A stretch of 36,942 nt of DNA from a virus, in the IMG/VR virus record IMGVR_UViG_3300034158_000065, positions 1 to 36,942 of that record. One strand, given 5' to 3'. The stretch's first letter is position 1; each line of letters begins with the position of its first letter. Below are positions 1 to 36,942 of this stretch, piece after piece. Made by a program: the position numbers and the translations under genes. The notes under the pieces were generated by a model. It was not told the origin of the DNA. It did no database searches and saw only the letters and a list, made by a program, of their open reading frames with translations.

Positions 1-380
1 GCATGCTGACCGACAACGCCAACAAGCCACAGCCGCCGCTGGTGTCGCTCGAGAACATGGGGCGCCGCACCATCAAGATGCTGCACGACGTGCTCGATGC
101 GTTTGCCCGCATGGATCTGGAGGCGGCTATCGCCGTCTACAAGGAAGATGACAAGGTAGATAGGGAGTACGAGTCCATCATCCGCGAGCTGATGACCTAC
201 ATGATGGAAGATCCGCGCACCATCCCCCAGGTACTCAACGTACTGTGGGCGGCGCGTGCCATCGAGCGGGTCGGCGATCGCTGCCAGCATATCTGCGAGT
301 ACATCGTTTACTACGTCAAGGGCAAGGACGTTCGCCATACCAAGGCTGACGAGCTGAGCGATCTGCTTGGCAAGAGCTGA
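1..380 (+). CDS. phoU: Phosphate-specific transport regulator PhoU (3' part)
   Basis: This is the C-terminal half of PhoU; the reading frame is open to the left edge, so the start lies outside the window. PhoU is a cytoplasmic helical-bundle protein that couples the PstSCAB phosphate transporter to PhoR/PhoB signalling. The residues [20 protein letters not shown] carry the E-R-x-x-D metal-binding signature of the second PhoU repeat, and the short charged tail ending GKS is normal. The gene is GC-rich and host-like. It ends 8 bases before the prophage attachment core, so its coding sequence is untouched by the integration, but its terminator is altered. The family call is secure. Confidence 0.95.
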
Positions 381-388
381 TGAAATGA

Positions 389-412
389 ATAAAAAGGCGC
401 GTTTCGCGCCTT
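389..412. other. attL core (24-bp direct repeat, left copy)
   Basis: These 24 bases (ATAAAAAGGCGCG, TTT, CGCGCCTT) recur exactly at 36481-36504. They contain the hairpin AAGGCGCG-TTT-CGCGCCTT of the phoU terminator. Here the hairpin is followed by GGTTTAAG instead of a T tract, so bases right of 412 are phage-derived. Bases left of 389 are host. Confidence 0.88.
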
Positions 413-459
413 GGTTTAAGTGTTTAAGATATTGAAATTAATGGATTTATTTTTTGTTT

Positions 460-478
460 TGTCCACGTCATGACCACA
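460..478. promoter_or_regulatory. Putative integrase arm-type sites, left
   Basis: TGTCCACG (460-467) and TGACCACA (471-478) lie about 50 bp inside attL. A near-identical pair lies inside attR at 36320-36339. The P2 integrase arm consensus, as I recall it, is TGTGGACA, the complement of TGTCCACA. The assignment rests on motif similarity and position only. Confidence 0.5.
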
Positions 479-568
479 TCGATAGAAGCATAGGCTAAAC
501 CTTCATACAAGTTAGTGAAGAGGTTTTAGGTCCTAACCAACTTGCAACGTACTAAGGCTAAAGAGTGA

Positions 569-593
569 GGGAGGCATAATGCCTCCCTTTTTA
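569..593 (+). terminator. Rho-independent terminator
   Basis: Perfect 8-bp stem GGGAGGCA, loop TAA, stem TGCCTCCC, followed by TTTTTAT. It lies in the 508-base stretch between attL and the solute-binding gene, which contains no convincing ORF. It may stop transcription leaving phoU, whose own terminator lost its T tract, or end a short phage transcript. Confidence 0.8.
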
Positions 594-863
594 TCTGATA
601 CCAGTCTGGACGAATGCTAAAGCCGAATTGGTTATGCAATCATGGCATTTGTTACTGCCAATCCAAAGCTTCGAGCCTTAAGTCACGAAAGTGCTTAACT
701 GAAGGGCACTAGGTCATGAGGCTTTTTAATAAGCTTTTGTTTTTTTTATGGTTTTTATTTGGTGCATTCTAAAAGTTTCATCATCAGGACTAAATCTTTT
801 TAGTGGAATAAGAGATCCACATCATGAAGTAAATCGTTAATATTTAGTATTTTTTGCATGCAG

Positions 864-892
864 AGTGATCGAACACGGCGATTTACTATAAT
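864..892 (+). promoter_or_regulatory. Promoter of the solute-binding-like gene
   Basis: A perfect -10 box TATAAT (887-892) stands 29 bases before the ATG at 921, with a weak -35 (GTGATC, 865-870) 16 bases upstream. The surroundings are AT-rich. GAGG at 911-914 is the ribosome binding site. The -10 is directly visible; the -35 is uncertain. Confidence 0.55.
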
Positions 893-920
893 TGAAATTA
901 TTTCCTCTTGAGGTATAGCT

Positions 921-1700
921 ATGAAAATTAGACTCTTCATTAGCTTAATTTTTGTGGTTTCCGGATCAACGGCGTTCTCTTTAACGGTTTCTAGTGAGGC
1001 CGTAAGTTTTGTGGAGCCTATAAGGGGTTGCACATTTCAGATTGAACCCATTATCAGAATTGAAAGTAATGGTAGAGTCTCAGGGCCATTAATTGACTAC
1101 TTTTTACACCATGTTGAACCCGAACTTGGGCGGCCAATAGAGTGGCAAGGGCTAAATGTCGCACGCTTACTTAGCAACCTCAAGGAAGGGGGTTGTGATT
1201 TTGCACCATTGCTCAGCTATAGCGAAGAACGGGCTAGGTATTTCAACTATCTTGAACCTTACTTTCTTCAGCTCAGACCTGTGCTTGTAGTTCTTGATTC
1301 ATATCCATTGCACACAGTTCTCCAACAGGAGGATCTATATGGTATGACGATTGGGTGGTCAAGCCAGTCGCTTGTGCCTGTACTTTTACAGTCCCCCAAA
1401 ATTAATATCGATGCACTCAGCCAACGTAACTGGGAACATGGGAATATGCAAAAGCTTTTACGTGGGCGTATCGATGCAGCTCTCTTCTCTAACGATATTT
1501 CAGCAAATTACTTTCGTGCACAGTTCCCAGTTAATACTAAAATTATATATTTACCAGTTTCTCCCCTACATGTTCACGTGGTGTTAGGGAAAAAATGGTC
1601 AGTTCAAAATTCCAGTGTAGCAGAAACGATTCAACGAGTGATTAAGGAAAAACCATTCTCTTCTGTATTGGAGAGACTAGATTATAATGATGTACGCTGA
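921..1700 (+). CDS. Orphan periplasmic solute-binding-like protein (SBP family 3 type)
   Basis: A 259-residue protein with a clear Sec signal: KIR, then a hydrophobic stretch LFISLIFVVSGSTAF (residues about 5-19). The mature part has the layout of small amino-acid/polar solute-binding domains: an early GPLIDYFLHHVEP segment, then LKEGGCDFAPLLSYSEERARYFNYLEPYF, the usual place where such proteins read 'D...t.t.eR....dFs.pY', then a hinge strand and LLRGRIDAALFSND. No permease or ATPase gene is nearby, so it is probably not a working ABC importer subunit; a sensing or binding role in the periplasm is a guess. The gene is visibly AT-rich beside the phage core and has its own promoter, which are marks of a transferred cargo (moron) gene. 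The specific ligand cannot be told. Confidence 0.65.
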   Translation: MKIRLFISLIFVVSGSTAFSLTVSSEAVSFVEPIRGCTFQIEPIIRIESNGRVSGPLIDYFLHHVEPELGRPIEWQGLNVARLLSNLKEGGCDFAPLLSYSEERARYFNYLEPYFLQLRPVLVVLDSYPLHTVLQQEDLYGMTIGWSSQSLVPVLLQSPKINIDALSQRNWEHGNMQKLLRGRIDAALFSNDISANYFRAQFPVNTKIIYLPVSPLHVHVVLGKKWSVQNSSVAETIQRVIKEKPFSSVLERLDYNDVR

Positions 1701-1936
1701 TAATTATGGTGTACCTTGGAACGGTTTAGTCGGTAAATAAGGCCTTTGGTTCTCGAGCCCTCATGACCTAATATTAGGCTTGATGTTTAGTGATCTTTTT
1801 TGAGCGGGAATTATGTCGCTGATTTCGATTAAAATAACTTATGCCTGGCGATTGCAGCTATTTTTACATGAAATTAGTTTCATCCTTTCTATTACAGTAA
1901 TATTTTCTAGTCTTACTTTGGTTGCTGCTACAGCAG

Positions 1937-1967
1937 AAACCCCGGCTACTTGGCCGGGGTTTTCTTT
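1937..1967 (+). terminator. Rho-independent terminator
   Basis: Ten-bp stem AAACCCCGGC, loop TACTTG, stem GCCGGGGTTT, followed by a T-rich tail TTCTTT. It is the strongest structure in the otherwise gene-poor, AT-rich 1701-2021 stretch and may end transcription from the solute-binding gene, 237 bases upstream. Confidence 0.8.
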
Positions 1968-2030
1968 GTCACGCGTGGGTTGTCGGTGGGTTGGCCAGGT
2001 GAACACCGAATCGTAACCTAGGCTGTGTTC

Positions 2031-2537
2031 TCAAAATGCTGGTTTTCTGTCCACAAATAGTTCCCGTAAGTAACTAAGGCAGAAAGCCAGCTTGATAAAG
2101 GCTGCAAAACTTCCCGCCAGCTTTTCATACCTCGTTGAGAATCGGCGAAACTTCTTCAGCCATCCGAAGCACCGTTCGACCACATTTCTCCTACGATAAC
2201 GAGCTTTGTCTAACACCAGTGGACGTCCCTTATGGTGCCGTTGCTGGTCGCTGCGTTGCGGGATAACCGCTTTTATCTTTCTGCGCCGGAGTTCTGCCCG
2301 CAGAGCCCTGCTGCTATAGGCCTTATCTGCGGCAAGATGCGTTGGCCGCGTGCGATAACGGCCTGATGAAGTCGGGATCCTTGCCATGGCCAACGCACTT
2401 GTCGCATATCTGATTTCCGCTGATTGCCCCGGCGAAAGGCAGAACCCCAGCGGTAAACCATTACCATCAGTGACCAAGTGAATTTTGCTGCCGAAACCAC
2501 CACGAGAGCGACCAAGCGCTTGATTTATCGGAGTGTT
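2031..2537 (-). CDS. IS5-family transposase, downstream frame (OrfB)
   Basis: This frame is entered by a -1 slip on the A7 run. It reads NTPINQALGRSRGGFGSKIH, then LVTDGNGLPLGF with the second catalytic aspartate, and ends with RRNVVERCFGWLKKFRRFST, which includes the catalytic glutamate (the Y-R-E/V-E-R signature of IS5 transposases). It starts no independent gene; the fused product of both frames is the DDE transposase. The stop lies in the left inverted repeat. Confidence 0.75.
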   Translation of the reverse strand, partial: NTPINQALGRSRGGFGSKIHLVTDGNGLPLGFCLSPGQSAEIRYATSALAMARIPTSSGRYRTRPTHLAADKAYSSRALRAELRRRKIKAVIPQRSDQQRHHKGRPLVLDKARYRRRNVVERCFGWLKKFRRFSTRYEKLAGSFAAFIKLAFCLSYLRELFVDRKPAF

Positions 2538-2851
2538 TTTTTACGCGCTCCGGCAGCATCTTTTGATGCCCAGACATTGGCGCCGTCAATGCACCACAGG
2601 TCGAAGTCGATAAGCCCTTCTTCATTGAGATGCAGTTGCAGCGCCGCAAGGATGGCATCGATGCGGCCTGTGCTTTGCCAACGTCGAAAGGAGTTGTAGA
2701 CCGAGTTCCATGGGCCGAAACGTTCTGGCAGATCTCGCCAAGGTGCACAGGTGTGAAGTATCCAGAGAATGTCATCGAGCACTTGGCGTGGCTCACGAGT
2801 AGGGCGTCCGCTTATGCGGTGGTATGGAAAAGGGGCTCGATAAGCCCTCAT
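2525..2851 (-). CDS. IS5-family transposase, upstream frame (OrfA)
   Basis: This 108-residue frame holds the N-terminal DUF4096-like domain, recognised from APWRDLPERFGPWNSVYNSF and the first catalytic aspartate in DLWCIDGANV. It ends GARKKTLR just after a run of seven A (2536-2542), a classic slip site for a -1 shift into the downstream frame. The usual N-terminal residues (SRRYQLTDAQ) are encoded just upstream in another frame and run into TGA, a feature shared with the second IS copy, so either the real start is the ATG at 2851 or the 5' end is decayed in both. Confidence 0.75.
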   Translation of the reverse strand: MRAYRAPFPYHRISGRPTREPRQVLDDILWILHTCAPWRDLPERFGPWNSVYNSFRRWQSTGRIDAILAALQLHLNEEGLIDFDLWCIDGANVWASKDAAGARKKTLR

Positions 2852-3058
2852 TGTGCATCGGTCAACTGGTAACGACGGGACACTGCATAGGTCTTAAGCT
2901 GTTGAGAAGATGTGAGATTATATCTTCATCACTTTAAGAACACAGCCTAGTCGCAACGAGAAGATAGTAAAAGTGTTAACAGGAGCCGAGTGCCTTCGAC
3001 GCCGAGCTCTGCAAAAAAGATCTCTGGCCAGCACGCTCAACCCCATCATCGAATAGAT

Positions 3059-3083
3059 AAAAAAAGCCGCTCTAGTGAGCGGC
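3059..3083 (-). terminator. Rho-independent terminator (minus strand)
   Basis: Read on the minus strand: GCCGCTC, loop ACTA, GAGCGGC, then seven T. The stem is perfect. It would end transcription coming from the right, through the short frame ending at 3108. Confidence 0.7.
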
Positions 3084-3244
3084 CGAAAAATGTCTTTAGG
3101 TTCGGGCCTAAAAACTGGAGTTACCACGAACAGACAAATCCATCAAAGGCACCACCTGATTAAATGGATTCGCTTGCCCCCCTAAAATATACATGCATAT
3201 GGAATAAAAGTTAAGTCTCAATGTGGCCCCATTGTTACATCAAC

Positions 3245-3268
3245 AAAAAAGCCGCTCTGCTTAGTGGC
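3245..3268 (-). terminator. Rho-independent terminator-like hairpin (minus strand)
   Basis: Read on the minus strand: GCCACT, loop AAGCAG, AGCGGC (one G-U pair), then six T. It shares the string AAAAAAGCCGCTCT with the terminator 190 bp to the left. Confidence 0.5.
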
Positions 3269-3377
3269 TTGCAAAAGAGATCGATGCGAGGTAACCGTTC
3301 ACCGAGAGTGGATTGACAGGAAAAAAGAGACGATCTTGCCTGTTGTATGATCCTGCCCGTGTTGCATGCTTGCTGGC

Positions 3378-3575
3378 ATGACCAAAAAGTACTCGACACC
3401 GGCGGTTAACTCCCTGACCCTCGAGCAGGCCCACAAGCTGATACATAAGCTGCTGGACTGTATTACCGCGTTGGAGGACCGCCTCAACCAGCACAGCGGC
3501 AACTCTTCCAAGCCCCCCTCCAGTGATGGGCCTGGAAGTGCTCCGACTGCTCGGCAACATCCGGCTTCCAGTAAG
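3378..3575 (+). pseudogene. IS66-type transposase, N-terminal fragment
   Basis: About 65 residues survive. The string NQHSGNSSKPPSSDGPGS is the hallmark N-terminal segment of IS66 TnpC-type transposases, preceded by a short coiled region (LEQAHKLIHKLLDCITALEDRL). The frame is cut at about 3573, where the sequence abruptly becomes IS5-like DNA and hits TGA within two codons. All catalytic domains are missing, so the fragment is inert. Confidence 0.72.
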
Positions 3576-4045
3576 TGAATTTTGCTGCCAAAACCGCCAC
3601 GCGAGCGACCAACAGCTTGATTCACCGCAGTGTTTTTTTACGTGCTCCGGCAGCATCTTTGGATGCCCTGACATTGGAGCCGTCAATGCACCACAGGTCG
3701 AAGTCAATAAGTCCTTCTTCCATTGAGATGCAGTTGCAGCGCTTCAAAGATGGCATCGATACGACCTGTACTCTGCCAAGGTCGAAAAGTGTTGTAGACC
3801 GAACTCCATGGGCCAAAACGTTCTGGCAGATCTCGCCAAGGTGCACTGGTGTGGAGTATCCGGAGAATGCCATCGAGCACCAGGTGTAGCTCGCGAGTAG
3901 TAGGTACGCTTATGTGGTGGTATGGGAAAAGGGGCTAGATAAACCTCATTGTGTATCGGTCAACTGGTAACGACAGGACACTGCATAGTGTCTTAAGCTG
4001 TTGAGACGATTTGAGATCATATATTCATCACTTTGAGAACACAGC
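3573..4045 (-). mobile_element. Truncated second IS5-family copy
   Basis: It matches 2478-2946 of the first IS with many scattered differences, including the T7 (A7 on the minus strand) slip site and the GPW/WCIDG coding region. Its right end is intact: inverted repeat finishing CACAGC at 4045, followed by CTAG. The left half is missing and is replaced by the IS66 fragment. Coding is broken by several frame changes. The right end is inserted inside the 3' end of the antitoxin gene. Confidence 0.82.
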
Positions 4046-4316
4046 CTAGGGCGCCGGCCACTTTAGTGATGGTGGAAAAGGTTGGGTTTCCTTCACCGGA
4101 TAAGGCTTTGTATAGCCCCTCTCTGCTCATCCCGGCATCACGGGCCAGCTGGCTCAGGTTACGAGCACGTGCAATGTCAGCCAGTGCGGCCGCAATCAAA
4201 GCGGGATCGCCTTCTTCCATGGCCGCTTCCATATAGTGGAGCATGTCTTCATCGGTCTTGAGGTAGTCAGCGGCATCATAGCGGCTGAATGTAACTGCCC
4301 GGTCATTGTCTTTCAT
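4017..4316 (-). CDS. HTH antitoxin of a HigBA/RelE-type module, 3' end replaced by IS
   Basis: A 99-residue protein starting MKDNDRAVTFSRYDAADYL, followed by an XRE-like helix-turn-helix (ARARNLSQLARDAGMSREGL, then GNPTFSTITKVAGAL). This is the 'addiction module antidote' family that pairs with HigB-like killers; it binds the toxin and represses the operon. The final nine codons (GCVLKVMNI and the stop) come from the inverted-repeat end of the neighbouring IS, which inserted at CTAG. They resemble the natural tails of this family (LGL.L.V), so the antitoxin may still work. The gene starts two bases after the toxin stop, in the usual toxin-first order. Confidence 0.75.
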   Translation of the reverse strand: MKDNDRAVTFSRYDAADYLKTDEDMLHYMEAAMEEGDPALIAAALADIARARNLSQLARDAGMSREGLYKALSGEGNPTFSTITKVAGALGCVLKVMNI

Positions 4317-4318
4317 GT

Positions 4319-4540
4319 TTAATCCTTCCATTGCGCGGCAATGGTCTTTGCCTGTTCGATATCTCGGGCTTGGGTGCCCTTGTCCCCACCACACAGCAAC
4401 ACAATGATGATCGGGCCCTTTGTTATGTAGTAGATGCGGTACCCTGGGCCGTAGTCTATTCGCATTTCCGAGAGACCTTCCCCGATGGGTTTTACGTCAC
4501 CAGGATTGCCAAGGACCAAGCGCCGGATCCTGGCAGTCAC
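4319..4540 (-). pseudogene. RelE/HigB-like toxin, N-terminus apparently broken
   Basis: The frame encodes the core of the 'addiction module killer' family: ARIRRLVLGNPGDVKPIGEG, then RIDYGPGYRIYY, then LLCGGDKGTQARDI. These are RNA-cleaving toxins. Family members have about 20-25 more N-terminal residues (a pattern like F..W...L.D). In the right place the minus strand reads FTSEALT in the neighbouring frame and then DLQGK in this frame, as if one base were lost near 4550. The only start left is a GTG at 4540 overlapping the TGA of the upstream frame. Most likely an inactive toxin, or one restarted from that GTG. Confidence 0.55.
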
Positions 4541-4764
4541 CTTCCCTTGGAGATCGTCAGCGCTTCACTCGTGAAATTTTGGATCCTTGCCAAAACTGCC
4601 CTATCAGCCTTACCCCATAAGGCTACCTGTTTTTTCCTTGTGGTCGCACTAGATCCATAACCACAATCCAGACTCTCACGGGATTTATGTATTTTTCTAA
4701 TTAAATCAATGAGTTGCATTGTTACCTGCCGAGATCTTGAATGATCTTTTTCTCGACAAACGAT

Positions 4765-4783
4765 CACGAAATGCATTTTCGTG
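4765..4783. promoter_or_regulatory. Inverted repeat upstream of the toxin-antitoxin pair
   Basis: CACGAAA, spacer TGCAT, TTTCGTG: a perfect 7-bp-arm palindrome about 225 bases upstream of the toxin frame, in AT-rich DNA. It could be an operator for the module's HTH antitoxin. The rest of 4541-4963 holds no gene I can support. Confidence 0.35.
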
Positions 4784-4963
4784 AAATTCTGAATTCCTCC
4801 CAAGAACCCAGTCACGGAGCTGGTTAGGCTATAGATTTGCACCATTTTATTTGTGCAAAAAACGCCACATTTTTAGCGCGAAGGTGGGGGGGGAGGAGTG
4901 CTGATTCCGTGAGCGGCACGTTTCCGCCGCCGCGCCTGGGCTGCGGCGCTGGAGGCTGGCCAC

Positions 4964-4987
4964 AAAAAAGCGACGCATGTGCGTCGC
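4964..4987 (-). terminator. Terminator of the late tail operon
   Basis: Read on the minus strand: GCGACGC, loop ACAT, GCGTCGC, then six T. It lies 28 bases after the last tail gene (stop at 5015) and ends the whole minus-strand late operon. Confidence 0.88.
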
Positions 4988-5014
4988 TATGGTGAATGGG
5001 CTTATGGCTGGGTG

Positions 5015-5713
5015 TTACTGGCTACCACCCCATCCCATTTTCTTGAACGCCTTGGCCGCGATGGCCAGCAGTTCGGTACTGCTTGCCTCGGGCAGCATGG
5101 GGCGCGCGGGCGTCTCTACCGTCCATCGGTTCTTCCTGGTCTCGCCGGTGGTGGTCCTGATAATGATCGCGGCACGGGTTCGGCTGACGTGCGCTTGTAT
5201 CCATTTCAGGGACGGCTTGCGATAGCGGCGGCGCTTGCCGCGTTCGGACAAGACTTTGTATCCCCGCGCACGCAGGCGCACCGCTTGGCTGCGGGTGCAT
5301 GGCTCATCCGTTGGTTTGAATGGCGCCTGTCTCTTGCCCTTGTCTGAAGCTCTTGGTTTGGCAGGCTTGGTTGGCGCAGCGGTGAACTGCTGTGACATGC
5401 CCTGGTGTTGCTGGTTGGCTATCATCCCCGCAAAGCGGGAGTCGAAGTCGATGATGGCCGCATCGTCGGTACCGCGAGCGCGCAGGCGTTTGGACAGGCC
5501 GGTGAGCCGCTTGTGCTTTCGCTTGCTCTTGGTTGGCGCCCACTTGGTGCCATCAGGTGCTTTGCCAGCCCTGATGTGCTGGCGGTTCGCCTTGACCACT
5601 TCTCGGCCTATCTGCTGGGTGATGCGTCGGCGCTTGGCTGGCGGCAGAGAGGCCGCGTCCAGACGCTCCAGCAGGCTGAGCATGGTGCCCTGATTGATGG
5701 TGAGTGAGATCAT
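5015..5713 (-). CDS. Phage virion morphogenesis protein (GpS / Mu G-like tail completion)
   Basis: A 232-residue basic protein. The N-terminus (ERLDAASLPPAKRRRITQQI, then NRQHIRAGKAPDGTKWAPTK) matches the phage virion morphogenesis family (P2 GpS, Mu gpG), whose members help complete the tail at the head-proximal end. It is longer than P2 GpS (about 150 residues) because of an Arg/Lys-rich insert in the middle. The start at 5713 has GAGGC about 9 bases upstream. It is the last gene of the late operon, 10 bases after the hub gene, and is followed by the terminator. Confidence 0.75.
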   Translation of the reverse strand: MISLTINQGTMLSLLERLDAASLPPAKRRRITQQIGREVVKANRQHIRAGKAPDGTKWAPTKSKRKHKRLTGLSKRLRARGTDDAAIIDFDSRFAGMIANQQHQGMSQQFTAAPTKPAKPRASDKGKRQAPFKPTDEPCTRSQAVRLRARGYKVLSERGKRRRYRKPSLKWIQAHVSRTRAAIIIRTTTGETRKNRWTVETPARPMLPEASSTELLAIAAKAFKKMGWGGSQ

Positions 5714-5723
5714 CTACACGCCT

Positions 5724-7337
5724 CTATTCGATGATGGGGGAGAGCTGGCCGGCCAGCTGTTTGGCCTGTTGGCCATGTCCTGTCATGGCCCCGCTGTTAC
5801 CAGGTGCGGGTCCGCTGCCATGGGTATGACTGGCGGTGGCGGCGGCCAGCTGCTCCACCACGTTCATCAATTGCAGCAGTAGCCGGAAGATGTTCACGCT
5901 ATCTGTGCCCATCCACGAACGGGGTGCCTCCAGGTGTTGCAGCTCGCCGGCAACCGCTCGGCGAAGCTTGCCCACTACCTCGACCAGATCCCCCGCAGTT
6001 GTCTGGCTCATGTTGCCCAGACTTCCCAGGGTGAGATCATCGCCGGCCAGCAGCTCGATGGCCCCCAGCGCCTCGATGAGCTTTAACCCGCCCACCTCCT
6101 CAATGCTGTGTTGGTTCACCTGCAGTCGATGCTGACCATGCTCCCCCAGGTAGTCGTCACTCTGGTGGTGCATCTGCAGGGCTCGGTCGTGCAGGCGCCG
6201 GTCGGTGTGACGACAGAGGTTCCCCACGGTATCGGTGCGGCTGAATACCTCGGCCCGTTGCTGCTGCAGCTGCTCCCCCGGTGTGATGTCCGGCAGGGCC
6301 CAGCCACTGCCGAGTACAGTGCGGATAAAGGGGCGGTCGGCCCGCCCAAAGGCAAAGCCCAGCTCAATCAGGGTTCCCTCGGTGGGGAACTGCAGCAGCC
6401 CTTGCTCCTGCCCGCCGAACTGCACCGGCAGCGGTACCGCCCGATAAAGGGGCGCGGCCTTGTCCGGCTGACCATCTTCGCCTAGCAGTTGCACGTCCAC
6501 CGCATAGCGGGGGCGAAATGGGTCATTGAGCTGGCCGGCGCTGGCCTGGTCGCTGATGGCCTCGACCCGCCCGAACTTGGGCAGGTGCATCTTGTCGGCC
6601 AGCTCCGGAAACTCACCCTCTATCTTGCGGCGTTCCACCGACTTGGTGGCCTTGCCCGGGGTGACCGTGGTCAGGGTCATTTCGTCGCCCTTGAGCCTGA
6701 CCCGGGTCACCCGCTTGCCGTTGACGATCGCCCCTGGGCGCATGGCGGGCACCGGGGACAGGGTGATGAGATTGCCTGCTTGGCGCGCGGTCCAGGCCGA
6801 GTCGATATCGACTTCCCGGCCATGCCAGCGAGAATCGGCGTGGCTACCCACAAAGATGGCGCCATCGGGTTGCTGGTACCAGACAAAGTCGGGCACCTCG
6901 AAGGCGCGGCCCGCGTTATCGATCAGCTGATAGCCGGTGCCCGCGCTGGTGAAGTTGGGGATAGGCCGGTCGGCATAGTTGGCCGCCTCGGGCAGCATGA
7001 ACACCAGACCGGTCTCACTGGTGAGCCAGGCCAGCAGATTGCGCAGGGTGGCATGCTGCATACTGACGGGCAGTCGGCCGGCCAGGATGCCCGCTAGCTC
7101 GCGGCATAGCAGTTGCACGGCGCCCGTGGCGGCAGGTTGAACGTCGTACACATAACCGGTGAACCAGCGGCGCAGCTCACCGTTGTAACCGACATCGATG
7201 GTGATGGGGTGGCCCTTTTGCGCCTGGGCCTGCGCCGTCAGGGCCGCCCGTCCGCCGGCATTCAGATCCAGCATGATGTCGTGCTCAACCAGATGGGCAG
7301 GCTGACCATTGATGGTCAAGTGAGTGGTCAGCTTCAT
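5724..7337 (-). CDS. Tail hub/spike fusion protein (GpD/VgrG-like)
   Basis: A 537-residue protein. Residues 1-230 look like the GpD/gp27 hub fold: strands starting KLTTHLTINGQPAHLVEHDI, GYVYDV..AATGAVQLLCRELAGIL, and the FVWYQQPDGAIFVGSH segment. Residues about 260-340 (FGRVEAISD..RPRYAVDVQLLGEDG, LIELGFAFGRADRPFIRTVLGSGW) look like the gp5/V OB-fold. The tail (IELLAGDDLTLGSLGNMSQTTAGDLVEVVGK, ending ASHTHG) looks like a beta-helix spike with a His-x-His motif. P2 splits these jobs between D and V; no separate V gene is seen here. The start overlaps the previous stop (ATGA). The domain order is inferred by eye. Confidence 0.68.
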   Translation of the reverse strand: MKLTTHLTINGQPAHLVEHDIMLDLNAGGRAALTAQAQAQKGHPITIDVGYNGELRRWFTGYVYDVQPAATGAVQLLCRELAGILAGRLPVSMQHATLRNLLAWLTSETGLVFMLPEAANYADRPIPNFTSAGTGYQLIDNAGRAFEVPDFVWYQQPDGAIFVGSHADSRWHGREVDIDSAWTARQAGNLITLSPVPAMRPGAIVNGKRVTRVRLKGDEMTLTTVTPGKATKSVERRKIEGEFPELADKMHLPKFGRVEAISDQASAGQLNDPFRPRYAVDVQLLGEDGQPDKAAPLYRAVPLPVQFGGQEQGLLQFPTEGTLIELGFAFGRADRPFIRTVLGSGWALPDITPGEQLQQQRAEVFSRTDTVGNLCRHTDRRLHDRALQMHHQSDDYLGEHGQHRLQVNQHSIEEVGGLKLIEALGAIELLAGDDLTLGSLGNMSQTTAGDLVEVVGKLRRAVAGELQHLEAPRSWMGTDSVNIFRLLLQLMNVVEQLAAATASHTHGSGPAPGNSGAMTGHGQQAKQLAGQLSPIIE

Positions 7338-7885
7338 GCCAGGACATCCCCCAGTTTGTCGTCGAGTTTCTTAAAGAAAGCCTCTCCCGTGGAAAGCGAC
7401 TCATCCCCTGATTGACCATTGCCGCCAGCGGCGGCGGTGGTCCCTGGTGAGCCTTTCCCGATATTGGCTGGGTTACCTGGTTGGCGGGCTTCGCGCTTCT
7501 CCGGTACCGAGTTGAACTCCTTCAAGGTGAACTGCACCTGCCAGGCCAGCAGCCCTTCTTGTTCGCTGGCAGTGATGCGTCCGGCAAACTTGGCTTGGCG
7601 CACTTTCACCGACTTGGCCAAGAGCGACCCGACCCGGTAGACGTGGCGTTTGCCGCCATTGCCCTTGGCATCGGCCAGCTCAAACAGGCGGCTGAGCATG
7701 CGTTCCTCCTTGAACGGGATGAGGCCGGAGACGTCGAGCTCCTTAGCCTTGGCACCCTGTTCGGCGCTGCTGGTCGAGCTGGTCTGGCCGCTCTGGTCTT
7801 TGTCCTGAAATTGCATCGATGCGGAAACCCGCATCGATTTCATGATGATGGGTTCGCCATCGAGGGTCAGCATGGCTTGGCTCAA
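7334..7885 (-). CDS. Baseplate complex protein (K139-type)
   Basis: A 183-residue protein beginning MSQAMLTLDGEPIIMKSMRV. It contains KELDVSGLIPFKEERMLSRLFELAD and QVQFTLKEFNSVPEKREARQ, a pattern I know from baseplate proteins of K139-like and related contractile phages, where it sits just before the hub. The last 55 residues are a low-complexity Gly/Ala linker and an amphipathic tail. It overlaps both neighbours by ATGA, showing tight translational coupling. The exact role (possible hub-tube adaptor, like P2 GpU) is inferred from position. Confidence 0.6.
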   Translation of the reverse strand: MSQAMLTLDGEPIIMKSMRVSASMQFQDKDQSGQTSSTSSAEQGAKAKELDVSGLIPFKEERMLSRLFELADAKGNGGKRHVYRVGSLLAKSVKVRQAKFAGRITASEQEGLLAWQVQFTLKEFNSVPEKREARQPGNPANIGKGSPGTTAAAGGNGQSGDESLSTGEAFFKKLDDKLGDVLA

Positions 7886-8766
7886 GGGGTTAACTCCTGC
7901 CAGAAGGTGAGCGGGGAAGGGGAGAGCAGCAGGGCGCCAACCGTCATGCTCTGGCTGTGGTCGGGTGGCGCGCTTTGGCCAAGCTGGGTGGCGAGGCTCG
8001 CCGCATCCCCCTGGCCATGCCAGTGCCAGAGCGTGCCGGAGAGCGTCTCCAATTTGGTCAGCGCCTCTGCGAGTTGTGCCAGGCGGGCAGCGCGGCGGTT
8101 GGCCAGGGCCTGCAATTTGGCAATCGGGGTCTGGCTGTCCCGGGCCAGGCTCTCCAGCTGGGCCAGCTCGGCTCCCAGCGTCATGCGGGTAGGGCGCAGC
8201 GGTGCCCAGGTCAGCGGCTCATCGGCGCGCCAGCGTGGCACCTTGGCCGCCGTGGGCTGGCTCATGATGTCGTTGTTGGCGGTGAGGCGGCGCAAAGCCG
8301 CGCGCCACTCGGGCAGTGGCAGCAGGGCGCAGAGGACTGCCAACTGCTTGGCAAGGTCCTCGGCGCTGTTACCGGTCACCAGCCAGGCGAGGGCATGCAG
8401 TTGCCCGCTGGGCAGGAGGGGGTCGGCCCCGTCTTGCAGCTTGGCGGCCAGGGTGGCCACCGCCTTGGGGGCTGACAGGCTGAACTGCTGGCCCCGCTGT
8501 TGGCCGACCCCGTGCTGGTAGGGGGTGACGGTGAGGCAGCGGCCAGTGACCAGCAGTCGGTCCAGCTCGGCGCGCAGGCTCGCCAGTCCTGCGGCTGCCT
8601 CGCTTAACGGGTGGCGCCGGTACTGAGCGCGGGCGGCAAGCCCCAGCAGGCGACCCATGACGCTGGCTTGGGTGGCGGGCAGTTGGCCGAGCACGCCGCC
8701 CTGGGCGCGGCTGTGCAGGCTGGCGGCACTGGCCGGCCAGCGCAGCGGCCCTTGCGTCCAACTCAT
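7882..8766 (-). CDS. Phage tail/baseplate protein of unknown function
   Basis: A 294-residue Ala/Leu-rich helical protein starting MSWTQGPLRWPASAASL. I chose the ATG at 8766 because it overlaps the preceding stop (ATGA), as do most junctions here; an in-frame ATG at 8784 lies inside the previous gene. No catalytic motif is evident. A long coiled stretch (AELAQLESLARDSQ..RRAARLAQLAEALTKLETL) spans about residues 195-240. Its place between fibre assembly and baseplate proteins suggests a structural role. I do not recognise a named family. Confidence 0.6.
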   Translation of the reverse strand: MSWTQGPLRWPASAASLHSRAQGGVLGQLPATQASVMGRLLGLAARAQYRRHPLSEAAAGLASLRAELDRLLVTGRCLTVTPYQHGVGQQRGQQFSLSAPKAVATLAAKLQDGADPLLPSGQLHALAWLVTGNSAEDLAKQLAVLCALLPLPEWRAALRRLTANNDIMSQPTAAKVPRWRADEPLTWAPLRPTRMTLGAELAQLESLARDSQTPIAKLQALANRRAARLAQLAEALTKLETLSGTLWHWHGQGDAASLATQLGQSAPPDHSQSMTVGALLLSPSPLTFWQELTP

Positions 8767-9188
8767 TGCGGCATCTCTGGCCACGTGACCTCGGTTGGCC
8801 AGCCATCGCTTTGCGGCAGGCGGTAGAGGGTGACCCGGTAGCGCTGCCAGGCGATGAGCTGCTCGCGCTCCGCCTCGTTGATGACGCCCAGGGTGTCGGC
8901 ATCCTCCAGCGGCGCCATGGCGGTGGCCGCCTGTTTGAGCAGCGCAGCCAGGCGGGCCTGCTGCTCGGCCTCGGTTGGCGGTGGCAGTGGGAGCACGTCG
9001 ATGTCGCCAAACTCGCCGAACACAGCCCGGCTGTAAAGCTCGCGGCCATGCTCTTCCGGGTCATCCTTGCGGGCGGTGAACTGGACCTGCTCAGGCAGGT
9101 GAGCAAACAGCACATCCAGGGTGATGCTTTCGGGGTCCGCCGCGTAATGGCGAGGGCGCATGGCTCTGAGCACTTCAATACGTTCCAT
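8763..9188 (-). CDS. Tail fibre assembly protein
   Basis: A 141-residue protein with the Caudo_TAP-type C-terminus EAEREQLIAWQRYRVTLYRL followed by WPTEVTWPEMP, the signature of phage tail fibre assembly chaperones (Mu U, P2 G, lambda Tfa). The N-terminal half has no family match by eye. The ATG at 9188 has AGGAG close upstream (9191-9197 region). It directly follows the fibre gene, consistent with helping that fibre fold and trimerise. Confidence 0.85.
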   Translation of the reverse strand: MERIEVLRAMRPRHYAADPESITLDVLFAHLPEQVQFTARKDDPEEHGRELYSRAVFGEFGDIDVLPLPPPTEAEQQARLAALLKQAATAMAPLEDADTLGVINEAEREQLIAWQRYRVTLYRLPQSDGWPTEVTWPEMPQ

Positions 9189-9202
9189 CAGGTTCTCCTC
9201 TC

Positions 9203-11290
9203 TTATGCAACCCGGATCCACAGGGTGGATCTGTCGTCATAGCGGTCATCGTCATTCGCACCCATGATGTCGCCCATACACTGCCAGGTACCCGGCAGGC
9301 TGTATCCGGCATAGCCCCATTCAGCGGCCGAGCAAGGGCGCAGGTATGCCCCTGCCGCGCGCTGGCCATGGCTGGTTTTGCCCCCGGCCGGGATCAGTGC
9401 GGCAAACACATGGGCGCCGATGGCGTGATAAGAGCCGGCCACCACGTCAGCGTTGCCCTGCGCCGCGTTATGGTTATGGGTGTAGTGAGGCTGGTTTCCC
9501 GGACTGTAGCAACGGCCCGAGCTGTCATTCACCGCACCCGCAAAGGTGGCATTGCCCCCGGTGTCGATGGTCATGCGGACGAAAGTGGCACTCCCTTGAC
9601 CGTTCGAGGAGGCGATACGAAACACGCCATCGGCCGCAAGGTAGGTCATCACCGCCGTTTTCCCCGGAATGTGGTACTCCGTCATGGGGTTGTTGGGATC
9701 CGAGATCCCTAAGCGCAAACCCACCTCCCAACCGGTGACGGCCTGGTTGAGCCACTGACGAAACGCAGCCTGGCTGCGGCAGTAGCGTAGATAGCTGTCG
9801 TTGCCGTAGTCGACGCGAAAGGCCACGGCGCCGGTCATGCGCTGTTCATCGACCAGATTGGTGCGCAGGGTGCGGGCTTGTATGTCGCACGACCCGTCGC
9901 GCAAGGCATAGGTGTCGGCCGTGGCGTCAATGCTGGCGGCCTTGTTGGATAGCTTGCCCAGACCCACATCGTCTGCGCTCGGCTTGTTCTGGGTGTTGTA
10001 GTCCCGGGCCCAGGGGGTAAAGGCCCCGGTGTTGTACTGGGCGCGGGTATAGACCCGGCTGGTGTTGTAGACATGGTAACGCTGCTGCACCCCGGCGCCG
10101 GCGGTCACGGTCAGGGAGCCGGATTTCAGCTCGGGATAGTTGAGTGCGGCCGTGACATTGGCGTCTGAATCCTGGCGATATACGCTGGGGGTGATAAGGG
10201 TGTTCAGGTCTTCCTTGGCGAGCGGGATCGGATTGGTCAGGGTGCCTGGGTGGGTGTGGTTGGCCGCCGCCAGATCGGGTTTGTTGGTCACCTCGCTATA
10301 GGTGGGCCAGCGGCTGGCGGTGGCCGGTACCTGGTCGAGCTCATTCCACTTGTGGCGGTGGCTGCCGTCCTTTATCTCCACCGCGATGGTGACGCCTCGG
10401 GCATCTTCCAGGATGCCCTTGCCGGTCACATCCCCGGTCAGCTCAAGGGTGCGCTTGCGGCGCACATCGGTGACGCTGCCATTGGCATTGATGATGGCGA
10501 CCTTGGCTACATGGTGCTGATGGCCGTTGGCGTCGCGGTAATCCACCAGGTCGGGCACGCTCAAGGTCAGGGTGAAGTGGTTCACCCAGGCATCGAGCAG
10601 GGAGCCTGCCCGGTAGATGTCGAGCCAGAGCCCCACCGGCTTGGCACCCGGGGTCACCCTCTTGACCTCGTTAAGCTCTGCCCGCAGGCCGCCCACATAG
10701 GCCACCCCGGGCTGCACCTTGTAGACGCTGGCCTCGTTCACCAGCTTGAAGCCGTCACCATAGAAGGTGGCCGGCCCGAAGAACTGCAGCGCCTGCAGGC
10801 GCAGGTCGTCGTCCATCCCGCGCAAGCGGGCGGCATAGTCAATTTGCCAGGTGCTGGCGTCCACGTGGGTGGCCGTCACGGCGCTGGCGCGGTTGTATTC
10901 CATCAGCATGGACTTGACCAGGCTGTTACCGGTCTGGCCGGTGGCCTCATTGGTCTTGAGCTTGGTTTCCAGCCCTTTGTGGACAATCATCCCCACCACA
11001 CCGGTGGCCTTGTTGATGAGGTACATGGCGTTAAAGCTGAAATCGCCGACCGTGGTGTCCATCACGATGGTGTAGGCCACCGCGTCATTGTTGATGTTGC
11101 CCCGCTGGTCCACGGCTTTGCGATAGACAATTTGATTGGCCGGGGGGAGTGCCGCATCCGGGCTGAGCGGTTTGTCTGGGTTTAGCCCCGGGATATTGGC
11201 CAGCACAAATTCGTCCAACACCACGGGGCGCTCATGGGTCAGGCAGTCACGCAGGTATCTGGCAAACGCATTGGTAATAATTTGACTCAT
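9203..11290 (-). CDS. Tail fibre protein (GpH-like, tail-collar fibre domain)
   Basis: A 695-residue fibre starting MSQIITNAFARYLRDCLTHE. The first 160 residues match the tail-collar fibre N-terminal domain (DUF3751 type: DEFVLANIPGLNP, INNDAVAYTIVMDTTVGDFSFN), which binds the baseplate. The middle contains 'TYSEVTNKPDLAA.NHTHP' and 'NTQNKPSADDVGLGKLSNKA' repeats typical of P2/Mu-like fibres, and the C-terminus ends YSLPGTWQCMGDI..STLWIRVA like GpH proteins. The many His-x-His motifs suggest iron-coordinating needle folds. It follows tail protein I and the small gene at 11302 and precedes the assembly chaperone. A longer in-frame opening up to 11719 lies inside other genes and is not used. 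Confidence 0.85.
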   Translation of the reverse strand: MSQIITNAFARYLRDCLTHERPVVLDEFVLANIPGLNPDKPLSPDAALPPANQIVYRKAVDQRGNINNDAVAYTIVMDTTVGDFSFNAMYLINKATGVVGMIVHKGLETKLKTNEATGQTGNSLVKSMLMEYNRASAVTATHVDASTWQIDYAARLRGMDDDLRLQALQFFGPATFYGDGFKLVNEASVYKVQPGVAYVGGLRAELNEVKRVTPGAKPVGLWLDIYRAGSLLDAWVNHFTLTLSVPDLVDYRDANGHQHHVAKVAIINANGSVTDVRRKRTLELTGDVTGKGILEDARGVTIAVEIKDGSHRHKWNELDQVPATASRWPTYSEVTNKPDLAAANHTHPGTLTNPIPLAKEDLNTLITPSVYRQDSDANVTAALNYPELKSGSLTVTAGAGVQQRYHVYNTSRVYTRAQYNTGAFTPWARDYNTQNKPSADDVGLGKLSNKAASIDATADTYALRDGSCDIQARTLRTNLVDEQRMTGAVAFRVDYGNDSYLRYCRSQAAFRQWLNQAVTGWEVGLRLGISDPNNPMTEYHIPGKTAVMTYLAADGVFRIASSNGQGSATFVRMTIDTGGNATFAGAVNDSSGRCYSPGNQPHYTHNHNAAQGNADVVAGSYHAIGAHVFAALIPAGGKTSHGQRAAGAYLRPCSAAEWGYAGYSLPGTWQCMGDIMGANDDDRYDDRSTLWIRVA

Positions 11291-11301
11291 GGTGATAGAC
11301 C

Positions 11302-11622
11302 TTATGCCCAGACGTATTGAGGATTGGCCGGGGCCGGGCTGAGTGACACTGGGGCCAGTGCATCGGCCAGCGCCGCCGAGGTTGTGCGCACATTGGCGTG
11401 ATAGCCGGGTACCGGTTCGCGCACCTCCAGCTCGATGCCATCGACAATCTGCACCTCGCCGGTTGGGCGAGTGACCATGCCGGGCGGCAGCAGCTGCAAC
11501 GAGGCGGTGGGGTGATAGAGGATGCCGGCCTCCTGGTCTTTGATAAATCCAGCGGACAGCAAGGCGTTGAACATGGTGGCCTTGTCGGCCGCCTTGAGAT
11601 TGAGGTCGATAAAGTCTGTCAT
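11302..11622 (-). CDS. Small tail-region protein of unknown function
   Basis: A 106-residue protein (MTDFIDLNLKAADKATMFNA) that overlaps the stop of the upstream fibre-type gene by ATGA. The middle is rich in beta-prone residues (GEVQIVDGIELEVREPVPGYHANVRT). I do not recognise a family. Position between two fibre-type genes suggests a fibre or baseplate accessory part. Confidence 0.6.
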   Translation of the reverse strand: MTDFIDLNLKAADKATMFNALLSAGFIKDQEAGILYHPTASLQLLPPGMVTRPTGEVQIVDGIELEVREPVPGYHANVRTTSAALADALAPVSLSPAPANPQYVWA

Positions 11623-13049
11623 GCTGCGATAGCCTTGAGTTGCGCGTCGGTGAGAGGGCGTTGCCAGATGCGAAGGTTACGAAGGTGGCCAAACAGCGTT
11701 TGCAAACCGCCGCCCCCAAACGCCCCCAAGTAAATGGTATTCGTGAGGGGGGCTGCTGTAGCGTTAGAGGATGACAGACTGGAAAAAGACGAGTTAACCC
11801 GCATTTTTAGAAAACCGCCCCCTTCTGAAATAACTACAACCCCCTTGCGGTCCTTAGCGGTGAAATCCCTCAGCACGGTCGTTACATATCCTGCTTGGCC
11901 ATATGCACCACAATGAGTGGCAAAACCGTAGTCCGCATCACCACTGCCGTATTTGCCACGAATAACCGCCATTCGAGCACGGTCAACCTGCTCCATTGAA
12001 AACAAACAAGTGTTTTCTGATGTGATAGAAACGCCGGCACGTTGCGTGTCAAACTCAGCGGATACAGCGAAACCAAGCGGCACGATGTTTCCAAGTGCGG
12101 GTAGTTGTGCAACGTCCGCCCCCCGAGTGACTGCCGCGCCATTTGTCGGGATATAGGAGCTGGCGAATGGGAGAGCTTCCAGCTGAAAATTGCAAACCCA
12201 TACCGGTATTGTTTCAGCCACTCCAGGAGGGTAACCAAAACCAATATTTCCTTTTGGTGCAGTGAACACAGCCTGCATTCTCCACCAACCGTTACCTATA
12301 TAGGTCCCAGCTAGTTTCGCGCTAAACTCACCGTTAGACCCACCGTATATTGACGGCATCGCCATAGACCCATCATCAAGCTTTGCGTAACAAGACAACG
12401 TGTTGGATCCAGATTGTGCGGCGAAATTCTTTCGCACATACGCATAGGCACCGGCTGTCGGTGTTATTTTATAAATGTTACCCGTAGTCCCATCAGGCAA
12501 AGATGTCGAAGCCAGGGTGGCATTAATAAGATCCAAGGCGGATTGTGAAGGCCAAATATTCGTACTCTGCCCCTCAATCAGCAGGCCCTCTTTCTCGAAG
12601 CGAGGCTCGTTTACCGCAGCGGTTTTGAGCACTCCGTCTTTGCCGATATAGGTTGCCGTGGTGCTGCGGGAAAAATTGACCATCCTCGCCACCACATCCG
12701 ACCCAACCAGCACATCACGGCCATAGCCAGTGATGAGGCGCAAGCTGTCGCTGAGCGGTGCCCATACATCCGGCAGCGGCAGGGCAGCTAAACCAATGGC
12801 ATCGGCCACGGTATCCAGTCCCGCGATTTGAGCGGCTTCCTGCGCCGAGCGGCGAGCTGCTTCGGCATATCCCTTGGCCTGGTCGGTACTGGGTTTCAGG
12901 TTAACTCTGGCCCGCTCAGCCAGGCTCGGTTGCGGTGACCGTTCAGGGACCTGTACCAGGGTGTGTTCTGGTGCGGTCATGATGCCCAAAAAGGCATCCA
13001 CCGCAGCGTCGAGGCGCGCAACAGCGGCATCGCCGTGTAATGAGCTCAT
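11619..13049 (-). CDS. Second receptor-binding/fibre-type protein with LamG-like end
   Basis: A 476-residue protein. Residues 1-115 (GC-rich in DNA) are a helical attachment region with KGYAEAARRSAQEAAQIAGL. From about residue 122 (MVNFSRSTTATYIGKDGVLKT, then NEPRFEKEGLLIEGQSTN) it follows the head-binding/spike-fibre pattern seen in many phage proteins that carry a concanavalin A-like carbohydrate-binding fold; it ends LFGHLRNLRIWQRPLTDAQL, a typical LamG/ConA C-terminal strand. The DNA of the C-terminal three quarters is clearly more AT-rich than both neighbours, pointing to exchange of the receptor-binding part. The start overlaps the stop of the tail protein I gene. Confidence 0.7.
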   Translation of the reverse strand: MSSLHGDAAVARLDAAVDAFLGIMTAPEHTLVQVPERSPQPSLAERARVNLKPSTDQAKGYAEAARRSAQEAAQIAGLDTVADAIGLAALPLPDVWAPLSDSLRLITGYGRDVLVGSDVVARMVNFSRSTTATYIGKDGVLKTAAVNEPRFEKEGLLIEGQSTNIWPSQSALDLINATLASTSLPDGTTGNIYKITPTAGAYAYVRKNFAAQSGSNTLSCYAKLDDGSMAMPSIYGGSNGEFSAKLAGTYIGNGWWRMQAVFTAPKGNIGFGYPPGVAETIPVWVCNFQLEALPFASSYIPTNGAAVTRGADVAQLPALGNIVPLGFAVSAEFDTQRAGVSITSENTCLFSMEQVDRARMAVIRGKYGSGDADYGFATHCGAYGQAGYVTTVLRDFTAKDRKGVVVISEGGGFLKMRVNSSFSSLSSSNATAAPLTNTIYLGAFGGGGLQTLFGHLRNLRIWQRPLTDAQLKAIAA

Positions 13050-13705
13050 CGCATCTCCTTATCAAATCCCAATGAGCAGGCGAGCGCGACGGCACTGGCC
13101 CATTCGTTTTCGAAGTACAGGGCCGCACCTGCTATCTGTGCTCCCATTTCCATGCGGCCGGCGACCAGGTCAGCGGCCACCGGGTACACCACCTGGAAGC
13201 GGTAGCGGCGGCAGGTGCGGCCATAGTGTTGAATCAGGGTTTCCATCAGCTGCTGGTTGCTCGCGATGGCGCTGTCGGTCACCTCAATGGTGATAACGTC
13301 CCAGGGCGTGCCGGCCTGGCGTTCGTGAATGTCACACCAGCCAATGTCTAGGCGCTCGAAGATGCGCTTAAAGCCCGCCACCTCGCCGGCGTCCCGGGCG
13401 TTCACAAAGGCGAACTTGACCCGTTTGCGAAACAGCGCGATGGGCTCGCCGTTAAAGCGGGCGATGTCTCGCTCCCAGGCAAGCAAGGAGAGCAGCGATT
13501 CGGAGCAAGTCAGCGGGTCTTGCTGGGCCAGCGGCAGCAACAGCCACCCCTTGAGCCGCTGCCAGAAGGCGTTGATGCCCCGCGCCAGAAACCCGGGCTC
13601 GGCGTGGGCCAGGCTGATGGTGTAGCCGTCCTCCCACCAGGGCGCACTGGCATCCGGCAGCACCGGCGCCTGCCGGTTGTGTTCAAGCGGGGTCGGCTTA
13701 GTCAT
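13046..13705 (-). CDS. Tail protein I (baseplate, GpI-like)
   Basis: A 219-residue protein. The region PLTCSESLLSLLAWERDIARF followed by FRKRVKFAFVNARDAGEVAG is the signature of the P2 phage tail protein I family, a baseplate wedge component joining GpJ to fibres. P2 GpI is about 176 residues, so this one is somewhat long. It overlaps the baseplate J gene upstream by 8 bases, as in the P2 J-I pair. Confidence 0.85.
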   Translation of the reverse strand: MTKPTPLEHNRQAPVLPDASAPWWEDGYTISLAHAEPGFLARGINAFWQRLKGWLLLPLAQQDPLTCSESLLSLLAWERDIARFNGEPIALFRKRVKFAFVNARDAGEVAGFKRIFERLDIGWCDIHERQAGTPWDVITIEVTDSAIASNQQLMETLIQHYGRTCRRYRFQVVYPVAADLVAGRMEMGAQIAGAALYFENEWASAVALACSLGFDKEMR

Positions 13706-14885
13706 GCAGGGTCACCACCAGTTTGCTCAATCGCGGGATGGCCAGCCCCGACACGATGTCACTCTCACCAAAGCGCAGGCTCTGCAGCTGCGGGAACTGG
13801 CTGTGCAGCTCGCGGGCCAGCTGGGAGAGCGAGAAGCGCGAGCGCGGCCAGGTACGGGTCACGCTCGGATAATCCGCCGACTGACGAAACGCCGCCTTGA
13901 CCAGATTCTCGGCACCCGTTTTAAGCGCGGTACGCTGCTCATCACTGAGGTTGGGCTGGGGCCAGAGCGACAGCGTGAGGTTGTGCTGGGTCTCGGGGAT
14001 GCTCATCACAAACAGGTCATCGCCGTGGCCATGGTTGCCCTGACGGCCCACGTAGTCGTTGAGCTGGTCAATCAGGCTGGCCGGGGTGGCGCCCACTTCC
14101 AGCAGGATGTAGGCATTGGCGGTACCCGGACCCCGCGGGGCCTCATGCTCGAAGAAGATGTGGTCGGCCCGAATGCCGGCGACGCTGGCCAGCATGGAGC
14201 GGTAAATGGCGTCGATGTGGTAGCGCCCCACCGCCGAGAACTGGTTCTGAATGCGCAGGCCCAAAGCGTCATTGCCCTCGGCATCGGCGCCCTGGGTGGT
14301 TATCCACTCCCTGTCATCGTTGCGGGCCGACAGGATGCCGGTCACCGGTTCGCTAAGCAGGTTGTAATAGCCCGGCGCCAGATTCCAGGCCGCGCCGGCG
14401 AACTCCGCCTCGCACACCACCCGGGCCACTGCCTCACCAGCCGGGCTCACTACCGCCTGCAGGGGCCTCAAACGGTAGACGGTGCCGTTGATGCGCTCGG
14501 TGGTGACCCAGATATCGGTGGGGATGGTGACCGCTTCGCTGGGGTTGGCTTTGACGAAGTTGACCAGGCCCCGGGTGGTCTGGGCAGGTTTGCGGGTCAG
14601 GTCCACGTCCCAGGCCTTGAGGTCGAGATAGGCATCGGTGGCGGTGGCCGCAAAGGTGTTAGGCAGCACATGGCCCGCCAGCAGGGTGCGGATAAGCCAA
14701 AGCGCCGGGGTGATGACCACCCCGCGTACCAGCCGCCAGAAGGGGGATACATCGCTGTCATTGGTGATAAGGGAGCCGGCGGCCACCACCTCCTGTTTGA
14801 GCTCGGCCTCCATGGCCTGCTCGGTGGTCGGGACGCCGCTCTCGGCCAGCAGGGCCATAAAGTCCACGGTCGGGCGCAGGTTCAC
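13698..14885 (-). CDS. Baseplate assembly protein J
   Basis: A 395-residue baseplate J/gp47 family protein. Evidence is the segment VNFVKANPSEAVTIPTDIWV (the start of the conserved beta domain), then GYYNLLSEPVTGI, then GNDALGLRIQNQFSAVGRYH, where related proteins read 'd..lr.R........g....y'. It forms the wedge of the contractile baseplate. It starts at 14885, overlapping the preceding stop at 14882 by ATGA. Confidence 0.88.
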   Translation of the reverse strand: MNLRPTVDFMALLAESGVPTTEQAMEAELKQEVVAAGSLITNDSDVSPFWRLVRGVVITPALWLIRTLLAGHVLPNTFAATATDAYLDLKAWDVDLTRKPAQTTRGLVNFVKANPSEAVTIPTDIWVTTERINGTVYRLRPLQAVVSPAGEAVARVVCEAEFAGAAWNLAPGYYNLLSEPVTGILSARNDDREWITTQGADAEGNDALGLRIQNQFSAVGRYHIDAIYRSMLASVAGIRADHIFFEHEAPRGPGTANAYILLEVGATPASLIDQLNDYVGRQGNHGHGDDLFVMSIPETQHNLTLSLWPQPNLSDEQRTALKTGAENLVKAAFRQSADYPSVTRTWPRSRFSLSQLARELHSQFPQLQSLRFGESDIVSGLAIPRLSKLVVTLHD

Positions 14886-15205
14886 AGGGTTACCTCCAGT
14901 TCGCCGAATTCATAGGTGCGGGCGGTGACCAGTATCCGGTCGGGAGCCTCTTCACGGATGAGGATGGTGCCGGGCACCAGCCGCTCGTCGTCTTCAACCA
15001 GCAGTTCAATCTCGGTCATCACGTCGCTGCGCAGGGTCGGGCTGCGCTCGCCAATGAGCTTGCGAGCGAGCCCGGACTCCATGATGCGGTGCTTGATGTC
15101 CTGACCGATGCTGTGGCGGTCCTGGGTGGTACGGGGCTGGCCACCTGCATCGAGTTGCCAGGCGCCGTTCACCACCAGGATGTCGATGTACTTGGGTTCA
15201 TTCAT
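14882..15205 (-). CDS. Baseplate wedge-like protein (DUF2590, possible gp25/W analogue)
   Basis: A 107-residue protein from the ATG at 15205: NEPKYIDILVVNGAWQLDAG, then SIGQDIKHRIMESGLARKLI, ending ARTYEFGELEVTL. I recall this as the DUF2590 family found beside baseplate J in K139-like phages. Size and position match the gp25/GpW slot of P2, which is otherwise empty here. I chose 15205 over the ATG at 15241 because GGAG lies about 10 bases upstream and the N-terminus then matches the family. Confidence 0.7.
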   Translation of the reverse strand: MNEPKYIDILVVNGAWQLDAGGQPRTTQDRHSIGQDIKHRIMESGLARKLIGERSPTLRSDVMTEIELLVEDDERLVPGTILIREEAPDRILVTARTYEFGELEVTL

Positions 15206-15219
15206 CAGCGCAGTGCTCC

Positions 15220-17274
15220 TCATCCGCGTTGCTCCACCCATGCGCTTTTCTCCAACTCTTCGGGTGTCATGGGGTTTTGGTTGGTGATGTGCACTTCGCC
15301 GATGTGCAGCGACTTGGTCGGCTTCTGGTTGGCAGAGCTGGCGGCCGCGTTGGCCTGGATCAACTGCTGGCCGAGTCCGCCCGCTGGCACCTTGCTCTGG
15401 TCTTGCTGGCGGTAGTTGGCAAGTGGACTATTGATGACGCTGGCTTGTTGTTCCTCGGCTTGCGAACGCAGGTACTTGGGCAAGATATCGCCCTCCAATC
15501 CGCTGGTATCGATGTCGATACCGGGGATCAAGCTCATGGCATCCAGCGCCTGTTTCACCAGCCAGATCAGCGCCCGCCACGGTGTGAGCAGGGTATCGAA
15601 CACCTTGCCGAGGATGTCTCCCATGCGGCGGCCCGCGTCGGTCACGCTGTCGATCCCGACGCTGGTCTGGTTGGTTTGCTCAAAGAAGGTGCCAAGCCAG
15701 GTGATCCCCTGACCCAGCAGCCCCACGATCAGGGTGAAAAAGTCCACGATGGGGGCCAGTGCTTGCGAGGCGAGGGGTCCAAAGGTCTCGGCCAGCCCAT
15801 GGAAGAACGCGGCCATCAGCTCAAAGCTGGTCAACACCGAGAAGGCGGCGCAGAGCTCGTCCCAGTAGATGATGGCCAGCGCCACGGCGGCGACCAGCGC
15901 CAGGATAGCGCCGATGATGATCACCGCCGGGTTGAGGCTCATGGCAATATTGACGGCCAGGATGGCCGCGCGCAGTGGAATGAGGGCTTTTTTGAACAGG
16001 ACGATGGGGCCGGTGATGCCCTTGAAGGTCAGCGCCCAGGCCAGGGTGGCCAGCTTGGCCACCCCAACCAGCAGGAGCCAGGCACCGGTCACGATGCCAA
16101 GGCCAGCAATGGCCAGCACGGTATAACTCACCACCTTGGTAAAGTTGGGGAATATCTTGGTCCAGCGCAACACCATGGCCCCGCCATCGGCAAAGGCGCC
16201 CACCACCTTGTTGATGGTGGGGAGCACGGCGCCGAACGCGGCGGCCCGAATAGCAAACCAAGCAGACTCGACCCGTTGCCACTGGTCGGTCATGGCGGCG
16301 GCCATCTGCTCGGCCTTGCCCATGCCGTGGGTGTTGCCGAGCGCATTGATGCTGTTGGCCAGCCCCTTGGTGTTGCTCATCAACAGCTTGATCATCGACA
16401 CCGCTTCATCTGAGCCAAACGCCTTTTTGAGCTCATCACTGCCGGCGACGGTCAGGGTCTCGCCATAACGGGCCTTGAGCTTTTCCAGCACATCGAGCAC
16501 CGGCAGCATGTTGCCCGCGGCGTCAGTGAACTGCAGGCCGAGCGCTTTTTGGGCGTTGCCGACCCCGGCCAGGAAGGACTTGAACTTGGTACCGGCTTCG
16601 CCGCCGCCCATGGTGGCCTGCAGGTGACCGAGCACCGCAAACTGCTCATCCATCGAGATCCCGGCGGCGGTGGCGTTGGCACCAATGCCCTTGAAGGCGT
16701 CGGTCATGCCCTGGCCGGTGGTTTTGAACATCTGCACCGCCGTGGCGGTCTTGCCTGCTACGTCCTCCACCCAGTTGGCTTTGCCCATGCGCACGGCCTG
16801 CTGCTCAAAGATGCCGTACATGGTGCCCATGTAGTTGGTGATGGTGGCGGTATCGGCCTTGGTGGCCTTGGCCAGCACCCCGGAGGCACGGGCAAAGGTG
16901 GGCAACTCGTTGCCCTCCAGCCCGGCGATGGCGGATTGAATATCGTAGGAGGCAGTGACAAACGCGCTGGCCGATTCGCCATAGTCCACCGAGAACTGCA
17001 GGGCGGTATCGGAGAGCTGTTTGAGGGTCTTTTCATGCACATCGAGCGAGGCCACTTCGGCCAGTGCCCGATCCATTTCGATGGCGGGCGCCAGCGCATT
17101 CTGGATAGCCAAGGTGCCTGCCAGCATGGCGGCCCCACCGCCTGCGATATTGGCAAAGCCACTTTTGGCGGTGTTCTTCACCATGTTCAGCTGGTTGTTG
17201 ATGCCCTCAAGAGGCCGGGTGACGGCATCTATCAGGGCAATCCTCATGATCAGTTGTTCGGGGACAGAAGCCAT
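15220..17274 (-). CDS. Tail tape measure protein
   Basis: A 684-residue protein of the TP901-type tape-measure family: VPEQLIMRIALIDAVTRPLEG at the start, then the conserved block with VASLDVHEKTLKQLSDTALQ, MGTMYGIFEQQAVRM and FKSFLAGVGNAQKALGLQFTDA. Residues about 375-475 form strong hydrophobic segments (VVSYTVLAIAGLGIVTGAWL, NPAVIIIGAILALVAAVALA), as expected for the part that enters the host membrane. Length sets tail length. It starts four bases after the stop of the frameshifted chaperone extension. Confidence 0.9.
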   Translation of the reverse strand: MASVPEQLIMRIALIDAVTRPLEGINNQLNMVKNTAKSGFANIAGGGAAMLAGTLAIQNALAPAIEMDRALAEVASLDVHEKTLKQLSDTALQFSVDYGESASAFVTASYDIQSAIAGLEGNELPTFARASGVLAKATKADTATITNYMGTMYGIFEQQAVRMGKANWVEDVAGKTATAVQMFKTTGQGMTDAFKGIGANATAAGISMDEQFAVLGHLQATMGGGEAGTKFKSFLAGVGNAQKALGLQFTDAAGNMLPVLDVLEKLKARYGETLTVAGSDELKKAFGSDEAVSMIKLLMSNTKGLANSINALGNTHGMGKAEQMAAAMTDQWQRVESAWFAIRAAAFGAVLPTINKVVGAFADGGAMVLRWTKIFPNFTKVVSYTVLAIAGLGIVTGAWLLLVGVAKLATLAWALTFKGITGPIVLFKKALIPLRAAILAVNIAMSLNPAVIIIGAILALVAAVALAIIYWDELCAAFSVLTSFELMAAFFHGLAETFGPLASQALAPIVDFFTLIVGLLGQGITWLGTFFEQTNQTSVGIDSVTDAGRRMGDILGKVFDTLLTPWRALIWLVKQALDAMSLIPGIDIDTSGLEGDILPKYLRSQAEEQQASVINSPLANYRQQDQSKVPAGGLGQQLIQANAAASSANQKPTKSLHIGEVHITNQNPMTPEELEKSAWVEQRG

Positions 17275-17277
17275 GAT

Positions 17278-17466
17278 TTATCCATTGAATGCGGCGGCGA
17301 TGCCCTCGGCAACGGCGCGGGCGTCACGCTGGGCGTGGTATTTGTCTAACCAGATGGCGCGGGCCAGGCTGTCGAGATCGTCATCCTCATGGGGCAGGTA
17401 ATGGCGCCGCAGTGCCAATACCTGCTCCAGTTGGTTGTTGTCGATCGCCTCGGCGCGCGCCGTCAG
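17278..17466 (-). CDS. Tail assembly chaperone extension reached by -1 frameshift (E'/GT-like)
   Basis: This stretch has no start codon of its own. From the slip site it reads LTARAEAIDNNQLEQVLALR, then RHYLPHEDDDLDSLARAIWL and DKYHAQRDARAVAEGIAAAFNG before TAA at 17278-17280. The frame is fully open and of phage-like composition, and sits exactly between the chaperone and tape measure genes, where P2 E+E' and lambda G-GT have the same arrangement. The fusion product would be about 148 residues. Confidence 0.72.
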   Translation of the reverse strand: MTARAEAIDNNQLEQVLALRRHYLPHEDDDLDSLARAIWLDKYHAQRDARAVAEGIAAAFNG

Positions 17467-17726
17467 TTTTTTACTTCGATATCCAGATCCGGGGCGAACT
17501 GCTCGTTGACCTTGGCGGCAACCTGCAGCGCGGCGCCCGGGCGAGCCAGCAGCGTATCCAGCGCCTCTTTGCTCTGTGTGCAGACGATGCGCTTGAGGTA
17601 CTGGTGGGACGGCGCCACCTTGTCGGTCATCGACAGCCCGTTGATGTAGCTGTTGTAGGCCACCAGGGTGGGTTCAAAGCTGATGTCGGTACCGGCGATA
17701 GTCAGGGTGATGGTTTGTTTGCTCAT
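17463..17726 (-). CDS. Phage tail assembly chaperone
   Basis: An 87-residue protein: SKQTITLTIAGTDISFEPTL, then AYNSYINGLSMTDKVAPSHQ and a helical second half. This is the pattern of the putative phage tail assembly chaperone (TAC) family of P2-like phages that wraps the tape measure during tail assembly. It ends with VKN and TGA, the last codons forming the heptamer A-AAA-AAC. It overlaps the Rz1 gene upstream by ATGA. Confidence 0.82.
   Translation of the reverse strand: MSKQTITLTIAGTDISFEPTLVAYNSYINGLSMTDKVAPSHQYLKRIVCTQSKEALDTLLARPGAALQVAAKVNEQFAPDLDIEVKN
17466..17472 (-). promoter_or_regulatory. Programmed -1 ribosomal frameshift site
   Basis: On the minus strand the heptamer A AAA AAC lies in the zero-frame register (AAA AAC) immediately before the TGA stop. 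It is the canonical -1 slippery sequence. Slipping enters the 62-codon open extension that ends at 17278. Confidence 0.75.
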
Positions 17727-18022
17727 GGGGTGGTTTCCTCTTGTTCAATCCACTGGTTCAGGGTGTTGAGTTGGGTTTGGCAGCGGCGCAGCGCGCCCTG
17801 CAGGGTGGGGATAAAGGCCACGGCCTCGCCCCAGGTAGTGCCGTTAAATTCAGGCTCCGGGCAGTGGGGTACCAGCCCCGGCGGTGGCAGGCGCTTGACC
17901 ACCTGGGTGTGTACCACGGCCCTTGGCTGGCTGGAGCAGGCGCAGAGCGCCAACAGGCAGAGGCTCGCGAGCACAATCCGGGCGGCCCGCCGGCGGCGTG
18001 GCCAGGGCGTGTTGCAGGTCAT
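17723..18022 (-). CDS. Rz1-like outer-membrane spanin lipoprotein (LysC type)
   Basis: A 99-residue protein with a basic N-terminus, a hydrophobic signal (ARIVLASLCLLALCAC) and lipobox LCAC, giving a lipidated cysteine at about residue 29. The mature part is proline-rich (VVKRLPPPGLVPHCPEPEF) and then matches LysC-type spanins (GEAVAFIPTLQGALRRCQTQ). With the inner-membrane partner it fuses inner and outer membranes in the last step of lysis. Its 5' two thirds lie inside the Rz gene in another frame, the classic nested arrangement. The true start may be slightly downstream. Confidence 0.85.
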   Translation of the reverse strand: MTCNTPWPRRRRAARIVLASLCLLALCACSSQPRAVVHTQVVKRLPPPGLVPHCPEPEFNGTTWGEAVAFIPTLQGALRRCQTQLNTLNQWIEQEETTP

Positions 18023-18284
18023 CGGCAGTTTTCCTCTGTTGTTGGTCGAGCTCGGTCAGGGCGGCGTTCTGGTGGGCGAGCAGTTGGCGCAAGGCGGCGT
18101 CTTCTCGCCGCAGCGTCTTGAGTTCGCTGTCCATCTGGCGGTTGGCGGTCTGCAGGGTGGTGATGGTCTCGTTGGCGGTGGCCAGTTCCTGGGTGCGCAG
18201 GGTGAGCCGTTCCCCCTGGACATACAGCACGGTGCCAATCACCAGCCCGATAAGGGTCGGTAACAGCCGGATGAGCGTGCTCAT
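17850..18284 (-). CDS. Rz-like inner-membrane spanin (LysB type)
   Basis: A 144-residue protein with an N-terminal membrane anchor (LIRLLPTLIGLVIGTVLYVQ) and a long coiled coil (RTQELATANETITTLQTANR through LDQQQRKTADDLQ). This is the LysB/Rz layout: anchored in the inner membrane and extending through the periplasm to meet the Rz1 lipoprotein. The C-terminal 45 residues overlap the Rz1 gene. It starts at 18284, overlapping the endolysin stop by ATGA. Confidence 0.83.
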   Translation of the reverse strand: MSTLIRLLPTLIGLVIGTVLYVQGERLTLRTQELATANETITTLQTANRQMDSELKTLRREDAALRQLLAHQNAALTELDQQQRKTADDLQHALATPPAGRPDCAREPLPVGALRLLQPAKGRGTHPGGQAPATAGAGTPLPGA

Positions 18285-18742
18285 GCCAGCACCCCGCCAA
18301 ACTCGGTGAATTTGGCCAGCAGGTCGGCGAGCTTGTGTTCACGCTGGCCATAGCCGGCGCCCGGCAGGCTGGCCCAGAGGTTGGCGCACTTGGCGATTGC
18401 CTGGGGGATGCGACCGGCCTCCACGTCCGGCAAGGCGCGGCGCTCACGAATAAGTTGGATGGCCCACTTGTCTTGGGAGAGGGGGCCAAAGTCCGGCAGG
18501 CCGAGCTGGTCACGGTAGTGGGGCCAGTGCTTAGACAGGTGCTGATAGCGCCCGGCGGCCGTGCTGACCAGGCGCGGGTTCACCTGCACCTTGACGTTCG
18601 GGTGGGTGCGGTAGTCGGTGAAGAACCCCGCCGGGTTGACCAGCTTGTCGTAACCGTCATCACCGAGCCCTTTGGTGCCCTCGGCAAAGGCCAGCAGATC
18701 GAGGAACGCGGCCGTGTTCGGGTGGCATTCAAGACGTGGCAT
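18281..18742 (-). CDS. Endolysin, lambda R-like lytic transglycosylase (GH104)
   Basis: A 153-residue protein closely patterned on lambda R: AFLDLLAFAEGTKG carries the catalytic Glu at residue 21 (lambda: DMLAWSEGT), then FTDYRTHPNVKVQVNPRLVS, STAAGRYQHLSKHW, LPDFGPLSQDKWA, and NLWASLPGAGYGQREHK. It cleaves peptidoglycan glycan strands without hydrolysis. There is no signal peptide, so release depends on the holin. The ATG at 18742 has GGAG seven bases upstream; it overlaps the holin gene by 14 bases. Confidence 0.93.
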   Translation of the reverse strand: MPRLECHPNTAAFLDLLAFAEGTKGLGDDGYDKLVNPAGFFTDYRTHPNVKVQVNPRLVSTAAGRYQHLSKHWPHYRDQLGLPDFGPLSQDKWAIQLIRERRALPDVEAGRIPQAIAKCANLWASLPGAGYGQREHKLADLLAKFTEFGGVLA

Positions 18743-19064
18743 CGCTGTCTCCTTTGGCGTTGACGATCCGGGTCGCCTTGTCCCGGATAACGTCGATCCC
18801 GAGTAACCCCACCACGCCGCCCAGGAACGGGGTGGCCTCTTGCGGGATCCCGAGCAGGTGGGTACCGGTGGCGGCCGCCAGGGTGATGAGGCCGCAAAGG
18901 GTGGCTTCAATCAGGCGTCGGCGCCCCCGTCCGCCGTTGTAGGTAATGCGAAAAAAGGCGATGGCGATGGCCAACAGGGCGCCGTACACGGCGGGCCAGT
19001 GTTCCATCAGCCAGGCCAGCAAGGCGGCCCAGAGGGTGGGGTCTTTGTGTGGCATGTGGTTCAT
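18729..19064 (-). CDS. Phage holin, lambda-type superfamily
   Basis: A 111-residue membrane protein starting MNHMPHKDPTLWAALLAWLM. It has hydrophobic segments at about 25-41 (YGALLAIAIAFFRITY) and two between 52 and 92 (LCGLITLAAATGTHLL, FLGGVVGLLGIDVI), split by a basic loop GGRGRRRL. This pattern and the position just before the endolysin match the phage holin family 3 (lambda family). It forms membrane lesions that release the endolysin. Confidence 0.85.
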   Translation of the reverse strand: MNHMPHKDPTLWAALLAWLMEHWPAVYGALLAIAIAFFRITYNGGRGRRRLIEATLCGLITLAAATGTHLLGIPQEATPFLGGVVGLLGIDVIRDKATRIVNAKGDSDATS

Positions 19065-19078
19065 GTCCGTTGCTCGGG

Positions 19079-19288
19079 TTAGCGGGCCAGCCGTTCAAGG
19101 CGGGTCTGGCAGGGGACGCACAGGCGTACTCCCGGCACATGGTGGCGACGGGCCGCGGGGATGGGGTCGTCGCACTCCTCGCACTGATACAGGCTCGTAC
19201 CCTGATAGCGCCCTTTGCCCACTTGGCTTGCCAGGTTGACGGCCAGCATGCGGGCGGCGTGGTGGTTGGCGCGGTCGATATCGTCCAC
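19079..19288 (-). CDS. TraR/DksA-type C4 zinc-finger protein
   Basis: A 69-residue protein with four cysteines in the arrangement CEEC (36, 39) and CVPC (57, 60), spaced by 17 residues, the DksA/TraR zinc finger. Small phage members may act on host RNA polymerase through its secondary channel, as TraR does, without needing ppGpp. It lies between the tube gene and the holin, a common place in P2-like phages. The family is clear; the function is inferred. Confidence 0.85.
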   Translation of the reverse strand: MDDIDRANHHAARMLAVNLASQVGKGRYQGTSLYQCEECDDPIPAARRHHVPGVRLCVPCQTRLERLAR

Positions 19289-19297
19289 TGTTCCCCC

Positions 19298-19753
19298 TTA
19301 ACCCAGCAGGTGGCGGGTGTCTTCCTTCGAGAGGTAAGGCACGCCGTCGATGTGAACGAAATCGGGGGAGGTCACAAAGCCTTTCACCTTGTGCACGCTC
19401 TTGCTGCCACCCTTGGGATCGATGTCGAGCAGGTCGGCCGCATTGAGCTTGACGCCGAAGGCTTCCACCCTGATCTCCTCGCTGCCAGTGTTGGCGTAAA
19501 ACAGCACGTCGTCCGGCTCCATCCCGCGCCAGCTGCCCGCCCGCTTGGCGGCACCAACCAGCAACTTGAAGTTCTTGGTGTCGAGCTCGAACTCACACTC
19601 GGCGGCGACGTCTCCATCCACATAGCCATCCGGGATGCCCCGGGTCTGGGCCACGGCGCTATTGTCGGTGATGGAGAGGCTGGCCTTTTCGACGTGGACC
19701 ATGGCCCCCATCAGGGTGGTGTCGAAGTTGATACCGGAAAAGCGTTTGGTCAC
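19298..19753 (-). CDS. Tail tube protein (DUF2597 type)
   Basis: A 151-residue protein, MTKRFSGINFDTTLMGAMVH, then VEKASLSITDNSAVAQTRGIPDG, and a strand-rich second half (GSEEIRVEAFGVKLNAADLLDI). I recall this as the DUF2597 family of K139-like phages, whose size, strand pattern and place directly after the sheath fit the role of the P2 FII tube. It starts three bases after the sheath stop. Confidence 0.75.
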   Translation of the reverse strand: MTKRFSGINFDTTLMGAMVHVEKASLSITDNSAVAQTRGIPDGYVDGDVAAECEFELDTKNFKLLVGAAKRAGSWRGMEPDDVLFYANTGSEEIRVEAFGVKLNAADLLDIDPKGGSKSVHKVKGFVTSPDFVHIDGVPYLSKEDTRHLLG

Positions 19754-19756
19754 GGG

Positions 19757-20881
19757 TTAACCCTCCCCGTTGTTGAGGCTCAAATCGAGCATGATGTTGA
19801 CGGTGATCCCCTTGGGGCAGTCCACCGTGCGCACCACCACAAACACCGAGACCAGGTTCTTGGCGGTCCACTGGATGCTGATGTCGCCATCCTGGGGGGA
19901 GGCGATGTCGCCCGGGAACGGCTGGCCGTTGATGGTGGTCGTCTTGGCCATGGTGCGCAGGTCCTTGCCAAAGTAAGTGATGGCGGCGGCGGTGCTGCCC
20001 GGGGTGGAGTTGAAGGCGCGATCACCGATGCGGGCGATGGCGCGGATACGGGTTCGGCGCGCCACCTTGTAAGCAATACGCAGGTTCTCGATCACCTGGT
20101 AGTCACCGCCCTCAGCATCGAGCTGGCGCCCGTCTGCCCAGTAGAGGCCGTCATAGTCCGGGTACCACATCGGCACCGAGTAGCGGTTCTGCTCCAGGGT
20201 CTGCAGGGTGGCCAGCGGCAGCGGGATCCCGTCCTTGTCCACCGGCTTGTTGCCAAGGCCGACCAGGGCGCCGGTCTTCACCCGGCACGGGCTGTCGGCG
20301 ATGCTCACCGCCCGGTTGCACAGACGTCCGGCATAAACCCCGATGAGGTTTGACCAGAGCATCGGCACCAGGCCAATCGAGTCGGCCTTGATGCCCTCCT
20401 GCAGGGCGGCCAGGGTGGCCTCGTACTCGGGCCAGTCTTGGGCGCCTTCGCCGGTGGCATTGATGCCCGGCACTGCCAGCAGCATGAACTGCCAGCGCCC
20501 CCACTTGGCGATCAGCTCCTGGTTGAGGGCGTGGGCGGCGTTGATGCTGGCTTCATCCCATGCTTGCCCCAGTACCACGACACCTTCAAAGGATTGGGTC
20601 TGCTGCGCTTCGCGCACCGCATCCAGCCAGGATTGGTCGGTGGGCAGCACGTATGCGGCGGCGGTCCAGTTCTGGCCGGCGTTATCGCGGGCCGCCAGCA
20701 GGTTGGCCTTGAGCTCGCTGTCAGCGGCGCCCAGCAGCTGATCAAAGTCAGACTGGGTATTGAGGGAGAGCAGCTTGCCGGTGTTGCTGGCGGCGCTGCC
20801 GATGAACAGCAGGTGGCGCTCGACCTCGGTCACCGGCCCCTGCATCTGGTTCAAGTTGTTGATCTGTACATAAGGCCACAT
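19757..20881 (-). CDS. Contractile tail sheath protein (DUF2586 type)
   Basis: A 374-residue protein starting MWPYVQINNLNQMQGPVTEV. The segments ERHLLFIGSAASNTGKLLSL and ARRTRIRAIARIGDRAFNST, and the C-terminal LVSVFVVVRTVDCPKGITVN, match the DUF2586 sheath-like family. The last two are typical of the C-terminal handshake domain of sheath proteins. I chose the ATG at 20881 because AAGGAG lies eight bases upstream; the frame stays open to 21418 only by running through other genes. Confidence 0.82.
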   Translation of the reverse strand: MWPYVQINNLNQMQGPVTEVERHLLFIGSAASNTGKLLSLNTQSDFDQLLGAADSELKANLLAARDNAGQNWTAAAYVLPTDQSWLDAVREAQQTQSFEGVVVLGQAWDEASINAAHALNQELIAKWGRWQFMLLAVPGINATGEGAQDWPEYEATLAALQEGIKADSIGLVPMLWSNLIGVYAGRLCNRAVSIADSPCRVKTGALVGLGNKPVDKDGIPLPLATLQTLEQNRYSVPMWYPDYDGLYWADGRQLDAEGGDYQVIENLRIAYKVARRTRIRAIARIGDRAFNSTPGSTAAAITYFGKDLRTMAKTTTINGQPFPGDIASPQDGDISIQWTAKNLVSVFVVVRTVDCPKGITVNIMLDLSLNNGEG

Positions 20882-20906
20882 GGCGCGGGCTCCTTGAGTC
20901 TTGGGG

Positions 20907-21422
20907 TTAGGGGTGGACGGGATGGGCGTTGCCTGCCACCGAGAGGGTGATCTCATCGGCCACCCACACATCAAAGGGGGCGACGGTCCAGGTCTTGCCC
21001 AGCCAGTTAACTGCGCCGCGCGGGTCTTCCACGATGCGCAGGGGCTCGGCGAACTGCACCTCCAGCTCGATGTCGGCGCTGTGCTCGTCATTGGGCACCA
21101 CGGCGTAGCTGGGCTCTGGCAAGGCGAATTGCTCGCGGTAGTTGTCGTGCTCCTGGATCCAGCTGGCGGCCACGGCCAGCAAGGTCTCGGTCCGGCATTC
21201 GCGAAAGGGCAGGTTTTCCAGGGAAAACACGGCGGTGTAGGTGAGCCAGGCGAGATCCATGCCCGTGACGCCCATGTCCTTGGGGTCCAGGCGCAGGGTG
21301 CCGCCTTCCATCCAGCTGTCGAGTGAGCGGGCACAACGCGCTGGCAAGACGCGCTCGAGCTCGCGGTGCAGGGCTGAGAGGAAGTAGCCCTGGGCATGCA
21401 GGGCAAAGCCGGTCTCACTCAT
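20907..21422 (-). CDS. Tail completion protein (GpR-like)
   Basis: A 171-residue protein starting MSETGFALHAQGYFLSALHR. The middle, LDPKDMGVTGMDLAWLTYTA, then VFSLENLPFRECRTETLLAV, and 'DIELEVQFAEPLRIVED' follow the P2 GpR pattern, a protein needed to finish the tail tip that joins the head. It overlaps the stop of the head completion gene by ATGA. Similarity to P2 GpR is low by eye, so the family is stated with moderate confidence. Confidence 0.68.
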   Translation of the reverse strand: MSETGFALHAQGYFLSALHRELERVLPARCARSLDSWMEGGTLRLDPKDMGVTGMDLAWLTYTAVFSLENLPFRECRTETLLAVAASWIQEHDNYREQFALPEPSYAVVPNDEHSADIELEVQFAEPLRIVEDPRGAVNWLGKTWTVAPFDVWVADEITLSVAGNAHPVHP

Positions 21423-21880
21423 ATCATCGAGACTCCGATCCGGTGTTTGCTCTTGATGCTGCGCACCAACTGCTGGCTTTCGGCCAGCAGTTGCTCACGC
21501 AGATCGGGGGCCCGCTCGGCCAGGTCTTTGCGGGCATCCCGCTCGGTGACCGTGGCGAACTCAGGGAGCAGCATGGCTTTGGCCCGCGCAAAGACGGCCG
21601 CCAGATAGGTCTCGGTCAGTGCGTTGTTGCCGCCGGCGATGCGCGGGCCCGGGACCTGCCGCGACTCGGTGTAGCCCTGTGCTCGCAGCATGGCTTGATG
21701 GCGAACCAGCTGCAGGTTGATTTCGCTGACGGCCGCCAGCAAGGCCGCACTGATGGCATCGCTATCCATGTCGGCGGGCAGGGCGCGCCGGCGCTCGAAG
21801 TCGCCACACACCACGTCGGGCCAAAAGCCGTCATTGGTGATGGTCTGCTCGCTGTAGTGGATGCTTTTGCCAGAGATCAT
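21419..21880 (-). CDS. Head completion protein (GpL-like)
   Basis: A 153-residue protein from the ATG at 21880: MISGKSIHYSEQTITNDGFWP, then DMDSDAISAALLAAVSEINLQL and YLAAVFARAKAMLLPEFATVT. These are recognisable P2 GpL features (length 169 in P2), the connector protein that completes the filled head. I chose this start over 21916 because AAGG is well placed and the family N-terminus begins here. Confidence 0.85.
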   Translation of the reverse strand: MISGKSIHYSEQTITNDGFWPDVVCGDFERRRALPADMDSDAISAALLAAVSEINLQLVRHQAMLRAQGYTESRQVPGPRIAGGNNALTETYLAAVFARAKAMLLPEFATVTERDARKDLAERAPDLREQLLAESQQLVRSIKSKHRIGVSMI

Positions 21881-21986
21881 GTGCTGCCTTCTCAAATGGG
21901 GCGCCCCTGAGGCCACGGGATTGAGCGCAGTGCGAGCGGTCAGGCTGCAGGCTCATCCCCGCCGGGGCGCGGTGGCGTGGGAGTCG

Positions 21987-22712
21987 TTATTCCGGATTGA
22001 GTGCCCGCAGGCGCATGGCAATCTTGTGGCGCAAGGTGCCGACCCCAATCTTGCTGTGGGTCTTCTCGGCCAGCGCCAGCCAGTGATCGGCCTGCTCCAG
22101 GGTGGCGCTGTCCGCCAGGGCGCTGGGACGGGCGACCCCGTCCTTGTCACGCAGCAGCAGGCAGCCAGCCAGCTTGTACCATTTGGCGGTGGCCTGTTCG
22201 TTGAGGCGCCAGGTGCCCCGCACCTTGTCGAACACCCGGGAGAACCAGGGCTCGACGCCATGACCGAGGGCGGCCTGTTCCTCGGCCCAGCCCAGCACGG
22301 TGTCGGCGGTGAAGTGGGCCCAGTCGCGCTTGATGTTGCCCGGGGTGCGCTGGTTCTGCTCGATGGCCAGCAGCGCCCAGCTGATGGCCGTGTCCAGATC
22401 GCCGATATCAAACGCCCAGATGATCAGGCGCTGGAACAGCTCGTTCTGGTACACGGTGCCGAGCGCGGCCAGTTCCAGGTACTTGTCCACGTAGGGGCGA
22501 TATTTGGGAAACAACTCATCGCGTTTCATCGCCACCTTGTCGCTCATCCGCGCCAGCGCCTTGAGCCGCCGCATGTCCTGCTCCAGAGCAATCAGCTGCA
22601 GGTGCAGGCTGTTGGCCACAAGACCGGTGGCTTGCCCGGTGGTGGCGGCTTGCTCCGCCCCCAGCTGGGCCAATACCTGTTGCTTGTGACGCATGCCAGG
22701 AGAGAGGGCCAT
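21987..22712 (-). CDS. Terminase small subunit (GpM-like endonuclease subunit)
   Basis: A 241-residue protein of the P2 GpM family: starts MALSPGMRHKQQVLAQLGAE, then QLIALEQDMRRLKALARMSD, KRDELFPKYRPYVDKYLE, and LIIWAFDIGDLDTAISWALL, all strongly conserved in this family. Length is close to P2 GpM (247). With the GpP-type ATPase it cuts cos DNA. It follows the major capsid gene by three bases. Confidence 0.9.
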   Translation of the reverse strand: MALSPGMRHKQQVLAQLGAEQAATTGQATGLVANSLHLQLIALEQDMRRLKALARMSDKVAMKRDELFPKYRPYVDKYLELAALGTVYQNELFQRLIIWAFDIGDLDTAISWALLAIEQNQRTPGNIKRDWAHFTADTVLGWAEEQAALGHGVEPWFSRVFDKVRGTWRLNEQATAKWYKLAGCLLLRDKDGVARPSALADSATLEQADHWLALAEKTHSKIGVGTLRHKIAMRLRALNPE

Positions 22713-22715
22713 GGG

Positions 22716-23801
22716 TTATGCCTCCGGATTTGCTTGGGGGTCAGCGTCTGCACTGGCCGGTGGGGCAGCAGGACGGGGAGCGATGACCACATCGGCCTCT
22801 TCGTAGCTGCCAAAGGCTTCATAGTCGCCGATGGCGTAGCCTTCCTGGCGCCAGTACTGGTTTTCAAAGCCCTTGGTGTCGTCGTTGTCGGCGGCCTTGC
22901 GCTTGCGGGTGTTGCGCTGGGTGTAGATGTGCAAGTTGGCCAGGGTGGTGATCATCATCCCGTTCGACGGGAAGTAGGGCGGGATGAAGGCTGGGCGACC
23001 GGCAATGGACTTGGCCAACTGCTGCGCGGCGATCTGCTCGGTGGGCTTGGTGGCTTCGCTGTAGAGCTTGGCCTGGGCTGCTGCGACCAGGTCGGTACCG
23101 ACCAGGATCACCAGGCGGGGATCGGTGCGGTAGAGCGGGTTGATGGTGGCGTTGATGAGGTCAGAGGCCATTTCATCCAGGGTCTTGAAGTCGCCATGGC
23201 CATCCGGGTCAAAATAGATCTTGTCACCGGCGGGGGCTTTGACGACCTGGCTGCCGCCGTGCCACTCACGCGCCAGCTGCTGCCAGCCCTTGTTGACGTC
23301 TTCACCCAGCGGATACTTGACCGGATCGGAGTCATCGGCGATGTGGGTGCCGTTAAAGCCGACCCGCAGCATGTCGAGCGCGAATGCCTGGTTGGTGAAC
23401 TCGGACACCAGTTGCACGAACTGGCCCGGGTTGCCGGAGTTGGCCCAGGTGCACAAGGTGCTCCAGTCCAGACGGACACAGGAATCGGTCTCGGTCAGGC
23501 TGAATTTGTTGCCATCGACCCCAATCTTGCGGCGAAAACGCCCGTCTACCTTGCGGCCGGTGTGCAGGGCACTGGCGCCCACTTGCACCACTTGGCCGGT
23601 CAGCTGATCCACGTCCAGGCAGGTGATGAGGCCGAGGAAACTGGTGGATTCAAGGATGGCGCTGCGCAGCACCATTTCCATGGGCTCACTGACCGAGAAC
23701 TGTTTGGCCAGCGCGTTCTCGGGTACACCAAACGCCTTGGCGAGCAGCGTGTTGTAGTGGTTCAGGCACTTTTCTGCCTGCGGGGTTTTGGTTTGACTCA
23801 C
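22716..23801 (-). CDS. Major capsid protein (GpN-like)
   Basis: A 361-residue P2 GpN-type capsid protein: YNTLLAKAFGVPENALAKQF, FLGLITCLDVDQLTGQVVQV, then DWSTLCTWANSGNPGQFVQ and LPRLVIL-type core LVILVGTDLVAAAQAKLY. P2 GpN has 357 residues and is cut near its N-terminus by the GpO protease. I chose GTG at 23801, with GAGGAG six bases upstream, over an ATG at 23852 that lies inside the scaffold gene. Confidence 0.9.
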   Translation of the reverse strand: MSQTKTPQAEKCLNHYNTLLAKAFGVPENALAKQFSVSEPMEMVLRSAILESTSFLGLITCLDVDQLTGQVVQVGASALHTGRKVDGRFRRKIGVDGNKFSLTETDSCVRLDWSTLCTWANSGNPGQFVQLVSEFTNQAFALDMLRVGFNGTHIADDSDPVKYPLGEDVNKGWQQLAREWHGGSQVVKAPAGDKIYFDPDGHGDFKTLDEMASDLINATINPLYRTDPRLVILVGTDLVAAAQAKLYSEATKPTEQIAAQQLAKSIAGRPAFIPPYFPSNGMMITTLANLHIYTQRNTRKRKAADNDDTKGFENQYWRQEGYAIGDYEAFGSYEEADVVIAPRPAAPPASADADPQANPEA

Positions 23802-23811
23802 GGGGCGCTCC

Positions 23812-24738
23812 TCAGCAAACGGTCGGGTTGGTGTCGCTACCGCCCAGGCCATCAGGGCGCTGGTTCGGTGCCTCTACCGAGAATGTCTCGATTTTTGCGC
23901 TCAGGGCCGCGACCTGGTCGCCGTACCCCTTGATGGTCTGCTCCAGGGCGTTGAACTGCTCGGCAGTGATGGAGAGTGCTGAAGCTGGAGTCGCTACGGG
24001 TGCGACTGCAGGTTCAACCGCGGGATCTTCTTTGGTCTTCCCGATGGCATCGACCTTGGCGCCAAAGGTTTCGATCTGGGTGCCAAGCGCGGTAACCATC
24101 CCCGCCAGCTTGTTCATCTGTTCTTCGTTCATGTCGGTACTGTCCTCGGGTTGGGGTCTGGTCGGGGCGTCGCTGGGCCGGGGGGCGGTGGGGGCGCCGT
24201 GGCCGCCCAGGAAGTTGAACATCTTGTGCAGGAGCGAGACGCGATCGGGGGCACCCTGCTCGTCCTCGGGGAAAGAGAAGCCGGACAAGTCCAGCGCCTG
24301 GCTTTGGCCCACGGCCGGGGAGGGGTGTTTGGCGGAAAACTTGAGCATGGTGGTGCCGGTGCTGGCCGGGATGTCGGTGACCCCCACGGCAAACAGGTAG
24401 GTTTTGCCCTGACCGGTGAAGTTATCCAGCGGCTCGATGGAGCAGAATTTGTATTGGCCCCGCTGGTTTTGATAGATGAGGTCGCGGGTCGGGCAGAGGA
24501 TGGCGAACAGGGTGTGCTTGCCGTCTACCTTGTCGGCCTTGAGGGCCTGCACGTAGCCCAGGTTCTCGCCCCACTTCTCATGGTCTGGCCACAGCTGCGC
24601 GCAATAGAAGGTGGGATCGTAGGTGTCGGCCATGTCAGTGATCCACTTGGCCGAGATCTCGCGGCCATCCACGGACTGGCCTTCTGTGGCGATCACCACC
24701 CAGCCGGTGCGCAGTGATGAATCTATTGGTGTTGGCAC
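23812..24738 (-). CDS. Capsid scaffolding protein / protease (GpO-like)
   Basis: A 308-residue GpO family protein. The N-terminal protease half contains D24 (VDGREIS), H53 (LWPDHEKWG) and S100 (YKFCSIEP), which fit the Asp-His-Ser triad known for P2 GpO. The C-terminal half is the scaffold: a flexible Pro-rich linker (APTAPRPSDAPTRP) then a helix (MNEEQMNKLAGMVTALGTQI) and a second helical segment. It is the first gene of the late minus-strand operon, starting about 180 bases from the divergent terminase gene. Confidence 0.9.
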   Translation of the reverse strand: MPTPIDSSLRTGWVVIATEGQSVDGREISAKWITDMADTYDPTFYCAQLWPDHEKWGENLGYVQALKADKVDGKHTLFAILCPTRDLIYQNQRGQYKFCSIEPLDNFTGQGKTYLFAVGVTDIPASTGTTMLKFSAKHPSPAVGQSQALDLSGFSFPEDEQGAPDRVSLLHKMFNFLGGHGAPTAPRPSDAPTRPQPEDSTDMNEEQMNKLAGMVTALGTQIETFGAKVDAIGKTKEDPAVEPAVAPVATPASALSITAEQFNALEQTIKGYGDQVAALSAKIETFSVEAPNQRPDGLGGSDTNPTVC

Positions 24739-24918
24739 GGCGGCCCCCTGTTGCGTCGAAGTGGCGTCAGGTTATCGGGGCAGGAGAGGGGGAGCACTCA
24801 CATGCGTTCGGGCGATTTCGGATAACGGGGGTGATCCGAATTCATCCGAATGAAGGCGGCGGGATGGGCGGGATCGGCTCAGTATCATGAGCCCCAGCAA
24901 TCAAGACTGGGGAGCCTC
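24739..24918. promoter_or_regulatory. Divergent late promoter region
   Basis: This 180-base gap separates the two divergent late operons. It contains three copies of ATCCGAA: two direct at 24834-24840 and 24844-24850 (10-bp spacing) and one inverted at 24817-24823. The P2-type TGT-N12-ACA Ogr site was not found. The repeats are candidate binding sites for the Ogr-like activator. Confidence 0.5.
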
Positions 24919-27147
24919 ATGGCCTATACAGAAGAGGTACGACAAACCGCCCGGCGGCTTTATCTGCGCCACTGGAGCGCACAGGAGATCAAGGCCGAGC
25001 TGGGCCTTGGCAGTGTGCGAGTGGTGTACCTGTGGGCCGAGAAGTACGGCTGGACTGAGCTCCTGAGTGATGAAGCGCTGGAGGATGCGATCACCCGTCG
25101 CTACCAGGCGCTGGCCGTCAAGTCGAAGAAGAATCACGCCGACCTGGCCGAAATGGACAGGCTCATCAACCACCACTGCGCCCTCAAAGATCAGGCCGTC
25201 AAGCTGGCCGAGCGAGAGCAAGCCCTCAAGGCCCGCCAGTTGGCCGAGCCACAAGACGAACCGAGCGAGGGGGGCCGCCGGCGCGGGGAGGGAAAACCGA
25301 AGAAAGGCGGCGGCAAGAAGACCAAGAACTGGGTCAATGACTTGGGCCCGGAGGACTTTGAAGGGTGGTTGGCCTCGCTGTTCCCGCACCAGCGGTACGT
25401 GCGCGACGTCAAGAATAACCCGACCATGCCGCGCACCCGCAATATCCTCAAGTCCCGCCAGATTGGCATGACCTACTACTTCGCCGGCGAAGCGCTGGAG
25501 GATGCCATCCTGACCGGTGGCAACCAGGTGTTCCTGTCCGCTACCCGCGCCCAGGCCGAGATCTTCCGCTCCTACATCATCAACATCGCCCGCACGTTCT
25601 TGGGGGTGGAGCTCACGGGTAACCCGATCGTACTCTCCAACGGGGCGCAGCTGGTGTTCTGCTCAACCAGCGCCAACAGTGCCCAGGGCTACACCGGCAA
25701 CTTCTACGCCGATGAATACTTCTGGATCAAGAACTTCAAGGCGGTCACCGACGTGGCCACCGGCATGGGCTCGCAATCCCACTGGCGCAGGACCTTTTTC
25801 TCGACCCCTTCCAGCAAGGCCCACGGGGGTTACAAGCTGTGGACGGGGGATGACTGGAAGGGCAAGGATCCGGCGCGCCAGGCCATCGAGTTTCCGACCG
25901 AGGCAGAGCTGCGCGATGGTGGCCGGGTCTGCCCGGATCGGGTGTGGCGTTACATCCTCACCCTGGAAGAGGCGGTATCGAGCGGCTTTACCCTCATCGA
26001 CATTGAGGCGCTACGTGAAGAGACCGCGATCGAAGTGTTCGATCACCTCTACATGTGCGCCTTCATTGACGATGAAGCCTCGGTGTTCAAGTTCCAGCAC
26101 ATGGAGCGGGCTCAGACCACTATCAGCAACTGGAGCGACTACACCCCGGGTCACCCCGAGCCGTTCGGCAAGCGTGAGGTGTGGCTGGGCTATGACCCGA
26201 GCCGCACCCGCGATAACGCCACCCTGGTGGTGGTTGCCCCGCCACTGTTCCCGGGCGAGAAGTTCCGAGTGCTGGAGAAGCACTTCTGGCGCGGGATGAA
26301 CTTCCGTTACCAGGCGAGTGAGATCGAGAAGATCGCCAAGAAGTTTCGGGTTACCTATCTGGGGATCGACGTCTCCGGGGTCGGCAGCGGTGTCTATGAC
26401 CTGCTGCAGCCGGTGTTCAAGTCCACCATCACCCCGATCAACTACAACGTCGAAAGCAAAGCCCGCCTGGTCCTCAAAATGGTGGATGTGGTCGAGTCAG
26501 ACCGTATCGAGTGGGATCAGGAGGACATCGAGATCCCGCTCGCCTTCATGAGTATCAAACGCAGTACCACCGGTGGTGGCCAGATGACGTTCCGCGCCTC
26601 GCGCAGCAGCGAGACCGGACACGCCGACGTGTTCTTTGCCATCGCCCACGCGGTGGACAACGAACCGCTCGACACATCACGGCGCCGCAAATCCACCTGG
26701 GCCATCAGCAAACGAGGAAAACATGAGTCACAAACAGCGCTTTCATCAGCGGGCCGAGCGGCCCAGTACCCCATCCCATGTTCCCAGCACCCGTTCCGCC
26801 GTGAGCTTTTCCATTCCCGAGCCCGTCGACCCCACGGCCTGGATGACCGATTACACGGACGTGTTTTACAGCCCCTGGGGCGAGTATTACCTGCCACCCA
26901 TCGACAGGAAGGGCCTGGCCAAGGTGGCCCGCGCCAATGCGCACCACGGCGCTATCTTGATGGCGCGGCGCAACATGGTGTCGGGGCGGTTTATCAGCAG
27001 CGAAGGCGTGCCCCGGGAAGTGATCACTGCCTTTGTGCACAACCTGCTGCAGTTTGGGGACGCGGCCTTGCTCAAACTGCGCAACGGGTTCGGCCAGGTG
27101 GTGGGGCTCTACCCGTTATCGAGCCTGTACGTGCGCCGCTGCAATGA
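24919..27147 (+). CDS. Terminase large subunit (GpP-like ATPase/nuclease), stop codon apparently lost
   Basis: Starts MAYTEEVRQTARRLYLRHWS with an HTH-like N-terminus typical of P2 GpP. Around residues 170-215 are SLFPHQRYVRDVKNNPTMPR and RNILKSRQIGMTYYFAGEAL (Walker A-like SRQIGMT), then FYADEYFWIKNF (Walker B region) and RTFFSTPSS; the nuclease domain includes WLGYDPSRTRDNATLVVVAP and GIDVSGVGSG. The domain ends near 26700 (about 600 residues, like P2 GpP at 590). The frame then continues 141 codons in an out-of-frame reading of the portal gene. One extra A in the run at 26718-26721 would give SKRGKT and TGA overlapping the portal ATG. An ATG at 24850 also exists but lies in the promoter region. 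Confidence 0.85.
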   Translation: MAYTEEVRQTARRLYLRHWSAQEIKAELGLGSVRVVYLWAEKYGWTELLSDEALEDAITRRYQALAVKSKKNHADLAEMDRLINHHCALKDQAVKLAEREQALKARQLAEPQDEPSEGGRRRGEGKPKKGGGKKTKNWVNDLGPEDFEGWLASLFPHQRYVRDVKNNPTMPRTRNILKSRQIGMTYYFAGEALEDAILTGGNQVFLSATRAQAEIFRSYIINIARTFLGVELTGNPIVLSNGAQLVFCSTSANSAQGYTGNFYADEYFWIKNFKAVTDVATGMGSQSHWRRTFFSTPSSKAHGGYKLWTGDDWKGKDPARQAIEFPTEAELRDGGRVCPDRVWRYILTLEEAVSSGFTLIDIEALREETAIEVFDHLYMCAFIDDEASVFKFQHMERAQTTISNWSDYTPGHPEPFGKREVWLGYDPSRTRDNATLVVVAPPLFPGEKFRVLEKHFWRGMNFRYQASEIEKIAKKFRVTYLGIDVSGVGSGVYDLLQPVFKSTITPINYNVESKARLVLKMVDVVESDRIEWDQEDIEIPLAFMSIKRSTTGGGQMTFRASRSSETGHADVFFAIAHAVDNEPLDTSRRRKSTWAISKRGKHESQTALSSAGRAAQYPIPCSQHPFRRELFHSRARRPHGLDDRLHGRVLQPLGRVLPATHRQEGPGQGGPRQCAPRRYLDGAAQHGVGAVYQQRRRAPGSDHCLCAQPAAVWGRGLAQTAQRVRPGGGALPVIEPVRAPLQ

Positions 27148-27775
27148 TGGCAACTTCCTGATGCTGCAGCGCGATGGCAGTTACAAGCGCTATGTCAGCG
27201 AGGACATCATCTGGCTGGCCCAGTACGACCCGGTGCAGCAGGTGTATGGCCAGCCCGATTACCTGGGGGGCTTGCAGTCGGCCTTGCTCAACCAGGACGC
27301 CACTATGTTTCGGCGTAAATACTTCCTCAACGGGGCGCACATGGGGTTCATCTTCTATGCCACCGACCCGAACATGGACGATGACCAGGAAGCGGAAATG
27401 AAGGACATGATCGCCAGCTCCAAGGGGGTCGGGAATTTTCGCTCTATGTTCGTCAATATCCCGGGAGGCAAGCCAGACGGGATCAAGCTTATCCCGGTGG
27501 GGGATATCGCGACCAAGGACGAGTTTGCGGCCATCAAGGCCATCACCGCCCAGGATGTGCTGACGGCCCACCGGTTCCCAGCTGCGCTCGCCGGCATCAT
27601 CCCGGCCAACGGCAGCGGGGGCTTGGGGAACCCCGAGCAGTACGACCGGACCTATGCGCGCAACGAGGTGATCCCATTGTGCGAGCTTATCCAGGATGCC
27701 ATCAACGGCGCCAACCTGCCGCGCCGGCTGCAGGTGAGTTTCAACCGCTCGCTTGAGGTGGCTACCACTGTGTGA
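26723..27775 (+). CDS. Portal protein (GpQ-like)
   Basis: A 350-residue portal of the PBSX/P2 GpQ family (P2 GpQ 344). Evidence: WMTDYTDVFYSPWGEYYLPP, LAKVARANAHHGAILMARRN, then ALLKLRNGFGQVVGLYPLSS, EDIIWLAQYDPVQQVYGQPDYL and TAHRFPAALAGIIPANGSG, all hallmark segments. It forms the dodecameric DNA channel at the head vertex. The ATG at 26723 has GAGGAAA five bases upstream. The 3' end overlaps a possible hairpin around AAACCC/GGGTTT. Confidence 0.92.
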   Translation: MSHKQRFHQRAERPSTPSHVPSTRSAVSFSIPEPVDPTAWMTDYTDVFYSPWGEYYLPPIDRKGLAKVARANAHHGAILMARRNMVSGRFISSEGVPREVITAFVHNLLQFGDAALLKLRNGFGQVVGLYPLSSLYVRRCNDGNFLMLQRDGSYKRYVSEDIIWLAQYDPVQQVYGQPDYLGGLQSALLNQDATMFRRKYFLNGAHMGFIFYATDPNMDDDQEAEMKDMIASSKGVGNFRSMFVNIPGGKPDGIKLIPVGDIATKDEFAAIKAITAQDVLTAHRFPAALAGIIPANGSGGLGNPEQYDRTYARNEVIPLCELIQDAINGANLPRRLQVSFNRSLEVATTV

Positions 27776-27797
27776 AAACCCAGCTGACGGGTATAAT
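27769..27797 (+). promoter_or_regulatory. Promoter of the ogr-like gene
   Basis: A perfect -10 TATAAT (27792-27797), preceded by GGG rather than TG, stands 33 bases before the ATG at 27831. No good -35 is seen 17 bases upstream, so the promoter may need an activator or the portal transcript may also cover the gene. The -10 is directly visible; activity is inferred. Confidence 0.5.
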
Positions 27798-27830
27798 CGT
27801 GGGGTTTATGTCGTCGGGAACGGGGGGAGT

Positions 27831-28085
27831 ATGCGGGTATTTTGTCGGGAATGTGGAGAGTTGGGGCGCATCACCAAGACGCACCGTTTGAGCCGTGACA
27901 CCTCGGATTTATATTGTCAGTGCACGGATGCGGAATGTGGTCACAGCTGGGTGTCCCAGATGTCATACAGCCATCCGTTGAGCCCATCGGGGCGCACGAC
28001 CAGTCAGCTGGCCTTGAGCCTTATCAACTCGCTTAGCCAAGAGGGGCGACAGGCCCTGCAGCGGGAACTCAACCTGGGGCAATGA
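27831..28085 (+). CDS. ogr: Ogr/Delta-type zinc-finger late transcription activator
   Basis: An 84-residue protein with C5-x2-C8 and C31-x4-C36 separated by 22 residues, and the segment SDLYCQCTDAECGHSWVSQM; P2 Ogr reads YHQCQNVNCSATFIT at the same place. Ogr binds zinc and RNA polymerase alpha to start late transcription. In P2 it follows gene D at the other end of the late genes; here it follows the portal gene with its own -10. It is followed by a strong terminator. Confidence 0.9.
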   Translation: MRVFCRECGELGRITKTHRLSRDTSDLYCQCTDAECGHSWVSQMSYSHPLSPSGRTTSQLALSLINSLSQEGRQALQRELNLGQ

Positions 28086-28087
28086 AG

Positions 28088-28112
28088 AAGGGGCGCATGA
28101 TGCGCCCCTTTG
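28088..28112 (+). terminator. Rho-independent terminator after ogr
   Basis: Ten-bp stem AAGGGGCGCA, loop TGA, TGCGCCCCTT and a short T run, three bases after the ogr stop. It isolates the PilZ gene from the late transcript. Confidence 0.88.
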
Positions 28113-28221
28113 CTGATATCCAACCGCTGCGCTGGTCAGCAAAAGAAAGATAGCGGTGGGACTTGAATTGTTATTAATTTAACTCTTAGATGTGCTATAT
28201 GGTATGGAAAGTGCATTTTTG

Positions 28222-28240
28222 ATATCACATATGATGATAT
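28222..28240 (+). promoter_or_regulatory. Palindrome upstream of the PilZ gene
   Basis: ATATCA, seven-base spacer CATATGA, TGATAT: a perfect inverted repeat in the AT-rich leader, 49 bases before the likely ATG. It could be an operator controlling the cargo gene. A weak promoter (TTGAAT near 28163, TTAGAT 17 bases later) lies upstream. No gene is seen in 28113-28258. Confidence 0.4.
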
Positions 28241-28288
28241 GTTTTTTCCTTTAGAGAGGTGCCGGTGGGAACAGGAAAGAAGAGATTA

Positions 28289-28993
28289 ATGGAAATAAAG
28301 GACTCTGGGAATATTGTTGTTGGGTCTGATATCTTATTATATCTTAACCCTGCTAGTCAGGCTGGGATTCAGGTTAGCTTACCTACGGGATCGACAAAAA
28401 GACTAACTGCATTTTTTGTTGGTATGGATAGACAGCCCCTACTTTATTTTTCTTTCCCATCAGTGAGTAGGGATGAAATACTTACCATATGTCACCCAGG
28501 ATACAAAATTCATGTCTCCGTTTTATGTGAGAAAGGATTTGGCTCTATTGTTTACTTTGATGGAGTGGTGAATAATGTGGGAGATGAGCCGGCAATTATA
28601 ACAATGCAGGTTCCTGAATATATAACAATGAATCGTATTCGTAAGGAAACCCGTTATCCTGTTTCTATTTCCGGTTGGTCTGTCGTTGGTGAGGGGATTA
28701 AGTTGCCGCTTAATCTTGTTGATATATCCACAGATGGATGTGCTTTTAGAGTAGATTATTTATCAATGCCTTTGGCAATGGGGCAAGAATTTAAAATATT
28801 TTTTGATGATGTTAAGTGGGGGGCGGAAATAACTCTTAGTGGAAGTATATGTAATCAAAGAAAACTACTTGACTCAATTATTTATGGAGTCAAGTTTGAT
28901 TCGTTTGGTATTGAAAGTGGTAGGCGCTTGTTTACGTATCTTGAATTTAATGGACAAATCATGGTTGCTCGGCGTAACCCTAACGAGTCTTAG
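28289..28993 (+). CDS. PilZ-domain c-di-GMP effector (YcgR-like), cargo gene
   Basis: A 234-residue protein from the ATG at 28289. N-terminal part (residues about 1-100) is a beta-rich YcgR-N-like domain: IVVGSDILLYLNP, LTAFFVGMDRQPLLYFSFP, KIHVSVLCEKGFGSIVYFDG. The PilZ domain follows: R118-KET-R122 (RKETRYPVS) is the RxxxR motif, and D145-IST-DG150 (VDISTDGCAFRV) the D/N-x-S-x-x-G motif; together these bind c-di-GMP. YcgR proteins brake flagella or act on other surface functions. The gene is strongly AT-rich against its neighbours and stands alone between terminators, so it is likely lysogenic-conversion cargo. I prefer ATG 28289 (GGAAAGAAGAG just upstream) to GTG 28259, whose SD is too close. 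Confidence 0.85.
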   Translation: MEIKDSGNIVVGSDILLYLNPASQAGIQVSLPTGSTKRLTAFFVGMDRQPLLYFSFPSVSRDEILTICHPGYKIHVSVLCEKGFGSIVYFDGVVNNVGDEPAIITMQVPEYITMNRIRKETRYPVSISGWSVVGEGIKLPLNLVDISTDGCAFRVDYLSMPLAMGQEFKIFFDDVKWGAEITLSGSICNQRKLLDSIIYGVKFDSFGIESGRRLFTYLEFNGQIMVARRNPNES

Positions 28994-29069
28994 TTGTGCG
29001 GAATTTTATTTTTTCTAGCAGGAGAATATAGCTCGTCGTCCGGCATTCAGAGAGCTCTGCATTAGTCAT

Positions 29070-29092
29070 GGCATATTGCGGAACAATATGCC
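29070..29092. terminator. Hairpin between convergent PilZ and replication genes
   Basis: Perfect 9-bp stem GGCATATTG, loop CGGAA, CAATATGCC, abutting the stop of the replication gene. It lacks a clear T run on either strand, so termination is uncertain, but its place between convergent genes suggests a shared terminator. Confidence 0.45.
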
Positions 29093-31864
29093 TTATGATC
29101 GTAGCCTATCGGCAACAAAGGCTACGGTGTCACCGCCGTTCGGTGTCATGGTATCTGCCTTAGCCATTAGATGAGTGAGCAGCGCTTGCCGGGCTTCAGG
29201 GTGAACGTCGGTCAGGCGCGCTTTGGTTGCCTCGGCAATGAGGTGATGCACCTCTTTTGGGCGAGCAGGAGGTCGCTGGCCATCGGTTGGTGCCCAGAAA
29301 AATTCGGCGTTGGCCAGCGTCTCTTTCCGCTGCTCACTGGGAAGCCGTGGCCACGTTTTCAGATTGATGCTGTCGCGTAGCCGGTCAAGTTGGCCTCGGG
29401 CTTGGTTTGCATCTCCCTCTTCCAGGGCATCCAGCAGCGCAAGCGCACCGTCGCTACCGGTGGCCGTCATGCTGGCCAGCCAAGCGGCCACATCCCCCGA
29501 CTGAACCAACAGGGCGCGTGCATCATCCAGCGCGGCCTGCCGTTGCGCCTCTCTTCGCTTGGCCTCTATCCCTGTATGGAATGGGTCGGGGTCGGCCGGG
29601 CACGAATACGGGTGGCGTTCGGTCACCTTCAGCTCGCCATTGCGGATGTACACGAACCTATCACCCGCCCTCACAATTGAGCTGCGCCGGATCATGGCCA
29701 CGTCGTCCGCATCCAGTCCCAAATGGAATAGATTTACACCTCTCAATGGATCCTCCTTAGATCCTTGGTGATCGTCGCGTACAGTTGTTGCCAGAGCTCC
29801 AAGGGGGGAAAGACCCTCGCTTCGCTCGACACTCACTAACTCGCTGCGCTCTCCCACACCGACAGACACACCAGCCTGTGCCACTGATGCGGCGTGTGAG
29901 CCACATTTACGCAGTACCCACTCTCCGGTGCGTGTCGGCTGAGTGATGCCATCACAGGCCCTTACGCCCACGAGCTTTGTCATGGCTTCGCCGTACTGGT
30001 TAGGTTCGCTAAAGGCGGTCCGGTAGATACTCAAGGGGCGGGCATCACGACGGCAGCAAGGGCCGCCCATGGCCTGGGTGAAGTTCTTCCAGTCCACGGC
30101 ATCTGCATATCGGCGGCACTCTTCCATGATTGGGCTGGCCAGGGGCGCAACGACGATCCCTTTGGCTTCTTGTAAACGGCCAGGCAGCCGGCGCAGCTCG
30201 CGCCATATACCGACCGGCGGCCCTTTCAGAGGTTGGAATTGACGCAGGCCCCAGAGCGAGGCCCAGGCCCGCACCCGGCGGGCGCCTTCGGTGGCGGCCG
30301 TCTCGGCTTCCAGATCGCCTTCGTCGCCGACCCGGTACCCGTCGATATTCTTGGCGATGTACTTGACGATATAGCCCACGGCGCCGCCCTTCTCCTTGTC
30401 CATCACCTTCCAGTCAAAGCGGGGAGTGATATCGCTATAGGGCTGCTTGCTGTCGGGGTGGCGCTTGCGCACCAGATCGCCTTTGTCATGGCTGAGGGCA
30501 TAACGCTGCAGGATGCTGATCAAACGGTGCTGGTGTTCAGGTTTGACCCAGATCAGCAGGTGCCAGTGGGGTGTCCCGTCGTGATGAGGTTCAACCACTC
30601 TGAAACCGAAATATTCTATGGGGTCCTCAGTTGGGGGGAGATCGCCAACCTGGGAAAGGTTGCGAGCCAGTGCTGAGCGGCAGCGTTCCCACAACTTGCC
30701 GATATAGCGCTGGGTATCGCGGGGCGATGAGCCGTCATATTTGGAGTTTTCGGTGGTGCGGTCAGGCTGGTTTGGCTGTGACTTTTTGATGGTCTTCCAG
30801 GGGTGATATTTACTCGGCGCTGTCCAAGTAAAGAACAGACCCACGTAACCCATTTCATCGGCCACATCAGAAAAGCCCCGTGCCCGCACAACCAGTTCAT
30901 GGCGGCGGTTCTCGGGATTGGCGATGGACGCTTTGACCGCATCTTCCAGGCTGATGATGATCTCTTCCTGGGCGTTATAGGCTTCCATGTCCTTGAGCCA
31001 AGCTGCTGCCATCTGTTGGCGCTCGATGAAGGCCCGCAGCCCCTGGCTGGATACATAGGCGGACACACCCCGGCGAACGTGGCCCAGTAGGATGGCGCAG
31101 TGCTCACCATACTGTTCCCATATCTTGCGCAGTTTGCGTGCCCACCACTTGGGGTCAATCCAGCGCACAAGGTGTGCGGCAATAAAAGCATCGCGGGTCT
31201 CGGCGGTTATGAACTTGGGCAACCGTGGCAGCAACCCCCAGGCAGCAAGTGGCTGGCTGCATACCTTCCACAGCCGGAGCGCCGGTACCTGCTGATCGCC
31301 AAAATCGGTGGTGGCATTAAACAGCCTCATGACCCGCTCAACGTAGCTCACGGCCAGGCGTTCACGGTCTTCTTTGGTACGCAGAGACTCCAAGGGTTCG
31401 GGGATGGCGTTTTGCACTTGGCGCAAAGTGGTGATTCGACTTGATAGCCAGCGGTTGGCATCCTGGCAGATGGCCACACCCTTGAGCACATCCGGGGCAC
31501 GGCGTACGCAGTAGCCAACAAATAGCTCGGCTACCAGGTCGCTTGGTAGTTGTACCCCTGGCCCACCGCCTTCGCGTGGAATGGGGCGATCAAGCAGGTC
31601 GAGCGCCCAATCCAGTGCATATGCCCCGGTGATGCCGACAAAATAGGATCTGATGGTCTCAATCCTGGTATCGATATCGCCACCAGTGAACTCAGCACGG
31701 CGAGCAGCAGGCAGGCGAGCGGCAGACAATGGATAGAGAGAGACACGACGACAGGCCATGATGCGGCGCGCCATGGCTTTTGTGGACACAGCCAATTTCC
31801 AGGCAGCGGGCTGCCTGGGTGGTATGGGCTTGGCGTCAAATAGCTCGGTGTAATAGTCCCGCAT
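29093..31864 (-). CDS. GpA-type rolling-circle replication initiator
   Basis: A 923-residue P2 GpA family endonuclease (P2 A has 761). Motif I-like FFTWTAPSKYHP at about 345-355, HUH-type metal site HHDGTPHWHLLIWVKP at about 427-442, and the two catalytic tyrosines Y498 and Y502 in GYIVKYIAKNIDGY. It nicks the phage origin and stays linked to the 5' end during rolling-circle replication; in P2 the origin lies inside gene A. The C-terminal 300 residues are longer than P2's. It is the last gene of the early minus-strand operon; the start overlaps the preceding stop (TGATG). Confidence 0.92.
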   Translation of the reverse strand: MRDYYTELFDAKPIPPRQPAAWKLAVSTKAMARRIMACRRVSLYPLSAARLPAARRAEFTGGDIDTRIETIRSYFVGITGAYALDWALDLLDRPIPREGGGPGVQLPSDLVAELFVGYCVRRAPDVLKGVAICQDANRWLSSRITTLRQVQNAIPEPLESLRTKEDRERLAVSYVERVMRLFNATTDFGDQQVPALRLWKVCSQPLAAWGLLPRLPKFITAETRDAFIAAHLVRWIDPKWWARKLRKIWEQYGEHCAILLGHVRRGVSAYVSSQGLRAFIERQQMAAAWLKDMEAYNAQEEIIISLEDAVKASIANPENRRHELVVRARGFSDVADEMGYVGLFFTWTAPSKYHPWKTIKKSQPNQPDRTTENSKYDGSSPRDTQRYIGKLWERCRSALARNLSQVGDLPPTEDPIEYFGFRVVEPHHDGTPHWHLLIWVKPEHQHRLISILQRYALSHDKGDLVRKRHPDSKQPYSDITPRFDWKVMDKEKGGAVGYIVKYIAKNIDGYRVGDEGDLEAETAATEGARRVRAWASLWGLRQFQPLKGPPVGIWRELRRLPGRLQEAKGIVVAPLASPIMEECRRYADAVDWKNFTQAMGGPCCRRDARPLSIYRTAFSEPNQYGEAMTKLVGVRACDGITQPTRTGEWVLRKCGSHAASVAQAGVSVGVGERSELVSVERSEGLSPLGALATTVRDDHQGSKEDPLRGVNLFHLGLDADDVAMIRRSSIVRAGDRFVYIRNGELKVTERHPYSCPADPDPFHTGIEAKRREAQRQAALDDARALLVQSGDVAAWLASMTATGSDGALALLDALEEGDANQARGQLDRLRDSINLKTWPRLPSEQRKETLANAEFFWAPTDGQRPPARPKEVHHLIAEATKARLTDVHPEARQALLTHLMAKADTMTPNGGDTVAFVADRLRS

Positions 31865-32148
31865 CAGAACGGCAGGTGCTCGTCACAACGCAGGTTGGCG
31901 AGATATCGCTCCTGGTGAGCAATGGTATCCAACGCTTTCATGCGGTCGCGGCGCGTACATCTGCATTCAAAGAGCAGGCGGCACAAGGCGAATTTTGGTG
32001 CTGGCAGGCGAGCCTCCCGCAAGGCAAGGAGCTGGCGCTGGCACTGATGAAGGGCTTCCAGCTTTACCTTGGCGATAAATGACAAGGCGGCAATGTCGGC
32101 CTCAAGCTCCGCGTGCAGCGCTGAAAAATCCGGGGTGTTCTCGGTCAT
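31864..32148 (-). CDS. Small early-operon protein of unknown function
   Basis: A 94-residue helical protein: MTENTPDFSALHAELEADIA, a long helix through LHQCQRQLLALREARLPAPK, then three cysteines (CRLLFECRC). AGGTG precedes the ATG and the stop overlaps the replication initiator start by TGATG, so the two are probably translationally coupled. No family recognised. Confidence 0.65.
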   Translation of the reverse strand: MTENTPDFSALHAELEADIAALSFIAKVKLEALHQCQRQLLALREARLPAPKFALCRLLFECRCTRRDRMKALDTIAHQERYLANLRCDEHLPF

Positions 32149-32152
32149 CGGA

Positions 32153-32575
32153 TCACCTCGCCTTGTTCATGCAGAGGGGCTGACTCTTTCCACCAGTCAC
32201 CGATAGAGCGGTATCCCCCTGACCGAGCGCCAGCCAATAGATGGAGCGGATCGCCCCCAGTACGAGTAGCTCAGCTGTTTGCATCAACGGGGCTTCACGA
32301 GCGCCGATGAACTCAGCTCTGGCAGTAAGCCAGTGCGTGCCAAGACGACTTGCAACAGGAACCGAGCCCAGTCCGTCCTCACCCTCTTCATCGCCATCGT
32401 CCATCAGGGTTGCCGGGTTACTGGTGGCAACCAGGTGTATCTGGATGTACTGCTGGCCAGAGTGGAGTCCACCCAGGCATATCCGGTTATCCTCGGCGCG
32501 GGCTGCGAACATATCGGCAAGTAACCCCTCGATCAGTGTGGGGGCCTGACGGGCAATCTTGATTGCGTCGCTCAT
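32153..32575 (-). CDS. Early-operon protein of unknown function
   Basis: A 140-residue protein starting MSDAIKIARQAPTLIEGLLA. It has an acidic middle (DDGDEEGEDG) and a hydrophobic helix (ETAELLVLGAIRSIYWLALG-like, residues about 103-120). GAGGAAA lies close upstream of the ATG. No known motif. It sits between the HTH regulator and the replication gene; a replication or host-takeover role is possible from position only. Confidence 0.65.
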   Translation of the reverse strand: MSDAIKIARQAPTLIEGLLADMFAARAEDNRICLGGLHSGQQYIQIHLVATSNPATLMDDGDEEGEDGLGSVPVASRLGTHWLTARAEFIGAREAPLMQTAELLVLGAIRSIYWLALGQGDTALSVTGGKSQPLCMNKAR

Positions 32576-32621
32576 GATGGTTTCCTCATGGATGGGGCTG
32601 CTCGCGCAGCCCCTGATGGGA

Positions 32622-32909
32622 TTAGTGGGGTTGGGTCGGGCGTACTTGCTCGGGGATGATCAGCGAGCCTTTCATGAGCCAAACGGCATAGTCCGACAGG
32701 CCTGGGGTGTTAATGATGCGCAGCAGCAGGCCGCCACCAATCTCGCGATAGCCCAGCTCGTAGTTCTTGAGTGTGGTGGGGGGGATATCCAGCTGCTGGG
32801 CAAACTTGGGACGGCTTAATCCCAAGGAATCACGCAATTGGCGCAAGCGCTGGCGGGTTCCGTCGTTCAGGACGGTCATGGATGGCATTTCAGTGTTGGG
32901 CATGGTCAT
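32622..32909 (-). CDS. XRE-type HTH regulator, second in the phage
   Basis: A 95-residue protein from the ATG at 32909 (GGAG eight bases upstream). Residues about 18-60 form a helix-turn-helix: RQRLRQLRDSLGLSRPKFAQ, then QLDIPPTTLKNYELGYREIG, then LLLRIINTPGLSDYAVWLMKG. The layout is like the C repressor's (HTH followed by a '.Y..WLM..' end), so it may bind DNA as a dimer and tune early or replication genes. It starts 20 bases inside the 3' end of the preceding gene. Confidence 0.8.
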   Translation of the reverse strand: MTMPNTEMPSMTVLNDGTRQRLRQLRDSLGLSRPKFAQQLDIPPTTLKNYELGYREIGGGLLLRIINTPGLSDYAVWLMKGSLIIPEQVRPTQPH

Positions 32910-33288
32910 ATCTGTGACTCCGGCAATGGGCGATAGCGTTAAGGTGGCAATGGAGGTCGAACCAACGCACGGCCTCAATTTCCGCTCTGCGTGGATGGAA
33001 AAAGTTGGATTTGGAGGGCGGGATCTGTTGTGTTGCAGACAGACGCAAAGCCAGCAGAGTGCTCCTCACTCCATGGCCAGCTTTGTGAGGGCCGATAGGG
33101 AAAAACGTCACGCCACCCCCCTCAATAATTTGAACCCGGCCACTGGCCAAGTTTTCAAGCCGGGCATAGCCATGCAGACCGCGCAGCCAATTGGTGCCGA
33201 TACAGGTGTACCCCTGCAGAAAAAGGTATGTGTGTGCGTCTTTGATCCCGGGAACGGTACGGCGCGAAACAACGGCAGCACTTGCCAT
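32890..33288 (-). CDS. Early-operon protein of unknown function
   Basis: A 132-residue protein starting MASAAVVSRRTVPGIKDAHT. It has an aromatic/glycine-rich N-half (YLFLQGYTCIGTNWLRGLHGY) and a His-rich C-terminus (FDLHCHLNAIAHCRSHRYDHAQH), which might bind metal. The start overlaps the upstream stop (TGATG) and the 3' end overlaps the HTH gene by 20 bases. No family recognised; small proteins in this slot of P2-like phages are often host-takeover or exclusion factors. Confidence 0.55.
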   Translation of the reverse strand: MASAAVVSRRTVPGIKDAHTYLFLQGYTCIGTNWLRGLHGYARLENLASGRVQIIEGGGVTFFPIGPHKAGHGVRSTLLALRLSATQQIPPSKSNFFHPRRAEIEAVRWFDLHCHLNAIAHCRSHRYDHAQH

Positions 33289-33470
33289 CAGAGACCCCCT
33301 TTACGATGACTGACCAACGCAAACAGCGAGCCCCACGCGATAGCGGCAGGACGTTCGGCAACAGCGATACGGTCAGGGTGAAAAACGAAGTGGCGGCCAG
33401 CGTGGCCAGCCAGTTTGCGTTGTTGGATCCGGGCGTTGCGGACAGCCCGGTCAATGGGTAAGATGCACAT
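33288..33470 (-). CDS. Small early-operon protein of unknown function
   Basis: A 60-residue basic protein (MCILPIDRAVRNARIQQRKL, ending VSHRKGGL). I chose the ATG at 33470 because GGAG lies seven bases upstream; the frame is open to 33524. Its stop overlaps the next start (TGATG). No family recognised. Confidence 0.55.
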   Translation of the reverse strand: MCILPIDRAVRNARIQQRKLAGHAGRHFVFHPDRIAVAERPAAIAWGSLFALVSHRKGGL

Positions 33471-33507
33471 GTCATGACTCCTGGGGGATGATTGATAAAG
33501 AGCCCCG

Positions 33508-33930
33508 TTAGGTGTTTTCCGCACCAGTGATCGGGGTTTTCTTTTGCCCGTAATTTACGGGTGGATGCTGGTTGACCAGCGTATTCAACAGATGTTTGCT
33601 TCTCTCCAGCCGTTCGGCCTGGTGTGTAATCTCCCTCGGTTTTCCTCTTGGTTGTTCTGCTGACACACAACCCTCATGCCATTCGTAATGGGACATGCAG
33701 CCATGGAACAGCGATTGCCATTCGAGCCGGATCACTGCTTGGCGTATTGCCTCACGGTCACCCTTGGCCATTGCCGTGATGGCTTGCTCGGCGTGGGAAT
33801 CTGGATTCAGGCGTGCGATGTAGCAGATGGCACTGCGCTGGTCGCGATTGGCGGTGAGCCAGTAACGAGCAACGGCTGACTTGCTGCCCTCGACCTGTTC
33901 ACGCAGTAACGAAAGTCGTAATGGGTTCAT
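33508..33930 (-). CDS. Early-operon protein of unknown function
   Basis: A 140-residue protein starting MNPLRLSLLREQVEGSKSAV, with a helical first half (ARYWLTANRDQRSAICYIARL, AEQAITAMAKGDREAIRQAV) and a short charged C-terminus. The ATG at 33930 has AGGAG eight bases upstream. It follows the CII-like gene with a 13-base gap. I recall similar proteins in P2-like phages but no role. No motif recognised. Confidence 0.65.
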   Translation of the reverse strand: MNPLRLSLLREQVEGSKSAVARYWLTANRDQRSAICYIARLNPDSHAEQAITAMAKGDREAIRQAVIRLEWQSLFHGCMSHYEWHEGCVSAEQPRGKPREITHQAERLERSKHLLNTLVNQHPPVNYGQKKTPITGAENT

Positions 33931-33943
33931 GGTCGTGCTCCTC

Positions 33944-34426
33944 TCACATCGCCAGAGCTGCAAGTGGTGACATCACCTGGAAGCGCTGCTCGACGTCATT
34001 GATAAGCAGAGCAACAGAGCCCATCGCCGCAGTGGCAATACTCATGAAAGAACGGTGCTCGTTATTGGTAATGCGGCCGCGTTCTGTCAGCTCCAGCGTG
34101 CGCTGGCCGATGCTCGCTATCTGTGAGTTCAGCTGGATCACTTGGTGAGTGAGTGATGGAGCCCGCTCGGCACTGGGGATTGCGACAGCAGTCAGGCCGC
34201 ATTCCAGCAACAGGGCATCGAGCAGCGTTTCGTCTTGGGTCGCGTGGTAGAGCGCGATCAGGTCTTCGCCTGAAAGCTTGTGTTTCTGTGCCTGATTGAA
34301 CTTGTTACGCAGTACATGGGCAGACATGCCAATGCTGGCGGCCACTTGCTCTACGTTGTGATCCTTCGCAAAGCTGGCACAGGCTCCGCGGTAGTGGGGG
34401 TGTAGGCTTTTAGTGATATTCGACAC
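33944..34426 (-). CDS. CII-like regulatory protein (phage CP76 family)
   Basis: A 160-residue protein from a GTG at 34426, with GGAGG nine bases upstream. Evidence: SNITKSLHPHYRGACASFAKDH, then NVEQVAASIGMSAHVLRNKFNQ (HTH) and GEDLIALYHATQDETLLDALL, the pattern of the phage regulatory CII/CP76 family of P2-like phages, about 160-170 residues long. The longer ATG-started frame from 34501 would overlap the Cox gene leader and lacks a site. It is the second gene of the early operon; its DNA-binding target is unknown. Confidence 0.85.
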   Translation of the reverse strand: MSNITKSLHPHYRGACASFAKDHNVEQVAASIGMSAHVLRNKFNQAQKHKLSGEDLIALYHATQDETLLDALLLECGLTAVAIPSAERAPSLTHQVIQLNSQIASIGQRTLELTERGRITNNEHRSFMSIATAAMGSVALLINDVEQRFQVMSPLAALAM

Positions 34427-34501
34427 TCTGATATCCCTCCAAAGGTCGCTATGGTTTGGTGGCAAACGAGCCACAAACAGAGAGGCATATATGCAGTTCA
34501 T

Positions 34502-34828
34502 TCAGACACTCAGCCCAAGCCATGCGAGCCAGCCATCACGGATTTCCTTGGGCCGGCTTTCGAAGGCCAATTTCAGCCCTGCATTCCAGGCGGGCAGGTA
34601 TACGTAGTAGTCACCTTTGGCATTGGGGTTCCCTGGAACCTTCATTTCTACGCCGGGTAACTTACCCATCTTGATCATCTCCACCACGGCTTTGCGGGTT
34701 TTGCCGATGGCATGGCCGAATGCATCGGCGGTCACTGCATCGGTGTGAACCAATGAAGGGGTAAGACCGATGGCAAACTTGGCTGGCACTTCGGTCTGAT
34801 TGCTGGGGGTTTTGGTTGCATCACTCAT
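34502..34828 (-). CDS. cox: Cox-like excisionase / early regulator
   Basis: A 108-residue protein. The C-terminal YYVYLPAWNAGLKLAFESRP followed by KEIRDGWLAWLGL is almost the same as P2 Cox (YWVYLPAWNNGLKLAYESRP...). The middle FGHAIGKTRKAVVEMIKMGKLP is the winged-helix recognition region. Cox directs excision with integrase and represses the C promoter, favouring lytic growth. It is about 17 residues longer at the N-terminus than P2 Cox. It is the first gene of the early operon, divergent from C. Confidence 0.95.
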   Translation of the reverse strand: MSDATKTPSNQTEVPAKFAIGLTPSLVHTDAVTADAFGHAIGKTRKAVVEMIKMGKLPGVEMKVPGNPNAKGDYYVYLPAWNAGLKLAFESRPKEIRDGWLAWLGLSV

Positions 34829-34946
34829 ATCTGATACTCTCTCTGGTTACCCCTGCTAGCTGTAGAGAGCTTTCAGGGGCTTTTACTGTGAGATTCCAAA
34901 TGGAATTTCATATTCCGTTCGGAATAATATGTTTCGAGGAGAAGTT
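34829..34946. promoter_or_regulatory. C/Cox genetic switch with twin operators
   Basis: The 118-bp gap between divergent cox and C has two identical-arm inverted repeats: ATTCC-AAAT-GGAAT (34893-34906) and ATTCC-GTTC-GGAAT (34912-34925), centres 19 bp apart. They are likely C repressor operators, placed close to the C gene start. Promoter boxes are not clear. P2 itself uses two direct 8-bp operator repeats, so this layout differs. Confidence 0.7.
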
Positions 34947-35246
34947 GTGTCAATAGATACATCAGAGAAACTGAAGCTGATCAGAGAGTCAGAGAGGATG
35001 AACCGAAAGCAGTTCGCCGAGCTTACTGGCGTTCCATACAGCACACTTACCGGTTACGAGACGTTGGGAAAGGAGATTGGGTTTACTGCAATCCAGAAAA
35101 TATTCAGCCAACCTAGATTCAGGAAGTACCACAGTTGGTTCATGTTCGATGAAGTGTCACCAGAATCCGGCCAGGTCGCGCCGGTTCTCGCACACGTTGG
35201 GCAAGACAGCAGTGCGTTACCGCACTCAGACCAGAAAACTGGCTAA
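34947..35246 (+). CDS. C repressor (P2 C-like immunity repressor)
   Basis: A 99-residue protein from the GTG at 34947, exactly the length of P2 C. SIDTSEKLKLIRESERMNRK, then QFAELTGVPYSTLTGYE (HTH) and PESGQVAPVLAHVGQDSSA, ending HSDQKTG, align with P2 C nearly residue for residue. It holds lysogeny by repressing early (cox) transcription and gives superinfection immunity. GAGGAG lies a few bases upstream of the GTG; an ATG at 34929 would add six residues that P2 C lacks. Specificity may differ from P2, since the operators differ. Confidence 0.93.
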   Translation: MSIDTSEKLKLIRESERMNRKQFAELTGVPYSTLTGYETLGKEIGFTAIQKIFSQPRFRKYHSWFMFDEVSPESGQVAPVLAHVGQDSSALPHSDQKTG

Positions 35247-35330
35247 CCCTACATAGAGATTTTCTCGCCTATATAGAGGCGCAGAGCCTGAGCCAGCAGG
35301 TATCAACAAGCAGTATCGGAGAGCTTCGCT

Positions 35331-36311
35331 ATGTCGATTAAGAAGCTCGATGATGGTCAGTATCAAGTGGACGTTAGACCGAGGGGACGCAATGGAAAGC
35401 GGATCCGGCGGAGGTTTGCCAAGAAACACGAAGCTGTTGCCTTTGAGCGGCATGTGCTGGCGACGCAGCATGACAAGCCCTGGCAGAGTAAGCCTGCAGA
35501 TGCTCGCACGCTGGCTGAGCTCATCGAAATTTGGTGGGCGCATAAAGGGCAGCATCAAAAATGGGGTACTCATGCGCGCCGCACTTTACTACGTGCAGAT
35601 CGTTATCTGGGTGAGGTGCGGGTCAATCAGCTTGATGCCCATACTTTAACTTTGTTGCGCTCACGTATGCTGGCCGCAAGCATAACCCCCAATAGCGTCA
35701 ACCGCCTGGTGGTGGAGTTGAGTGGCATGTTCAACTTCCTCATTGAGGGAGGGTTCTACCACGGTGATAACCCGATTCGGGAACTGAAGGCCTTGAAGGT
35801 TGCCCCCAGAGAGATGAGTTATCTTTCCCCACTTGAGGTACAGCAATTGTTGGCTGGGTTGAGTGGGGATGATCGGGGAGTCGCAGTGTTATGCCTGAGT
35901 ACCGGCGCACGGTGGAGCGAGGCTTACACTGTGCGGGCTGAGCATGTGGTCAACCGACGGGTGACGTTCGTAGCTACCAAAAACGGTAAAAATCGGACGG
36001 TACCTATCAGTGCAGAGGTTGAGGCTCAATGGGTGGCGAACAAACGAGGGGTGTTGTTTCCCACGGCGAGCTATCTGCGGGTGCGAGAGATATTAAGGGC
36101 TGTGAAGCCTGATTTGCCAAAAGGGCAAGCCTTGCATGCACTACGACATACCTTTGCCACTCACTTTATGGCGAATGGCGGGAACATCCTAGTGCTGCAA
36201 CGGATCCTAGGTCATGCGTCTATCCAGCAGACGATGACCTATGCTCATTTCGCTCCTGATTTTTTACAGGATGCCGTGCAGTTCAATCCTCTGAAAGGTG
36301 GAGCTGGTTAG
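35331..36311 (+). CDS. int: Tyrosine integrase (P2 Int-like)
   Basis: A 326-residue tyrosine recombinase. Catalytic residues: R194 (TGARWSE), K220 region (TKNGKNR), H269-x-x-R272 (HALRHTFATHF), H295 (LGHASIQ) and Y304 (TMTYAHFAP). The N-terminus (SIKKLDDGQYQVDVRPRGRN) is the arm-binding domain and residues 60-150 the core-binding SAM-like domain. It catalyses integration at the phoU terminator and, with Cox, excision. GGAG lies nine bases before the ATG. It ends 169 bases from attR. Confidence 0.95.
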   Translation: MSIKKLDDGQYQVDVRPRGRNGKRIRRRFAKKHEAVAFERHVLATQHDKPWQSKPADARTLAELIEIWWAHKGQHQKWGTHARRTLLRADRYLGEVRVNQLDAHTLTLLRSRMLAASITPNSVNRLVVELSGMFNFLIEGGFYHGDNPIRELKALKVAPREMSYLSPLEVQQLLAGLSGDDRGVAVLCLSTGARWSEAYTVRAEHVVNRRVTFVATKNGKNRTVPISAEVEAQWVANKRGVLFPTASYLRVREILRAVKPDLPKGQALHALRHTFATHFMANGGNILVLQRILGHASIQQTMTYAHFAPDFLQDAVQFNPLKGGAG

Positions 36312-36319
36312 GTGTGAGG

Positions 36320-36339
36320 TGTCCACATGATTGACCACA
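36320..36339. promoter_or_regulatory. Putative integrase arm-type sites, right
   Basis: TGTCCACA (36320-36327) and TGACCACA (36332-36339), just after int, mirror the pair near attL (460-478). The remaining 36312-36480 sequence shows no gene I can support. Confidence 0.5.
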
Positions 36340-36480
36340 CCTGACCATTCATGAGGGGGAATGAAAGCTTATCAGAGCTTCCGGCTGAGCTTAGGGATTA
36401 CGGTAGTAAGCCAGGCATAGCAAGGCGCCTGGCTGAATTCCTTGAGTTTTCAGGGCTTAGTAAGCCTGATGGCAGAATGC

Positions 36481-36504
36481 ATAAAAAGGCGCGTTTCGCG
36501 CCTT
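36481..36504. other. attR core (24-bp direct repeat, right copy)
   Basis: Exact match to 389-412. Here the hairpin AAGGCGCG-TTT-CGCGCCTT is followed by TTTTG, so this end keeps the T tract of the original host terminator. The phage-host junction lies within this core. Confidence 0.88.
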
Positions 36505-36508
36505 TTTT
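36486..36508 (+). terminator. Host phoU terminator half, now at attR
   Basis: Perfect 8-bp stem, TTT loop, then a run ending in six T (36503-36508). Before integration this would have been the phoU terminator; it now separates the prophage from ytfL. Confidence 0.8.
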
Positions 36509-36557
36509 GTTGCACTGCATGTCAGAGCAAGATATCGCCACCCGGATAGCGGTTTTC

Positions 36558-36598
36558 TGCTAGAATATGCCCCCTGTGTGAGTTCCGGATGGACTCAC
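36558..36598 (+). promoter_or_regulatory. Promoter and leader hairpin of ytfL
   Basis: An extended -10, TGC-TAGAAT (36558-36566), with no good -35 is followed by a hairpin GTGAGT-T-CC / GGAT / GG-ACTCAC (36578-36598) in the 5' leader. The hairpin may affect expression. The region is host DNA, unaffected by the prophage. Confidence 0.45.
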
Positions 36599-36661
36599 GG
36601 TCTGGTCTCCCAGGCCCAGTTTGCCGTCTTGTGCTAAGGCGGGTGTAGCAATAGGTTAATC

Positions 36662-36942
36662 ATGAGTTTTGCCGATAGTATATTTCTTCTGATGCTGCTG
36701 GTTGCCGGCAGTGTGTTCTTCTCCCTTTCCGAGATCTCCCTCGCCGCCTCCCGCAAGATCAAATTGCAGGTGATGGCCGATGAGGGGAACCGCCATGCTG
36801 CCAAGGTGCTGGCACTGCAGGCCCAGCCGGGTAATTTCTTTACCGTGGTGCAAATTGGCCTCAACACAGTCGCCATCCTGGGCGGTATCCTGGGCGAGTC
36901 TGCCCTGAATCCGGCCATCAAGGGGTTCATCTCCGGCTTCTA
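36662..36942 (+). CDS. ytfL: CNNM-type transporter YtfL/PaeA, N-terminal part
   Basis: The first 93 residues are present; the frame runs off the right edge. FFSLSEISLAASRKIKLQVM and FFTVVQIGLNTVAILGGILG match E. coli YtfL (FFSMSEISLAASRKIKL..., MFFTVVQIGLNAVAILGGI) nearly residue for residue. These proteins have an N-terminal CNNM membrane domain followed by CBS and CorC/HlyC domains, outside the window. E. coli YtfL has been renamed PaeA and linked to putrescine/cadaverine export. The gene is host-like in composition. Confidence 0.88.
   Translation, partial: MSFADSIFLLMLLVAGSVFFSLSEISLAASRKIKLQVMADEGNRHAAKVLALQAQPGNFFTVVQIGLNTVAILGGILGESALNPAIKGFISGF

Follow-up and report, generated by a model that had tools for sequence, protein, structure and literature searches.

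The stretch of DNA analysed here (the window) is an IMG/VR record of 36,942 bases that starts inside the host phoU gene, whose 3' part occupies positions 3-380 on the plus strand, and ends inside a second host gene, probably corC-like. Between these flanks lies a P2-like (Peduoviridae), phiO18P-like Aeromonas prophage, with its P2-type set of portal, terminase, scaffold, capsid, baseplate, tail, and gpA-like genes and an integrase at 35331-36311 on the plus strand (phrog_1, 2.3e-73). A 29-base repeat (97% identity) is found at 384-412 and 36476-36504, with the attL core at 389-412, within the phoU terminator, and the attR core at 36481-36504. One Aeromonas genome (G028) carries the empty site, its host flanks being contiguous with a gap of 1 (98.4% identity over 383 bases on the phoU side and 99.6% over 467 bases on the other). 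Hence the phoU terminator is the insertion site, and the gene that concerns us, on the plus strand at 921-1700, belongs to the prophage, at the accessory end near attL, as a previous sequence-only reading had placed it. That the gene might be a host gene beside the prophage was considered and rejected, given that phoU, the att site, and the right-hand host gene are contiguous in G028, a genome where the gene has no counterpart at E <= 1e-20. The right-hand flank was matched in 36 of 37 Aeromonas genomes (E <= 1e-5), and the phoU end adjoins it in 28 of 30 inspected loci, with no more than 30 bases between them in 25 of these 28; in the two exceptions (G023 and G034) the attL of a related prophage abuts the phoU end.

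Integration also alters the sequence past the phoU terminator stem (bases 384-425), from TTTTTTG into TTGGTTTAAG, a change that may make the terminator leakier, letting phoU transcripts run on towards the gene at 921-1700. A hairpin with a T-run at 567-589 could make up for this loss and may insulate that gene from phoU.

The gene is part of a cargo slot (413-5014) whose phage-side limit is the tail completion (S-like) gene at 5015-5713 on the minus strand. We surveyed 78 viral and 12 genome loci carrying the neighbouring baseplate gene (L045-L122 and L138-L149) and found the slot in the same place with hypervariable content, such that what lies past the baseplate gene (and the S-like gene where present) differs from prophage to prophage. 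The slots of relatives hold D12 and C5 DNA methylases, HNH and BsuBI/PstI endonucleases, Fic, PAAR, DUF3289, DAPG hydrolase, and heparinase-like proteins, a HigBA-like pair (L070), and many unassigned proteins, 11 of 20 hand-chosen cargo proteins having no Pfam match at 1e-4. Several of the cargo genes are full-length members of known families, and 21 cargo ORFs range in GC from 0.37 to 0.59. AT-rich, exchangeable cargo is the rule in this tail-attL slot, and the gene at 921-1700 is one variant of it.

The survey also revealed a recurrent cargo protein (L138:2239-3606, with similar proteins in L046, L047, L086, L109, and L150), which has a common N-terminal part, MA[AT]KNISELNLDxF, followed by a variable remainder, and often has a small membrane protein encoded next to it. 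The L138 copy has no Pfam match. A DUF3289 protein in L067 that adjoins a lipoprotein may be a cousin of this protein. The recurrent protein and its small membrane neighbour are possible effector-immunity pairs.

Within the slot, the gene at 921-1700 is accompanied by the remains of mobile elements. A degenerate, MITE-like short dispersed Aeromonas repeat of roughly 200 bases with inverted ends, which contains the 567-589 hairpin, occupies 493-711 and is also seen in loci L020, L021, L022, L028, L029, L031, L035, L039, and L043. Nine of the 37 Aeromonas genomes have matches to it, not all of full length; among the matches listed, 9 are in G024, and one of these again lies in the interval that separates phoU from the right-hand host gene. 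An IS5-family-like element with two transposase ORFs and matching ends is found at 2020-2950 on the minus strand, and a truncated second copy, also on the minus strand (3573-4049), adjoins an IS66 transposase fragment. Lastly, 4017-4540 on the minus strand encodes a HigA-like antitoxin together with a HigB/Gp49-like toxin ORF that is truncated at its N-terminus. Compared with L070, the toxin ORF (4319-4540) lacks about 25 N-terminal residues, and the antitoxin ORF seems complete.

These surroundings raise the possibility that the gene is a passenger, which arrived with the repeat- and IS-rich segment at 413-4050 and at present serves neither the phage nor the lysogen. In keeping with this, the segment combines the MITE-like repeat, the complete IS element and its truncated copy, the IS66 fragment, and the truncated toxin gene, and a second prophage copy of the gene was found neither by a pattern search of IMG/VR nor, with the family profile, in any of 43 comparable slots (the control was found). 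These 43 are the 32 of 78 viral and 11 of 12 genome loci with at least 1000 bases past the baseplate gene, the other viral loci being cut short by the trimming of IMG/VR provirus ends, and they are not 43 independent events, as certain loci represent one and the same prophage (such as L046 and L138). Against a passenger stand the reading frame, which is intact over 259 codons, the retention of the pocket and the cysteines in the encoded protein (see below), and the full-length state of several other cargo genes in the slot. On balance, we regard a mere passenger as somewhat unlikely, although it is a serious contender.

The gene starts with ATG and encodes 259 amino acids, a length reached in none of 2000 mononucleotide shuffles of 413-2019, the longest chance ORF having 186 codons. 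It was also considered as a degenerate pseudogene and rejected as such, since it has no internal stop and its motifs are kept. Its GC content is 41.7% (GC3 36.7%) versus 62.9% in the phage backbone (5015-27000), which bears out its earlier description as AT-rich. The perfect -10 element that had been claimed for it is present as a sequence, TATAAT at 887-892 on the plus strand, but its standing as part of a promoter is only suggestive, because the promoter scan calls none there, the best -35 found by eye is an unconvincing GTGATC (3 of 6 bases, 16-base spacer), and at the local base composition chance alone would place a TATAAT within 50 bases with a probability of about 6%. TTGAGG at 908-913 could be the ribosome-binding site. 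There is no clear terminator directly 3' of the gene, and an Rfam search returned only weak hits, all far under gathering scores.

What does the gene encode? The protein matches the Pfam family SBP_bac_3 (PF00497) with 31.1 bits against a cut-off of 26.4, and a structure model built from 11 sequences is confident overall (mean pLDDT 85.1, pTM 0.78), with confidence dropping chiefly over the first 30 residues and at the very C-terminus. The predicted two-lobe fold is closest to that of 4ymx (Z 22.3, 211 residues, rmsd 2.6), followed by 4zv1 (Z 21.9), BvgS VFT2 (21.6), the histidine-kinase sensor 3h7m (21.6), and RmcA (7ejg; Z 20.6, rmsd 3.2, 219 aligned), where matches within 1 Z unit of each other are treated as tied. 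The best matches are thus amino-acid-type solute-binding proteins (SBPs) and sensor domains sharing that fold. In a BFVD fold search, none of the 11 matches at E <= 0.001 was named as belonging to an Aeromonas phage. The Pfam match and the model agree with the earlier description of the protein as solute-binding-like, and the structure prediction then proposed as a check upholds a binding fold. Moreover, as had been claimed, the gene has no transporter partners in the window: Pfam searches with 25 window proteins found no ABC importer permease, ATPase, or other ABC transporter component. We therefore classify the gene product as a free-standing class II (SBP_bac_3-type) SBP, its fold being a confident prediction, and the gene as an acquired cargo gene (or "moron") of the prophage.

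Known amino-acid SBPs, such as AncQR (4zv1), 4ymx, LAO (1lst), and GlnBP (1wdn), resemble the prophage protein in their two-lobe fold (Z 21-22) and in the position of an arginine that binds the ligand carboxylate, but they differ in sequence (about 14-21% identity) and in an acid for which the prophage protein has a serine, and unlike them it is prophage-borne and has no transporter genes alongside. By profile alignments, Arg104 (codon 1230-1232, plus strand) falls at the carboxylate-binding arginine and Ser188 (codon 1482-1484, plus strand) in the column that is usually an amine-binding Asp or Glu, the roles of both columns being those in the LAO and GlnBP structures. By the model and these alignments, the fold and one of the two parts of the amino-acid clamp are kept. 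The replacement of the acid by Ser188 makes the usual alpha-amino-acid ligand class doubtful, although the amine-binding acid could conceivably be Asp190 instead, by way of a shift in the alignment.

A signal peptide had been attributed to the protein, and the N-terminus is signal-peptide-like in its hydropathy, having a basic start followed by a hydrophobic run and an AFS|L-type end that resembles a cleavage site; the protein is apparently exported. The protein has no second strongly hydrophobic segment (the best 19-residue mean past residue 30 being 1.14) and no lipobox cysteine, its only cysteines being at positions 37 and 92.

Relatives of the SBP gene are few, and the close ones are chromosomal. 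At E <= 1e-20 they occur in 5 of 37 Aeromonas genomes, all on the chromosome, the named hosts being A. sobria, A. allosaccharophila, A. veronii, and A. lacus. In the order, 6 of 394 genomes have a relative (E <= 1e-12), four being these Aeromonas copies and two having 20-27% identity, and in the class only one of 369 does (E <= 1e-10), again G001. The A. veronii-group orphan gene resembles the prophage gene in protein identity (about 55-62% depending on the measure), in length, and in keeping both cysteines and Ser188, the latter in all five close relatives, but it is chromosomal, outside the prophage slot, and has a GC content of 61-63%. Residues 170-194 form a 25-residue block that is identical in 4 of the 5. 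Among viruses and plasmids, the IMG/VR pattern search found no relative with either the single protein or an alignment as query, an approach that mainly reaches close relatives; the notion of a gene widespread in phages was dropped, INPHARED having given one marginal hit (E 0.1, 29% identity over 24% of the query); and plasmids gave one weak hit (26%) and no DNA match. Literature searches on prophage-borne SBPs, at the level of titles and abstract openings, yielded no published SBP_bac_3 cargo gene in a prophage. The nearest isolates, phiO18P, A051, and P05B, are of the same phage type and match about half of the window between 4500 and 28000 at 78-83% DNA identity, but have no relative of the SBP gene.

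Between the prophage gene and its chromosomal relatives, identity at the three codon positions is about 0.62, 0.77, and 0.31, and dS is saturated. As the protein has been kept while third positions agree at only about 31%, selection has maintained it through most of the period after the lineages diverged; selection seen through the relatives need not, however, have persisted on the prophage branch. A recent origin from an A. veronii copy was rejected, based on that third-position identity and a GC content 20 points lower. The A. sobria locus (L002) encodes an SH3-like protein, an AraC regulator, a LysE exporter, DUF3313, and a cupin near the relative, along with an SBP_bac_6-like gene just under the cut-off, and no ABC importer among the 7 neighbouring genes scanned.

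The sequence-only reading had also pointed to a second AT-rich cargo gene, related to c-di-GMP, and to a signalling link between the two. The second gene is real: a PilZ-domain gene (Pfam 1.9e-10; GC 38.7%) lies at 28259-28993 on the plus strand, with the portal gene (26636-27775) on one side and the gpA-like replication gene (29093-31864) on the other, and its product has an N-terminal part of about 125 residues. This portal-gpA site is a hotspot described for P2-like phages (PMC9122126). Could the SBP sense a ligand and feed c-di-GMP signalling through the PilZ protein? SBP_bac_3 domains do feed c-di-GMP systems, RmcA being an example (PMC8846402), and the model matches RmcA itself. The SBP and PilZ genes, however, are 27 kb apart, each in a cargo site of its own. 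Of the 25 window proteins compared with Pfam, a set that does not include every small ORF, none is a GGDEF, EAL, or receptor protein, such as the partner receptor expected nearby in a c-di-GMP pair of the NspS-MbaA type. Relatives of the two genes co-occur at chance level, the SBP gene having relatives in 5, the PilZ gene (at 32-54% identity) in 7, and both in 2 of 37 Aeromonas genomes (hypergeometric P = 0.23). A lack of co-occurrence in other prophages had been named as grounds for refutation, and as far as the IMG/VR pattern search goes this counts against the link, no viral relative of either gene having been found. Given the spread of GC among the 21 cargo ORFs of related slots, the AT-richness shared by the two genes is no clue to a link. 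We thus consider a signalling pair very improbable.

What, then, might a free-standing SBP do for a lysogen? The reading we prefer, tentatively and with slightly less than even confidence, is that the protein is exported, binds a ligand, and acts in trans through a host partner. The gene would be expressed in the lysogen from its own promoter and the protein exported to the periplasm. There the protein would close around a small ligand bound by Arg104 and dock onto a host inner-membrane partner, which could be an ABC importer of the amino-acid type or a receptor that responds to SBPs, giving the lysogen an extra nutrient or signal input. The A. veronii-group relatives presumably work likewise. 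This action in trans is favoured by the SBP_bac_3 match over the cut-off, by the Z of 20-22 of the two-lobe model against liganded amino-acid SBPs, by the retention of the arginine position and of block 170-194, and by the A. sobria relative also having no ABC importer nearby. Host partners of the appropriate kind should exist, since SBP_bac_3 is common in the genus, with 24-36 places per genome in all 8 Aeromonas genomes searched. That SBPs can stimulate receptors as well as transporters is established (PMC9602780). Speaking against action in trans are Ser188 in place of the amine-binding acid and a promoter that is weak by consensus. A more specific proposal, which we judge decidedly unlikely, is that the altered pocket makes the protein a ligand-sensing adaptor for a non-standard ligand, one that plugs into a host importer or receptor.

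A further option, unlikely in our view, is superinfection exclusion, where the periplasmic SBP would block the entry of related phages, for example via an inner-membrane DNA-injection protein. P2-like phages are described as carrying anti-phage hotspots (PMC9122126), and the restriction-modification and toxin-like genes in the slots of relatives fit such a role. In addition, the Vibrio phage K139 family (P2/HP1-like) carries glo, described as encoding a periplasmic protein and as the family's immunity gene (PMC4870250), and the K139 baseplate protein is 45% identical to that of our prophage; glo and the SBP gene are alike in that each, as described or predicted, encodes a periplasmic protein from a prophage. 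Yet the SBP gene matches no PADLOC family, simple blocking needs no conserved SBP pocket, and the close relatives are chromosomal and outside phages. As for the hotspots themselves, the gpA-gpQ hotspot of E. coli P2-like phages resembles the SBP slot in that accessory genes are swapped in and out at one set position of a conserved phage backbone, but it corresponds to the PilZ site, whereas the SBP slot is at the tail-attL end (PMC9122126).

The preferred reading, an SBP acting in trans, concerns a protein of an ordinary type that is uncommon as a phage payload. Phage cargo has mostly been studied as toxins and defence, and an SBP in a slot otherwise given to restriction-modification and effector-like genes adds to the kinds of gene that temperate phages may carry between Aeromonas strains. 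The tail-attL slot, present in many phiO18P-like prophages, is in turn a useful place to seek further accessory systems. Should the adaptor proposal hold, a phage would be rewiring the sensing or diet of its host without encoding a membrane component. The SBP gene offers a compact example in which one can test whether a periplasmic binding protein brings about lysogenic conversion.
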